The notes under the pieces are model-generated. The model made no database searches. It was not told where the DNA came from and saw only the letters and a list, made by a program, of their open reading frames with translations. A program made the position numbers and the translations under genes. A stretch of 64,000 bases of DNA from Algisphaera agarilytica. Its GTDB lineage: Bacteria > Planctomycetota > Phycisphaerae > Phycisphaerales > Phycisphaeraceae. Below are positions 1 through 64,000 of this stretch, piece after piece. Each line of letters opens with the position of its first letter. Position 1 is the stretch's first letter. The stretch covers positions 1,674,001 through 1,738,000 of the forward strand of contig NZ_JACHGY010000001.1 in the NCBI RefSeq assembly GCF_014207595.1. The letters run 5' to 3'.

Positions 1-288
1 GCCGTACATGTCGAGCACCACCGCGATGTAGCCGAGCTCGGCGAGCTGGCGTGCGCGGTGACGGGCGTATTCACCCTGGCCCCACCAGGCGTGGGCGATG
101 AGGACGCCGGGCGTGGGTCCGGTCAGGCCGTCGGGCTGGGCGATGTAGGCCGAGAGCGTGACGCCCTGGTGTTCGTAATCCAGCGAACCCGTGACGATGT
201 CGGCCCGGGCGGAAAACGCGGTAGCGGTCAGCAGCAACGCCACCATCCAGGAACAAAGTACGTTCGAGCGGTTGAGCAATCGGGTCAT
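1..288 (-). CDS. dienelactone-hydrolase-like alpha/beta hydrolase, C-terminus cut by window edge
   Basis: Only the first 96 codons are present; the gene runs off the left end. I start it at the ATG at 288, which has a GGAG about nine bases upstream. The product begins with a basic N-terminus and a hydrophobic stretch ending near Ala-Arg-Ala, a probable signal peptide. The mature part has the features of the dienelactone hydrolase family: a strand reading GVLIAHAWWGQ, then ARQLAELGYIAVVLDMYG. The nucleophile Ser/Cys and the catalytic Asp and His lie outside the window, so activity cannot be judged. It is probably an exported hydrolase of unknown substrate. Confidence 0.8.
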   Translation of the reverse strand, partial: MTRLLNRSNVLCSWMVALLLTATAFSARADIVTGSLDYEHQGVTLSAYIAQPDGLTGPTPGVLIAHAWWGQGEYARHRARQLAELGYIAVVLDMYG

Positions 289-455
289 CGGGTATCTCCA
301 GAGAGTTGAGTCCACCGGCCGGGGGAATCGCATTGATGGGATTCTAGCCGCAAAGTCCTCGCGGAAGACCGCCGGAGGTGGTTAGAATTATGAGGTTGAT
401 ATTTCTCAAGTGGCCGGGCCGTGCCACACCTTTGCTATTTCCCGGGATTCGATAG

Positions 456-1667
456 ATGAACATGACCGGACCACGCGCGTGGGTATTGGGGGCAACGTTG
501 GGGGCGGCGATGTCCGCGGCGACTCTCCCTGCCGAAGCCGAGACACGATTCAAGGTCGGCGATCCGGTGAGTTTCGCCGTCGAAACCACCGACGGGCGGG
601 CGATCACGTCCGGGATGCTCGAGGGCTATCTCGTCGTGGTGCACTTCTGGGCGGCGGTCTCCGAGCCGAGCATCCAGAACCTGCCCGACATCCAACGGCT
701 GCACGAGACCTACCACAAGAAAGGCGTGGGCATCGTCAGCGTCAGCGTGGACCCCGACCCCATGGCCGCGCAGGAGATGGTCGCCGAGCAGGGCCTGGAA
801 ACCCTCATCGTCCTCAACGCCGAGCAAACGATCCCCGTCAACGCGCGGTTCTTCCGCAAGCAGTACGGCGTGCCGCACACCTTCCTGATCTCTCCCGATG
901 GCAACCTCATCTGGGACGGGCACGGCTTTCTGCTCGAAGAACAACTCGAACAGGCGCTGATCGACTTCCCCCCGCCCACCGACGCGATCCTCGGCGAAGA
1001 CCCGGCCCTGGACTTCGACCCGTTCGCCTCCAGCGTCGACCCCGAAGAGCTGGCCAAGAGCGCCGCCCAGGCCATCTTCTCCCGGCCGATCGATTTCCGC
1101 CTGCTGTTCGACTCGGTTAAGGAACTGCCGGCCGAGTCCTTCGACGAAGCGAAAGTCAAAGCCTTCGGCCGATCCGTGAAACGGACGCTGGCCAATCTCG
1201 ACCCCGAGCAGCAGGAAAGCTACGACCTGTACCGCTCGGAATACCCGGGCGTCGCGCAAAACATCGACGCGTGGCTGGCCGCTTCCGACCGCAGCATCTC
1301 CTCCGGCGGCGGCGGCTCGGCCGACCCCGAACTGGTCGCCAGCAAGTTCCAGCAGGCCGAGGAAGCCGAGGCCGACGGCGACGAACTCGCCGCCTATGAG
1401 CTGTACCGCTGGATCGTCGACCGCGCGCCCGACAGCGACGAAGCCCTGCTCGCCCAGGACATGGTCCTCATCATGGAAGACGACGAGGCGTTCATGGCCC
1501 GCGTCCAAGGCGCGAAACTCGAAGGCAAAGCCCAGAACCTCATGACGATGGCCAAGAACTACGACAACGCCGGGTTCTACGACAAGGCTGATGAAACCTA
1601 CCAGAAGATCATCGACCTCTACCCCGACACCGACGCCGCCAAGCAGGCGGCGGAAGAGTTGAAGTAA
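456..1667 (+). CDS. exported TlpA-like thioredoxin-fold protein lacking the CxxC cysteines, with TPR-like tail
   Basis: The 403-residue product has a signal peptide (about residues 1-29, ending Ala-Glu-Ala) and then a TlpA/redoxin-type thioredoxin fold at roughly residues 32-165. The cis-proline strand is kept as YGVPHTFLI. At the active site, where family members read W-A-x-W-C-x-x-C, this protein reads FWAAVSEPS, so Ser69 and Ser72 replace both redox cysteines. No other cysteine occurs anywhere in the protein. A TPR-like helical pair occupies the C-terminus (about 360-403) after a Gly-rich linker near residue 285. It cannot do thiol-disulfide exchange by the usual mechanism; a binding or scaffold role in the periplasm is inferred. 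The fold assignment is confident and the role is unknown. Confidence 0.85.
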   Translation: MNMTGPRAWVLGATLGAAMSAATLPAEAETRFKVGDPVSFAVETTDGRAITSGMLEGYLVVVHFWAAVSEPSIQNLPDIQRLHETYHKKGVGIVSVSVDPDPMAAQEMVAEQGLETLIVLNAEQTIPVNARFFRKQYGVPHTFLISPDGNLIWDGHGFLLEEQLEQALIDFPPPTDAILGEDPALDFDPFASSVDPEELAKSAAQAIFSRPIDFRLLFDSVKELPAESFDEAKVKAFGRSVKRTLANLDPEQQESYDLYRSEYPGVAQNIDAWLAASDRSISSGGGGSADPELVASKFQQAEEAEADGDELAAYELYRWIVDRAPDSDEALLAQDMVLIMEDDEAFMARVQGAKLEGKAQNLMTMAKNYDNAGFYDKADETYQKIIDLYPDTDAAKQAAEELK

Positions 1668-1699
1668 CGCTTCGGGATTCGCTCGCGCGATAAACGCAC

Positions 1700-1788
1700 C
1701 CGTAGGTCAGGTCTTCGACCTGACGCGGAGGCCATGTGGTTTCAATTATCTCCAGACGATGATGTCAGGTCGAAGACCTGACCTACGG
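1700..1788. repeat. paired REP-like palindromes (25-bp inverted repeat)
   Basis: Bases 1700-1724 and 1764-1788 are exact reverse complements over 25 bp. Each arm is itself palindromic, with GTCAGGTC and GACCTGAC around a 3-base centre. The element sits between the convergent ends of the TlpA-like gene and gltD. Its form, two inverted copies of a short palindrome, is that of a REP doublet, which in other bacteria is mobilised by RAYT (IS200-like) transposases. No such transposase is in the window. It could also act as a bidirectional terminator, though there is no T-run. Confidence 0.8.
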
Positions 1789-1792
1789 CCGA

Positions 1793-3337
1793 TCACCCCG
1801 CGCTCGAGGTGAGCTGCGTCGTCACGCCCGGGGCGGGCAGTTCAGAGTGGCCCATCAGGTGTTCATCGATCTTGCGTGCGGCACCACGGCCCTCGGCGAT
1901 GGCCCAGACGATCAGCGAAGCACCGCGGCGCATGTCGCCCGCCACGAACACGCCGTCCACGTTGGTGGCAAACTCGCCGTACTCGGCCTTGACCGCACCG
2001 CCCCACTCATCCGTCTCGACGCCAAACTTCTCGACGAGCGTCGGCGTGTCGTGACCCGTGAAACCGATCGCCATGAACACGAGGTCGGCGGGGAACTTCT
2101 CGATGTTGCCGGTGGGCGTCGAGCTCCACTTGCCGTCCTGCTTGGTCCAGTGAAGGCGTTCGATCTCGACGTGGGTGACGTGGCCGTCGCCCTTTTCGTC
2201 GAGGAAGGCTTTGGGCAGGATGCCGTACTCGCGCGGGTCGCGGTCGAACTTGGCGGCGCCCTCGGCGTGGCCGTAGTCCACGTAGAACGTGCCCGACGGT
2301 CCCGGCCAGGGGTGGTCCTCGTCGCGCTCGTCCGGCTCGCGCTCGCGGCGGGTGATGTTGGTGATGCTCTTGCAGCCCTGGCGGATGGCGGTGCCGATGC
2401 AGTCGGTGCCGGTATCGCCGCCGCCGATGACGATCACGTCTTTGCCCTCGGCATCGATGAAGTCGCCGTCGGTAAAGTTCGAGTCGAGCAGGCTCTTGGT
2501 CGCGGGGTGGAGGTACTCCATCGCCACGTGCACGCCCGCTAAATCACGGCCCGGCAGCTTGCCCAGGTCGCGCGGCTTGAGCGCCCCGCACGCCAGCAAC
2601 ACCGCATCGAAGTCGCGCTTCAGGTCTTCCGGATCGATGATCTCCGACTCGCTGCCCGTGCCGTGCGCCGACGGGCCGCCGCCGACATTGCAGTTGGTCT
2701 TGAACACCACGCCCTCGGCTTCGAGCAGATCGACGCGGCGCTGCACGATGCCCTTGTCGAGCTTCATGTTCGGCACGCCGTACATCAGCAGCCCGCCGAT
2801 GCGGTCGTCGCGCTCAAACACGGTCACGGCATGGCCCGCCTTGTTGAGCTGATCCGCCGCCGCCAGACCCGCGGGTCCGCTGCCGACGATCGCCACGGTC
2901 TTGCCCGTGCGGTTCGCCGGCGGGTTGGGCTTGACCCAACCTTCTTCAAACGCGCGGTCGATGATCGCGCACTCGATGCTCTTGATCGTCACCGCCGGCT
3001 CGTTGATGCCCAGCACGCAAGCGCTCTCGCACGGCGCAGGGCAGATCCGCCCGGTCCACTCGGGGAAGTTGTTGGTCTTGGCCAGCCGTTCGTACGCGTC
3101 CTGCCAGCGGTCGTGGTAGACCAGGTCGTTCCACTCGGGGATGAGGTTGTCGATCGGGCAGCCGGTGTCGGCGTGACAGAACGGCACGCCGCAGTCCATG
3201 CAGCGCGCACCCTGCTCCTGCAACACGTGCACCTCGTGCTGGGCGTAGATCTCGTGGAAATCCGAGATGCGCACCAGCGGGTCGCGCGCGGGCATCGGGT
3301 TGCGTTCGTACTCTTGAAATCCGGTGGGTTTACCCAT
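1793..3337 (-). CDS. gltD: glutamate synthase small (beta) subunit
   Basis: The 514-residue product is the NADPH-oxidising flavoprotein subunit of glutamate synthase. It passes electrons through iron-sulfur clusters to GltB for the conversion of glutamine plus 2-oxoglutarate to two glutamates. The N-terminal cluster-binding cysteines are visible as CMDCGVPFC, then CP, and later [15 protein letters not shown]. The first dinucleotide-binding fold is [17 protein letters not shown], followed by [17 protein letters not shown]. The second is [15 protein letters not shown], and the C-terminal FAD motif is [19 protein letters not shown]. The length is slightly above the family norm of about 470-490. 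It lies 178 bases downstream of gltB on the same strand. Confidence 0.97.
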
Positions 3338-3350
3338 GGTTGAACAGCCT

Positions 3351-3503
3351 TTGCCGCAGATTTCACCGATTACGCTGATTCGTAATCAGGCCTTACCGCG
3401 GACTCGTTTATCTCTCGAAACATTCAGACATTTCTGTCTGATGAGGATTCTTAAAATCAAATTGCCTTAAACAAAATCGGCGACGTCTGCGTCATCTGCG
3501 GCA
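3351..3503. repeat. palindromic element in the gltB-gltD spacer
   Basis: The spacer between gltB and gltD carries terminal inverted repeats: TGCCGCAGAT at 3352-3361 is matched by its exact reverse complement at 3494-3503, with looser complementarity extending inward. Two smaller hairpins lie inside: GATTAC/GTAATC (3368-3373, 3382-3387) and CAGACA/TGTCTG (3425-3430, 3435-3440). The form is that of a small non-autonomous palindromic element. Being inside an operon, it would be transcribed and could affect mRNA processing or the relative output of gltD. Confidence 0.65.
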
Positions 3504-3515
3504 GCATCTCCGTAC

Positions 3516-8248
<4,733 letters not shown>

Positions 8249-8252
<4 letters not shown>

Positions 8253-9238
8253 CGCTTGGCTCCCACGAGAGGGGCCGACGCAGCGGCGCCGGCGAGGGTG
8301 GAAGCGGGAGAAGAAGATTCAGAAGACGAAAGGGAGACGCGGGGCTCGTCTTGCCCGGCGTGTTGGAGCAGGAAATCAACAAAGACCGCGGTCGCCAAAG
8401 GCAGCGCCGCGTGTTGCTTGTGCGGGCGCGGCGTAATCAGACCCATGGGCCGCACCAGCGTGGGTGTCAGGCTCACGACCGACAACGAGCCGACTTCAAC
8501 TTCGTGACGCACCGTGCGTTTGGGCAGGATCGCGAAACGATCGGTCGCGGCGACGGCCGACTTGAGCGTGTCGAGGTTGTCGAACGAGTGGGCGGTGATC
8601 GGCGTCGCGCCGTGCTGCTTGAGGTACTGCGCCACACCTCGGCCGACGGGCAGGTCTGTGTCGAAGCTGACCATCTCCTGGCCGCTGAGCTCCTGCGCCT
8701 CGACGCTTTCGCGTCCCGCCAGAGCGTGGTTGGGTGGGCAGACGACCGCCATCTCCTCGTCCCGCAGCGCGATCACGCCGACCTTCTTAAAACGATCGGG
8801 GTAGCTGAGCAGGCCCAGGTCGGCCCGGCCCTCGATCACCGACTGATACACCGCATCCGGTTTCTCGTAGGCGATCTGCACGTTGATCTGCGGCCGCTGC
8901 TGCTCGAACTCTTCGCTGACCTGACGCAGCAGGTCGATCCCCGAAGAGTAGATCGCCGACACCCGCACCACGCCCGACGGGCTGTCGGCCCGGGCCATCA
9001 CCGCCCGCTCCAGGCGATCGTAACGCTGCAGCACATCGCCCACCCCCGCGAGGAAGACCTTGCCCGCCTCGGTCAGCTCCAGCGGTCGGACGGTCCGATC
9101 CAAGAGCGTAACTCCAAGCCTTTTCTCGAGTTGGTTGATCCGTTGGCTCGCCGCGGATTGCGTGATGCCGTGCATCTCAGCCGCGAGGGAGATGCTGTGG
9201 CAGCGGGCAACGTCGGAGAATAAGCGGAGATTTTGCAT
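8249..9238 (-). CDS. LysR-family regulator at the head of the glt operon (GltC-like role inferred)
   Basis: From the ATG at 9238 the product is 329 residues and opens with the winged helix-turn-helix expected of LysR proteins (MQNLRLFSDVA, then GITQSAASQRINQLEKRLG). The longer reading frame to 9295 would need a TTG start and adds a non-homologous leader, so I reject it. The effector domain follows (VRVSAIYSSGIDLL onward). A Ser/Ala-rich tail of about 30 residues exceeds the family's usual length. The stop codon overlaps the gltB start by ATGA, and no promoter space exists between them, so regulator and enzyme genes share one transcript. Regulation of gltBD by this protein is inferred from position; in Bacillus GltC is instead encoded divergently. 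Confidence 0.88.
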
Positions 9239-9333
9239 GGTGGGGGCAGAACCCTGGGGCCCGAGGGGTCGTTCCGTGACCCGTCCGGGGGACAAACACT
9301 ACATTAAAATTTCTAATACGCCCTGAGCGGTCG

Positions 9334-9348
9334 ATTAGTGTATCTAAT
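9334..9348. promoter_or_regulatory. candidate LysR-type operator upstream of the LysR-gltBD operon
   Basis: ATTAG-N5-CTAAT is a perfect 15-bp inverted repeat in an AT-rich island (about 9300-9350) in otherwise GC-rich DNA. A second CTAAT lies at 9313-9317, giving two half-site groups about 30 bp apart. LysR proteins bind interrupted palindromes of this size upstream of regulated genes, often their own. Position fits autoregulation of the operon. It also lies about 200 bases upstream of the divergent PBP4-type gene. Confidence 0.5.
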
Positions 9349-9548
9349 GTTCTTCGAGATTTCCACCCCGGACTCCGGTTAAACCCTAGACCGACCGAGC
9401 GCCGTTCAATCCCGCCCGGGCCACCGACCCCCGGCCATCCCCCGCCCCGCCTGCCCGGTGGCCGATTCCACGAGGGCTGGTCGATAAAGTAGTCTGCAAT
9501 CAGCGGCCACCGTCGCGGTGGGATTCGTGGTTTTATGCGAGGCGTAGT

Positions 9549-11105
9549 GTGTTGGTGAAGTTGAACATCGGCCGAGCTCTGCGTCCGGGTGCCAGTTGGC
9601 GGGTGTTGGTGCTCACCCTCACCGCCCTGCTCGCCCTGCCCGCTGATGCCGGACTCGAAACCGACATCCAGCAGATCCTGTCGGGCGCGGCGCTGGGCAA
9701 GACCCGCACCGCCGTGTTGCTGGTGGACCTGACCACCGGCGAACCGCTCGTCGAACTCGACGCCGACAACCCCATGGTCCCCGCGTCGAACATGAAGCTC
9801 ATCACCACCGCCGCGGCGCTCACCCGCCTCGGCCCCGACTTCAAGTTCAGCACCCGGCTCTCGCTCATTCCCCCCACCGAAACCGAAGCCCCCGCCAGCG
9901 CCTCGGCCCGCGACCTCGCCAAAACCGCCACGCTCCCCTCGCTGCTCATCCGCGGTGAGGGCGACCCCGCGTTCGGCGACCCCGTGCTGCTCGCCCAGGC
10001 CGGCTTCGAAGTCGACGACCTGATCGACATCTGGATCAAGGCCATCGTCGACACCGGCCACACCCGCTTCGATCAGCTCCTGCTCGACGACCTGATCTTC
10101 GACGCCGTCCGCGTCCACCCCGATTGGCCCGCCGACCAGCTCCACTACTACTACTGTGCCCAGATCGGCGCGATCAACTTCCACGAAAACGTCATGGCCG
10201 TGCTGCCCGTGCCGTCCGACGCGGTCGGCCAATCGCCCATCGTCCAGCTCTTCCCCTACTACACCGGGCTCCCCACCCAGAACCGCGCGACCACCGGCAA
10301 CGTCGACGACTTCCGCATCCAACGCCCCAACGGCACCAACCGCTTCGTCTTCCTCGGCAGCGTCCGCAACCGCCGGTCCGAGCCCTACCGCGTCACCGTC
10401 GACGACCCCGCGATGTTCCTGGGCAAGTTCCTGCAGTACAAACTCAAGCAAGTCGGCATCCGCGTGAACCGCGTCGTCCGCGTCAAGCCCAGCGACCGCG
10501 TCCCCGAACAAGACACCGAGATCCTCCACCAGCTCAACACCACGCTGGCCGGCGTGATCGACCGCACCAACCAGGACTCGCAGAACATGTTTGCCGAGGC
10601 CTTGCTCAAACGCATGGGCCACGAACTCACCGGCGAGCCCGGGAGCTTCCGCAACGGCGCCTCGGCCGTCCGCCTCTACCTCCGCGACAAACTCGCGTCC
10701 CGCGTCGGGCTCACCGCGGTCCGCGTCTCCGACGGCTCGGGCCTCTCGCCCAACAACCGCGCCACCGCCCGTGTCCTGGTCGAAGTTCTCAGCGCGATGC
10801 GCCAAGACGACACGCTCGGCCCGATCTTCGCCGCGTCGCTGTCCCACGCCGGGCACAACGGTACGCTCCGCCAACGCCTCCGCGACCTCCGCGCCGATGT
10901 CTACGGCAAGTCCGGCTACCTCGGGGCCTCGGCCAACTACGCCTCGACCCTCTCGGGCTACATCGTCCGGCCCGACGGCCGAACCTACGCCTTCGCCATG
11001 CTCTTCAACGGCTTCCAGCCGCCCATCACCAGCACCCGCATCAAACAGGTCCAGGACCAGATCCTGACCAAGATCGACGAGTCGATCTCACGCGTCCGCA
11101 ACTAA
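9549..11105 (+). CDS. dacB: D-alanyl-D-alanine carboxypeptidase/endopeptidase (PBP4 type)
   Basis: The 518-residue product belongs to peptidase family S13, periplasmic DD-carboxypeptidases/endopeptidases that trim or open peptidoglycan crosslinks. A signal peptide covers about residues 1-34. The SxxK motif is S80-N-M-K83 in VPASNMKLITTAAAL. The SxN motif is SQN in QDSQNMFAEALL, and the KTG box appears as KSG in VYGKSGYLG. The conserved DGSGLSPNNR stretch is present. The start is GTG at 9549, six bases after a GAGG; a GTG two codons later is possible. A peptidoglycan enzyme agrees with the modern view that most planctomycetes have a wall. Confidence 0.92.
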   Translation: MLVKLNIGRALRPGASWRVLVLTLTALLALPADAGLETDIQQILSGAALGKTRTAVLLVDLTTGEPLVELDADNPMVPASNMKLITTAAALTRLGPDFKFSTRLSLIPPTETEAPASASARDLAKTATLPSLLIRGEGDPAFGDPVLLAQAGFEVDDLIDIWIKAIVDTGHTRFDQLLLDDLIFDAVRVHPDWPADQLHYYYCAQIGAINFHENVMAVLPVPSDAVGQSPIVQLFPYYTGLPTQNRATTGNVDDFRIQRPNGTNRFVFLGSVRNRRSEPYRVTVDDPAMFLGKFLQYKLKQVGIRVNRVVRVKPSDRVPEQDTEILHQLNTTLAGVIDRTNQDSQNMFAEALLKRMGHELTGEPGSFRNGASAVRLYLRDKLASRVGLTAVRVSDGSGLSPNNRATARVLVEVLSAMRQDDTLGPIFAASLSHAGHNGTLRQRLRDLRADVYGKSGYLGASANYASTLSGYIVRPDGRTYAFAMLFNGFQPPITSTRIKQVQDQILTKIDESISRVRN

Positions 11106-11228
11106 CCGCGCGTTTAGCGGGCGACGCGAAGCGTCCCGCGCAAACAATCCCAAATTGCCAAAGAGCGAACCCGTGTCCCCCGCACCACCCGCTGCCGTGG
11201 CCGGCGTGGGGTGGGTGGGTGGGATTCA

Positions 11229-11327
11229 GTTGAACCGCGAAGACGCGAAGGACGCGAAGGCAAACCATTAGTTTGAATTCAATCTCATCTGCCTTGCTTC
11301 GCGCTCTTCGCGCCTTCGCGGTTCAAC
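11229..11327. repeat. palindromic element with GCGAAG-rich arms
   Basis: Arm 11229-11263 and arm 11294-11327 are imperfect reverse complements over about 34 bases, built from repeated GCGAAG units and beginning with GTTGAACCGCGAAG. The folded RNA would be a long GC-rich hairpin. Elements with this look recur between genes in many bacterial genomes; their mobility is assumed and not shown here. Confidence 0.7.
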
Positions 11328-11660
11328 CTTTCCCCGAACACGGACCCTCGACCAACGACGACGGGTTCCGACCTTGAGCGATCCCGGCAAGGTGGTGAGC
11401 TCAAGCGTCGCCACGCACCCGACGTGTGCGTCAGCCCGGTTCCACGGGTATGGGCGTGCTTGGTGCCTTGCCTGTGCGGCCTTCACGCCTTGAGTGCCAC
11501 CGTGGTCCGACATTGGGGGACAGAACGGGTCAGGTGTGCGCACGGACAAGTCGCTAATTTCACGGAAGTGAGTACTGACAAGGAGTAAGAATTTTTCTGC
11601 GTTGATGATTTTCTGGGTTGCGGCCCGACCGACCGTGCGCACACGAGTGACGCTGCCTTG

Positions 11661-11780
11661 GCCCCCTCTCCCCCCGGGAGAGGGTTGGGGTGAGGGCACC
11701 CGCCATGAACCTGGCCACACCCTGCGCACGAGAACTTCAACCCGCCCTCACCCCGGCCCTCTCCCGGAGGGAGAGGGGGC
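11661..11780. repeat. palindromic element with CCCTCTCC/GGAGAGGG arms
   Basis: Arm 11661-11698 and arm 11744-11780 are near-perfect reverse complements. Each arm itself folds (CCCTCTCC against GGAGAGGG) and is followed by a GGGGTGAGGGC tail. It is a paired palindrome with the architecture of a REP doublet. A related but different pair lies at 20851-20950. Confidence 0.75.
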
Positions 11781-11858
11781 AAGACTGATCCGTAGCGTTA
11801 TTCGCAGGGCTACAATCGCGGTGTCCCTTCGGTTCCATCCCCTCCACGAAAGCCTCCC

Positions 11859-12839
11859 ATGAATTACCGCGTCCTCGGCCGCACCGGCGTCAAAGTCCAC
11901 CCGCTCTGCCTCGGCACCATGAACTTCGGCAGCTTCACCCCGCCCGAAGACGCCCACGCCATCCTCAACGCCTACACCGAAGGCGGCGGCAACTTTGTCG
12001 ACACCGCCAACGTCTACAACAACGGCCAAAGCGAATCCATCATCGGCGACTGGATGGCGAACGAAAACAACCGTGACGAATTCGTCCTCTCCACCAAAGT
12101 CCACGGCAAGCGCGGCGAGAACATCAACCAACAAGGCAACCACCGCTGGCACATCGTCCGCGAAGTCGAAGAATCGCTGAAGCGTCTGAAGACCGACCGC
12201 ATCGACCTGTACCACATCCACCGCCCCGACCCCGACACGCCGATTGATCAGACGCTGCGAGCGCTCGACGATCTGGTCCGCTCGGGCAAGGTGCTGTACC
12301 TGGCGAGTTCGACCTTCCCCGCCTGGGAGTTGGCCGAGGCCCACTTCATCGCCAAGGAGCTCGGCACCGCGCGCTTCGACGTCGAGCAACCCCCGCTGAA
12401 CATCATCGACCGGCGGATCGAAAAGGAAGTCCTGCCGTTCTGCCAGCGCTACGACGTGGCGACGATCACCTGGGCCCCGCTGGCGCGTGGCCGCTTGGCC
12501 GGCAAGTACACCCGCGGCGGCCGATCGATCCCCGACGGCTCGTACTACCAGAGCCGCGGCAAGGACGACTTCCCGCCCAGCCAATGGCCGGTCATGGAGG
12601 GCGTCGACAAATTGGCAGACGAGCGCGGCTGCACCAGCAGCCAGTTCTCCATCGCCTGGTGCTTGTCGGTCCCCGGCGTCACCTGCCCCATCCTTGGCCC
12701 CCGCACCGTCGAACAACTCCAAGACAACATGGGCGCCGCCGACATCGAACTCACCCAAGCCGAGCGCGACGCCGTCGACAACCTCGTCCCCCCCGGCGAA
12801 CTCTGCCGCGACGCGGGACTCGGTGCGGTGCCGCGGTAA
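11859..12839 (+). CDS. aldo/keto reductase
   Basis: The 326-residue product is an NADPH-dependent aldo/keto reductase with the TIM-barrel family layout. It begins MNYRVLGRTGVKV, then LCLGTMNFG. The catalytic tetrad is visible as Asp48 and Tyr53 (FVDTANVY), Lys80 (LSTKVHG) and His121 (DLYHIHRPDP). The C-terminal cofactor region reads PILGPRTVEQLQDN. The substrate is unknown; the closest architecture is the YajO/Tas-like group. It stands alone on the plus strand. Confidence 0.95.
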   Translation: MNYRVLGRTGVKVHPLCLGTMNFGSFTPPEDAHAILNAYTEGGGNFVDTANVYNNGQSESIIGDWMANENNRDEFVLSTKVHGKRGENINQQGNHRWHIVREVEESLKRLKTDRIDLYHIHRPDPDTPIDQTLRALDDLVRSGKVLYLASSTFPAWELAEAHFIAKELGTARFDVEQPPLNIIDRRIEKEVLPFCQRYDVATITWAPLARGRLAGKYTRGGRSIPDGSYYQSRGKDDFPPSQWPVMEGVDKLADERGCTSSQFSIAWCLSVPGVTCPILGPRTVEQLQDNMGAADIELTQAERDAVDNLVPPGELCRDAGLGAVPR

Positions 12840-13002
12840 ACCGTGAACGTGAACGAGAACCGGCAATACATCAGCAATTTGAATTATTGATCGTGGTCTC
12901 CTTGAATCCGACGAGCCGCCCGCTGCGAATCCATTGATGAACTTCGGGAAGAGCCAAACCTTGGCTGCGGGCTGACGAATCACTCAAGACGAGACCCTAT
13001 AA

Positions 13003-13677
13003 ATGATCACCTATCGACAATCGTTTGCGAGTTTGACTTGGGCGCTTGGGGTTATGTTTGGAATGGGTGTGCCTGCCCACGCCGAAGACTCGGCATCCGA
13101 GACCGAGGCTGCCGCGGTGTTCCTCTTAACCGACTATACCGATCCCCAGAGCAACGACCGATGGGCCGTGGTGAACGACAACGTGATGGGCGGACGGTCC
13201 GAGGGCGATGTGTCGTTCGACGCCGATGAGCCCGGCGTCATGGTCATGACCGGCGACATCAACACCAACGGCGGCGGATTCACTTCCGTGCGGATGAATC
13301 TTGATGCTGAACTCTTCGCGTCGGAGGCTGGGGCTGCGGTGTTGGATGATCTGCAGGCCGTCCGACTGCGGGTCCGCGGCGATGCGGCTTCGCTGGGCAG
13401 ACCTTTCGCGTTGCGGCTGGAAGACCGTGTGCCACGACCGCGCGGCATCAACTTCCGCACCCTTCTGCCGATCGACCAAGACGCGGACCCTAACGAGTGG
13501 CAAGAGATCACTATCCCTGTAGCCGACCTACAACCCACGTTTCGCGGCAACCGTTTGGACCCCGAGGCTTGGGCCCCGCTGGACACCTCCCAACTCGCCC
13601 GCCTCGGCCTGATCCTCAGTGACGTGGAAGACGGGCCGTACCGCCTCGAAGTCGATCGGATCGAATACTTGCGGTGA
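13003..13677 (+). CDS. exported CIA30-like (NADH dehydrogenase assembly factor fold) protein
   Basis: The 224-residue protein has a signal peptide (about 1-27, ending Ala-His-Ala). The rest is a beta-sandwich domain of the CIA30 family, recognised by WAVVNDNVMGGRSEG near the mature N-terminus and the repeated VRLRVRGDAASLGRPFALRL strand pattern. In mitochondria the family helps assemble complex I. Exported bacterial members are instead likely carbohydrate-binding-like and their ligand is unknown. Family membership is fairly safe; function is open. Confidence 0.8.
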   Translation: MITYRQSFASLTWALGVMFGMGVPAHAEDSASETEAAAVFLLTDYTDPQSNDRWAVVNDNVMGGRSEGDVSFDADEPGVMVMTGDINTNGGGFTSVRMNLDAELFASEAGAAVLDDLQAVRLRVRGDAASLGRPFALRLEDRVPRPRGINFRTLLPIDQDADPNEWQEITIPVADLQPTFRGNRLDPEAWAPLDTSQLARLGLILSDVEDGPYRLEVDRIEYLR

Positions 13678-13830
13678 TTCAGGTATTGCTCTTGAGCCAC
13701 AATTTATATTCGCGTATTGCTAGGCTAGGCCTGTGATAACCGATCAAACATCGCATGTGATGTCATGTCCATCCACTAAGCGATGTCGGTTCTGTACTGC
13801 ACGGCGTTCAACTTCATTGAGGAGGTGCCT

Positions 13831-14370
13831 ATGGCTGTCAAGAAATACATCTCGAACCTCGCCCGTGCTCTGCTTGGGAAACCCTACAACAAGCTGACTG
13901 AACGCGAGAAGCGGGTGATCGATGCGATGGCGGCGGGGGAGCCGGTGGCGCAGAACGTCAATACGGTGTTTCACGAAAAATTATCCGTCGGCCAGCGGGT
14001 CGCGGACTGGATGGCGAAGGTCGCGGGGTCGTGGGGGTTCATCATCACGTTTGTGGTGATCCTGGGGAGCTGGATGACGCTCAACTCGTTCATCCTGATC
14101 CGCAACGATGTGGATGCGTTCGATCCGTACCCGTACATCCTGTTGAACCTGGTGCTGTCCACACTCGCGGCGCTGCAGGCCCCGGTGATCATGATGTCGC
14201 AGAACCGTCAATCCGAGAAGGATCGGCTCACGGCGGCGAACGCGTTTGAGGTGAGCCTGAAGACGGAGCTGGAGATTCAGCAGCTTCACAAGAAAGTGGA
14301 TGAACTCACGGCCAAGCTGGTGGGAAACTCGGATGAGTCGGGGGAGAGCGAGGGGACCGGGTCGGCGTAG
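13831..14370 (+). CDS. DUF1003 membrane protein
   Basis: Starting at the ATG at 13831, which follows a strong GAGGAGG at 13819-13825, the product is 179 residues. The upstream in-frame ATG at 13783 lacks such a site. The conserved DUF1003 core is seen: a loop before the membrane (ADWMAKVAGSWGFI), one transmembrane helix at about residues 61-80, the DPYPYILLN motif and a second helix ending APVIMMSQNRQ. An amphipathic C-terminal helix and an acidic tail follow. The family is widespread with no established function. Confidence 0.9.
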   Translation: MAVKKYISNLARALLGKPYNKLTEREKRVIDAMAAGEPVAQNVNTVFHEKLSVGQRVADWMAKVAGSWGFIITFVVILGSWMTLNSFILIRNDVDAFDPYPYILLNLVLSTLAALQAPVIMMSQNRQSEKDRLTAANAFEVSLKTELEIQQLHKKVDELTAKLVGNSDESGESEGTGSA

Positions 14371-14403
14371 CCGCCCGGCTATGGGGTGATCTGAGGTTGT
14401 GGA

Positions 14404-15132
14404 TCACATGTACCACGCCAGCATCTGGCGCCAAAACTTGGCGCGGTGGGCTTCGCCGTCCCATTCGTAGTATTGGTGGGGGATGCCTTTGCGGTGGAGG
14501 GCTTCGCTGAACTCGCGGTTGTTGGCGAGGAAGGCGTCCTCACGACCAATGACGATCGTGATGTCGAGTTTGCGGAGTTGCTCCAAACGCTCGTGGTCTT
14601 CGAGGCGGGGGATGAAGTGGCTGGGGGCGTGGTGGTAGACGAGGTCGTCGTAATGGCCGTCGAGCAGGTCGCGGAAGCTGCCGGTGTTGAGGGTGGGGTC
14701 GTATCGGCCGGAGAAGGAGATGATGCGGGAGAAAAATTGGGGTTGGCGGAGAGCGAGGGTCATGGCGTGGTAGGCGCCGAAGCTGCAGCCGTGGGCCCAC
14801 ATCTCGATGTGGGGGTTGAGCTTTCGGGTGAGCGGCATGACTTCGCGGAGGACGTATTCCTCGTACGCGCGGTTGCGACGCATGCGGTCGGCGGGGTTCA
14901 TCCAGGTGGCGTAGAGCGCTTCGTCGTCGATGGAGTCGAGGCAGAACAGCTGCATCTGGCCGGCTTCGATGCGGGGGCGCAGCGTGCCGACGAGGCCCCA
15001 GTTTTCGTAGTCGAAGAAGCGGCCGACGCGGGTGGGGAACACGAGGACACGCGGCCCGGCGTGGCCGAAGGCGAGGAGCTCCATGTCGCGGCCGAGCGCT
15101 TGGCTGTGCCAGCGGTGGTATTCCCGCTGCAT
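14404..15132 (-). CDS. alpha/beta hydrolase of the putative esterase family
   Basis: From the ATG at 15132 the protein is 242 residues without signal peptide. It begins MQREYHRWHSQALGRDMELL. The nucleophile elbow is GCSFGAYHA. The acid is likely Asp in IVIGREDAFL and the base His in WDGEAHRAKFW. This is the esterase D/PF00756 group, often named esterase or feruloyl esterase, but the substrate cannot be told. The longer open frame upstream overlaps the SGNH hydrolase gene and is not used. It lies 79 bases downstream of that hydrolase on the same strand. Confidence 0.85.
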   Translation of the reverse strand: MQREYHRWHSQALGRDMELLAFGHAGPRVLVFPTRVGRFFDYENWGLVGTLRPRIEAGQMQLFCLDSIDDEALYATWMNPADRMRRNRAYEEYVLREVMPLTRKLNPHIEMWAHGCSFGAYHAMTLALRQPQFFSRIISFSGRYDPTLNTGSFRDLLDGHYDDLVYHHAPSHFIPRLEDHERLEQLRKLDITIVIGREDAFLANNREFSEALHRKGIPHQYYEWDGEAHRAKFWRQMLAWYM

Positions 15133-15192
15133 GTGGTCCTTGTGGGTTGGGGGCGTGGGTTCGGGACAGGTAGAAGATGATGAGAACAGAAC

Positions 15193-15209
15193 GGCGATCT
15201 TTGATCGCC
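15193..15209. terminator. hairpin directly downstream of the SGNH hydrolase gene
   Basis: GGCGATC and GATCGCC are perfect 7-bp arms around a TTT loop, three bases beyond the stop of the minus-strand SGNH hydrolase. A second small hairpin (CCCG/CGGG) spans the stop itself. There is no T-run on the minus strand, so it may be an mRNA 3'-end or processing structure and not a strong terminator. Confidence 0.45.
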
Positions 15210-15211
15210 CG

Positions 15212-15841
15212 CTAAACGGGGTTGGCGTTGGCGGGTTGGGAGAGCCAGGCGACGTCGTCGCGGACGGCCTGGGCCCAGAGTTGGTAGCCGGCGGGGCTGA
15301 GGTGCAGGCCGTCGTCGGCAAAGAGTTCTTTGCGGGGATTGCCGTCGGGGCCGAGCATGCGGTCGTAGATGTCGACCCAGTCGGTGCCGGGGCGGGCACG
15401 GACGGCTTCACGGGTCCAGACGTTAACCTTGCCGATGGCTTCGCGTTTGTCCCAGCGGGCGATGCTGGGCTTGATGCTGATCCAGGCGACGGGGACGCCG
15501 GGGAGGTCGGCGTCGATTTTTTTCATCAGGGCGTGGAAGCTCTTGAGGATGGCTTCGGGTGATCGGCCGTCGCCGATGTCGTTGTCCCCGGCGTAGACGA
15601 CCAGGCCGGCGGGACGCGCGGGCAGGACCATGCGTTCGAAGAAGTGGTCGCAGGCTTCGAGGGTGGACCCGCCGAAGCCGAGGTTGGCGGTCCAGGTGTG
15701 GGGGAAGTCTTGCTCGAGGGTTTCCCAGAGGCGGATGGACGAGCTGCCGTAGAAGACCACGGGGCCGGCGGGGAACTGGTTGGCCACGGCCGACTCACGG
15801 CGGGCGATCGCGTCGGCAACATCGTCTTCGTACCACTGCAT
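15212..15841 (-). CDS. SGNH/GDSL-type hydrolase
   Basis: The 209-residue product carries all four SGNH blocks: block I Ser in FYGSSSIRLW, block II Gly in NLGFGGSTLEAC, block III Asn in YAGDNDIGDG, and block V Asp-x-x-His in DDGLHLSPAGY. It lacks a signal peptide and so probably acts in the cytoplasm as an esterase or lipase-like enzyme. It is followed on the same strand by another hydrolase, hinting at a small ester-cleaving pair. Confidence 0.9.
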   Translation of the reverse strand: MQWYEDDVADAIARRESAVANQFPAGPVVFYGSSSIRLWETLEQDFPHTWTANLGFGGSTLEACDHFFERMVLPARPAGLVVYAGDNDIGDGRSPEAILKSFHALMKKIDADLPGVPVAWISIKPSIARWDKREAIGKVNVWTREAVRARPGTDWVDIYDRMLGPDGNPRKELFADDGLHLSPAGYQLWAQAVRDDVAWLSQPANANPV

Positions 15842-15878
15842 GGGTTTAGCGTAGCACAGCAGCTGCGCTCGGAGGGAT

Positions 15879-16385
15879 TCAGGCGGCGTGGAAGGTGAGT
15901 TTTCCGTGTTCGGGGCCGCAGGCTTTGCAGATGTAGGTGCGGCCCTTGGCGGGTTTGCGGTGGCGGTGGTGGGTGGTTTGGCAGCCGGGGCAGGTGGCTT
16001 GGTACTTGCCTTCGGGGGCGGCGGCGGTGGCGTTGAGGCGGTTGGGGTTGGCGCCGATGCGGAGGCAGGTGGCGCGCCAGGCGGGGCCGTGGGGGGTGTA
16101 GGTATTGGGGTGATGATCCGGGGCTTCGCTTTGCTTAGCCCTCGGCTTGGAGGGGGTGGGGGGTGGGGTTAGGGCGTGGGCGATCTCGTGGAGGATGACG
16201 TCGCGGACTTCGTGTTCGTCGTTACGGGCCACGAAGGGTGCGGAGAGTTCGATGCGTTTGGTGGTGTAGTTGCACAGGCCAAGGGCGCGTTTGCGTTGGT
16301 TGAAGCGGAAGGTCCAGCCCTCGGCGACGAGGCCGTGGGTGTGCATGAGCGACTGGGCGAGTTGGCCGGCGGAGGGCAGGTCCAT
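15879..16385 (-). CDS. SprT-like zinc metalloprotein with inserted palindromic element
   Basis: The 168-residue product matches the SprT-like family: a HEIAHAL zinc site, a downstream HGPAW that supplies the third ligand region, and a C-terminal zinc ribbon (CPGC, then CKAC). Eukaryotic relatives (SPRTN) cleave DNA-protein crosslinks; bacterial SprT-like proteins are poorly understood. Between the HExxH helix and HGPAW lies a Pro-rich insert containing KPRAKQSEAPD, encoded by the 36-bp element at 16115-16150. The insert lengthens a loop near the active site. The flanking residues of both zinc motifs are intact, so the fold is probably preserved. Confidence 0.88.
   Translation of the reverse strand: MDLPSAGQLAQSLMHTHGLVAEGWTFRFNQRKRALGLCNYTTKRIELSAPFVARNDEHEVRDVILHEIAHALTPPPTPSKPRAKQSEAPDHHPNTYTPHGPAWRATCLRIGANPNRLNATAAAPEGKYQATCPGCQTTHHRHRKPAKGRTYICKACGPEHGKLTFHAA
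16115..16150 (-). repeat. in-frame palindromic coding element, copy A
   Basis: This 36-bp stretch, read on the minus strand, encodes KPRAKQSEAPD inside the SprT-like gene. It is nearly identical to 47746-47781 and 53481-53516, and it is read in the same frame and orientation in all three genes. The core folds as an imperfect hairpin (CCG..GGGCT against AGCCC.CGG). Confidence 0.85.
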
Positions 16386-16438
16386 GGGGGGAGTGTAGCG
16401 TGGGCCCTGTGGATCGCGTCCGCCCTATCGCGCGAAAA

Positions 16439-16464
16439 CCGCGCCGGGGATGAGCCCGGCGCGG
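16439..16464 (-). terminator. rho-independent terminator of the sigma/DUF6768 operon
   Basis: CCGCGCCGGG and CCCGGCGCGG form a perfect 10-bp stem around a 6-base loop. On the minus strand the stem is followed by TTTT. It lies 22 bases downstream of the membrane protein gene that ends at 16486. Confidence 0.8.
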
Positions 16465-16485
16465 CAGCGGGAACTTGGAAGGTCG

Positions 16486-16857
16486 TTATGCCTTGCGCAC
16501 GTGTTCGCTCAATACCGCAACACCGAGCTCCAGGCGTTTGACTTCACGGAGCACGCGATTGCGGTTTGAACGCATGTAGAAATAGAGCTTGATAAAGCCC
16601 GTCGCGAGGCCGAAGAAAAGCGCCGAAGTCGCCCAGATCACCGTCATCCGCAAGTCGTCGGCACGGAACATGTTCACCACCGAGACGACGAACATGATCC
16701 CCGCCAACACGGTGTCGAATAACACCATGACCAGCAGCGGGCGGGACCAACCCATAAACGCGCCACCGATTTCTTCGCGGAGGGTGTCGCGGGGGATGAC
16801 CACGTCAGCGGTATCCGAGCCGAGCGATTCTTTGAGCAGGTCGTCGAGGTCGTTCAT
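16486..16857 (-). CDS. DUF6768-like two-helix membrane protein coupled to a sigma factor
   Basis: The 123-residue product begins MNDLDDLLKESLG. It has two transmembrane helices (about 38-60 and 70-90), and between and after them carries IWATSALFFGLATG and a terminal NRNRVLREVKRLELG. This layout matches what I know as DUF6768, found beside sigma factors in planctomycetes and some proteobacteria. Its ATG overlaps the sigma factor's TGA (ATGA), so the two are made together. A role as membrane anchor or anti-sigma-like partner is inferred from coupling only; no anti-sigma zinc motif is present. Confidence 0.8.
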   Translation of the reverse strand: MNDLDDLLKESLGSDTADVVIPRDTLREEIGGAFMGWSRPLLVMVLFDTVLAGIMFVVSVVNMFRADDLRMTVIWATSALFFGLATGFIKLYFYMRSNRNRVLREVKRLELGVAVLSEHVRKA

Positions 16858-17408
16858 GATTGGACTCCTTCTAAAAACGGTTTGAGGTTCTGTCGTGCGG
16901 TGTGCATCCGGCTCTTCACCGTGCCGCGCGGGATGTTCAGGGCAGCAGCAATCTCGATCGTCGAGAGGTCGTCGAGGTAGTGCATCGAGAGCAGCGCCCG
17001 CTGTTCGACGGGTAGTTGTTGCAGCGCGGCCAGCACCTGCTGCACACGGTCCCGGGTTTCTTCGGCGGCGGCCGATTCGTTCGCGGCGGCCAGGTCGTCG
17101 GGCAGCGGCGCACTCCGCTTGCGGTTGCGCGACTCTTTGCGGATCCAGTCCACCGACTTGTGGTTCACGATGCGGTACGCCCAGGCGGGGAATGCTGCGG
17201 GGTCGTCGAGGCGGTGCAGGCGTTTGAGGATGCCGACCCACGCTTCCTGCGTGACGTCGCGGGCGGCCTCGGCGTTGCCGGTGACGTTGCGGGCGTGGCG
17301 CCACAGACGGGCGTGCCAGCGGTCGACCAATCGGTCTCTTGCCTCGGCCCGGCCGTCCTGTGCCGCCAGGACTAACCATTCATCCGCAACTCGGTCCGGG
17401 CTTGCCAT
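16854..17408 (-). CDS. ECF-like sigma-70 family RNA polymerase sigma factor
   Basis: The 184-residue protein has a sigma region 2 (about residues 20-90, including DVTQEAWVGILKRLHRLDDP and FPAWAYRIVNHKSVDWIRK) and a region 4 helix-turn-helix (about 115-175, LPVEQRALLSMHYLDDLS then IPRGTVKSRMHTARQNL). It is a typical extracytoplasmic-function size. Directly before the ATG is a perfect 10-bp palindrome, CCCTATAGGG (17410-17419 on the plus strand), overlapping the ribosome-binding region. The next gene is coupled by ATGA, and a terminator closes the two-gene unit. Confidence 0.92.
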   Translation of the reverse strand: MASPDRVADEWLVLAAQDGRAEARDRLVDRWHARLWRHARNVTGNAEAARDVTQEAWVGILKRLHRLDDPAAFPAWAYRIVNHKSVDWIRKESRNRKRSAPLPDDLAAANESAAAEETRDRVQQVLAALQQLPVEQRALLSMHYLDDLSTIEIAAALNIPRGTVKSRMHTARQNLKPFLEGVQS

Positions 17409-17455
17409 CCCCTATAGGGTCGCTCAAGCCGGCGGGCGGTTCACGATCGGCGCAT

Positions 17456-17494
17456 AAAAAAACCCAGCGGAGTCAAGGAATGACATCCGCCGGG
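17456..17494 (-). terminator. rho-independent terminator of katG
   Basis: Read on the minus strand: stem CCCGGCGGA, a 14-base loop, stem TCCGCTGGG, then a run of seven T. It is a textbook terminator about 90 bases after the katG stop, and it separates katG from the sigma factor gene on the same strand. Confidence 0.88.
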
Positions 17495-17584
17495 CTTCCG
17501 GGGGTCGGGATTGACGTTGGCCTTAACCAACTGAGTCCGAGTATAGGCACCCCATTCCGAGGGGGTATGGGGTATCTAACTGAT

Positions 17585-19956
<2,372 letters not shown>

Positions 19957-19957
19957 A

Positions 19958-20833
19958 ATGGAAATCCACCAACTTCGCTACTTCCTGGCCGTGGCCGAGC
20001 AGGGCGGGATGCGTCAGGCCGCCCGGGTCTGCCACGTCACCCAGCCGACCTTGAGCATGCAGATACAGAAACTCGAAGACGAGCTGGGGCACCGGCTGTT
20101 TGACCGCTCGTCCCGGGGGACCGAGCTCACCGAGGCGGGCCGGTCGCTGCTGCCTCGGGCGCGGAAGATCCTCGGCGAGCTGTCGGTCACGCTCGACACC
20201 GTCCGCGCCGACGTCGAGCGTGGGCGTGGCCGGCTGCGTGTCGGCGCGATCCCGACGATCGCGCCGTTTCTGTTGCCGCCCGCCGTGCGCCGGTTCCAGA
20301 AGCAAAACCCCGAGGCCGAGCTGGTCATCGCCGAGGACGTCACTGCGAGCCTCATCGAGGAACTCGTCGCCTCACGGCTGGACCTGGCGTTCATGAGCCT
20401 GCCCCTCGACGACGAACGCATCACCTTTGAACACCTCTTCGACGAACCGCTCTCGGTGGTTATGGCCAAGGAAGACCCCTTGGCCGAGCGTAAGACCGTT
20501 CGGCCGAACGACCTGGTCGACCGCCCCCCCATCGTGCTGCACGACATGCACTGTCTGGGTCAGCGGGTGCAGGCCTACTGCGAGGTCATCGGATTGGGCG
20601 AGCACGAGCAGTGGAAAGCCGCGCAGCTCGCGACCGTGCAGGAATGGGTTGCGCTCGGGCTGGGGGTTTCGCTGTTACCGCGCATGGTGGCCGAGCGCGA
20701 CCGGTCGGCGAAGCGGGTGTACCGCCCGCTGGCCAAGCCCGTGCCGACGCGGGCGGTGGTCGCGGCGCACCGGGCCGATCGGCCGTTGTCGGTCTTAGGC
20801 CGGTCGTTGGTCGACGCGGTGATGCAGGATTGA
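19958..20833 (+). CDS. oxyR: peroxide-sensing LysR regulator OxyR
   Basis: The 291-residue product has an N-terminal winged helix (MEIHQLRYFLAVAEQGGMRQ, then QPTLSMQIQKLEDELG) and a LysR effector domain. The redox site is kept exactly: Cys199 and Cys208 in MHCLGQRVQAYC, the same numbering and nine-residue spacing as the disulfide pair of Escherichia coli OxyR. With katG divergent and adjacent, this is a convincing OxyR. No Shine-Dalgarno is seen before the ATG, and an OxyR-like box abuts it. Confidence 0.95.
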   Translation: MEIHQLRYFLAVAEQGGMRQAARVCHVTQPTLSMQIQKLEDELGHRLFDRSSRGTELTEAGRSLLPRARKILGELSVTLDTVRADVERGRGRLRVGAIPTIAPFLLPPAVRRFQKQNPEAELVIAEDVTASLIEELVASRLDLAFMSLPLDDERITFEHLFDEPLSVVMAKEDPLAERKTVRPNDLVDRPPIVLHDMHCLGQRVQAYCEVIGLGEHEQWKAAQLATVQEWVALGLGVSLLPRMVAERDRSAKRVYRPLAKPVPTRAVVAAHRADRPLSVLGRSLVDAVMQD

Positions 20834-20850
20834 ACGCGTGTTGGCGTTTA

Positions 20851-20950
20851 CCCCCCTCCCTGGAGGGAGGGGTTGGGGGAGGGTGCTGAGAACTCGGCGA
20901 ATGTCGAAGACTCGACACCCCCACCCAACCTCCCCCTCAAGGGGGAGGAG
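20851..20950. repeat. palindromic element with CCCTCC/GGAGGG arms
   Basis: Arm 20851-20885 and arm 20916-20950 are imperfect reverse complements. Each contains its own short palindrome (CCTCC..GGAGG type) followed by GGTTGGGGGAGGGT or its complement. It fills the gap between oxyR and the dehydrogenase gene and resembles the element at 11661-11780 in architecture. Confidence 0.7.
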
Positions 20951-21005
20951 TAAAGAAGGCGTTAAACGCGCCCACCGCCGTCTGGCGATCGTATAGTTTG
21001 GATGC

Positions 21006-22001
21006 ATGAAGATCGCCTTTTTCAACACCAAACGGTACGACCGCCGGTTCTTCGACGCGGCCAATGCGCAGCATGGCCACGACATCACCTACCTCGATCC
21101 GCGGCTCGAGGTGAACTCGGCCGTGATCGCCGCCGGTCACGACGCGGCGTGTCTGTTCGTGAACGACGACGGCTCGGCCGCGGTCATCGAGGTCCTCGCC
21201 GAGCAGGGCATCAAGCACCTGGCGCTGCGCTCGGCGGGGTTCAACCACGTCGACCTCAAGGCCGCCGAGCAGGCGGTCATAACCGTCTGCCGGGTGCCGG
21301 CCTACTCGCCGCACGGCGTGGCCGAGCACGCGATCGCGCTGATGATGACGCTCAACCGCATGACCCACCGCGCGTTCAACCGGGTGCGCGAAAGCAACTT
21401 CGCGCTCGAAGGCTTACTCGGTTTCGAGATGCACGGTCGAACGGCCGGCGTCGTGGGGACCGGCAAGATCGGTGCGGCGGCGGCACGCATCCTCGCGGGT
21501 TTCGGCTGCCGGGTGCTCGCCTACGACGTTTACGAAAACGACGAGCTCAAAGCCCTCGGCGTCGAATACGTCACGCTCGATGAGCTCTTCGCCCAGAGCG
21601 AGATCATCACGCTGCACTGCCCGCTGATGCCCGAGACCGAACACCTGATCAACGCCGACACGCTCGCTCAGATGCAAGACGGCGTCATGCTCATCAATAC
21701 CAGTCGGGGCAAACTCATCCACACCGACTCGGTGATCGACGCGCTCAAGACCGGACGCGTCGGCCACCTGGGCCTGGACGTCTACGAGGAAGAAGACGAG
21801 CTCTTCTTCGAGGACCACTCCGGCGACATCCTGCAGGACGACGAGTTCGCCCGCCTGCTGACGTTCCCCAACGTGCTCATCACCGGCCACCAGGCCTTCT
21901 TCACCCGGCACGCGCTGGAAGAAATCGCCAGCGTCACGCTGACGAATCTCACGCAACTTGAGCGCGGCAAACCCTGTCCCAATACACTCGCCTCCTGGTA
22001 A
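21006..22001 (+). CDS. D-2-hydroxyacid dehydrogenase (D-lactate dehydrogenase type)
   Basis: The 331-residue protein begins MKIAFFNTKRYDRRFFDAA and matches the LdhA branch of the D-isomer 2-hydroxyacid dehydrogenases, which reduce pyruvate to D-lactate with NADH. The NAD-binding motif is GVVGTGKIGAAAARILAGFG with Asp after it (LAYDVYEN). The catalytic residues are Arg in INTSRGKLI, Glu in LDVYEEEDELFFED and His in LITGHQAFFT. The length and the DELFFED insert are typical of LdhA. The exact substrate is not proven by sequence. Confidence 0.93.
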   Translation: MKIAFFNTKRYDRRFFDAANAQHGHDITYLDPRLEVNSAVIAAGHDAACLFVNDDGSAAVIEVLAEQGIKHLALRSAGFNHVDLKAAEQAVITVCRVPAYSPHGVAEHAIALMMTLNRMTHRAFNRVRESNFALEGLLGFEMHGRTAGVVGTGKIGAAAARILAGFGCRVLAYDVYENDELKALGVEYVTLDELFAQSEIITLHCPLMPETEHLINADTLAQMQDGVMLINTSRGKLIHTDSVIDALKTGRVGHLGLDVYEEEDELFFEDHSGDILQDDEFARLLTFPNVLITGHQAFFTRHALEEIASVTLTNLTQLERGKPCPNTLASW

Positions 22002-22024
22002 GCGGCGAGTGTACGGAGGCGGGT

Positions 22025-23263
22025 TTACGCCGTACCTGCGGGTACCTCATCCCAGGAAGGCAGCGGATCTTCGAGATCGGTCCAACCCTTGGGGCCTTCG
22101 GCCTTTTCGCTTTCGGTCAGCAGACATTCGTTCAGGGCCAGGGTGACCTTTTCTTTATCGAGGCCGATGCCGATGAAGACGATCTCCTGCCGGCAGTCGC
22201 CGCCGCTGGCTTCGTCCCACTTGGACTCGATCCACTCGCGGGTCTCGGGGTCGTCGGGCCAGTTCTCCTTGGGCACGGAGGCGAACCAGTAGCCGGCCCG
22301 CTCGATGGTCAGGCTCTTGCCAGCCGAGTTCCACATCGCGCAGAACTGCGGACGCGTCGCCATCCACGAATAGCCCTTGCTGCGGACGATGCCGGACATC
22401 ATGCCGTTTTGGATCGCGTCGAGCAGCCGCTTAGGGTGGAAGGGCCGGCGGGCGTGGTACACGAAACTGGAGATGCCGTATTCCTCGGTCTCGGGGACGT
22501 GGTCGCCGTTGAGTTCCTTGAGCCAGCCGGGCATCGCGGCGGCTTTTTCTTCGTCGTAGAGGTTGGTCGCGATGATGTCGGTCGGCGAGACCGCGCCGCG
22601 GTCGGCGTGGATGATGCGTGCTTCGGGGTTGAGTTTCTTCAGCACGCCTTCCAGCCGTTTCACGACTTCCGGGCCGGCGTCTTTGACCTTGTTCACCACG
22701 ATCACATTGGCGAACTCGACCTGGTCGGTGAGGAGGTCGACGACGTTGCGCTCGTCTTCCTCGCCCATGGCCTGGCCGCGGTCGAGCAGGCCGTCTTCGG
22801 TGTTGAAGTCGTCAAAGAAGTTCATCGCGTCGACCACGGTGACCATCGTGTCGAGCTCGGCGACGTCGCCGAGCGAGATGCCCTGCTCGTCACGGAAGCT
22901 GAAGGTCGTCGCGACGGGCATGGGCTCGCTGATGCCGGTGCTCTCGATGAGCAGGTAGTCGAACCGACCCTCGCGGGCCAGCTTGGCCACCTCGATGATC
23001 AGGTCTTCGCGGAGCGTGCAGCAGATGCAGCCGTTGGTCATCTCCACCATCGTCTCGTCGGTGCGCGACAGCGCCGCCCCGCCGTCGCGGACGAGGTTGG
23101 CGTCGATGTTGACCTCGGACATGTCGTTGACAATGACCGCGACCCGCATCCCCTCGCGGTTGCTCAGGACGTGGTTTAGCATCGTGGTCTTGCCCGCACC
23201 GAGGTAGCCCGAGAGCACGGTGACGGGGAGTTTCTTGGTGGGTTGACTCGAGCGTCCAAACAT
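22025..23263 (-). CDS. COG0523/G3E-family metallochaperone GTPase (CobW/ZigA-like)
   Basis: The product (412 residues from the ATG at 23263; an ATG at 23293 is the alternative) belongs to the G3E GTPases that deliver metal to target proteins. The P-loop is GYLGAGKTT. The metal-binding motif CxCC is present as [12 protein letters not shown] is the switch region and NKVKD the guanine-specificity site. The CobW C-terminal domain contains [12 protein letters not shown] and [10 protein letters not shown]. It resembles the zinc-linked ZigA/YciC branch more than vitamin B12 CobW, and no cobalamin genes are nearby. A Fur/Zur-like inverted repeat lies upstream. Confidence 0.9.
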
Positions 23264-23584
23264 GGGCTGACCTATCTTTGTCTTTGAGAACATCAGGTTG
23301 AGCAAAACCGTGGCGACGGATTGCCTTGGCTCGTGCAGCGCTGATCTCCGGCAACCCGAGGCGGGAGGGTGAGGCCGAGCGCAAGGGCGCTTAATGATAT
23401 TTAATTATCAATAAATATCAAACCGCGTTGATGGTGAATCTCCCAAATCGTGCAGTTTTCCCATGTTGACTACTGGAAGTTCATAAACCGGCTGAGTTCA
23501 GGGATGTTCCTTAGGGCGTTTATGGCGGGCCGTGATACTTTGAGGGTGGACAAGGATTTTCACAGCATGTGTACGGAGGTCGCC
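23264..23584. other. divergent intergenic region with operator-like repeat
   Basis: The stretch lies between the minus-strand GTPase gene and the plus-strand PEP-CTERM gene. It holds the AT-rich inverted repeat at 23395-23420. A longer reading of the PEP-CTERM frame back to 23450 has no ribosome-binding site. I see no gene here. Confidence 0.6.
23395..23420. promoter_or_regulatory. candidate Fur/Zur-family operator
   Basis: TGATATTTA (23395-23403) and TAAATATCA (23412-23420) are perfect 9-bp inverted arms around eight bases, in a strongly AT-rich island. Fur-family repressors bind AT-rich palindromes of this kind. The location, 90-130 bases upstream of a metallochaperone GTPase, makes Zur control plausible. 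Confidence 0.5.
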
Positions 23585-24259
23585 ATGAAGGTTTTAAACC
23601 GTCGTTGGTGTTTACTGGGGTTGGTGGTTGGTTTATTGATGCATTTTGGGGTGGCCACCAGTTCGGGGGTGACCATCGATCTGGTTTATGAATTCGACGG
23701 CAACAGCCCGGGGGGTACGACCAGCTTTGGCACGGTCATGCTCGTCCAGAACGGCGGGCTGGTGGACGTCACCATCACGGCCAACACCGCCAATCTTTCC
23801 GGCGGCGATATCCACGAGTTCTATTTCAACCTGCCCGACACCATCAACGCCAACGACCTGGTGTTGAGCAACTCCGGCGGCACCAGCGATCGCCCCATCG
23901 GCACCTTCACCCTGCTCGGCCCGAACCCCTCGATCGCTGGCGGCGGAGGCGCGTCCTTCGACACCGGTGTCAGCTTCGGCAACGGCGGCGGGCCGCCCGG
24001 CAACGGCATCCTGACCGCCGCGACGTTCTCGCTCACGGTCGCCGGTGGCTTGTTGGTTGGCGATCTGGTGCCGGAGCTATCGACACCCAACAACACCCCG
24101 CCGGTACATCTAGCGGTCCACTTCCAGGACACCGACATCTTCGGGGCCGACTCGGAAACCGTCGGCGGCATGGTCCCCGAGCCGAGCAGCGTGGCGTTGC
24201 TGGCTTTGGGGCTTGGTGGATTGGCCGTTCGATCGCACCGAGACCGTACGGCGGGGTGA
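23585..24259 (+). CDS. exported PEP-CTERM sorting-domain protein
   Basis: Starting at the ATG at 23585 after GGAGG (23575-23579), the product is 224 residues. It has a signal peptide (about 1-26), a Gly/Thr/Asn-rich beta domain with no recognised family, and a C-terminal sorting signal: VPEPSSVALLALGLGGLAV followed by RSHRDR. PEP-CTERM proteins are processed by an exosortase and exported to the envelope or exopolysaccharide. No exosortase gene is in this window. The central domain may be cohesin-like or a surface adhesin; this is a guess. Confidence 0.85.
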   Translation: MKVLNRRWCLLGLVVGLLMHFGVATSSGVTIDLVYEFDGNSPGGTTSFGTVMLVQNGGLVDVTITANTANLSGGDIHEFYFNLPDTINANDLVLSNSGGTSDRPIGTFTLLGPNPSIAGGGGASFDTGVSFGNGGGPPGNGILTAATFSLTVAGGLLVGDLVPELSTPNNTPPVHLAVHFQDTDIFGADSETVGGMVPEPSSVALLALGLGGLAVRSHRDRTAG

Positions 24260-24275
24260 GCCTGCGTAACTGAAT

Positions 24276-26594
24276 TTACCCGTCGGCCAGCTCCAGCCGG
24301 GTCAGGTCCATCAGGTGTTGATGGGTACCGACGACGGCGGGGGTGGCGGCGTTTTTCTCGGTGATCTTCGGGGGGGTCCGCTGGGTGTAGTTGCCCTCGG
24401 CGTCCATGTCCCAGGTCTGGCGGTGGTCGGCGAGCATCGTGTCGACGATCGTCTTGAGCTTGGCCTGCAGCGCCGGGTCGTACACCGGGGTGATGCACTC
24501 GACGCGGTTGTTGAGGTTGCGGTACATCCAGTCGGCGCTGCCGATGTAGTACTCGGCGTTGCCGCCGCGGCCGGTCTCTTCGCTGCCGGAGGTCTTGGCG
24601 GTGACCTGGGTCGGGTCGTAGGACGTGACGCCCTGGCCGTTGCGGTAGTGGTAGATGCGCGAATGTTCGAGGAACCGGCCGATGACGGACTGGACGGTGA
24701 TGTTTTCCGAGAGGCCGGGCACGCCGGGGCGGAGGGTGCAGAAGCCGCGGACGATGAGCTGGATCTTGACCCCGGCGTTGGACGCTTCGTAGAGCTTGCG
24801 GCACATCCGGCGGTCTTCGAGGCTGTTCATCTTCGCGACGATCAGCGGGCGGTCGTCTTCGTGGCTGCCGGCTTGTTTCCAGGCCTGGGCGTGGGCGATC
24901 TCGCGGTCGATCATCTCGACGAAGCGTTTGCGCATGTTCGTCGGGGCGATGAGCAGGTGGTTGAAGTCGCGCTTGAGCGATCGGCCGGTGAGCAGGTGGA
25001 ACACCTCGACCAAGTCGCCGGTGATGCGGGGGTCGCAGGTGAACAGGCCAAGGTCGGTGTAGAGGTTGGCGGTCTTGGAGTTGTAGTTGCCGGTGCCGAT
25101 GTGGGCGTAGGTGCGCAGGCCGTCTTTTTCTTTGCGGACGACCAGCGAGGTCTTGGTGTGGGTCTTGTAGCCCACGACGCCGTACACCACGTGGATGCCC
25201 GCCTTCTCGAGGCGCTGGGCGAGTTGGACGTTGCGCTCTTCGTCGAAGCGGGCCTTGAGCTCGACCAGCACGACGACCTGCTTGCCGGCCTCGGCGGCCT
25301 TGATGAGGTCGGGGATGAACGGCGAGTCCTTCGCGGTGCGGTAGAGCGTCAGCTTGATCGCGATCACGTCCGGGTCGGTCGCGGCGCGGCGGATGAAGCG
25401 TTCAACGCTGGCGCTGAACGACTCGTAGGGGTGGTGGACGAGGATGTCGCCGTTGCGGATGACGCTGAAGATGTTCGAGTCGACGTCGGCCAGGCGGGTC
25501 GGGACCATCGGGGTCCACGGCTCGTACTTAAGGTCGGGCCGGTTGACGCTGCCGTGGATTTCCCAAAGGTCGTTGAAGTCCAGCTCGGCGGGCATCTGGT
25601 AAACGTCGTCCTGCTGCAGCCCCAGCTCCTGCATCAGGAAATGGTTCATCGGGTGGAACGGGGCGTCGTCGGTCTCCAGCCGAACCGCATCGGCAAACCG
25701 GCGGTCGCGCAGCTCCTGCTCGATCAGCTCCAGCAGGTCCTCGGCGTCTTCTTCGTCGCGCTCGACGTCGGCGTTACGCGTGATGCGGAACGGCTCGACG
25801 TGCTTGATGATCATGCCGTCGAAAAGCTTGTCGAGGTTGTGACGGATGACCTGTTCGGTGCTGATGAACTTGTCCTGGCCGTCGTCGCCGGCGAGCTTCA
25901 CCCAGCTCGGCAGGACCTGGGGCACCTTGACGCGGGCAAACTGCATACGGCCGGCGTTGTCTTCGAGCTCCGCTTCGCCGTCGACCGACGGGGTCTGGAT
26001 CGGCGACATCATCGGGTCGTTCTTCTCGACCACCGGGTGCTGAAGCATCACGCCCAGCGACGTCGAGAGGTTCGAGATAAACGGGAACGGGTGCCCGGGG
26101 TCGACCGACAGCGGCGTCACCACCGGGAACAGGTTGGTCATGAAGTATTCGTTGGCTTCTTCACGCTCCGCGTCGCTGAGTTCTTCCCAGGCCAGCAGGT
26201 GGATGCCCTTGGCTTTCAGCGCCGGCTTGACCACTTCGGTGAAGCACTGGGCCTGAACGTCGAGCATCGGGATCACCAGCTCGCGGATCATCTCGATCTG
26301 CTGCTCGGGCGATAGCCCGTCGACGGTACGCGTCATCAGGCCCGCCTCGATCTGGCGTTTCAACCCGCCGACGCGCTTCTGGTAGTACTCGTCGAGGTTG
26401 GAGTTGAAGATGGCCAGAAAGCCGACGCGTTCGAGCAGCGGGGTGCGTTCGTCCAGCGCCTCGTGCAACACCCGCCGGTTAAACTCCAGCCAGCTCGATT
26501 CGCGGTTGAGGAACTCGCCCTCGGCGGGCGGGGCGTCGATCGGAAGCGTCGCGGCGTGAGCGGGTTTCGTGTCGGGGGTGGACGTGTCGGACAT
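24276..26594 (-). CDS. ppk1: polyphosphate kinase 1
   Basis: The 772-residue protein (ATG at 26594) polymerises the gamma-phosphate of ATP into inorganic polyphosphate at the inner membrane. The N-terminal domain contains FLNRESSWLEFNRRVL and AIFNSNLDEYYQKRVGGL. The head domain follows, and the phospholipase-D-like C1/C2 domains contain the autophosphorylated histidine in AHIGTGNYNSKTANLY. IQLIVRGFCTLRPGVPGLSEN and YYIGSADWMYRNLNNRVE are further conserved. No ribosome-binding site is clear before the ATG. A GTG 14 codons upstream (26636) is open, but its leader shows no conservation I can see. It converges on the PEP-CTERM gene with a 16-base gap. Confidence 0.96.
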   Translation of the reverse strand: MSDTSTPDTKPAHAATLPIDAPPAEGEFLNRESSWLEFNRRVLHEALDERTPLLERVGFLAIFNSNLDEYYQKRVGGLKRQIEAGLMTRTVDGLSPEQQIEMIRELVIPMLDVQAQCFTEVVKPALKAKGIHLLAWEELSDAEREEANEYFMTNLFPVVTPLSVDPGHPFPFISNLSTSLGVMLQHPVVEKNDPMMSPIQTPSVDGEAELEDNAGRMQFARVKVPQVLPSWVKLAGDDGQDKFISTEQVIRHNLDKLFDGMIIKHVEPFRITRNADVERDEEDAEDLLELIEQELRDRRFADAVRLETDDAPFHPMNHFLMQELGLQQDDVYQMPAELDFNDLWEIHGSVNRPDLKYEPWTPMVPTRLADVDSNIFSVIRNGDILVHHPYESFSASVERFIRRAATDPDVIAIKLTLYRTAKDSPFIPDLIKAAEAGKQVVVLVELKARFDEERNVQLAQRLEKAGIHVVYGVVGYKTHTKTSLVVRKEKDGLRTYAHIGTGNYNSKTANLYTDLGLFTCDPRITGDLVEVFHLLTGRSLKRDFNHLLIAPTNMRKRFVEMIDREIAHAQAWKQAGSHEDDRPLIVAKMNSLEDRRMCRKLYEASNAGVKIQLIVRGFCTLRPGVPGLSENITVQSVIGRFLEHSRIYHYRNGQGVTSYDPTQVTAKTSGSEETGRGGNAEYYIGSADWMYRNLNNRVECITPVYDPALQAKLKTIVDTMLADHRQTWDMDAEGNYTQRTPPKITEKNAATPAVVGTHQHLMDLTRLELADG

Positions 26595-26729
26595 GGCGTG
26601 GGCGTGGTGGACAGAATGCGGGCGGGATCGACTCACCGAACAGCACGGCGGGCACAGACATCGCTCTTCGCGGCAAACCAGTGTACCGACGCGACGTGTT
26701 AGCAGGGAGTAAGTTTGCTCGGCGTGGGG

Positions 26730-28004
26730 CTACCGCGTCGCGTCACCGGTGCCGGGGCGAGGCCGGGGGGCTTCGATGAGCAGCTGACCGCCCTTGAGCA
26801 AAACGCGATCGAGGATCGGGCCGTTATCCGCCGGGTCGAGTTCGATAATCAGCGCCTCGTGACCCGGTTCCAGGACCACGTTGATCGGGGCTTGGGGGTT
26901 CTCGGCATCGAGCCGTGCCTCGACGATCGGCGTGGTGTCGAGCCCGTCGAGGTAAACGCGCAGCTCCACGTCGGCCAAAACCGCACGCTCCCGGGGCAAT
27001 CCCTCGGGGAGGTTCAGGCGGGCCTGGGTCGAAAACCGCTGGGTGCCTGAGGGCAGGGAAAACTTCACCGTGACCGGGGCGTGCATGCCGAAGCCGCCCT
27101 GCTCTTGGCCCGGCACCCAGTCGCTGCCGAACACCGCCCCGCCGGACAACACCTCCTGCGGTTGGCGATACAGGTTGTCCAGCTTCAGACCCGACGCCGA
27201 GAACTCGATCGCCATCACTTGGTTCAACGTCAATTCAACCGCCGCATCCATCGGCGACAGGGTCGGGCTCAGCGTGATCAGGTCGCCTTGGATATTTAAG
27301 CCTTTAGCACTGAACCGGCTGCCGTCTCTCAGCACCACCGTGTCGCCCTCGTTCGCCGATTCGATCGGGGGATTCGCAAACTGCACCGCAGCGATGTTCG
27401 ACACCGGGAACCCGATCTCGTTATCGCCGCCGTCGGGGATCAACACCACGCTGTCTTGCGAAACGGTGATGACAAAGCCTGTGATCTGATCGCCGTTGAC
27501 AAAGTAAACCGTGTCGCTGTCCGGCGGATCCGTTAACACCCGCCCGAGATTGAGGGACGAAGACGAAAGGCGGAGCAGCCGCACATTGTCGAGACCAAAA
27601 GCAAACCTTCCGAGTTCGGGGTGCGCCCACTCGATGACTTCGCCGTTGCTGCGGGTGCCGGTCCACTGCCCGGAAAACGATTGGCCGTTGACCAGCCAGA
27701 TGCGTTGCTGCGAAGCGGCCTCGTGGTACGGGCGCGACAGATGGCCAGGTACAACCGGAATCATCCGAACATACTCGGCGACACTGCCCTGCGTCAGCCA
27801 ACGGTTGTCGTCGTAATAACTCAGGGTGTCGCCGCTCAGGCCCGACACCTCCACCATCCGGGTCTCCAGGTCGGTCCCGGTAAGCAGCGCTTGAGTCAGA
27901 CCAAAGGAGACGGTCGGCACCGCGAAAAGCCCCATCAGCATCGCCCCGACGAGCAAACTCGTCCGGGCACAGCGAAATTTCGGATGAAAACAACGGTGGA
28001 ACAA
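26730..28004 (-). CDS. exported protein of unknown function with NPCBM-like C-terminus
   Basis: The 424-residue product begins at a TTG (28004) five bases after a clear AGGAG; no ATG precedes the signal peptide. The signal peptide covers about residues 1-35. The middle is made of repeated short beta modules of the type VYFVNGDQITGFVITV and VVLRDGSRFSAKGLNIQGDLITL, which resemble the small LSm-like repeats of planctomycete exported proteins. The C-terminal third (from SGGAVFGSDW) has the look of an NPCBM carbohydrate-binding domain (FSTQARLNLPEGLPRERAVL, ADVELRVYLDG). It is the last gene of the minus-strand run that starts with moxR, 28 bases below the toroid gene. Confidence 0.75.
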   Translation of the reverse strand: MFHRCFHPKFRCARTSLLVGAMLMGLFAVPTVSFGLTQALLTGTDLETRMVEVSGLSGDTLSYYDDNRWLTQGSVAEYVRMIPVVPGHLSRPYHEAASQQRIWLVNGQSFSGQWTGTRSNGEVIEWAHPELGRFAFGLDNVRLLRLSSSSLNLGRVLTDPPDSDTVYFVNGDQITGFVITVSQDSVVLIPDGGDNEIGFPVSNIAAVQFANPPIESANEGDTVVLRDGSRFSAKGLNIQGDLITLSPTLSPMDAAVELTLNQVMAIEFSASGLKLDNLYRQPQEVLSGGAVFGSDWVPGQEQGGFGMHAPVTVKFSLPSGTQRFSTQARLNLPEGLPRERAVLADVELRVYLDGLDTTPIVEARLDAENPQAPINVVLEPGHEALIIELDPADNGPILDRVLLKGGQLLIEAPRPRPGTGDATR

Positions 28005-28032
28005 ACCAACTCCTGAGAAAAGTGGAATCGTC

Positions 28033-29115
28033 CTATCTCTGATATATCGGCAAAAGACGATTCGGGATCTGCAAAATCAGCAGGCTCATGCCGGTGCCGT
28101 AGGTCTCGCCGTGGTTGGAAGACCAGGCACCGGAGTTTTGTTGGCGATCGATCAGTTCTTCACGCATCCGCGGGAACCACTCCGACCAGTACCCGCCGCC
28201 GGCGAGGAACATGGCCTGGGCCGCGTAGTAGTGGCCGTAGAAATAGTGGCCGCCGCCCTGCGCGCCCAGGCCGCGCGAAGCGCGGACGAGGTATTGCAGG
28301 CCGTCGGTGACCGCGTCGTCTTCGTAGATGCCCGCGTATTGCAGGCTCGCCACCCCGGCCGCCGACCGCGGGTACGCCGAGCCGCCGGCCGTGAGCATGT
28401 AGCGGAAGCCGCCGTCCGCGGGGTTCTGGCACTGACGCACATACGTGATCGCCCGGTCGATGGTTTCCTTGGGCACGCTCAGCCCGGCGTTGCGCGCCGA
28501 TCGCAGCGCCATGACCTGCGTGATCGTCACCGAGATATCCGCATCGAACGGCTGCGGGTGGTACCGCCAACCGCCCTCGTGGTTCTGCGTGTCGACGATG
28601 AGGCGTACTGCTTTGAGCAGGACCTCGCGGACGCGTGCGTCGCCGGTCATTCCGTAGATCTCGCCGAGGAACAGCGTGGCGTAACCGTGGCCGTACATCG
28701 GGCCGTGGGACGTGTCGGCGGCGATGAGCCCGGACTCGGTCGCGCTGGAGAGCACGAAGTTGAGCGCGGCTTCGACGTTAGGCCCGTAGGCCCCGCGGTT
28801 GGGCAGGTGGCCGTCGGCCATAAACGCCAGGCCCGCGATGGCGGTGATGCCCACGTGCTTGCCGTAGCGGTCCTGCCCAAAGCTGCCGTCGTTGGCCTGC
28901 CTTGTCGCCAGGAACGCCAGGCCTTGGTCGATGGACTTGCGCAGCTCTGGGGTGATCTCGACGAAGTTGATTTCTTCCGTGCCTCGACCCACATCCGCCG
29001 ACGCGGGCGTCGGAGTGATGAGTGCACAGTGAACAGTGATGAGTAACAGACAGAGCAGCCAACCGCGGATACCGCGTTTTGCCTTGGCACTCATCATTCG
29101 TAACTGTTCACTCAT
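28033..29115 (-). CDS. exported prenyltransferase/squalene-oxidase-repeat (alpha/alpha toroid) protein
   Basis: The product is 360 residues from the ATG at 29115, which overlaps the previous stop by one base (TGATG) and follows GGAGGAGG. A signal peptide covers about residues 8-43. The rest consists of helical repeats with the QW-like signature of terpene-cyclase or prenyltransferase toroids: ATRQANDGSFGQDRYGKHVG, TQNHEGGWRYHPQPFD, QNPADGGFRYML and RQQNSGAWSSN. No DxDD cyclase motif is visible, and export argues against terpene chemistry, so it is more likely a binding toroid. Codons for the signal peptide lie within a palindromic element (29013-29120). Confidence 0.85.
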   Translation of the reverse strand: MSEQLRMMSAKAKRGIRGWLLCLLLITVHCALITPTPASADVGRGTEEINFVEITPELRKSIDQGLAFLATRQANDGSFGQDRYGKHVGITAIAGLAFMADGHLPNRGAYGPNVEAALNFVLSSATESGLIAADTSHGPMYGHGYATLFLGEIYGMTGDARVREVLLKAVRLIVDTQNHEGGWRYHPQPFDADISVTITQVMALRSARNAGLSVPKETIDRAITYVRQCQNPADGGFRYMLTAGGSAYPRSAAGVASLQYAGIYEDDAVTDGLQYLVRASRGLGAQGGGHYFYGHYYAAQAMFLAGGGYWSEWFPRMREELIDRQQNSGAWSSNHGETYGTGMSLLILQIPNRLLPIYQR

Positions 29116-29120
29116 CACTC
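29013..29120. repeat. palindromic element spanning a gene junction and a signal-peptide coding region
   Basis: Arm 29013-29044 and arm 29089-29120 are reverse complements at roughly 27 of 32 positions, built around GAGTGATGAGTG and CACTCATCACTC. The left arm encodes the end of the toroid's signal peptide (LITVHCALIT). The right arm supplies the stop of the upstream gene and the start codon of the toroid gene. It is a rare case of a palindromic element supplying coding sequence and start/stop signals. Confidence 0.7.
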
Positions 29121-29876
29121 GGAAGCCTCCTCCGCCAGTCGGCGGTAGTAGGCTTCGGTGAGGTTGCGGTACACCGGGCTGTAGGGTTCGTCGAGGCCGT
29201 TGGTTAGTTCGTCGCGGAGGCGCGGCGGCAGGGCGCCCCATTCGATGCGGACTTCGTCGATCGCCCCCTGGCCGGGGTCGATCGGGCCGACCTGCCCGGG
29301 GGAGAAGCCGCCGGGGTTTTCGCCGTTGGCTTGCTGCTGGGTTTGGCCGGGCTCTTGGCCTTGCGCTTGTCCGGGTTGTTCGCCGGGCTCTTGGCCTTGT
29401 TCCTGGCCGGCGTTCTGGGCGCTGCTGTCCTGATTGGACGAGGAGCCAGAACTGCTCGACGAAGAGGACGAGCTGGATTGTTGCTGCTGGGCGGCTTCGA
29501 TGAGCTGGTCGAGCCGGGCGAGGATGCTTTCCTGCAGACGCTGGGTGTCGAGACCCGGGTCGCGCTCGTCTCCCAAACGATCGGCCACGCGGTCCATGTC
29601 CCGCACGGCCTGCTCGAACGCGTCGGCCGCCTCGGTGCCACTCAGTATTTCTTCAACCTCATCGATGGGCGCCGTCTCGGTGGTCGGGGGCGCGGCGTCC
29701 TCCGACGAGGCGGGTGCCGCGGGTTCGAGGTCGAGCAGTTCGTCCAGCGTCGGCTGGTCCTGTGCCCCAGCCGGGTTGAAACACGCCAACGCCAGCACCC
29801 CGACCAGCACAGACGCCCCCCGACGCACTCGGCGGCGCGTTGGTTGGAGAAGCAAGCTGTGCGTGCGGTTGTTCAT
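29115..29876 (-). CDS. exported Ser/Gln-rich protein of unknown function
   Basis: The 253-residue protein has a signal peptide (about 1-39). An acidic segment follows (DELLDLEP, EEILSGTEAADAFEQ), then a predicted coiled-coil helix (QESILARLDQLIEAAQQQQ), a run of ten serines, a Gln/Gly/Pro-rich low-complexity linker, and a conserved-looking C-terminus: IEWGALPPRLRDELTNGL then YRNLTEAYYRRLAEE. The C-terminal motif resembles the tail of planctomycete proteins found next to DUF4175-like genes. It overlaps its upstream neighbour by ATGA and its downstream neighbour by one base. Function is unknown; a periplasmic partner of the coiled-coil protein is likely. Confidence 0.75.
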   Translation of the reverse strand: MNNRTHSLLLQPTRRRVRRGASVLVGVLALACFNPAGAQDQPTLDELLDLEPAAPASSEDAAPPTTETAPIDEVEEILSGTEAADAFEQAVRDMDRVADRLGDERDPGLDTQRLQESILARLDQLIEAAQQQQSSSSSSSSSSGSSSNQDSSAQNAGQEQGQEPGEQPGQAQGQEPGQTQQQANGENPGGFSPGQVGPIDPGQGAIDEVRIEWGALPPRLRDELTNGLDEPYSPVYRNLTEAYYRRLAEEASE

Positions 29877-32800
29877 GGTGCGGGGGCCCCCGGCTGCTGC
29901 TGTTGCTGCATCTGTTGAATAAGACGTTGGCCGAGGCCCGAGAGTTCCCGTTGCTGGCCCGACAGATCGGTGAGCAACTCCGCCTGCTCGTCGGTCGGCT
30001 GGGTACGCACGGTGTCGGCCAGAGCCCTGGTCTCATCATAGACCGACTGCTGCACGCCCCGCAGCAGTTTCAGCTCGGCCGCGGGCGGGATCAGCGGTTG
30101 AGGCCCGCCACCGCCACCGCCGGAGCTACTGCCGCCCTCGGCAAATTCCTGTGGCCCGCCCGATTGATCGAGCGCCTCGGCCATCGTCTCGAGCAGCAAC
30201 GCGGTCTGACGCTGCTGTCGCAACACCCGGCTGTCACCCTGCCCACGCGAGAGCTTGCCCGCCGCCTCGCCGCTGGCGGTGTCGATCATCTCGTGGGTCT
30301 TCTGGAACACGACGGTCTTGGCGACCTTGTTCCCGAGCTCGGCCGCGGCGTCGCCGATCTCGTTCTGCGATTTCGCCAGGCCACGCAACGCCGCCCGGGT
30401 CTTGCGCGACAGGGGGACCTCTTTCAGCAGCTCGGCGGTTTCCGAGTTCAACTCCTTCTGCTGCTGGGCGAGTTCCAGGTATTTCTGACGCAGCTCATCG
30501 CGTTCCTGCTGGGTCTGGTCCTGCTCGTTCTCGGCCTGCTTTTCCTGCACCTTGGCCAGGGCTTCTTCCAGCCGTTCGAGCGCGACGCGTTGCCCGGCCT
30601 GGGCGTCTTCGCGCCCACCACCACGCAATCCCGTCAACGCCGCGGCCTGGGCTTCCACCGCCTTAGCAACGATCGGCGCGATCTCGGCGGTTTCCTGGTC
30701 GGCTTCCGCTTCGGTCTGCACCGCGATCGTCCGCACCCACAGATTCGATTGATCCGGGGCGAGGTTGGCCAGTTCTTCCACGGACGCATCGGCGGGGGTC
30801 GCCTCCAGCGCCACGTTGGCGAGCGTCTGGCCCTCGATCAAGCGACGCAGTTGCTCTTCGAGTGCCAACAACCGGCGACGCAACAACTCCTGACGAAGCT
30901 CATCCTGCTCGCCGAGCTGTTGCATCATCTGGTCGAGCGTGTCGAGGCTCTGCATCTGCGAAGAGCCGGCCTGCGACAACTGGTTCTGCTCGAGGCCTTG
31001 CTGGGCCTGGCTCATCTGTTGGCCAAGCCCCTGCCGTTGCGCGACCGCCGCCGCCTCGGCCATCGCTTCCGCCGCGGCGCGGTCCTGGTCCGACTCACCC
31101 TGCTGCGCCAACGACTCGGCACTGCTCTGCAACCGTTCAACCGCGTCCTGAGCCTGTTCCGCCAGGGCTTCCTGACGCTCGGCCAGTTCCTGCAGCGCCT
31201 GCTGCATCTCTTCGGAGAGCTGGTCCATCGGCTGGCCGGCCGTGCGCGGCAAGAGCTCGCGGGTGTCTTGCGCCAGCGCTTCCTGCTCGGCCTTCAGGCG
31301 GGCCAACTCGAGCTTGAGCCCCAACGCATCACGGCCCTGGTCCAGCAGCTTCGCCAGGTCTTCGAGGCGTTCGCGTGCCTCGGCCTGCTGCTGGCTCGCT
31401 TCGGCTTTCGCTTGCTGGGCGTCGCTGTCACCCGCGTCTTCAGCATCGCCGGACGACTGCGCTTCGGCCGCGTCTTGCAGGTCTTCCTGGGCCTGCTCGC
31501 TGGCCTGCTGCGCCTGCTCGGCCAACGCATCGGCCTGGCGGATCAACTCATCGAGCGTCGCATCGTTCAGCCGGTTGAGCCGCAATCGATCCTGCACCCG
31601 GCTGAGTTGTTGCCGTTGACTCTCGACCGCCCGCGTCACCCGCGCCTGCTCGGACTGCAGCCGCGCGGGGTTGTCGTCTTCCAGGCGTTTGATGAGTTGT
31701 TCCTGCTGCAGCTCGAGCCGCTGCGCTTGCTGGCGAACTCCGGCGAGGTCGGCGCGGACCTGATCGATAAGCGTATTGGGGTCGATGATGTTCAGCCGAC
31801 GCGGCGTCGCCTGGGCGGTGTCGTGGCGGAAGCCGTTGAGCTCGAAAACGTCTTGCGCGCTGGCGTGAACCGTGACGACGTCGCCGACCCGCAGCGGAAG
31901 CGTGGACAGATCAAGCGTGGCCTCGGCGGCGAGTTGCTCGGAGCGGGCGACTTCTTCAGCCAAGGGCAGACGCTTCCCGGGTTGGTTGGGGTCGACCGCG
32001 TCTTCGACCTCGACCCGATCGGGGTGCTCGGCGTGCATCGTCAACGCGCGGATGCCCACGTCGTCGCTCGCCTGCGCCGAGACCGGGAGCAAAGCCGTGG
32101 CCAACACCGAGGCATCGGCCGAGGGCTCGAGGATGGTGACCGCGGGTTGACGGTCTTCCAGGGCCTCGAATCGGACGAGCCGTTCGGTGGCCTGGGTCAG
32201 GCCGTGGGCATCGGTGAGTGTGATCGGGGTCTGGGTGGTTTCGTTGAGGGTGAAGCCGAGCACGACGCTTCGCGGGTCGAGTTGATCAATAACAAGGTCG
32301 GGGATCGACACCAGGCCCGGCACCAGCACCTCGGGCTCGAGCGCCTCGGCAGGCAACGGCTTGTTCAAGCCCAGCGTCAGCTGCACCTGCGCCCCGGCCA
32401 ACATCGTGACGCTGGCGATGCGCTGCGACTGTTCATGAAGGGCAACGGTCTGCGGCGCCGCCAAACCCGCGGCGTAGGCCGGCGGCTCGACCTCGGCGAC
32501 CACCGACTGCAACGCCGGCCGAGCGACAAGCGTCAACACCTGCGGCTCGGTCAGGTCGTCGCCCGCTTCGAACCACGCCTGCACTTTCGCCGAGGCGGCA
32601 TCACCCGACGAGACCTGACGGACCAGGTCCGCCGGAGCCCGCCACTGCAGCTTGAACTCGCCGGGGGTCTCGCTGTCGGTTTCTTCCACGTTGGCGCTAA
32701 TGAGTTGTTCGGTCATGAGCAATCGCTGCGGGGACAGCGCGCCCGTGGGCTGCCCCTGGACGTCAACGGATTGCAGGTTCAACCACACACGCATCCCCGG

Positions 32801-33460
32801 GCGGAATCCGCGGCCGACGCTGGCGGAAAACTCCACCGGGCTGTCGATCGCCGCTGCCGCAGGCAGCTCGCCGCCGCTGACCTGGGTGCGCTTGGGCCAG
32901 GCCGTGTCGCTCCACGGCATCAGCCAACGCGACGCGGCGATCGCGCTGTGCGTCGGCGCCGAAGCCGCCACGATCCCAAATAACGCCACCGCTCCGACCA
33001 ACCACATCGCACGCTTGCGCGTGGGCTCGAGGTTAACGATCTGGCCCACGCGCACCCCGGCGAGTTCTTGTTCGGCTTTGGCCACGGTCGCCTGCGCCAT
33101 CGCCGCGGTCGATGCCGGCGACGCGTAACGCTCGGGCGCCAGACCAAACTCCAGCGAGCTGGTCAGCAAGCCGGAAAGGTGCGGCACCATCGCCTCGACC
33201 CGCAACGCCAACGCGCTCAGACTCGGCCCGAACCGCCACGCCGCCGTCAGACGCCTTACCAGCCAGCTCAGTCCCAGCGCCAACAACACCAGCCCGATCA
33301 CGCCCCGCATCCAACCCGGCAGCCGCAACCCGAAGTCCACCACCCCCAACACAATCAACACCGGCAGCACCACCGCCACCGCCTGCGCCAGCCGCTGCAA
33401 CACCAGCAACACCCGACCCCGCCGGCGCACCTGTTCGAGTTGTCTAGCGATGTGTTGCAT
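29873..33460 (-). CDS. large DUF4175-like membrane-anchored coiled-coil protein
   Basis: The 1195-residue protein has two transmembrane helices near the N-terminus (about 25-41 and 51-67) and a third around residue 155. A beta-rich region resembling DUF4175 occupies roughly 200-520. A very long Gln/Glu/Ala-rich coiled coil of several hundred residues follows (for example RLELQQEQLIKRLEDDNP and EAQSSGDAEDAGDSDAQQA). The C-terminus contains LLRGVQQSVYDETRAL and a Gln-rich end. It is translationally coupled to the next gene by ATGA. By analogy with the BatA/VWA neighbour it is probably an envelope component; the molecular role is unknown. Confidence 0.8.
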   Translation of the reverse strand: MQHIARQLEQVRRRGRVLLVLQRLAQAVAVVLPVLIVLGVVDFGLRLPGWMRGVIGLVLLALGLSWLVRRLTAAWRFGPSLSALALRVEAMVPHLSGLLTSSLEFGLAPERYASPASTAAMAQATVAKAEQELAGVRVGQIVNLEPTRKRAMWLVGAVALFGIVAASAPTHSAIAASRWLMPWSDTAWPKRTQVSGGELPAAAAIDSPVEFSASVGRGFRPGMRVWLNLQSVDVQGQPTGALSPQRLLMTEQLISANVEETDSETPGEFKLQWRAPADLVRQVSSGDAASAKVQAWFEAGDDLTEPQVLTLVARPALQSVVAEVEPPAYAAGLAAPQTVALHEQSQRIASVTMLAGAQVQLTLGLNKPLPAEALEPEVLVPGLVSIPDLVIDQLDPRSVVLGFTLNETTQTPITLTDAHGLTQATERLVRFEALEDRQPAVTILEPSADASVLATALLPVSAQASDDVGIRALTMHAEHPDRVEVEDAVDPNQPGKRLPLAEEVARSEQLAAEATLDLSTLPLRVGDVVTVHASAQDVFELNGFRHDTAQATPRRLNIIDPNTLIDQVRADLAGVRQQAQRLELQQEQLIKRLEDDNPARLQSEQARVTRAVESQRQQLSRVQDRLRLNRLNDATLDELIRQADALAEQAQQASEQAQEDLQDAAEAQSSGDAEDAGDSDAQQAKAEASQQQAEARERLEDLAKLLDQGRDALGLKLELARLKAEQEALAQDTRELLPRTAGQPMDQLSEEMQQALQELAERQEALAEQAQDAVERLQSSAESLAQQGESDQDRAAAEAMAEAAAVAQRQGLGQQMSQAQQGLEQNQLSQAGSSQMQSLDTLDQMMQQLGEQDELRQELLRRRLLALEEQLRRLIEGQTLANVALEATPADASVEELANLAPDQSNLWVRTIAVQTEAEADQETAEIAPIVAKAVEAQAAALTGLRGGGREDAQAGQRVALERLEEALAKVQEKQAENEQDQTQQERDELRQKYLELAQQQKELNSETAELLKEVPLSRKTRAALRGLAKSQNEIGDAAAELGNKVAKTVVFQKTHEMIDTASGEAAGKLSRGQGDSRVLRQQRQTALLLETMAEALDQSGGPQEFAEGGSSSGGGGGGPQPLIPPAAELKLLRGVQQSVYDETRALADTVRTQPTDEQAELLTDLSGQQRELSGLGQRLIQQMQQQQQPGAPAP

Positions 33461-33617
33461 GGGTGTTGGGGATTTGGGAATTAGGTGTTAGGGACTTAGG
33501 GACTTGGGTTCATGTTCTAACGTTCATAGTGAATTCGACTTGGGTAACGCAGGGCTTGCTTTTCATACTTCGACGTCGGAGCCTAAGTCCCTAGGTCCCA
33601 AACACCCAAATCCCTAC
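33461..33617. repeat. palindromic element between two genes of the large cluster
   Basis: Arm 33461-33508 (GGTGTTGGGGATTTGGG, then TTAGGGACTTAGGGACTTGGG-type units) and arm 33581-33617 are imperfect reverse complements. The right arm abuts the stop codon of the BatA-VWA fusion. It occupies almost all of the 156-base gap, so no separate promoter is evident. Confidence 0.65.
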
Positions 33618-36600
33618 TACACCAACCTCACCAGCTTCCGACCGATCCATTCTAGGGTGATGAGCACCACCACCAAGACCAAAGCCAGGGCCGAGTTCCA
33701 GATGGGCTCGGCCACATCGTTGGCGGTTTTCCGTGCCAAATTCCGCACCACGCCGGGCTCGGCGAGCTGACTCAATTCGTTGAGCGGGACCACTCGCCCC
33801 CCCGTCGACTCGGCCAGACGCACCAGCCGCGGCACGTCCGCCTCGGCGCGACGCATCTCGTCGTCCGACGCAATCACATCCAGCGGTACCCGCAGGTCCA
33901 GGCCGGACAACGCCGGGTCGGTCGCCACGAGTTCCAGGGCACCGGGCAGATTGGCGAGCCAAGGCGCGGTGTAACGCCGACTGGTTTCGTCCAGGGATGA
34001 TGTGACCGACGAGGCCGGGCGCAGCTCGAACTCCGCCAGGTCACGCTCGAGCGCATCGTCCGCCCGACGCACCGCAACCTTCACGCTCGGCAGGTCTCGC
34101 GCCAGCAGCGCCGCGTCTTCGATGTCCAGGTCCACGACCACGGTGCCGCCAACGGGTGTGCTGCGTGTCGAGACCGCCAGACGAACGGGTTGGTCGGTCC
34201 GCGTCGCCGCGTCTCGGCCGAGCATGCGCACCAGCTGCACCCAGAACTGTTCGAAGTAGACCTCGCCTCGGGCGTAACGCCAACGCCAGGTCTCGTCCGT
34301 CGCGACATACAACGACTGCCCCGAGCCGAAACGGAGGCGGGTCACCAGCGGCTGATCGCCCGGCTCCTCCGAACCGCTCGGCATCACGTTGGCCAGCACC
34401 TCCGCCGAGGGCTTGAGCTCACCCAAATCCTGCACCCAGCGCAGCCCCGGCAGGTCTTCCGGCCAGCCAGGTTGGGCGTCTTCCCCCGCATCCACCGAAC
34501 GCAGCTGCAACACGCTGAGCGTGTCGGCCAACGGCGTGGGCACCACCGCGGCCCGCGCCCAAGGCAGAAGCGACACCGCTTCGGGGTCACGCATCGGAAG
34601 CAGGTCCGACAACATCGTCGCCGAGTAAGTCGACGGCATGCTGCCCTGGCCCGCAACCCACAGCACACCGGCACCGCGCTGCGACACCAGGTCGTGCAAC
34701 TGCTTCCGCTGTTCGGGGCTCATCGACTCGGCCGGGACATCGCCGATGATCACCGCGTCGTACCGCCGCCACTCTTCGTCGGAGTTGGGCAGGCGGGTGA
34801 TCGGCGTGTCGCCCTCTTGAGCGAAGGCGCGGTCCGCACTCAGCAGCATGATGCTCGAGTCGATCGACTGCTCGCGAATAAGCATGTTCTTGAGGTAGCG
34901 GTACTCCCACCGCGGGTAGCCCTCGATGTAGAGCACGCGGATCGGCCGATCGATCATGTTCACCGCGAACGACTCTTTGTTGTTGGTCAGGTTCAGCTCG
35001 CGGTCGTCGTCCGCAGCAGCATCGATCGGCGTGTACACCACCTCGACGGCCCACGGCATCTCGCCGGTCTGGCTCGACTGACCCTCGAGCCGCAGCGGCT
35101 GCCCGAGCCCAACGTCTTCAAGCGTCTTCTCGTCGAGAACGTCTTGCGTCTCGGTGTCGATCAGTCGCACGGCGATACGCGACGGGTCGATCGGTTCGTC
35201 CCCCGGGCGGAGGCTGGGCTGATCGACCACGACCGTGACCGGCACCGTGTCGTTGATGAACGCGGTGGTCGGCGCATCGACCCGGGACAACGCCAGGTCC
35301 AGCGGAAGCCGCTCGGCGCCCAACGGCACGCTGTACACCCGCACCGATTGCTGTTCGAGTTTGGCGAGCAGGTCCGTGCCGGTGGCTTCGGGGCTTCGGC
35401 CGTCGCTCATGAGCACGATGCCGCTGATCGGCCGACCCGCGCCCCGACGCATCGCCGCCTCTAAAGCGGTGCGCAACGCGGTGTTCTGATCGCCCGGCTC
35501 ACCCAACGCGTCAAGCCCCGCATCACCCACCGGCGACTCCAGCTCAAACGCCTGCTCCCCAAACCCCATCCACGCCACCTGTCGGCCGCGCCCGAGTTGT
35601 TCTTCGCCGAATACCTGGCCCTGATCCGTCAACGCGTCGCGCAAAGCCTGTTCGCGGCTGACTAATCCGTCCGCCCCGCCCGACGTGTCCGCCACCGTCA
35701 TCGAGGCGCTGCGGTCGACCAGCACCAACAGCACGTCTTCCTCCACCGTCTCATCGGTCCGCACCACCTCGGGCCCGGCGAGTAAGACCGCGATCAACAC
35801 CAACAGCAAGCCACGAAGCCCCGCCAGCAACGCCCGGGCCCACACCGGCCCGAGCAATCGGCGGTAGGTCCACCACGCCGCGAGCAGCGACCCGGTGACG
35901 ATCAACACCCACGCCCAGGCCGGCAGCGGGAACCGCCAGCCGATCGCGGTCGCCTCCGCGAAGCTCACCTCATCCAACCCGAGCCACGAGTCCCAACCCG
36001 AGTTGGCCGATGCGGTGCTCGGTTGCATCGCCATCGTCCATGCGGCGCCCAACCACACCGCCGCACGTCCGAACGGGCTCCATTTCTTCTTGGTCTTGGG
36101 GTTGCGATCGCTGGCACGCCGGTCCATCGAGACCTGGCCCGCACGTCCGCGGCGGGGCGACTCGGCGTGGCTGAACCAACGGGCCAGCAACATCTCGATC
36201 AGCACCAAAGCCAACAGCACCCACAGCAGCGCCCAACCCAGGTTGGTGCGTTTCTCGGCGGTCACCATCACCGAAGCCGGGTCGTCCGCGTCGAGGTAGT
36301 CCCACGCGCCAAAGCCGTCGAGCCAAACCGCGAGCTGGGCTTCGTTGACCGCCCGCACGTCGCCCGCGTCGGCCGGGACGTTCACCGCCACACGTTCGCC
36401 GGAGGTCACCGATTGGCCGTCGGCACTCGGGCCGTAAACCCCCGGCTCGTCGATCGCGGTCCACGGCTCGTCGTCGAAGCGTTGCACGAGCGTCTCGCCA
36501 CCCACCCGCTTCAACCGGGTCACCGCGGACCACGCCGTGCCGAGCGTCGGCGGCTGCCCGGCAAGCGATTCGTCGGTGGCCGACACATCGCCCAGCACGC

Positions 36601-38488
36601 CGCGCAACGCGTCGTGCAGCAACGCCGGGAACACCGGCTTGGTCGGCAGGTTGGACCAACCCGCGTCCACCGCCACGCTGGTCAGCAGCAACCGCCCTTC
36701 CCCCACACCCGCCGAGGCCAGGAACACGCCGGCTTGCGCGGCCGAGGAATCGTCTTGCTCCGAGGTCGCATCGGGTTGGAGCGTGTCCGCCAGGGTGATC
36801 CACGCCTCGTCCGGTTGAGTGGTGGCCACCGCCAACGACCGATCGATGCGCACCGGCCCGAGCAAGTCCGACCAGTCGGCCGACAGCAGCAATAGTTCGG
36901 AGGGCGGCCGGGCGTCGCTGTCCAAACGCATCGCTTGGCCCGGCGCCGCGACACGGACCGGGGCCTCTTCATCGAGCTGCCAGTCCACCTCCATCGCGGT
37001 GCGCATCAGGCTGAACCAGTCCCGCGCTGCGGGCTCAAGGGTGGCGGGCGGAAAGACCCACACCAACCCTCCGGCACGGGCGAAGTCCGCCAGCGCACCC
37101 CACCCGGCGTTGCCCAGCGCATCGGGCCGGAGCACAAGTACCGCGTCCAAGCGCTCGATCCGATCGGCATCCATGGTGGCGGGCAGCAGGCTCTCGGTTA
37201 CCACCGCAAAACGTTGGCCGGTCTCTTCCGGGCTCAGCGCGGCCCGCACAAACGCCGCGGGGCTGAGCCCCGTGCCGCCCAGGCCCGCTGCGCCATCGTC
37301 GACCACACCCACGCTGAGTTGCGAGCGGACCTCGACCACCGCGAATCGGCGGTCGTCTTCGCTCACGGCGTCCGCCGCCCCGGCTTCGCCGGCCAACACC
37401 GCGGTGACGGTCCACATCCCGCTTTGGCCGCTGTTGTAAATCGGGGTGCTCTCGGCTTCCGACGAGGCGAGCGGGATATCCACGCTCAGCGTGGCGGTGG
37501 ACTGGCCGGCCGACCAGTTCACCGGGCGTGTCACCGCGGGCAGCGTCGTGCCATCGGGCGCGGTGAGAAACAACTCAACCTCACCCGCCGCGGCGGACGC
37601 GGTGCCGTCGAACCGGCGGACCACCACTTCGACCGACACGCTCGGGGCCGGCCCCTGTTCGTCGGGCGAGAGCATGGGGCCTTGCTGCCCGGTGAGCAGC
37701 AACGAACGGCGGGGACGCAGCGTTTGGATCTGCAGGTTGCCCGAGCCGACGTCCGGCCGGGTCACCACGAAAGTCGCACGCTCGCCCAGCGTCGCCAGCT
37801 CGGTGGGCAACGCCTGTTCGAGATAATCCGCGCCCCGCGCGAAGTCACTGAGCAACGCCACCACCGGCGGCGGACGGGTACGGCTCGATTCCGCATCGAT
37901 CGCCGCGGCGACCCGGGGCAACAGCTCGGCCATGGTCGATCGGCCAAAAGCAGGTTCGAGTTCTTCCAGCGTGCTGCGGACCTTGCCGTGGTCCAGCGTC
38001 GGCGACGGCGTCGCGGGGTGCGGCTCCTCGGGCGACGACGTCACCCAAAGCTGCACCGTGTCGTTGCGCGACACACCATCGAGCAGGTCCAGGGCGGTGG
38101 CTTTGAGCTGATCGAAGCGCACCCCTTCGCCCACCGCCGCGCGGGTGCTCAGCCCGTCTTCGAGCACCAGGTGAACCGTGCGCCCACTGCCTAGCCCTGT
38201 GGCCGATCCACCCCACACCCCCGACAGCAACGGCCCGGCCAACGCAAGCCCCGCGATCAGCATGACCGCGCAGCGCGTCAGCAGCAGCAGCCACTTCTCC
38301 ATGCGCAGCTTGCGTTTCTGTTTCTTGAACGCCAGCCGGAGGAACCGCATCGCCCCCCACTCCTCGCGCGTCCGCCGGGTACGCGAGAGCAGGTGGATGA
38401 TCACCGGGATCGCCACACACGCCGCCCCGGCCACCGCGAGCGCGGGGGCGGTGAAGAGACCGGCGAGTTGTGCGAGAGAAGTAATCAT
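33617..38488 (-). CDS. BatA-VWA fusion: large membrane protein with two von Willebrand-type regions
   Basis: The 1623-residue protein joins two proteins usually encoded separately. The first half (about 1-775) has the BatA N-terminus (AIPVIIHLLSRTRRTREEWG, then AMRFLRLAFKKQKRKLRMEK), transmembrane helices near 10-35, 66-86 and 748-770, and a degenerate VWA region. The second half begins near residue 788, has two more helices (about 860-910), a VWA domain with the MIDAS site DRSAS near residue 925, and a class I glutamine-amidotransferase-like fold (VLYIEGYPRWEYRYLKNML). A last helix closes the protein (LALVLVVVLITLEWIG). It sits between DUF58 and DUF4175-like genes. Metal-dependent binding in the periplasm is inferred. 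Confidence 0.85.
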   Translation of the reverse strand: MITSLAQLAGLFTAPALAVAGAACVAIPVIIHLLSRTRRTREEWGAMRFLRLAFKKQKRKLRMEKWLLLLTRCAVMLIAGLALAGPLLSGVWGGSATGLGSGRTVHLVLEDGLSTRAAVGEGVRFDQLKATALDLLDGVSRNDTVQLWVTSSPEEPHPATPSPTLDHGKVRSTLEELEPAFGRSTMAELLPRVAAAIDAESSRTRPPPVVALLSDFARGADYLEQALPTELATLGERATFVVTRPDVGSGNLQIQTLRPRRSLLLTGQQGPMLSPDEQGPAPSVSVEVVVRRFDGTASAAAGEVELFLTAPDGTTLPAVTRPVNWSAGQSTATLSVDIPLASSEAESTPIYNSGQSGMWTVTAVLAGEAGAADAVSEDDRRFAVVEVRSQLSVGVVDDGAAGLGGTGLSPAAFVRAALSPEETGQRFAVVTESLLPATMDADRIERLDAVLVLRPDALGNAGWGALADFARAGGLVWVFPPATLEPAARDWFSLMRTAMEVDWQLDEEAPVRVAAPGQAMRLDSDARPPSELLLLSADWSDLLGPVRIDRSLAVATTQPDEAWITLADTLQPDATSEQDDSSAAQAGVFLASAGVGEGRLLLTSVAVDAGWSNLPTKPVFPALLHDALRGVLGDVSATDESLAGQPPTLGTAWSAVTRLKRVGGETLVQRFDDEPWTAIDEPGVYGPSADGQSVTSGERVAVNVPADAGDVRAVNEAQLAVWLDGFGAWDYLDADDPASVMVTAEKRTNLGWALLWVLLALVLIEMLLARWFSHAESPRRGRAGQVSMDRRASDRNPKTKKKWSPFGRAAVWLGAAWTMAMQPSTASANSGWDSWLGLDEVSFAEATAIGWRFPLPAWAWVLIVTGSLLAAWWTYRRLLGPVWARALLAGLRGLLLVLIAVLLAGPEVVRTDETVEEDVLLVLVDRSASMTVADTSGGADGLVSREQALRDALTDQGQVFGEEQLGRGRQVAWMGFGEQAFELESPVGDAGLDALGEPGDQNTALRTALEAAMRRGAGRPISGIVLMSDGRSPEATGTDLLAKLEQQSVRVYSVPLGAERLPLDLALSRVDAPTTAFINDTVPVTVVVDQPSLRPGDEPIDPSRIAVRLIDTETQDVLDEKTLEDVGLGQPLRLEGQSSQTGEMPWAVEVVYTPIDAAADDDRELNLTNNKESFAVNMIDRPIRVLYIEGYPRWEYRYLKNMLIREQSIDSSIMLLSADRAFAQEGDTPITRLPNSDEEWRRYDAVIIGDVPAESMSPEQRKQLHDLVSQRGAGVLWVAGQGSMPSTYSATMLSDLLPMRDPEAVSLLPWARAAVVPTPLADTLSVLQLRSVDAGEDAQPGWPEDLPGLRWVQDLGELKPSAEVLANVMPSGSEEPGDQPLVTRLRFGSGQSLYVATDETWRWRYARGEVYFEQFWVQLVRMLGRDAATRTDQPVRLAVSTRSTPVGGTVVVDLDIEDAALLARDLPSVKVAVRRADDALERDLAEFELRPASSVTSSLDETSRRYTAPWLANLPGALELVATDPALSGLDLRVPLDVIASDDEMRRAEADVPRLVRLAESTGGRVVPLNELSQLAEPGVVRNLARKTANDVAEPIWNSALALVLVVVLITLEWIGRKLVRLV

Positions 38489-38498
38489 GTGCGATCTG

Positions 38499-38569
38499 GG
38501 ATCTTCGATGTCCGATGTCGTTGCACGAAAAACAGCTCTCCGATATCACACCTCGTACATCGAAGATCC
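38499..38569. repeat. palindromic element between DUF58 and BatA-VWA genes
   Basis: GGATCTTCGATGTCCGATGT (38499-38518) and bases 38550-38569 are reverse complements at 18 of 20 positions. They flank a 31-base loop inside the 91-base gap of the operon. It differs in sequence from the elements at 33461 and 29013. Confidence 0.65.
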
Positions 38570-38579
38570 AACATCCTGC

Positions 38580-39557
38580 TTATCCCTTTCCGATCAACGC
38601 CGAACGCCGGGCGAGGAAATGGCTGAGCGGCGGTCCCAATGCTTCGTCGGTTTTCAGTAGCAGGTAGTCGTAGTCGAACTTCCGGGCCACGCGTTCGATG
38701 CCCAGCAGGTGGTTCTGGACGACGTCGAGATAGGCGTTGCGCAGCGCCGCGGGGTCGAGCGGGAGTTTGCCTTCGCCTTCGAGGCCGACGAACTCGCTGG
38801 CGTCGCGGAAGTCGAAGCTGAGCTCGGCCGGGTCCATCACCTGGAGGATGATCACGTCGTGGTGGCGGTGGTGCAGTCGGGCCAAGCCTTTTTCCAGGTG
38901 CTCGGGGTCGTCGAAAAGGTCGCTGACGAGCACGACCAAGGAGCGCCGGGTGAGCCGAGCCACGGTGCGGTCCACGATCTGCTCGAGGTCGGTGTGCGTG
39001 TGCGTGTTGTCGATTGGCACCGGCTCTTCGTTGTCTTCCTTCACCAGCTCGGCCCGGTGCAGGAGCTGGGCGATGGTCTTCCAGTGGTTCTGGGCGTTGC
39101 TGAGACGTGACCCGTTGACCACGTCGTCGGCGAAGAGCGTGAGGCCGACGCGGTCTTGCTGGCGTAGCGCGATGTTGGCCATCGCCGCAGTCACGCAGGC
39201 CGCGTGATTCCATTTGGTCCAGTGGTTCGTCCAGCCGGACTGCTGTTTGGTCAGCGAGGTGTAGCCCATCGAGCCCGAGCAATCAAGCAGCAGGACCAGA
39301 TCGAGGTTGGTTTCCTGCTGGTACTGCTTGAGGTAGAGCTTGTCGGTTTTGCCGTAGATCTTCCAGTCGAGGAACCGCGTGTCGTCGCCGGGCGTGTACT
39401 GGCGGTGCTGAGCAAACTCAACGGAGATGCCCTGCTGCGGCGAGCGGTGCTGACCACTCATCAACCCCTCGACGATGATCCGCGCCTGCAAGTCGATCGT
39501 CTTGATCGCCGCGAGCGTCTGCGGGTCGAGGAAGTTGGGCGTAGTTTCGGGCGGCAT
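38580..39557 (-). CDS. DUF58 domain protein
   Basis: The 325-residue protein has the DUF58 signature HRQYTPGDDTRFLDWKIYG, then a VWA-like fold with a DxSxS site (D92-C-S94-G-S96 in LLLDCSGSMG). DUF58 proteins are encoded next to MoxR ATPases and VWA proteins, and are thought to act with them in folding or activating envelope complexes. No transmembrane segment is seen. It starts three bases after the moxR stop, so the two are in one operon. Confidence 0.93.
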   Translation of the reverse strand: MPPETTPNFLDPQTLAAIKTIDLQARIIVEGLMSGQHRSPQQGISVEFAQHRQYTPGDDTRFLDWKIYGKTDKLYLKQYQQETNLDLVLLLDCSGSMGYTSLTKQQSGWTNHWTKWNHAACVTAAMANIALRQQDRVGLTLFADDVVNGSRLSNAQNHWKTIAQLLHRAELVKEDNEEPVPIDNTHTHTDLEQIVDRTVARLTRRSLVVLVSDLFDDPEHLEKGLARLHHRHHDVIILQVMDPAELSFDFRDASEFVGLEGEGKLPLDPAALRNAYLDVVQNHLLGIERVARKFDYDYLLLKTDEALGPPLSHFLARRSALIGKG

Positions 39558-39560
39558 CGA

Positions 39561-40622
<1,062 letters not shown>

Positions 40623-40732
40623 CAAAAAGGCTCCGGTGTGTCCCGTGGGATCGGGGTGTCTCGCGGGGAATCTGAGACCAAGGGAAGGGACAATGCAGTA
40701 TAGCTGGCGGGTGGGTGGGCTATCATCGCTTC

Positions 40733-41590
40733 ATGCCGGAATTGCCCGAAGTCGAGACCGTGCGTCGCACGCTGGAGGCCGCGGTTCGCGGGAAGCGGAT
40801 CGCGTCGGTGCGCGTGCATCGCGCCGATGTGGTGCGCGGCTCGGATGCGTTGCTGGTCGGTGAGCGGATCGATCGTGTGGTGCGCAAGGGCAAGCAGCTG
40901 GCGATGGTCAGCGATGGGGGGCAAAAAAAGAACACGGCGTGTCGGTGTGCGTGCGTCCACCTGGGGATGAGCGGGTCGTTGCGTGTGGTGCATCGGTCTG
41001 ATTCAGACGCACCCCGCGACCCCCATGTTCACGTGGTCTGGGAACTTCCCGATGGCACGCAGGTGCGTTTCCGCGACCCGAGGCGGTTTGGCGGGGTCTG
41101 GGGGCTTGCAGACGAAGCAGAACTGCTCGACACGCGTTGGAACAAGCTGGGCCCCGATGCCCTGGTCATCACGCCCGGCCAGCTCCACGCGGGGCTGAGC
41201 CGCACCAAACGGGCCCTCAAAGCCGCCCTGCTCGATCAACACCTCGTCGCGGGCCTGGGCAATATCTACGTGGACGAGCTGCTGTTTGCCACCAGGCTCC
41301 ACCCGCTCAAACCCGCTTGTGGGATCACCAAGCCTGAGAGCCAACGCCTGATCCGGGCCATGCGGCGGATCCTGAACCGGGCGACGCAGGCTGGGGGCTC
41401 CACCCTGAGGGATTACGTTGACGCAACGGGCCGGTCAGGCGGGTTTCAGATGCAACACAAGGCTTATGGCCGTGGCGGAGAGCCCTGTCGCGGCTGTGGT
41501 GAGCCCTTGGACACGATGGTGGTTGCTGGAAGAACCACGACTGCTTGCAACCACTGTCAGTTGGGGTCGATAGTTTCTAGAGAGAGATAG
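40733..41590 (+). CDS. mutM: formamidopyrimidine-DNA glycosylase
   Basis: The 285-residue protein excises 8-oxoguanine and ring-opened purines. After removal of Met the N-terminal Pro is the catalytic nucleophile: PELPEVETVRRTLE, with the essential Glu next to it. The catalytic Lys is in RVVRKGKQL, and HLGMSGSLRV is conserved. GLGNIYVDELLF contains the helix-two-turn-helix. The C-terminal zinc finger is complete: C-x2-C-x16-C-x2-C (CRGCGEP, GRTTTACNHC). I start at the ATG at 40733 because the Pro must follow Met. It faces away from the moxR operon and is followed by the dnaA end. Confidence 0.97.
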   Translation: MPELPEVETVRRTLEAAVRGKRIASVRVHRADVVRGSDALLVGERIDRVVRKGKQLAMVSDGGQKKNTACRCACVHLGMSGSLRVVHRSDSDAPRDPHVHVVWELPDGTQVRFRDPRRFGGVWGLADEAELLDTRWNKLGPDALVITPGQLHAGLSRTKRALKAALLDQHLVAGLGNIYVDELLFATRLHPLKPACGITKPESQRLIRAMRRILNRATQAGGSTLRDYVDATGRSGGFQMQHKAYGRGGEPCRGCGEPLDTMVVAGRTTTACNHCQLGSIVSRER

Positions 41591-41604
41591 ATATATTTCT
41601 CTCT
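41581..41604. terminator. AT-rich hairpin at the end of mutM
   Basis: AGAGAGA (41581-41587) and TCTCTCT (41598-41604) are perfect 7-bp arms, and the mutM stop codon lies in the loop. There is no long T-run. It could terminate or stabilise the mutM mRNA, or it could be part of an unwinding element beside the DnaA boxes. Confidence 0.45.
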
Positions 41605-41962
41605 TCCACCGTAGTATGCCGCGCCGTAATGTGGAGACCGCTGCTGTCAGCAACCAAATCAATGGCAGCAGAAAGGTTTATGGGATTCAGTCTGCTGTGG
41701 GGAAGTTGTCGATAGCGAGAGCCATCGCGCCGTTTCGAGCTTGGGAGCTGATGATTGAGGGTCGATTTCGAGTCTGAGACGGTCTGGGCTGTTGTGAACC
41801 CACCCGGGCGCGGGCGCTGCTCGGCGCGATGCGCCCGATTATCCACACGGTGTGCACGAAGCTGTGGACAACCGGATTGGACCCGTGAATCGCAGATTTG
41901 GCCATGTGACAGGGCCCACGGAGCAAATCCATGGGCGTACGGGGGCTCTGGAGGGTGGAGAA
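41591..41962. other. 372-base non-coding region next to dnaA, possible oriC
   Basis: No gene is evident. The stretch contains the two strong DnaA boxes at 41839-41871, weaker TGTGGA-like sites near 41630 and 41695, and an AT-rich hairpin at its left edge. It is long for this compact window and lies at the 3' side of dnaA. Origins often lie next to dnaA, so it is a candidate origin, but dnaN is not nearby. Confidence 0.45.
41839..41871. promoter_or_regulatory. pair of inverted DnaA boxes
   Basis: TTATCCACA (41839-41847) is the perfect DnaA consensus. TGTGGACAA (41863-41871) is the reverse complement of TTGTCCACA, one change from consensus. They face each other across 15 bp, just beyond the dnaA gene. 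They could initiate replication or titrate DnaA. Confidence 0.7.
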
Positions 41963-43486
41963 TCAAGTGACTGCGCCGGTGGCGCGATCGATCTCTTCGA
42001 GCAGCTGCTTGATCTGAGGGGGGAAGCCAGCCTCGTTCTGGAGGCGGTTCTCGACGACATCGACCGAGTGCATGACCGTGGTGTGGTCACGGCCGCCGAA
42101 GAAGCCGCCGATCTCTTCGAGGCTGAAGCGGGTGCGCTCGCGGGCCAGATACATGCAGATCTGCCGCGGCTCGACGATGGATTTGAACCGGCGACGTGAC
42201 TGCAGGTCCGACAGCTTCACGTTGTAGTAGCGCGTGACCGCATCAACGATGTGCTGGAGCGTCGTTTGGTTGGCTTGAGGCGCCACGGCGGGCTCGCCCA
42301 AAGCCTGGCGGGCCATGGCCAGATCGACCGGGCGCTTCTGGATCATCTGCTGGGCCTGGAGGGCCTTGATCGCGCCTTCGAGTTCACGGGCGTTGGATTC
42401 GCGGCGCTGGGCGACCAACTCGACCACCGCATCGGGCAGCTCGAAGCCGCGCATCTTGGCCTTGGCTTTCACGATCGCGACGCGGGTCTCGAAGCTCGGC
42501 TTGCTCACCGTGGCGACCAAACCCCACTGGAACCGCGAGACCAGTCGGTCTTCGAGGTGCGGGATCTCGTGCGGCGGCGCATCGGACGACAACACGATCT
42601 GGCGGTTGGACTGATACAGCTCGTTGAACGTGTGGAAGAATTCTTCCTGCGAGCGTTCGCGATTGGCCAGGAAGTGGATGTCGTCGATGACCAGCAGGTC
42701 GACGTGGCGGTAGTGGTGGCGGAACTCGTCCATCTTGCCCGCCTGAACGCAGGCGATGAACTGGTTCATGAATGCGTCACAGGACACATAGAGGATCTGC
42801 GTGTGCGGGTTCTTGGTCAGGATCGACTGACAGATGGCTTGCAGCAGGTGGGTCTTGCCGAGGCCGACCCCGCCGTGGATGAACAGCGGGTTGTACGCGG
42901 TGCCGGGCTGGTTGGCGACGGCTACCGCGGCGGCGTAAGCGAGTTGGTTGTTCGGCCCGCTGATGAAGTGGTCGAACGAGTTGTCGGGGCTGAGCACCAT
43001 CGACTCGTTGTCGAAGTCGAAGCTGCCGGTGGCCGGCCGGGCGTCGTGTGAACGCGACTTGTTGAGCTGGATCGGCTCGGGCTTGGATGCAGCGGGCGTA
43101 AACGCGTCCTGCTCCGTGCTGTTGGGCGGGGTCGGCGGGAGGTTCGCTTCCAAGTCGGCGAGCTCGGGTTCGACCAGCGGCGCATGCCCGTTCGAAGAAG
43201 ACGCGTCGACGGAGGGGCTGCTGTCTTCGGTGGAAACGGGCTCACACACGAAGCGCGCGGCCACGAGTTGCCCGGTGACGGCTTGAGCCGCTTCGGTGAA
43301 GGGCTCGAGGCAGCGTTTCTGGAGGTAGTTTTGTTGGACGGGGGTCGCCGTGTGGATCTCGAGCAGGCCGTTGTTGAGCTGGCCGGGCGAGAGATCGTCG
43401 TAGAACCACTGACGGCAGATCGGGGCGTGGCGCTCTTTGAGCACCTCCAACACCTTCTGCCATTGGGTCGTATCGAATTGGGGCAT
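41963..43486 (-). CDS. dnaA: chromosomal replication initiator protein DnaA
   Basis: The 507-residue protein has all four DnaA domains: an N-terminal DnaB-contact domain (WQKVLEVLKERHAPICRQWF), a long variable linker (about 95-160), the AAA+ domain with Walker A GGVGLGKTH and Walker B LLVIDDIHFL, and a C-terminal DNA-binding domain with ICMYLARERTRFSLEEIGGF and the signature GGRDHTTVMH. It binds DnaA boxes and opens the origin. It is flanked by mutM and an FHA/PP2C gene and not by dnaN or rpmH, a rearranged setting. Confidence 0.98.
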   Translation of the reverse strand: MPQFDTTQWQKVLEVLKERHAPICRQWFYDDLSPGQLNNGLLEIHTATPVQQNYLQKRCLEPFTEAAQAVTGQLVAARFVCEPVSTEDSSPSVDASSSNGHAPLVEPELADLEANLPPTPPNSTEQDAFTPAASKPEPIQLNKSRSHDARPATGSFDFDNESMVLSPDNSFDHFISGPNNQLAYAAAVAVANQPGTAYNPLFIHGGVGLGKTHLLQAICQSILTKNPHTQILYVSCDAFMNQFIACVQAGKMDEFRHHYRHVDLLVIDDIHFLANRERSQEEFFHTFNELYQSNRQIVLSSDAPPHEIPHLEDRLVSRFQWGLVATVSKPSFETRVAIVKAKAKMRGFELPDAVVELVAQRRESNARELEGAIKALQAQQMIQKRPVDLAMARQALGEPAVAPQANQTTLQHIVDAVTRYYNVKLSDLQSRRRFKSIVEPRQICMYLARERTRFSLEEIGGFFGGRDHTTVMHSVDVVENRLQNEAGFPPQIKQLLEEIDRATGAVT

Positions 43487-43915
43487 GGCGTATCAGTCGT
43501 CCGTGCGCTCTACGGGGGCGCGGATCGTAGTCCGGCGTGCCCGGTGAGGCGAGAAGGTTTGAGTTTTCTGTACTACAACGTGGGGTGATCATGTGCGGCA
43601 CACGGAGCCCACCAAGACGACCGTGACCCTGTTTCGATGCACTTCACACCCGCGCTCTTTCGAACGCGACGGAGGAAATTACCGCGCGATGATGCGCGGT
43701 GTCAATCCGTTAGGTTCCTTAACCGCGATAGCGTTGCGCCACGCGTGTTTCGTGCGCGCTCCACAGAGCGCCGCTGCGCGCGGCGCTCGAAAAGTTGCCG
43801 ATTGAAACACCTCGTTGCGGGTGATGTTGACATGTATTGTCGGGCCGAATCTCTTGGGTGTGGAGATGGATTGCGGTATGGTAGAGGTTGGTCGTGTGGG
43901 CAATCCCGGAAAACG
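43487..43915. other. 429-base non-coding region upstream of dnaA with two GC-rich hairpins
   Basis: No credible gene is seen; short frames here have no conserved features. Two strong inverted repeats are present: ACCGCGC/GCGCGGT around six bases (about 43682-43701), and GAGCGCCG/CGGCGCTC at 43767-43774 and 43782-43789. The region must hold the promoters of dnaA and of the divergent phosphatase gene. A small structured RNA is possible but not shown. Confidence 0.5.
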
Positions 43916-45742
43916 ATGGGGCATGACATGAAGTCAGGGTGTTGGGCGATCCGCGTGGTTTTACCCTTGGAAAACGGGGGAAAAACGTGGGTGCGTGCGC
44001 TCGACGAGCCCGTCTTGACCCTGGGGCGCTCGTCGAAAAACCAGTTACATCTCGACGACCCGGGGGTATCACGCCGGCACGCGACGCTCACCGCCGAGCC
44101 CGACGTTGCATCGCCCGACGCTTGGCGGCTCAACGATTTGGAGAGCCGCAACGGCACACGCGTCAACGGTCAAGCGGTGTCCGAAGTCTTACTCAGCAAC
44201 GGCGACACGCTCGAGGTCGGGCCTTATGTGTTGACGTTGGGGGTGTTAAACGAATCCGGCGACTGGTCGACCAAGCCCTCGGCCGAATCGACGCCGTCCA
44301 CCTGGGACGACAAACCGGTCACGGTCGTGGACGACCACACCGCCAACCTTAGCCGACTGGCCAATGTCGGTCGGCCGAAGGTCGATGCACAACAACTGCG
44401 TTCGGTTCAGACGTTGGGGAGCGATCTGTTGTCGTTGGAATCGCCCGAAGCGCGGCGGCAGCGGTTGTGTGAGTTCATCATCGAGCCGGTCATGCAAGGC
44501 CAACACGCCGCGGTGCTGCGCATCCCCGCGATACTCCAAACGAACGGCTGGACCAAGCCGCAGATGTTGGTCGACCCCGTATCTTGTGGTGAGACCGATC
44601 AAGACTTCTATATATCGAGAAGCTTGCTCGATGCGGTGCGTGATTCCGGCGAAGCGGTGATGGCCACACGCAGCGGTTTGGAGGTCGATGGGAACGTGGA
44701 CGATGATGCGCCCGTGGTCGAGTTGTCCATCGCGCCTGAGACCCAGCAGGCCTCGGTCATCGGCTGCCCATTGCCTAACGCCGCGGAGACAGGCAACGCC
44801 TGGGGCAGACCCGAAAGTGCAAACAGCGACACGTTGGGCCCCGGGGACGATGCGGCCGGGGAGATCGATGTGCTCTATGCGGTGCTCCCCGACCGCTGCG
44901 GCACGGGGGAGTGGCTCGCCCTGACCGCGTTGGCGGTAGAGCAGTTCGATCTGGTTGAGCGGGCCTGGCGGGCGCGTGAGGCGGCCGAGGAGCAGGCCCG
45001 GACCCAGGCGATGCTCAGCAAAGCCCGCAAGGTGCAATTGGCCCTGGTCCCCGAAGCCCCGACGGTGCCGGGGTTGGAGCTTTCGTTGCATTTTGAGCCC
45101 TGCTACAGCGTGGGCGGGGACTATTTGGACGTCGTGACGCTGCCCGATGGCCGATCGCTGCTGCTGGTCATGGATGTCTGCGGCAAGGGGATGGCTGCGG
45201 CGCTCATCAGCTCCAGCCTGCACACCTTCATCCACGCCCGGGTCCACACCGCCTCCAGCGTGGCCGAGCTGATCAATGCGCTGAACCTGTATCTCTGCGA
45301 CACCATGACGGACTCGTCTTTCGTCACGGGGATCGCGCTGGCGATCGACCCCGCCACCGGGCAGGTGGAATGCGTCAATGCGGGGCACCCCCCCGCCATC
45401 CTGTCCTACCCCTCCGCCGACCTCGCCTACTCCGAACACAGCAACAACGTGCCCCTGGGCCTGCTCCCCGAGCCGCTTTCGGCGCACACATTCGAGTTGG
45501 CTCCGGACACGGTCCTGGCGATCTACAGCGACGGCCTCACCGAGATCGTCGCGGACGACGGGCACTGGATCGGCCACGAAGGCCTGGCCGAGCAACTCAC
45601 CGGGGCGATGCGCGACACGATGGACGACCCCGTGGCCGACCTGTCCGCGGTCCGCGAGAAGCTCAACCAACGCCTGGCCACGATCCAGGCCGGCTCGCCC
45701 CCCGACGACGACATGACTTTTTTACTCGCCCGCCGCGCATGA
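43916..45742 (+). CDS. FHA domain-PP2C (SpoIIE-type) serine phosphatase
   Basis: The protein is 608 residues from the ATG at 43916; an ATG four codons later is possible. An FHA phosphothreonine-binding domain occupies about 10-100 (LTLGRSSKNQLHLDDPGVSR then LESRNGTRVNG). A middle region at about 150-330 looks GAF-like. A coiled linker (REAAEEQARTQAMLSKARKV) precedes a SpoIIE/PP2C phosphatase domain (about 370-608) with metal-binding residues in YSVGGDYLDV, MDVCGKGMAA, VNAGHPPAIL, YSDGLTEI and DDDMTFLLA. It probably reads out Ser/Thr kinase signalling; a kinase operon lies 3 kb away. Confidence 0.9.
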   Translation: MGHDMKSGCWAIRVVLPLENGGKTWVRALDEPVLTLGRSSKNQLHLDDPGVSRRHATLTAEPDVASPDAWRLNDLESRNGTRVNGQAVSEVLLSNGDTLEVGPYVLTLGVLNESGDWSTKPSAESTPSTWDDKPVTVVDDHTANLSRLANVGRPKVDAQQLRSVQTLGSDLLSLESPEARRQRLCEFIIEPVMQGQHAAVLRIPAILQTNGWTKPQMLVDPVSCGETDQDFYISRSLLDAVRDSGEAVMATRSGLEVDGNVDDDAPVVELSIAPETQQASVIGCPLPNAAETGNAWGRPESANSDTLGPGDDAAGEIDVLYAVLPDRCGTGEWLALTALAVEQFDLVERAWRAREAAEEQARTQAMLSKARKVQLALVPEAPTVPGLELSLHFEPCYSVGGDYLDVVTLPDGRSLLLVMDVCGKGMAAALISSSLHTFIHARVHTASSVAELINALNLYLCDTMTDSSFVTGIALAIDPATGQVECVNAGHPPAILSYPSADLAYSEHSNNVPLGLLPEPLSAHTFELAPDTVLAIYSDGLTEIVADDGHWIGHEGLAEQLTGAMRDTMDDPVADLSAVREKLNQRLATIQAGSPPDDDMTFLLARRA

Positions 45743-45830
45743 TCCGGGCCTTTGTGACGAACCCCAAGTGAACCCACGGCCCGAAGGCCGCCACCAAACA
45801 CCCGCTTGACTCCTCTGTGGAGTACCCACC

Positions 45831-46673
45831 ATGTTCACCTACCGCACCGTTCCTCTAAGCCGTACCGCCTTCACGCTCATCGAGTTGCTGGTGGTCATTA
45901 GCATCATCGCCCTGCTCATCGGCATCCTGCTCCCGGCGCTCGGGAACGCCCGCAAACAGGCTCGGCTCCTGGTCTGTGCTAACAATCTCGATTCGATCAC
46001 CACGGCCCTGAACACCTACGCAACCGACAACCGTTTCGTCCTGCCCCGTGTCAACAACGAAACCCCGGTGATGCCGGGGCCCAACACCGTGAACCGTGAC
46101 AACGCCAACCCGTTGTACACGAACCCGTTTGAGGCGGGTGCTCCCGAGAACGATATCCCCGCAGCCTTATTTCTGTTGCTTCGTGATGAATACCTGACCT
46201 CGTCCGCGGTGTTTGTTTCTCCGGACATGCCGGAACACTTCCCGGACGAATATGTCAGTGGCAGTGCTCGGACCCAGACAACTTTTAGCCTTGTGGGGAG
46301 CAACGTCGAAGACGACAGCAACCTTAGCTATGGCTATGCCAATCCCTATGCAGGCTTTGGCGCCTTTGGTGACGGGCTAACCAATTTCAAATTGACACTG
46401 GACCGGGTGCAGAGTGACTACGCCGTGGTGGCCGACCGCGGACCAGCATGTTGCAATCCGCCTTTCGACAACATCCCCTCGCCGTTCAATCGGAGCAACA
46501 TCCACGGCCGTAGCGGCGAAGAGACCGGACAACACATCAGTTATGTGGATGGGTCGGTGGAGTTCACCGAAGAGCCCCGCAGTCGTGCAGACACCGGGAT
46601 TTACGGTGCCAACCAGGTGGATTTTGCGACCACCTATCTCCGCCCCGTGATTCTGCCGCTTCTGATTGAATAG
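45831..46673 (+). CDS. type II pseudopilin-like protein with prepilin cleavage motif
   Basis: The 280-residue protein has a class III prepilin signal: after the short basic leader comes [20 protein letters not shown], with Glu at position +5, and then the usual [17 protein letters not shown]. The rest has the layout of planctomycete H-X9-DG-type pseudopilins ([23 protein letters not shown] near the C-terminus). A prepilin peptidase and type II secretion or pilus partners must be elsewhere. It follows the phosphatase by 88 bases, including a small CGGCC/GGCCG hairpin at 45777-45790. Confidence 0.9.
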
Positions 46674-46687
46674 TGCTAGCCCTTGGT

Positions 46688-48451
46688 CTATTCGACGGCG
46701 CGGTGCACTTTCAGTGGTTTGAAATCGCCTGCCACCGCCAACGTTTCGCCCTTGGAATCGAACTCACCGTCTGAGTTGGCAAAGTGCATGGTGTAACGGC
46801 CGTGGGGCAGCTCCGCCAGTCCGGGCGTATCCAACGTAGTGACGACTTTGCCGGTGTTTTCTTTGCGGATCTGAACGTGAGCGTGTGCGGGTTCGGTGGT
46901 AAACATCACCGAACGGAAATCGGGTTGTAAAGCAAGCGGCTCAGCAACATTCATCACTGGTTGTCCCCACTCGATCTCAACATAGCGGGGCTCAGGCTGG
47001 TAGTGGTTGGGCAGCACGACTTCGATCTTGTGCGTGCCTCTGGGTAACTCGACGTAGCACGGCGTGACGCCGCAGCCGGGCTTGAGCACATCGTTGATTC
47101 GCAGGAGTCCCCCAGCCGGGTTGGAATCGACGCGCAGTTTGTAGGGCCGTTGGTAGAGCCAGCCGATGCCTGCCCCGACGCCGCCGAGCATCAACAGACC
47201 TACTACTCCCGCCACGGCGACGGCCTTGCGGTGGCGGTGGAGCTGTTTACGGATGACGTAACCCGTTGTCGGCACCTTGGCGATCAAAGGCAGATCGTTC
47301 AGGTAGTTGTCCAGGTCCGCGGCCAGGGCCCCGGCGTTGTCGTAGCGGCGGTCGGGGTCTTTATCGAGGGCTTTGAGTAGGAGCGTTTCGAGTTCGCGGT
47401 CGATGATTTTTGAGGCGTCTTCGCTTACGGCGCGGGGGCGGACGACTTCGTCTTCGGTGATGTGTCGCAACAGGTCGGTGAACGAGACGCTGGTGTCGTG
47501 GGGGTATTTGCCGGTGAGCAGGCGGTAGAGGATGACGCCCAGGGCGTAGACATCGGTGCGGGTGTCGATGGCGTCGGTCTTGCCGGCGGCCTGCTCGGGG
47601 GACATGTAGGCGGGGGTGCCGGCGACTTGGCCGACGTGGCTGAGGGTGACCTGGCCGTCTTCGGGGGTGGTGGTTTTGGCCAGGCCGAAGTCGACGATCT
47701 TGGGCGTGGGGTGGGTGGATTGGCTGGGGCCTTGTGAGGGTGTGGTATCCGGGGCTTCGCTGCGCTCAGCCCTCGGCTTGGTGGCGCTGAGGTTGGTGTC
47801 GCCGGGGACGACGAGGATGTTCGAGGGTTTGAGGTCACGGTGGATGACGCCGCGCTGGTGGGCGTGTTGGACGCCGAGGCAGACGTCGCGCATCAAGCGG
47901 AGGATGGCTTTGGGTTTGAGGCCTTGGCTGCGGACATGGGTTTCGAGGTCGAGGCCGGGCACGAGTTCCATGGCGTAGTAGACGACGCCGGGGGTGGCGG
48001 ACGAGGTGGCCGAGCTGGAGTCGTAGACCCGCGCGATGAAGGGGTGTTCGAGGCGGGCGGCGAGTTCGACTTCGCGCTGGAAGCGTTGCCGGGCGGTGTC
48101 GCTGCCGAAGGCGGCGGCGGAGAGGAGTTTGAGCGCGACTTCACGGCGGGTGGCGAGTTGCACGGCCTTCCAGACCACGCCCATGCCGCCCTCGCCGAGC
48201 TTGTGCAGCAGGTGATAGCCCGGGACGGTCGGGGCGTCGGCGGGTGGCGCGGGCAACGGCGGGAGCGAGCCATGGGAGCGTGACCGGCTGGACGGATCGC
48301 CCGAGGTATCGACGGTCTCGTCGGCGGCCGACATCTCGGGTCGCGGCGGCGTGGGCCGGGGCGTGTCGTCCCGGGTGACCTCCAGGTCGTCGTCGGACAT
48401 TTCTGGTGTGGCGGGCGGCGTTGGGGGTTGGGTGGGGTCGTGTTCGCTCAA
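46688..48451 (-). CDS. membrane Ser/Thr protein kinase with PEGA domain and inserted palindromic element
   Basis: The start is TTG at 48451, which overlaps the previous TGA (TTGA) and follows a strong GGGGAGG. The product is 587 residues. The kinase domain runs at about 75-385: GEGGMGVVWKA, VALKLL, HRDLKPSNILV, DFGLAKTT, GTPAYMSPEQA and DVYALGVILYRLLTG. Between the catalytic loop and DFG lies an insert of about 30 residues containing KPRAERSEAPD, encoded by the element at 47746-47781. A transmembrane helix (about 420-445) leads to a periplasmic PEGA domain (RVDSNPAGGLLRINDV, LPRGTHKIEVVLP). It is coupled to a hypothetical gene and a sigma factor. Confidence 0.92.
   Translation of the reverse strand: MSEHDPTQPPTPPATPEMSDDDLEVTRDDTPRPTPPRPEMSAADETVDTSGDPSSRSRSHGSLPPLPAPPADAPTVPGYHLLHKLGEGGMGVVWKAVQLATRREVALKLLSAAAFGSDTARQRFQREVELAARLEHPFIARVYDSSSATSSATPGVVYYAMELVPGLDLETHVRSQGLKPKAILRLMRDVCLGVQHAHQRGVIHRDLKPSNILVVPGDTNLSATKPRAERSEAPDTTPSQGPSQSTHPTPKIVDFGLAKTTTPEDGQVTLSHVGQVAGTPAYMSPEQAAGKTDAIDTRTDVYALGVILYRLLTGKYPHDTSVSFTDLLRHITEDEVVRPRAVSEDASKIIDRELETLLLKALDKDPDRRYDNAGALAADLDNYLNDLPLIAKVPTTGYVIRKQLHRHRKAVAVAGVVGLLMLGGVGAGIGWLYQRPYKLRVDSNPAGGLLRINDVLKPGCGVTPCYVELPRGTHKIEVVLPNHYQPEPRYVEIEWGQPVMNVAEPLALQPDFRSVMFTTEPAHAHVQIRKENTGKVVTTLDTPGLAELPHGRYTMHFANSDGEFDSKGETLAVAGDFKPLKVHRAVE
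47746..47781 (-). repeat. in-frame palindromic coding element, copy B
   Basis: Read on the minus strand this copy encodes KPRAERSEAPD within the kinase, in the loop between the HRD catalytic loop and the DFG motif. It is the same element as at 16115-16150 and 53481-53516. It differs by a few bases, including a GCGCTC in place of TTTGCT/GCTCAG in the loop. Confidence 0.85.
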
Positions 48452-48936
48452 GTCGCCTCCCCCTGGGCCGAGTCGTAGGCCTGGCTGAACAACGGCTTGA
48501 GCGCGGGGTCCAGCCAAGGCAGCTGCAACGCCCAGTCGAGCCCGACGCGGAATGCCTCGTCGTCGAGGCGGGTGATCGATTCATCGGGGTGGTGCAGACG
48601 CGCCGCGGCGAGGGCGGCGTAGTACATCACCGTGGCCACATCACGCGGGAGCTCGTCGTCCTGATTGCTGCCGGCCTTGGCTTGGTCTTTGACCCGACGC
48701 AGCCGATCGAGCGGTGGGCTGGTTTGAGTGAACAACTCCAGGTGTGGGCGGGTGGCCAAGCCGTCCTCCACCTTGTCCGGCAACGGTCCAAGCGGCTGGT
48801 GCAACTGATGGCGGAGGATCGCGGCGAGGTCGTTGGTGTTCCACGGCAACGGAGACTCGGCTTGGCCCAGATTGAACAACTCGACCAACGCGGTGGGGTC
48901 GGAAAGATGCGAGGGCTTGTCGGCACTGCTGTTCAT
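48448..48936 (-). CDS. hypothetical protein between a sigma factor and a Ser/Thr kinase
   Basis: The 162-residue product (ATG at 48936) has no signal peptide, membrane helix or family I recognise. It is mostly helical in appearance: DPTALVELFNLGQAE, NDLAAILRHQLHQPLG, then DVATVMYYAALAAARLHHPD and a conserved-looking WALQLPWLDPALKPLF. It lies 63 bases below the sigma factor gene and overlaps the kinase start (TTGA). By position it may be an adaptor or regulator within a sigma-kinase module. I have no direct evidence for that. Confidence 0.75.
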   Translation of the reverse strand: MNSSADKPSHLSDPTALVELFNLGQAESPLPWNTNDLAAILRHQLHQPLGPLPDKVEDGLATRPHLELFTQTSPPLDRLRRVKDQAKAGSNQDDELPRDVATVMYYAALAAARLHHPDESITRLDDEAFRVGLDWALQLPWLDPALKPLFSQAYDSAQGEAT

Positions 48937-48999
48937 AACCAAAGACTTTCACAAAGTTGAAATGGGATACGGATGGGCCGAGCGAACGGCATGTAGCCA

Positions 49000-49731
49000 T
49001 CAGGCGCTGCCTTGCCGGGCGAGGATCTGCATGAGGTCGTTCATCTCGTCCTGCACCAACGCCTCATCTTCCCCGGCGTAGTCGGCGATGACGCTGCGGA
49101 GCGTGCGGGCAAACATGCGCTTGCCGGTGATCAGCAGGTTCGAGGCCTGGGTCGGCGTCTTGATCGCGTAACGCTCGACCAAGTCGTCGTAGCTCGGCGG
49201 CTCGGTTCGCTCGAGCGTGGGTTGGAGCAGCCGATCGTTGAAGACGCCCCAGACGTCCGGCCGATCCGAGGTTTTACATTCGTCCTGCATGCGCGCGATC
49301 GCCTGGTCCATGAGCGTTCTGCTCCACTCGACCTCAAAAGCGTCGGCGTCCTCGCCGGTGTCCGCCACCGGGGCGCCGAGGCCTTCGAGAGACGATACGC
49401 GGCCGCCGCCCCGCTTCTGCGCGCCCGCGGCACGAAAATCACTGACGAGGTACCGGTCCAGCGCGGTGAGCAACAGCGTGCGGAACTTGCCACGGTCGGC
49501 GTCGGCTTTACCGACCAGCCCTTTCTCTAAAACCTTCTCCACGATAAACCCCTGCACCACGTCCTCGGCGTGTTCGGTTGCGATGCGCTTTCGGCGGACC
49601 AGATGGCTGACCATCGCCGGGGCGTATTGCCGGAGCAACTGATCCAGCGCCGCGGTGCGGACCACGGTGCGTTCGTGGTCGGCCTCGCGCACCAGAGACC
49701 AGATCGTGGTCGGGAAGTGTTGGCTGCTCAT
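49000..49731 (-). CDS. ECF-like sigma factor of the planctomycete kinase-linked type
   Basis: The 243-residue product (ATG at 49731; TTG at 49743 is open) resembles the sigma factors that planctomycetes encode next to Ser/Thr kinases. Region 2 contains HAEDVVQGFIVEKVLEKG and RGKFRTLLLTALDRYLVSDF, followed by a KRGGG motif. The region 4 helix-turn-helix is less typical (PPSYDDLVERYAIKTPTQAS then NLLITGKRMFARTLRSVI). It is longer than a usual ECF sigma. The operon order is sigma factor, hypothetical protein, kinase. Control of the sigma factor by phosphorylation, as known for ECF43/PknT in Vibrio, is an inference. Confidence 0.88.
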   Translation of the reverse strand: MSSQHFPTTIWSLVREADHERTVVRTAALDQLLRQYAPAMVSHLVRRKRIATEHAEDVVQGFIVEKVLEKGLVGKADADRGKFRTLLLTALDRYLVSDFRAAGAQKRGGGRVSSLEGLGAPVADTGEDADAFEVEWSRTLMDQAIARMQDECKTSDRPDVWGVFNDRLLQPTLERTEPPSYDDLVERYAIKTPTQASNLLITGKRMFARTLRSVIADYAGEDEALVQDEMNDLMQILARQGSA

Positions 49732-49815
49732 GTCTAACCCCAATCGGAGAATCCCAATGGGGCCAGTTTAACCGTACTCGGCCCCAGGTCATTGCCTTGG
49801 CACCAAAGTTCGGGT

Positions 49816-50922
49816 TCAGCGGTGCTCGGACCGGCGGCGTTCGAGCAGTTCGCGGGCGGCCTGGCGGAGGTCGGCCGTGGCGTCGGTTTCGTCGACGATC
49901 TCCACGCCCAGCAGCGTCTCGACGCAGTCTTCCAAGGTGACCAGGCCGGAGGTGCCGCCGAACTCGTCCTCGACAAGGATGATGTGCTGCTCGTTGGCGA
50001 TCAACCGGTTGAGCGTGGCGGCGACGGTCGCGTCTTCCAAGGTGACGTCGAGGGGCTTCAGGAGTTGTTCGAGCGGCTGGTCGTGTTGGTCGTCGGCGAC
50101 GGACTGCAGGATGGCCCGGCGGGTGACGTGGCCCACGATGTTGTCGGGGTTGCCGTCGTGGACGGGGATGCGGGAGTAGGACAGCCGTCCGTTTTCTTCC
50201 ATGACCTGCCCGGAGGTCTGGGTACGGTTGAGCATGAACACGACGGGGCGCGGCGTCATGATGTCGCGCACGGTGATCTGGCGGAGGCGCAGCACGTTGC
50301 GGATGACGCGCGACTCGTCGGGGTCGATTTCCCCGGCGGAGTGGCCGAGCTCGGCGGTGATGGCGACCTCGTCGCGGGTGATTTTGATGGCGTGCCCCCC
50401 ACCGAGCCGGCTGGAGATCCACTGCAGCGGGATGAGCAGCGGAAGGGTCAGCCAGATCATGCCCTGGATGGCGTAGGCGGTGAACGCGGCGAGAGGTTTG
50501 GCTTGAGCCGCGCCGATCGACTTGGGGATGATCTCGCTGAACACCAGGATGAGCAGCGTGACCACGGCGCTGCCGATGGCGACCGCCCCGCTGCCCCAGA
50601 TGACCAGGACCTGAGCCCCCACCCCCGCGGCGCCGATGGTGTGAGCCACGGTGTTGAGGGTGAGGATCGCCGCAAGGGGGCGATCGACATGGGTCTTCAT
50701 GTGCTTGAGGCGTTGTCCGCCGCGGCGGTTTTCCTTGGCCATGAGCTCGACGTGGGACGTCGGCACGGACAGCAGGCCCGCTTCGAGCAGAGAACAGAGG
50801 AACGACACGCCGATGGCCAGCGCGAGGTACACACCCAGGAGCGTCATGTTGGCGACGTTGGGGCCTTCACCGGCGATGTAGGGGCCGCCACCTACTGAGC
50901 CCGCAGCAAGGAGATAATTCAT
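49816..50922 (-). CDS. CNNM/CorC-type transporter (DUF21 plus CBS pair)
   Basis: The 368-residue protein has a DUF21 transmembrane domain (about 25-195, several helices, including NTVAHTIGAAGVGAQ and FSEIIPKSIGAAQAKPLA) and a CBS-domain pair (about 205-345, DIMTPRPVVFMLNRTQ and YSRIPVHDGNPDNIVG; FGGTSGLVTLEDCVETLLG). Relatives move or sense magnesium (CNNM) or were named hemolysin C-like. The C-terminal CorC domain is largely missing, a short-tailed form. It is a single gene on the minus strand. Confidence 0.93.
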   Translation of the reverse strand: MNYLLAAGSVGGGPYIAGEGPNVANMTLLGVYLALAIGVSFLCSLLEAGLLSVPTSHVELMAKENRRGGQRLKHMKTHVDRPLAAILTLNTVAHTIGAAGVGAQVLVIWGSGAVAIGSAVVTLLILVFSEIIPKSIGAAQAKPLAAFTAYAIQGMIWLTLPLLIPLQWISSRLGGGHAIKITRDEVAITAELGHSAGEIDPDESRVIRNVLRLRQITVRDIMTPRPVVFMLNRTQTSGQVMEENGRLSYSRIPVHDGNPDNIVGHVTRRAILQSVADDQHDQPLEQLLKPLDVTLEDATVAATLNRLIANEQHIILVEDEFGGTSGLVTLEDCVETLLGVEIVDETDATADLRQAARELLERRRSEHR

Positions 50923-51002
50923 CCCGAAAGTGTACGCGACATGGGACAGGCGGGGTCGAGCCTGTCGGCGAACTCAAGCAGGGTGATTCGCATCGCTGCG
51001 CG

Positions 51003-52874
51003 TTAGTGCGCGTCGCGGTCGAGCGCCATCTCGTGGGCTTCGTGGTACCGCCGGCCGAGGTTGTGCCAATCGAAGTGTTCGCTGAACGACTCGACGGTGT
51101 TACGCAGCGTGATGCGTTCGCGGCGGGAGAGCTGGCAGAAGTTGAACATGCTCTCGCAGAGTTCGTGGGCGGCGCCGTTGAAGTCGGCGTGGCGGCGGTG
51201 GACGACGGAGATGCCCTGGTCGTCGTGGCCGGGCATGACCTGGGCGAGGTACGAGCCGAAGCCCGAGAGGTCGCTGGTGATGGCGGGCACGCCCAATGCG
51301 ATGGACTCGAGCGGCGTGTAGCCCCAGGGTTCGTAGTAGCTGGGGAAGACGCCGAGGTGCGTGCCGCGGACGAACTGGTCGTACTCCATGCCGAAAAGCG
51401 GGTTGGTGGAGTTGATGAAGTCGGGGTGGAAGACGACTTTGACGCGATCCTCCGGGGCGTTGAACAGCTGGCAGTGGCGGAGCTGGTTGAGCACGGCGTC
51501 TTTGCCGTCGTCGACCATGTCGTGGGTGACGATCGGCGGGAGGCCGTCGCGCTTCCAGGACTGGATCGATCGGCGGAGACGCAGCCGCCAGTAGTCGTCG
51601 ACCAGCGTGTTGAGGTCGGGGATGTGACCCGCGGCGGCGGAATTGAACAGCTCCTTGCCGATCGATTCCTTGATGGCGTCGGCGGCGTTCTGGAACTCTT
51701 CGAGCATCGCCCGGCTTTCGAGGGCCGCGACGTTGACCGAGCGGACCGGGGCCTTGGTGATGATGAAAAAGACGACGGTGACCGGGGTCTCGGCGGTCTT
51801 GAGCCGGTGGTTGAGCCGGGCGAGTGCTTCGATGGTCAGGTCCATGCCCTTGTTGCGGTACTCGTACCGGCCCGACGTGAACATGTAGAGGGTGTTGTCG
51901 AGGTCGAAGCTGTAGCTGGGGAAGAAATGCCCCATCGTGAACTCGTGGATCTGCTGCTTGTACTGCTTGTGCAGGTTCTGGAATTCGTGGATGGCGGCGA
52001 AGCGTTCGATGTTCAGGCCGTTGGGCAGCAACAGGTCGGGGTCGCGACCGAGCAGGTGGGTGCACTCGGCGGCGGTGACGTCGGAGACGGTGGTGAAGAC
52101 GTGGGCCCCGTGAGCGGCGGCGCGTTCGAGGCCGTGCTGCGCTTCGATGTTGAAGTGCTTGGCTTCGTGCCCGGCGTCGAAGAACGACAGGTGGTCGTAG
52201 AACACGGGGTTGTGCATCGCCAGGTAACGGCCCAGCAGGGTGGCGTGGGTCGTGAACACGATCGATCCCGGCCACGCTTCGCGGCGGAGCATGGGCACCG
52301 CCGCCCCGGCCATCCACTCGTGGAAGTGCGCCACGATCCGCCGGCGGTGCGACTCCTTCGCGCCGAGCATCGAGAGCAGCAGCCGGGTCGATTCGCCGAA
52401 CGCCAGGACGTCGTTGATCAGGGCGTCGTCGTTCGGCGTGGGGATGCCGTGGTCCGCCCAGAGGCGGTACTTGATGTCGTTGAGGTATTTGTAGGTGTCG
52501 CCGATGTGCAGCAGCACGATGTGCGGCCGGCCGGACACGAGCCATCGGCCGTACTCGGCGCGGTAGCCCATCTCGTTCATCTGCTTGACCGCTTGGCCGA
52601 CCGGGCCAACCAGAGGTGAAGGTTCGAACTCGATCGGGGCGCTCTTGTCGTTGTACGGCCCGACCAGGCAGTAGCGGTTGCCCCACCGGCTGACCATCGA
52701 GGGCACCTTGCTACGCAACACCGTGTAGATCCCGCCGACCTGGTTACAAGCCTCCCACGCGATCTCCAACAGCATCGGGTCGGCCCGCCGGCCACGCCGA
52801 GAAGGCTTGCCCAGCTCGGTGGCTGCGGGGTCGGTGGCGAGGGCTTCAGTCACGGCGGGGTCGGCTTGATTCAT
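51003..52874 (-). CDS. glycogen synthase of the eukaryotic GT3 type
   Basis: The 623-residue protein matches glycosyltransferase family 3, the yeast/animal glycogen synthase type, and not the bacterial GlgA (GT5). The N-terminus reads LEIAWEACNQVGGIYTVLRS, and the acceptor domain contains HFHEWMAGAA and FTTHATLLGRYLA. The C-terminal domain has the catalytic E-x7-E motif in YYEPWGYTPLESIALG. It would extend alpha-1,4-glucan from UDP-glucose at the non-reducing end. The Arg-rich regulatory helix of animal enzymes is not obvious. No other glycogen gene is adjacent. Confidence 0.93.
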   Translation of the reverse strand: MNQADPAVTEALATDPAATELGKPSRRGRRADPMLLEIAWEACNQVGGIYTVLRSKVPSMVSRWGNRYCLVGPYNDKSAPIEFEPSPLVGPVGQAVKQMNEMGYRAEYGRWLVSGRPHIVLLHIGDTYKYLNDIKYRLWADHGIPTPNDDALINDVLAFGESTRLLLSMLGAKESHRRRIVAHFHEWMAGAAVPMLRREAWPGSIVFTTHATLLGRYLAMHNPVFYDHLSFFDAGHEAKHFNIEAQHGLERAAAHGAHVFTTVSDVTAAECTHLLGRDPDLLLPNGLNIERFAAIHEFQNLHKQYKQQIHEFTMGHFFPSYSFDLDNTLYMFTSGRYEYRNKGMDLTIEALARLNHRLKTAETPVTVVFFIITKAPVRSVNVAALESRAMLEEFQNAADAIKESIGKELFNSAAAGHIPDLNTLVDDYWRLRLRRSIQSWKRDGLPPIVTHDMVDDGKDAVLNQLRHCQLFNAPEDRVKVVFHPDFINSTNPLFGMEYDQFVRGTHLGVFPSYYEPWGYTPLESIALGVPAITSDLSGFGSYLAQVMPGHDDQGISVVHRRHADFNGAAHELCESMFNFCQLSRRERITLRNTVESFSEHFDWHNLGRRYHEAHEMALDRDAH

Positions 52875-53002
52875 AAGTTGGGTCTGACAGCGAAGGGTCG
52901 GCGAAACACCTTGAGACGGGAGCGTCTATCTTAATCCACCTCACGGCCAGATACAGCCTAGGCTTCCCTTTAACGACTCCCGTTTACCTGATCGGCCCAC
53001 CC

Positions 53003-53794
53003 ATGCCCGACACTGAAAGTTTCATCGCGCTGCTCGAACACGGTGCCGTCGCCGACCTTGCCCAGATCATCACGGACCACCCGCGGCGGGTGAACACCTT
53101 TCTCACCCAACCCGCGCCGCACGGCAGTGAGCAGTGGATGCCGATGCATTTCGCCGCGCGGGCCGGACACCTCGCCGCCGTGGAACTGATGCTGGAACAC
53201 CGCGTCCACCCCGACTGCCGGACACGCTTTAACACCCCGATGCATGCCCGACAGACCCCGCTGCACCTGGCCGCGGCCGGCGGGCACTTTCAAGTCATCG
53301 AACGTCTCCTCGAAGCACGCGCAGAGATCGAGGTGCGTGACGCCCAGCTCCGTTCGCCCATCTGGCTCGCCGCCCGGCATGGTCACCCCCAAGTCATCGC
53401 CGCCTTGGCCGCCCGTCGAGCCGACCTCGAAACCCGCGACACCCAGCAGCGCACCCCGCTCCATGCCGCCCTGCTCCCCCCCAAGCCGAGGGCTGAGCAA
53501 AGCGAAGCCCCGGATCGGCTCCTTCCTCCCCCCCCGATCACCTTCAACCCCGCCGCCGCCCTCGCCCTCCTCGACTCCGGCGCCGACCCCAACGCCACCT
53601 GCCCCAAAGAGCCCGAGGGCTTCACCCCCCTGCACCGCTGCGTCGCCCTCGGCGACCCTGCCTTCGACGTCGCCAAACGCCTGATCCAAGACGGCGCCAA
53701 CCGCACCGCCGTCGACCCCCGCACGTCTCGAACCCCTCACGCCTTGGCCCTACACCTCCAACGCAGCGCCGCCTGGATCGACCTTCTAGCCTGA
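53003..53794 (+). CDS. ankyrin repeat protein with inserted palindromic element
   Basis: The 263-residue protein is built of ankyrin repeats: MPMHFAARAGHLAAVELMLE, then TPLHLAAAGGHFQVIERLLE, SPIWLAARHGHPQVIAAL, a degenerate one beginning TPLHAALL, and TPLHRCVALGDPAFDVAKRL. Ankyrin repeats bind other proteins; the partner is unknown. Between repeats four and five lies a Pro-rich insert with KPRAEQSEAPD, encoded by the element at 53481-53516. There is no signal peptide. It is divergent from the glycogen synthase gene and convergent with the DUF3524 gene. Confidence 0.9.
   Translation: MPDTESFIALLEHGAVADLAQIITDHPRRVNTFLTQPAPHGSEQWMPMHFAARAGHLAAVELMLEHRVHPDCRTRFNTPMHARQTPLHLAAAGGHFQVIERLLEARAEIEVRDAQLRSPIWLAARHGHPQVIAALAARRADLETRDTQQRTPLHAALLPPKPRAEQSEAPDRLLPPPPITFNPAAALALLDSGADPNATCPKEPEGFTPLHRCVALGDPAFDVAKRLIQDGANRTAVDPRTSRTPHALALHLQRSAAWIDLLA
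53481..53516 (+). repeat. in-frame palindromic coding element, copy C
   Basis: Read on the plus strand this copy encodes KPRAEQSEAPD in the ankyrin protein. The 36 bases match 16115-16150 at nearly every position once reverse-complemented. As in the other two genes, the sense strand and reading frame are the same. Confidence 0.88.
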
Positions 53795-53827
53795 CCAGAT
53801 CAAATGGGCGCAACAGGCGTGTGGGCT

Positions 53828-54964
53828 TCAGCCCGCATGCCCACCCCCCAAACGCGCCATCGCCGCATCCAATCGCTCCGCCGCGTGCTCCCACCGATAC
53901 CGCTCGACCACTGCGTGATCCAGACCGGGGAGATCACCCACGTTCATCCGCATCAGATGATCCGCCAACCCATCGGGTGTCCCGTCGTAATAAAAACGCT
54001 CGTCCTCGCCGAACACTTCCGGGTACGCCAACCGGTGTGGGAACACCGGGAAGCATCCCGCAGCCACCGCTTCCACCACCGCGATGCCGAAGAACTCGTG
54101 CCGCGCGGTGGACACCACGACATCCGCCTCCCGCAGCGCCGCCTCATACTCGGCCCGGGAATCCTGGTAGCCCCAGCGCACGATCTCGTCAGCAAACCGT
54201 TTCTTGGCCGTGGCGAAACACTCGGGCACCTGCTTGAACGACTCGCCCAACACGCTCAACCTGAACCGCACCCCGCGCTTCTTGAGTTTCTTGAGCGCTG
54301 CGAAAAACGCATCGGGGTCTTTGTCGTGTTCCCACCGGCCGACCCACAGGATGTGCAGGAGCTCATCCCTTTCAGAACGAGTGGCTTCGACGGTATCCGG
54401 AGCATCGCCGAGCTGGACGCCGGGCGACAGCACCACCGATGCGTCGTGGATCATGTCCGGCAGGTGGTCCAGTTCACGGCCCGGCATCTTCTGCAACAGC
54501 TTCGACGTCGCCGTCAGGAACCCGTCGCGGTGATACGCCGAGTTCCACCCGATCGAAGGGCTCAGGCCGGGTGCACGCTGGATCGCCGCGAGGGCAGAGG
54601 TCAGATGCGTGATCGCGAAGTGCTGATCGCGCGGGTCGTCGTGGCGGGTGGGGTAGGTCAGTTGGTTCTCGTGGAAGTACACCATCGCTGGCAACGAGCG
54701 GAACCGGTGGTCGCACAACCCGTAGAAACTGGCGAGGTCCAGCATCGACGTGCACCAGACCGCATTCACGCCCCCCAAAGCCGCTTGCGGCTTAGCGCTC
54801 AGCAGTTCTGCCGCAAACGTCGCCCCCGCGTGCCGCATCCGCCACTTCCAATGATGACCCGGCAGCGTCAGCGTTTCGAAGTCGTGGCGCGAGTGTGCCA
54901 TCCACCCTTCGAGAAACGCCTTGTGGCTGCCGGTGTGGTACGGATTCAGGGCAAGGATGCGCAT
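53828..54964 (-). CDS. DUF3524 glycosyltransferase, tRNA-queuosine alpha-mannosyltransferase-like
   Basis: The 378-residue product (ATG at 54964; GTG at 54973 is open) opens with the DUF3524 pattern RILALNPYHTGSHKAFLEGW and LTLPGHHWKWRMRHAG, followed by the glycosyltransferase 4 domain with E-x7-E in RHEFFGIAVVEAVAAG. The vertebrate member of this family adds mannose to queuosine in tRNA-Asp. The bacterial proteins are presumed to do similar chemistry, but the substrate is not proven. It lies directly downstream of the TSUP transporter gene on the same strand. Confidence 0.88.
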   Translation of the reverse strand: MRILALNPYHTGSHKAFLEGWMAHSRHDFETLTLPGHHWKWRMRHAGATFAAELLSAKPQAALGGVNAVWCTSMLDLASFYGLCDHRFRSLPAMVYFHENQLTYPTRHDDPRDQHFAITHLTSALAAIQRAPGLSPSIGWNSAYHRDGFLTATSKLLQKMPGRELDHLPDMIHDASVVLSPGVQLGDAPDTVEATRSERDELLHILWVGRWEHDKDPDAFFAALKKLKKRGVRFRLSVLGESFKQVPECFATAKKRFADEIVRWGYQDSRAEYEAALREADVVVSTARHEFFGIAVVEAVAAGCFPVFPHRLAYPEVFGEDERFYYDGTPDGLADHLMRMNVGDLPGLDHAVVERYRWEHAAERLDAAMARLGGGHAG

Positions 54965-54974
54965 CGCCCACACA

Positions 54975-55745
54975 TTACCTCAACCAGGGCGAGGCGATCG
55001 ACACAACCGCCAACACCACCAGCATCCCCAGCGTCACCCGACGCAGCGTCTGCCGCGACCACCGCGAGCCCACCTTCGCCCCGCAGTTGCCCATGAACAC
55101 CACCACCGGCGTCATCACCAGCCCGCCCGCGATCGCCCACCACAGCTCCCCGCCGAACTTCCACAACATCAACCCCAACTGCACCGGCATGAGTTGGAGA
55201 AACAGCACCCAGAGGAACGCCCGGGTCCGCTGCGTCGACCAATCGTGGGACACCACCCACAACACCAACGGCGGCCCGCCCATCCCCGTCGTCCCGCTCA
55301 GCACCCCGCTGCTCAGACTCACCGCGGGCACCCATTTCTTCGAGACCCGTTCCCGGGGTTTGGGACGCAACAGCGCGGTCAACGCCACTACTCCCAGCAG
55401 CACCACCCCCACGCCTTGTTTCATCAGCTCGACCCCGCCCGCGGTGAGCCAGGCCATGATCACCAGCCCGATCGGCACGCCGATCATCCGCCCCACCATC
55501 ATGCCGGGCATGTCGCGCCAGACGATGTGCTTGCGAAACTTCCAGCTGCCCGCCGCGGTCTGCGTGAGCACCGTGGTCCCCAACACGGCAACGGCTTGAT
55601 GCAGATCCAGTCCCGCCCAGATCAGCAGCGGCACCGAGACCAGCCCAAACCCAAACCCCGCGGCGCCCTGGACAAACGCTCCCAATGCCAGCGCACCGAT
55701 CGCGAAGAGAAGATGCGCGGTGCCGAGTTGTTCGAGCAGGGGCAT
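54975..55745 (-). CDS. TSUP-family transporter (TauE/SafE-like)
   Basis: The 256-residue protein has about seven to eight hydrophobic helices and the duplicated TSUP pattern: GAFVQGAAGFGFGLVSVPLL in the first half and LSSGVLSGTTGMGGPPLVLW in the second. The family exports or imports small sulfur or carbon anions such as sulfite, sulfoacetate or taurine derivatives; the substrate here is unknown. It is followed after ten bases by the DUF3524 gene and preceded by a redoxin gene, so all three may be cotranscribed. Confidence 0.9.
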   Translation of the reverse strand: MPLLEQLGTAHLLFAIGALALGAFVQGAAGFGFGLVSVPLLIWAGLDLHQAVAVLGTTVLTQTAAGSWKFRKHIVWRDMPGMMVGRMIGVPIGLVIMAWLTAGGVELMKQGVGVVLLGVVALTALLRPKPRERVSKKWVPAVSLSSGVLSGTTGMGGPPLVLWVVSHDWSTQRTRAFLWVLFLQLMPVQLGLMLWKFGGELWWAIAGGLVMTPVVVFMGNCGAKVGSRWSRQTLRRVTLGMLVVLAVVSIASPWLR

Positions 55746-55754
55746 CCGCCGAGC

Positions 55755-56354
55755 TTAGCCGAAGTAGGCCGGCTCGTTGCCCGCGATCCATTTGATGTTG
55801 CAGCCGATCGACGGCCACTGCTGCTCGGGCATCGGCTTCCCAGCCAATAACGCGTCGAGCGCCGCCCGCATGTCTTCGCCGTTGGCGGCGCCGTTGCGGT
55901 CGTCGTAGTTGCCGCTGCTGATGCGGTACGGCCGGGTGCTGTCGAGCTGGCCGCGGTAGGCGAGCTTGTGCTCCGCATCGAACAGGAAGAAGTCCGGCGT
56001 ACACGCCGCGGTGTACGCCTTGGCCACCGATTGGTCGGCGTCGTAGAGATACGGGAACGTGTACCCCCGCTTGGTCTTTTCCTCAGCCATCTTGTCCGGC
56101 GCGTCCGCGGGGTAGTTCGCCACGTCGTTGGATTGGACCGCCACGATGCCAACCTGGTCCCCGTAGTCCGCGGCGAGACGGGCGAGTTCGGGCGCAACGT
56201 GGATGACAAACGGGCAGTGGTTGCAGATGAACATCACCAGCAGCGGTTTACCGGTGTAGTGACCGAGCGAGACGGTGCTGCCGTCGGTGTCGGTCAGGGC
56301 GAAGTCCGGCGCGGGCGTGCCGAGGGCGAGCATGGTGGACGGGGTATGGGCCAT
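55755..56354 (-). CDS. thioredoxin-fold protein with CxxC (redoxin family)
   Basis: From the ATG at 56354, preceded by GAAGGAA, the protein is 199 residues. It has an AhpC/redoxin-type thioredoxin fold: APDFALTDTDGSTVSLGHY, then the active-site FICNHCPFVIHVAPEL with a CNHC CxxC. The cis-Pro loop is TPDFFLFD. A further Cys in SIGCNIKW near the C-terminus is typical of this cytoplasmic subfamily. The electron donor and target are unknown. It lies nine bases upstream of the TSUP gene. Confidence 0.93.
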   Translation of the reverse strand: MAHTPSTMLALGTPAPDFALTDTDGSTVSLGHYTGKPLLVMFICNHCPFVIHVAPELARLAADYGDQVGIVAVQSNDVANYPADAPDKMAEEKTKRGYTFPYLYDADQSVAKAYTAACTPDFFLFDAEHKLAYRGQLDSTRPYRISSGNYDDRNGAANGEDMRAALDALLAGKPMPEQQWPSIGCNIKWIAGNEPAYFG

Positions 56355-56390
56355 GGGGTTCCTTCTCAAGTGCATGTGAGCGTGGCCACA

Positions 56391-57920
56391 TCAATATAGA
56401 CCGTTGAGATCGAACGATTCATCCTCGAGCTCGAGTGTCCCGCGGATGTCGGGGTCCAGAAGGGTCATATTCCAATCGTCGGGTTCATCGTTCGGGAAGT
56501 CTGCCATATCGTAGTCATCCCACCGGTCGAGTCCGCTGTCGTCTCGGCCGTTGCTGCCGAAGGAATACACCTTGAACCCCTGCTCGGTTCGGGTCACCGC
56601 CAGACGGTTGCCCCAATCGTCGATCGGCGGCAGGTCTGAGAGTTGGATCTGCTCGATCGACGTGGGCCAAGCCCCTTCCCGCAGGCGGTATCGCTCGGCC
56701 TCCAGGCCGTAGATGTGGCAATACAACGTGGTCCGCCCTTGACGAAGTGTCCTCAGGTTCGAGTCGACCGCCTTGGGCGTATAGAACTCGGTGTCGTCGA
56801 CCTCATCAAGTAGGGCGGGGTCAACTTCGCCATCGTTTTCGACTTGCTCTAGCGCCTGAAGCATGTACTCGTATTCGCGAACCATCCGCAGCTGCATGCG
56901 GCCGGGGCAAATCCAATAGGACGCGAAACCGATCCGGTTGGCCCAGTCGTACCACCAGGCTTCGACGCGTTCGTAGGGCGTGCCGGTGAATTCTTCGTGG
57001 ATCGTCTGGCGGACCTGCTCCCAGACATCGCTGATGTAAATGCCTTGGGCGAGCGTGTGGTTCAGGGCTTCGTCAGGGTCCAGCCATCGGGCGAGATCGC
57101 GTTGGGCTTCCCGCTTCATGATGTTGAGGGTGTCCCATCCATCGACGGCGGTTATGAGTTCGCATTGCATCCGAGCCAGGGCGTCATCCGGAAACTCTTG
57201 TCGGCTGAGCGAATCTTCCACCATGGAAAAACCCAGGGCGACGATCGAGAGGTCGACCAACGCCGACAGGAGGGTGTCGTCTTGCCGCAGGGATTTGGCT
57301 ACCAACAACACGTCGCCGACCATCTCGGCCGCTTGCTCGGGTTTGTCTTGTTCAATCAGTAGCAGATGGCGGATCGATAACCACCGGGCTAAGTGCCTAG
57401 AGCCAGAGAGGACCTCCAGTTTCTGCTGCAGATCGAATTCTCTTTGGGGATCAAAGTCGAAGGATTCGTAGGCCCGGGCGGCCTTCATGGCTCGATAGCC
57501 GTCTCGACTCAACTCGACCATCTGGGTCAGGGTCTCGATTTGGTCGGCTTCGAGGGGGACGCCGAACTCTGGCCAGTCGGCCATGCCGAACACCGGCCAA
57601 TCCTCATGCCGCGTCTCGCTAACAAACATCAAGATGGCGGCGGCCCGAAGGTGTCGGGCCCCGTTTTCCTCGGCAGGGATCGCCACGGGCTCGGGTGGGA
57701 ATTCCCCTTGATCCACGACGGCCCGGACCGCGTCCTCGACCGCTCGCTGCCCTTGGTGGTTGGTCCAGCTGATCCAGCCCACGCCAAGGGGCAAGGCGAC
57801 CAGCAGCAGCAGAGCAACGACCTTGATCCCCCGCCAAAGCCAGCGGAACGTCGTGCGTGTCAACCTGCGTCGGCGAGAAGGCTTGGGGGCGGCGGCTTTG
57901 GTGTTCGCGGAATCAGGCAT
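56391..57920 (-). CDS. membrane-anchored hypothetical protein with pseudopilin-like C-terminus
   Basis: The 509-residue product has a basic N-terminus and one transmembrane helix (about 33-52), leaving a large periplasmic part. Most of it is helical with no family I recognise (DALARMQCELITAVDGWDTL). The last 120 residues resemble the C-terminal half of GspG-type pseudopilins: YRLREGAWPTSIEQIQ, LPPIDDWGNRLAVTRT, and GFKVYSFGSNGRDDSGL. In GspG such a loop binds calcium. The link to type II secretion is by similarity only. Two short perfect palindromes lie just upstream of the ATG. Confidence 0.75.
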   Translation of the reverse strand: MPDSANTKAAAPKPSRRRRLTRTTFRWLWRGIKVVALLLLVALPLGVGWISWTNHQGQRAVEDAVRAVVDQGEFPPEPVAIPAEENGARHLRAAAILMFVSETRHEDWPVFGMADWPEFGVPLEADQIETLTQMVELSRDGYRAMKAARAYESFDFDPQREFDLQQKLEVLSGSRHLARWLSIRHLLLIEQDKPEQAAEMVGDVLLVAKSLRQDDTLLSALVDLSIVALGFSMVEDSLSRQEFPDDALARMQCELITAVDGWDTLNIMKREAQRDLARWLDPDEALNHTLAQGIYISDVWEQVRQTIHEEFTGTPYERVEAWWYDWANRIGFASYWICPGRMQLRMVREYEYMLQALEQVENDGEVDPALLDEVDDTEFYTPKAVDSNLRTLRQGRTTLYCHIYGLEAERYRLREGAWPTSIEQIQLSDLPPIDDWGNRLAVTRTEQGFKVYSFGSNGRDDSGLDRWDDYDMADFPNDEPDDWNMTLLDPDIRGTLELEDESFDLNGLY

Positions 57921-57948
57921 GGTAGGATCACCCTACCATCTGCGATGG
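57921..57948. promoter_or_regulatory. tandem short palindromes between divergent genes
   Basis: GGTAGG-N5-CCTACC (57921-57937) and CCATC-TGC-GATGG (57936-57948) sit immediately upstream of the minus-strand start at 57920 and 67 bases before the antiporter start. They could be an operator, or an RNA hairpin covering the ribosome-binding site of the minus-strand gene. No Shine-Dalgarno is otherwise visible there. Confidence 0.4.
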
Positions 57949-58014
57949 TGGCAGAGTTTGGGATATCGCCCCACATCTTCGCGTTTTTGAGTTGGGTTTG
58001 AACGGAGTTTGATC

Positions 58015-59823
58015 GTGCCCTCGATTTGGGAACCCCTATTCGGAATCATCGTGCTCTTGGCGTTGGCGATGACGCTGGGGTCGATTGCCGAACGGCTCAA
58101 GCAGTCGGCGATTGTGGGGTTCATGCTCGCGGGGCTTCTGCTGGGGCCGAACGTGCTGGGCCGGTTTGTGCAGTGGTTCCAAGAGAAGCAGAGCGACACC
58201 GTGATTACCGGGGCGGACGCGATCCCGCCGCAGGTCCCGGCGGTGCTGCGGGCGATGATCGACCCGGCCCAGATCACCGCCATCGCCGACCTGGGCGTGA
58301 CACTGCTCATGTTCACGATCGGGCTGGAGTTTTCCTGGTCTCGGCTCAAACGGCTGGGGCTCAAAGCGATCGCCACCGGCGTGATGCAGATCGTCGTGAC
58401 CATGGCCGCGACCACCGCGATCGTCATGCTCTTCAACCTGTCGTTCACCGCGGGCGTCGCGCTCGGCGGGATCTTTGCGCTCAGCTCCACCGGCGTGGTC
58501 ATGCCCGCCCTGGCCCGGCGGAGCGAGGTCGACTCGGTCCACGGCCGATTCGCGCTGGGCATCCTCCTGGTTCAGGACATCGCGGTGATCCCGCTGGTCC
58601 TGATCATCGCGGCGCTCGGCGGGACGGGCACGGTCGGACAGGTGGTCTGGCACACGGTGGGCCAGTTCGGCATCGTGGCGGGGTTCATCGTCTGTTGTGT
58701 GGTCCTGGTGAAGTATGTCGTGCCGAGGGTCGTGGCGTTCAACGCGCCGACGGGCAACCGGGAAGTCACGGTGCTGTTTGCGATCGTGCTGTCACTGGGC
58801 GCGGCGTGGGGCGCGCACAAGCTGGGCCTGTCGCCGGCACTGGGCGCGTTTATCGCGGCGATCTTTCTGGGTGAATCCGCCATCGCGCCGCGGCTGCGGG
58901 GTGATGTGGGTCCGCTTAAGACGATCTTTGTGACGATGTTCTTCGCGTCGATCGGCATGCTGGGCGATCCGGTGTGGATCGTGCAGCACTGGTGGCAGGT
59001 CGGCGTGGCGCTCGGGATTTTGCTGCTGGTCAAGCCGACGGTGGTCTGGGGCGTCGGCCGGGTGTTCAAGCTGGCTCACCGCCACGCGATCGCGGCGGGC
59101 GTGTGCATGGGGCAGGTCGGGGTGTTCAGCTTCGTGCTGGCCCGCTCGGCTCAGGACGGCCAGGTCATCTCCGAACAGATGTTCTCGCTGGTGGTCAGCA
59201 TCACGATCCTGACCCTGTTCCTGACGCCCTACCTCGTGACCTTCGCGCCCACCGCCGGGGCCAAGGGCGAACGGCTACTCCGCCGGTGGGGCCTGGCGAA
59301 GATCGGCAGCGGGGTCGACGCCTCGGTCGGCCGGGAGCTGTCGAGCCACATCGTCGTCGTCGGCTTCGGCCCGGCGGGCCGTGCGGTGGCCAACCGCATG
59401 TACCAGTCCGGCTCAACGGTGGTGGTCGTGGACCTCAACCCGCAGTCGATCAAGGCGGCCCGCGACGCGGGCATGCGTGCGATGGTCGGCGACGCCTCTT
59501 CGCCGGAGCTGCTCAAACAGGTGAGCATCGACACCGCCGAGGCCTTGGTCATCACCCTACCCGACCATTACCTGGCGATGGCGGTGATCGTCGAGGCCCT
59601 CGAGCTGGCCCCGAAGGTGCAGATCGTCGTCCGCGCCCGCTACCACCGCTACGTCGACCTGCTCACCCGAACCGGGGCGAACGTCGTCATCGACGAAGAA
59701 GCCAACGTCGGCGACCGCCTGAGCGAATCGCTACGGGTAAAGGTGAGCACCGACAGCGAGCGGGATCACGAGGTGATTAAGGAAGAAGCTACGGCTCCTG
59801 GGGGTAAAACAGAGACCGAGTAA
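58015..59823 (+). CDS. Kef-type K+/H+ antiporter with TrkA-N domain
   Basis: The start is the GTG at 58015, seven bases after GGAG; the TTG at 58009 is too close to it. The 602-residue product has a CPA2 antiporter membrane domain (about 5-400, twelve or so helices; GFMLAGLLLGPNVLG, LTFTIGLEFSW-like segment, LSPALGAFIAAIFLGES). A cytoplasmic TrkA-N domain follows (about 435-560, VVVGFGPAGRAVANRM and VVVDLNPQS, GDASSPELLKQ). It probably exports potassium or sodium in exchange for protons, with gating by nucleotide or glutathione-type ligands. Confidence 0.94.
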   Translation: MPSIWEPLFGIIVLLALAMTLGSIAERLKQSAIVGFMLAGLLLGPNVLGRFVQWFQEKQSDTVITGADAIPPQVPAVLRAMIDPAQITAIADLGVTLLMFTIGLEFSWSRLKRLGLKAIATGVMQIVVTMAATTAIVMLFNLSFTAGVALGGIFALSSTGVVMPALARRSEVDSVHGRFALGILLVQDIAVIPLVLIIAALGGTGTVGQVVWHTVGQFGIVAGFIVCCVVLVKYVVPRVVAFNAPTGNREVTVLFAIVLSLGAAWGAHKLGLSPALGAFIAAIFLGESAIAPRLRGDVGPLKTIFVTMFFASIGMLGDPVWIVQHWWQVGVALGILLLVKPTVVWGVGRVFKLAHRHAIAAGVCMGQVGVFSFVLARSAQDGQVISEQMFSLVVSITILTLFLTPYLVTFAPTAGAKGERLLRRWGLAKIGSGVDASVGRELSSHIVVVGFGPAGRAVANRMYQSGSTVVVVDLNPQSIKAARDAGMRAMVGDASSPELLKQVSIDTAEALVITLPDHYLAMAVIVEALELAPKVQIVVRARYHRYVDLLTRTGANVVIDEEANVGDRLSESLRVKVSTDSERDHEVIKEEATAPGGKTETE

Positions 59824-59888
59824 TCTAAATAGTCCTCCGCGTTTCAGTTCTTCTTCTGTGTTGCGACGAGTGTTAAACTGGTCTTTCA

Positions 59889-60326
59889 ATGGAACAAGCC
59901 TTATCGAAGACCCGGGTTCGTGTGGCAAACAACCAGTTCGTACACACCGACAAAACAGGCAACGTCGTTGCTTGTTTTGAATTGATGGACCTGGAAGAAA
60001 TCACGGTTGAGAAGAAACGAGACTATGTTCTCGTCATCGCGTTTGTGTCGCTAGGGATTGCCGCTGCAGTGTTATGCAAGCTGTATATTCCGATCGATTG
60101 GCTCTCCTGGCTATTGACCGTCGTCTTTGGCGTTTGCGTGATCTTGGTCATCCTTGGAGGGGAAAGTCGTGACTTGGTTGTTCAGACTTCTGCAGGAACG
60201 ACACGGATTCCGGTGAATGACGATTTTGAGCAGGCCGAAAGTTTTGCTCACTCGTTAACACATGCGGCGCGGAGGTGTCGCTTCGAAAACGGTATATCAG
60301 CGACGCTTTCGAATGACTGCGAGTGA
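59889..60326 (+). CDS. small two-helix membrane protein of unknown function
   Basis: The 145-residue protein has two transmembrane helices (about 45-65 and 70-92) with a soluble N-terminus (NNQFVHTDKTGNVVACFELM) and C-terminus (LVVQTSAGTTRIPVNDDFEQ). The arrangement of beta strands around a helical hairpin, with a last amphipathic helix (AESFAHSLTHAARRC), resembles small PH-like or DUF6232-type membrane proteins. That is a guess from shape. Base and codon use look less GC-rich than the neighbours, which may mean recent transfer. It is convergent with lpdA. Confidence 0.7.
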   Translation: MEQALSKTRVRVANNQFVHTDKTGNVVACFELMDLEEITVEKKRDYVLVIAFVSLGIAAAVLCKLYIPIDWLSWLLTVVFGVCVILVILGGESRDLVVQTSAGTTRIPVNDDFEQAESFAHSLTHAARRCRFENGISATLSNDCE

Positions 60327-60344
60327 GTTAAGCGATATGGTTGA

Positions 60345-61847
60345 TTAGAAGTGGATCATCCGCCCGTCGGTGCCCAGGGCCGCTTCGTGGACGGCTTCGG
60401 ACATGGTCGGGTGGGCGTGGATGGTCGCGATGAGTTCTTCGGCGGTGGCTTCGAGGCGGCGGGCCAGGCCCATCTCGGCGATCATTTCGGTGACACCTTC
60501 GCCGATCATGTGGGCGCCGAGGATCTCGTTGTGCTCTTTGCCGGTGATGAGTTTGACGAAGCCGGTGGTGTCGCCCAGGGCCTGGGCTTTGCCCGAGGCG
60601 GCGAAGGGGAACTTGCCGACGTTGTACTCGATGCCCTGTTCTTTGCAGGCCTGTTCGGTGAAGCCGATGCTGGCGACCTGCGGGTTGCAGTAGGTGCAGC
60701 CGGGGATGGAGGAGTAGTCGACGTCGGGGGCGTCGTGGCCGTACATGCGTTCTACGCAGAGGATGGCTTCTTCCGAGGCGACGTGGGCGAGCCAGGGCGG
60801 GCCGATGACGTCGCCCACGGCGTAGATGCCGGGGACCGAGGTCTGGTAGTCGGCGCCGGGAGCTTTGTAGTCGGTTTTGATGTGGCCCTTGAAAAGCTCG
60901 ATGCCGAGGCCGTCTTCGAAGAGGCCGTCGAACCGGCCGCGGACACCGATGGCGACCAGGACCTTGTCGGCTTCGATGGTCTGGGTCTTGGACTCGTCGT
61001 CGACCTTGGTAACCACGGCCTTGATGCCGGCGTCGGTGGTCTCGATGGACTTGGTGACATGGCCGGTGAGGATGTTGACGCCCTGCTTCTTGAAGGCTTT
61101 CTCGGCGGCCTTGGAGACGTCGAGGTCTTCGACGGGCAGGACGCGGTCGAGCATCTCGACAACGGTGACCTCGGTGCCGAAGGCGTTGTAGAAGTAGGCG
61201 AACTCCATGCCGATGGCGCCCGAGCCGACGACCAGGAGCTTCTCGGGTTTCTCGGGCAGGTTCATCGCCTCTTTGGAGGTGATGATCTTCTCGCCGTCGA
61301 AGGGCGCACCGGGCAGGGCGCGGGGCGAGGCGCCGGTGGCGATGAGGATCTTGTCGGCCTTGAGGGTGTACTTGGGCTTCGAGGTGAAGCGGACCTCGGC
61401 GGGCATGTCCTGGTCGATCGCGGGACGCTTGGGGTCGATCGAGGCGTCGACGTCGGCGTGGTCGTAGATCGAGACCATGCCGGCCTTGGGGATGAAGGCG
61501 TGGCCGGCGAAGTGGGTGATCTTGTTCTTTTTGAAGAGGAAGCCGATCCCGTTGCTGAGGTTGCCCGCGACGCTGCGCGACCGGCCGATGATCTTGTCCC
61601 AGTCGTAGGACAGGCCCTCGACCTTGATGCCGAAGTCTTCGCCCTCGTGTTGGATCTTGGAGTACATCTCGGCACCGGCGATGAGGGCCTTGGTCGGGAT
61701 GCAGCCCCAGTTGAGGCAGACACCGCCTAGGGCGTCACGCTCGACGCAGGCGACGGACTTGCCCATCTGGGCGGCACGGATGGCGGCGACGTAGCCTGCG
61801 GGGCCCCCGCCGACGACGATGAGATCGAATTGGGTTTGGTTAGCCAT
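60345..61847 (-). CDS. lpdA: dihydrolipoyl dehydrogenase
   Basis: The 500-residue flavoprotein reoxidises the lipoyl groups of 2-oxoacid dehydrogenase complexes or the glycine cleavage system, giving NADH. The FAD motif is LIVVGGGPAGYVAAIRAAQM. The redox disulfide is in LGGVCLNWGCIPTKALI. The NAD motif is LLVVGSGAIGMEFAYFYN. The C-terminal His-Glu pair is in HAHPTMSEAVHEA. An insert near residue 130 (KAGMVSIYDHADVDASIDP) is longer than in the bacterial norm. The partner E1/E2 genes are not in the window. Confidence 0.96.
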   Translation of the reverse strand: MANQTQFDLIVVGGGPAGYVAAIRAAQMGKSVACVERDALGGVCLNWGCIPTKALIAGAEMYSKIQHEGEDFGIKVEGLSYDWDKIIGRSRSVAGNLSNGIGFLFKKNKITHFAGHAFIPKAGMVSIYDHADVDASIDPKRPAIDQDMPAEVRFTSKPKYTLKADKILIATGASPRALPGAPFDGEKIITSKEAMNLPEKPEKLLVVGSGAIGMEFAYFYNAFGTEVTVVEMLDRVLPVEDLDVSKAAEKAFKKQGVNILTGHVTKSIETTDAGIKAVVTKVDDESKTQTIEADKVLVAIGVRGRFDGLFEDGLGIELFKGHIKTDYKAPGADYQTSVPGIYAVGDVIGPPWLAHVASEEAILCVERMYGHDAPDVDYSSIPGCTYCNPQVASIGFTEQACKEQGIEYNVGKFPFAASGKAQALGDTTGFVKLITGKEHNEILGAHMIGEGVTEMIAEMGLARRLEATAEELIATIHAHPTMSEAVHEAALGTDGRMIHF

Positions 61848-61912
61848 AGCGAGGGGATTGTAGCGGCTGAATCCCGGTCGCGAAGCTGACGGTGCTGAAG
61901 GGGTTTACCCGC

Positions 61913-63277
61913 TCAGCCGCACATCGTGGGCATGTCGGCCATGTCGTACATCGCCACGACGTAGGGGTGGTCCTTGTCGTACTCGGCCAGCGGCTTGGGG
62001 TTTTCGGCGGTGCCCGGACCGCGGCGGTCGGTGCCGTCCTGCCCGATGGCCGAGTCGCCCAGGGACTGGCGGACCTCGTCGGCAAAGGCGCGGAGTCGTT
62101 TGACCACGTCAGGGTGCTGGTCGAGGAGGTCGTGCTGCTCGCCGGGGTCATCACGGAGATTGAAGAGTGCCGAGACGGCTTCATTTTCTTTGCGGAGGTG
62201 CAGCTTCCAGTCGCCCATGCGGACCGCTTCGAGTTGGTAGAGCTTGAAGTAGGCCATCGTGTCGTTGGTGGGTTCGGTGCCGTCCCGGAAGAGCAGGCCC
62301 GAGATATCAACGCCGTCGATCGGGTGGGTGTCGGGGTTGGGATGGTCTACGCCGACGAGGGCCGAGAGGGTCGGGTAGAGGTCGATGTGGCGGACGATGG
62401 CGTCGCAGGTCGAGCCCGCTTCGATGCGTCCGGGCCAGCGCATGAGGCACGGCACGCGCTGGCCGCCTTCCCAGGTCTGTTGCTTGTGGCCGCGTAGCGG
62501 GTCGTTGCTTCCGCCTTCGCCCCGGGCGCGGGAGCCGTTGTCGCTGGTGAAGATGACCAGGGTGTTGTCCTCCAAGCCAAGCCGTTTGAGCGTGTCGAGG
62601 ATGAAGCCGGTGGACCAGTCGATGCACGCGACCGCCCCGCCGTAGCCGCCGTTGCGCGATTTATCGAGGAAGGGTTTGGGTACGAACAACGGCACGTGCA
62701 CGTACATGTGCGCGAGGTACAGGAAGAACGGCTTGTCTTGGTTCGTCTCGATGAAGCGGGTGCACTCGGCGGTGTAGCGCTCGGTCAGATCGCGCTGGTT
62801 GGGCTGTTGCTGTTCAACAGTCTCGTCACGCATCAGCGGCAGCGGCGGGCTGTCTTCCCGGCCGACCTGTCGGCCCATGTCGTTGCTGTACGGCAAGCCG
62901 AAGTAGTGGTCGAAGCCGTGACGCGTGGGCAGGAACTCGGGCTGATCGCCGAGGTGCCATTTGCCGACGATCTGCGTGGCGTAGCCCGCGCGCTTGAGCT
63001 GCTTGGCGACGGTTTGTTCGGAGGTGTCCAAGCCGATGGGTTCGCCGGGAAACAAGACCCGTTCGACGCCGACGCGTGGCGGGTAGCATCCGGTCATCAG
63101 CCCCGCACGAGACGGCGAGCAGATCGGCGACACCGCGTAGCAGTCGGTGAACCGCATGCCGTCTTGGGCGAGCTGGTCGAGGTGGGGTGTGTCGTTGCGG
63201 GTCGAGCCGTAGGACCCGAGGTCGCCGTAGCCCAGGTCGTCGCAGTTGATGAGGATGATGTTGGGCTGTTCGGGCAA
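61913..63277 (-). CDS. Cys-type sulfatase without signal peptide
   Basis: The 454-residue protein is a type I sulfatase. The active-site Cys53 lies in ICSPSRAGLMTG, the C-x-P-S-R motif whose Cys is converted to formylglycine by a maturase. Metal ligands are Asp13 and Asp14 (NCDDLGYGDLGSYG) and, later, FTSDNGSRARGEGG. GKWHLGD is also conserved. The start is TTG at 63277 after GGAG, and the fold begins within six residues, so no signal peptide exists. The upstream purU stop is 15 bases away. Most planctomycete sulfatases are exported, so this one probably acts in the cytoplasm. The substrate is unknown. Confidence 0.92.
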   Translation of the reverse strand: MPEQPNIILINCDDLGYGDLGSYGSTRNDTPHLDQLAQDGMRFTDCYAVSPICSPSRAGLMTGCYPPRVGVERVLFPGEPIGLDTSEQTVAKQLKRAGYATQIVGKWHLGDQPEFLPTRHGFDHYFGLPYSNDMGRQVGREDSPPLPLMRDETVEQQQPNQRDLTERYTAECTRFIETNQDKPFFLYLAHMYVHVPLFVPKPFLDKSRNGGYGGAVACIDWSTGFILDTLKRLGLEDNTLVIFTSDNGSRARGEGGSNDPLRGHKQQTWEGGQRVPCLMRWPGRIEAGSTCDAIVRHIDLYPTLSALVGVDHPNPDTHPIDGVDISGLLFRDGTEPTNDTMAYFKLYQLEAVRMGDWKLHLRKENEAVSALFNLRDDPGEQHDLLDQHPDVVKRLRAFADEVRQSLGDSAIGQDGTDRRGPGTAENPKPLAEYDKDHPYVVAMYDMADMPTMCG

Positions 63278-63292
63278 AGCTCGTCTCCGGGT

Positions 63293-64000
63293 TTAGGCGA
63301 AGACGACGGTCTTGTTGCCGTAGCGCAGGACACGGTCTTCGAGGTGCATGCGCAGGCCGTGGGTGAGGACCAGGCGTTCGACGTCTTGTCCACGGCGGAC
63401 CATCTCGGCGGGGTCCTGGGCGTGGGTCACCCGGGCGACATCCTGCTCGATGATCGGGCCGGCGTCGAGGTCGGGGGTCACGTAGTGACAGGTTGCGCCG
63501 ATGAGTTTGACGCCGCGCTCAAACGCTTGGTGGTAAGGCTTGGCCCCGATGAAGGCGGGCAGGAAGCTGTGGTGGATGTTGATCATCCGTCCGTCGTACT
63601 TCTCACACAGGTGCGGCGGCATGATCTGCATATATCGGGCCAGGACGACCGTCTCGGCATCCATTTCTTCGCAGAGCGATTCCACGCGGGTGAACGCGGG
63701 GGTCTTGTTTTTCGGATCGACCGGGACGTGGTGATAGGGCGCGCCGTAGTACTCGGTGAGCGAGCGGAGGTCGTTGTGGTTGGAGATCACGCCGCAGAGG
63801 TGAAACTTCAGGTCGCCGGTGGACCAGCGGTGAAGCAGGTCGGTGATGCAGTGGTCCTGCTTGCTGCACATGAGCACCACGCGGTGCGGGACGTCGGGGT
63901 CACGGATCTTCCAGATCATGCCGAACTGTTCAGCGATTGGTGTGAAACGCTTGCGGAGTTCATTGATGCCGAACGGAACCGAGTCGACGTAGATCTCTTG
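63293..64000 (-). CDS. purU: formyltetrahydrofolate deformylase, N-terminus cut by window edge
   Basis: The gene enters from the right edge; 235 codons and the stop are visible and about 50 N-terminal residues, including most of the ACT domain, are missing. The visible part has the end of the ACT domain (VDSVPFGINELRKRF) and a formyltransferase-like catalytic domain with NIHHSFLPAF and DLDAGPIIEQD, the Asn-His-Asp catalytic set. The enzyme releases formate from 10-formyl-tetrahydrofolate and balances one-carbon pools. The sulfatase gene follows 15 bases downstream on the same strand. Confidence 0.95.
   Translation of the reverse strand, partial: QEIYVDSVPFGINELRKRFTPIAEQFGMIWKIRDPDVPHRVVLMCSKQDHCITDLLHRWSTGDLKFHLCGVISNHNDLRSLTEYYGAPYHHVPVDPKNKTPAFTRVESLCEEMDAETVVLARYMQIMPPHLCEKYDGRMINIHHSFLPAFIGAKPYHQAFERGVKLIGATCHYVTPDLDAGPIIEQDVARVTHAQDPAEMVRRGQDVERLVLTHGLRMHLEDRVLRYGNKTVVFA

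Follow-up and report, generated by a model that had tools for sequence, protein, structure and literature searches.

Very short hairpins, probably mobile, mostly share one reading frame within unrelated genes of the planctomycete Algisphaera agarilytica

Why should three unrelated genes in one stretch of the Algisphaera agarilytica chromosome encode the same short peptide? The window, meaning the whole 64,000-nucleotide stretch that was analysed, carries a 36-bp sequence in the genes for an ankyrin-repeat protein (263 aa; 53003..53794, + strand; Pfam Ank, E 5.6e-26), a Ser/Thr protein kinase with a PEGA domain (609 aa; 46688..48517, - strand; Pkinase, E 1.6e-44) and an SprT-like metalloprotein (168 aa; 15879..16385, - strand; Pfam SprT-like, E 1.7e-13). 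A first-pass annotation had proposed the recurrence, the three hosts, and the common orientation and frame, and all are borne out: a 35-mer pattern with three free positions and up to three mismatches has exactly three matches in the window against 0.00 expected (100 shuffles), Pfam matches the host families, and every copy lies in sense orientation and reads KPRA(E/K)(Q/R)SEAPD. The part coding for KPRA..APD is 33 nt long (AAG...GAT) and is found at 53483..53515 (+, KPRAEQSEAPD), 47747..47779 (-, KPRAERSEAPD) and 16116..16148 (-, KPRAKQSEAPD). These 36-nt copies, which differ pairwise by 1-3 bases, are also matched by R1, a covariance model of the 36-nt form, at E 6e-12, 7.4e-12 and 1.6e-11, respectively. 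No further strong covariance-model match was detected in the window, the next best having E 0.74 (R1) and 1.6 (R2, see below), and no Rfam family reached its gathering score there. In the kinase the element supplies residues 247-257, between the HRDLKPSN and DFG motifs, and residues 238-271 have just four counterpart residues in PknB; in the SprT-like protein it falls between HEIAHAL and HGPAW.

The three copies prove to be part of a larger family. Matches to R1 revealed a 42-nt form whose internal loop is wider (KPRAAERSDKAPD), and R2, a covariance model built on that form, lists 43 copies on the 4.1-Mb chromosome (E <= 0.1; 150 of 6115 candidates scored), where a pattern search allowing up to three mismatches finds six. 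The 42-nt form is commoner (28/43) than the 36-nt form (7 copies), and the rest are 48 nt (4), 51 nt (3) and 47 nt (1) long. Across seven genomes 170 copies were listed, three of which were dropped; the 167 analysed range from 35 to 51 nt. Nine listed copies from one relative, G024, are of a 43-nt form, seven of them noncoding, one ambiguous and one called genic antisense. At L100 (G000:C1:1414800-1418600; G000 is the genome of the window) a single ORF (512-3649, +) encodes a 1045-aa protein that has six in-frame 42-nt copies and no Pfam match.

The strand of the element folds into a bulged stem, a G.A internal loop and an upper stem of two pairs that is closed by a tip of three bases. Its nearly invariant parts are AAGCC at one end and a TGAGC-NNN-GCGAA core in the middle, and the other end is mostly GGAT. 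This hairpin is under constraint, because the stems vary by compensatory changes around the fixed core. In an alignment of 121 copies, pairing is kept in 97.7% of pair cells, and 103 cells show a change on both sides. The covariation score reaches 0.290, compared with 0.076 for shuffled alignments and at most 0.058 for slid structures; the alignment was fitted to the tested structure and is biased in its favour. Two other covariation measures exceed shuffles modestly, with 13/500 and 6/500 shuffles scoring as high. The compensatory changes are visible even in ungapped 36-nt copies, for example GGGCT/AGCCC becoming GCCCT/AGGGC. Together, the covariation and fixed core could indicate that the hairpin acts in mRNA, in stability, processing or pausing, and that genic copies are kept because they are helpful. 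The predicted folds lean the same way: as RNA in coding orientation the window copies have z-scores of -2.7 to -3.9 (-0.75 for the opposite strand of one copy), whereas the DNA fold is unremarkable (z -1.76; 14/200 shuffles fold equally well). Against a role in mRNA, noncoding copies are paired as well as genic ones (99.1%, n = 22, and 97.0%, n = 30, respectively, for the 36-nt form).

Frame and orientation were tabulated with a home-made codon-usage model trained per genome, in which copies within one gene are non-independent. Confidently genic calls were made for 60 of the 167 copies from seven genomes. Of these, 46 use the KPRA..APD frame, 7 use one of the other sense frames and 7 lie antisense, which places 53/60 in sense orientation. 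The remainder divides into 36 noncoding and 71 ambiguous copies, or into 51 and 56 if flanks that have no open frame are counted as noncoding. The KPRA..APD frame accounts for 24/28 genic copies in G000, 15/18 in G015 and 7/14 in G008, G033, G024 and G029 combined. The first-pass annotation had placed the element inside genes and regarded copies in many frames, or mostly between genes, as the outcome that would speak against it. Its expectation holds in G000, where 28 of 43 copies are confidently genic (7 noncoding, 8 ambiguous) and 24 of those 28 share one frame. The element is not exclusively genic, however, and in the four relatives G008, G024, G029 and G033, with just 14/93 copies confidently genic, it is mostly between genes or in unclear positions.

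Target composition mostly explains the orientation. C makes up 61% of the 11 bases upstream of in-frame G000 copies and 41% of the sequence 60-400 bases away from them, and the corresponding upstream value for noncoding G000 copies is 46%. A target model was learnt from the flanks of either the 51 noncoding or the 120 non-KPRA-frame copies and applied to masked G000 host genes (unmasked values are similar). It predicts 85-90% sense insertion, and the sense bias follows because the preferred target is C-rich and coding strands are C-rich. Codon position 3 is 60% C, which in itself favours the KPRA..APD frame, but the model gives that frame only 0.33-0.40. The shared frame, unlike the strand bias, needs selection, and this is clear in G000 and G015 only. 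The excess over the target model has P 6e-7 to 1e-8 for the G000 copies (24/28), P 6e-5 to 3e-6 when host genes are counted by hand instead (18/22) and P 2e-4 to 1e-5 in G015; in G008, G024, G029 and G033 (7/14) it is not significant (P 0.14-0.29) and the target model alone could suffice. G015 and these four genomes were all tested against the model of G000 genes.

The predicted prevalence of sense insertion from composition alone (0.85-0.91) also takes much from the argument that 53/60 genic copies are sense as an mRNA signal would be. Some loops do carry the element in two genera, which an mRNA role might account for, but to such a role the reading frame would be irrelevant, and altogether that explanation appears distinctly improbable. 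Frame is reflected in length as well: all 46 KPRA-frame copies are divisible by three, compared with 98/121 others (Fisher P 6e-4). Peptide hydropathy in the used frame (-2.16 and -1.99) is the lowest among the open frames, and one sense frame of the 36-nt form contains a stop. Copies in G015 (C50) and G008 (C64) lie in a coding frame which the copy itself closes, and three copies in G029 split coding flanks that are in differing frames on one strand. In G000, the other two sense frames are used by copies in MnmA (L151, 1053-2258, +) and in a sulfatase-modifying-factor-like gene (L149, 1356-2615, -); other sense frames are therefore sometimes tolerated.

These observations are very probably explained by a family of very short, non-autonomous mobile hairpins that favour C-rich targets and whose in-frame copies are tolerated as a bland peptide. 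A copy would consist of AAGCC-stem-TGAGC-NNN-GCGAA-stem'-GGAT (36 nt) or, in the versions of 42-51 nt, have a broader internal loop or an extended tip, and would be moved in trans by an enzyme acting on the hairpin; by analogy, the best candidate would be a single-strand enzyme that recognises hairpins. Copies would insert where one strand is rich in C, with AAGCC on that strand, and C-rich coding strands would place most gene insertions in sense. Where the frame gives the hydrophilic KPRA..APD, the insertion would be accepted as added length in a loop or linker, presumably close to neutral, and persist; insertions in other frames would mostly be lost through selection. A more far-reaching reading is that something other than a RAYT moves the family and that nucleic-acid structure and coding frame have been shaped together, the multiple-of-three, bland-peptide forms of G000 and G015 having spread through genes as an element adapted to translation. 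The absence of the G024 43-nt form, which is not divisible by three, from sense frames would fit such adaptation, but that genome's 36- and 42-nt forms are likewise mostly noncoding or ambiguous, and the idea is unlikely.

The host genes themselves bear on whether the peptide was inserted or inherited. In-frame copies in G000 occupy 18 genes, 16 with a Pfam family and two without. The hosts include TsaD, a 2-oxoacid:ferredoxin oxidoreductase type protein, DnaX, MurA (Pfam EPSP_synthase, assigned to MurA by structure match), HisB, HisC, a class I tRNA synthetase, TopA, an acyltransferase E2, SMC, the kinase, the ankyrin protein, PdxH, SprT, PriA and a sodium symporter; hosts in other genomes include aconitase, MutL, a PurL-like protein and a Mur ligase, among others. 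The MutL homologue (G015 L118, 319-2346, +) has three in-frame copies, one of 36 nt and two of 42 nt. Orthologues lacking the insert, the check suggested by the first-pass annotation, are indeed found at the four sites tested. None of 15 SprT orthologues has residues in the element columns, and 28/29 HisB orthologues have at most two residues at the site, the remaining one having an unrelated insert. At the two HisC sites, 28 orthologues agree with the element at no more than 4/16 and 2/11 residues, and several have inserts of their own; one of these copies (165466) is ambiguous by the codon rule and in frame by alignment. The insertion sites in SprT, HisB and HisC are therefore loops of variable length anyway. 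When aligned with solved structures, TsaD, HisB, the kinase, MurA and PdxH have their gaps at the element or inside it. TopA was not counted as an empty site, its alignment just abutting the element. The extra segment of SprT, like that of the kinase, exceeds the element in length and contains many P, T and S residues. No empty site was found close enough to define the element ends or a target-site duplication. Together with the dispersal of near-identical copies among unrelated genes and the patchy distribution described below, the four empty sites support the mobility that the first-pass annotation had only proposed.

An ancestral or functional protein motif, arising by descent or convergence, would also put one peptide in many proteins, and E2 acyltransferases do carry it in three genomes and some loops have it in different genera. 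At the SprT, HisB and two HisC sites, however, orthologues without the element refute an ancestral motif. Moreover, stem changes keep pairing while altering residues (KPSPE..EGPD vs KPRAE..SEAPD), the E2 linker copies of G000 and G015 are of different forms, and 51/167 copies are noncoding, all of which leaves a motif extremely improbable. The first-pass annotation had noted that a peptide present in all distant orthologues would be an ancestral motif; that is not the pattern in G000, although a few loops are common to more than one genus.

Those shared loops came to light in alignments of seven homologous host-protein pairs, each pair spanning two genomes, which compared copy positions and were possibly pulled together by the peptide itself. 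ABC-transporter copies of G015 and G024 are at coinciding sites. For the six-copy protein, one intact G015 copy matches a G000 site and a decayed G015 copy matches another. Four E2-type proteins (G000 L147; G008 L177; G015 L163 and L166) have the element in linkers by the E3-binding domain, and some of these linkers coincide. The G000 and G015 E2 proteins are 63% identical, and the second linker has a copy in both, of 42 and 36 nt, respectively. A genome-typical form at the same loop suggests repeated insertion and decayed copies suggest inheritance. The shared loops may accordingly be old inherited copies or repeated hits, and are not clean evidence for recent movement.

The closest known parallel, and the one invoked by the first-pass annotation, is with rickettsial palindromic elements. 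These elements (RPE) and their Wolbachia counterparts (WPE) are palindromic repeats that occur in frame in many unrelated conserved genes and also between genes (PMC2229807, PMC10969869, PMC4224334), and the insert-bearing protein of rickettsial gmk is reported to be translated and active (PMC2229807). The planctomycete family resembles them in having in-frame palindromes in unrelated genes (46/60) and orthologues without the insert, and its translation is predicted from open frames. It differs from them in size and host: the element is 35-51 nt long and its host a planctomycete, whereas the published length of RPE is 105-146 bp (PMC2229807) or roughly 150 bp (PMC10969869). A C-rich target and a fixed G.A core are likewise not described for RPE or WPE in the available text of these sources (PMC2229807, PMC10969869, PMC4224334). 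Rickettsia and Wolbachia are the best-known carriers of in-frame palindromic repeats, and if the proposed explanation is true, protein-coding mobile hairpins arise independently elsewhere, here in planctomycete TsaD, MurA, DnaX, TopA, PriA and SMC. Target bias, acting on strand, and selection, acting on frame, would be separable, offering a quantitative handle on how selfish DNA turns into protein sequence. Such repeats are also liable to be mistaken for conserved protein motifs.

On the genomes searched, the family is patchy and found in Planctomycetota only. By pattern search the element occurs in 7/41 genomes including G000, with 62 matches against one for the reversed control, and R1 finds the element in 10/41 at E 0.01. 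R1 matches at E 1e-4, with 17 candidates scored per genome, were present in at least 13/397 genomes of the class and at least 5/392 of the phylum; two genomes of the same genus (78% and 91% complete) yielded none in the R1 search. A scan of 84,980 species genomes for the exact pattern returned 25 stretches, all in Planctomycetota records titled Phycisphaerae, Phycisphaerales, Phycisphaeraceae or Planctomycetales bacterium ZRK34. Plasmids gave no match to one 36-nt copy used as query (E 0.1) and viral contigs no exact-pattern match. No published description of this hairpin family was found in the literature searched, where sequences are rarely given in full text.

What might move such a hairpin? 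One candidate is a REP-associated tyrosine (Y1/HuH) transposase, which would make this an ordinary REP family and its in-gene copies stray REPs. GTAG/CGTC REPs are hairpins of 20-40 bp that occur as singles or dimers, some inside ORFs that include DNA repair and tRNA synthetase genes, and intragenic cases are reported from Opitutus terrae and Rickettsia conorii (PMC3733652). The planctomycete element is similarly a short imperfect hairpin that is also intragenic, the 167 listed copies include seven inverted pairs that resemble REP dimers, their members 11-92 bp apart, and Y1_Tnp genes are found in 7/7 genomes with pattern copies. It differs from GTAG/CGTC REPs in having no such tag, AAG preceding the stem and mostly GGAT lying at the other end, no RAYT adjacency, and one dominant frame in two genomes. 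Y1_Tnp genes are present in 33/41 genomes overall, including 26/34 without pattern copies. The search covered 30 of the 33 Y1_Tnp places in eight element-bearing genomes (two genomes with weak signals were left out), and a copy at E <= 0.01 lies near just one of them, within the aconitase gene of G008 and 223 bp from the Y1_Tnp ORF; the usual REP arrangement is therefore not seen, and a RAYT-driven REP family is somewhat unlikely. Class 3 TnpA-Y1 proteins are associated with atypical palindromes, which can reach high copy number, for example in Solibacter, and this Y1 class is mainly found in Planctomycetes, Acidobacteria and Proteobacteria (PMC6006769). Their structures have a CnGA foot and flank the transposase gene (PMC6006769), whereas the planctomycete element has AAG ahead of the stem and is not at Y1 genes. 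By eye, the three Y1_Tnp genes of G000 are flanked by other palindromes, a further point against transposition of the element by these enzymes as an ordinary REP, and other REP families are therefore probably present in this genome. Each of the three loci (L112, L113 and L114) has another flanking palindrome, such as TAGGGTGGGCATTGCCCACC downstream at L112, and the palindrome adjoining the gene at L113 gives a weak 26-nt match (E 0.037).
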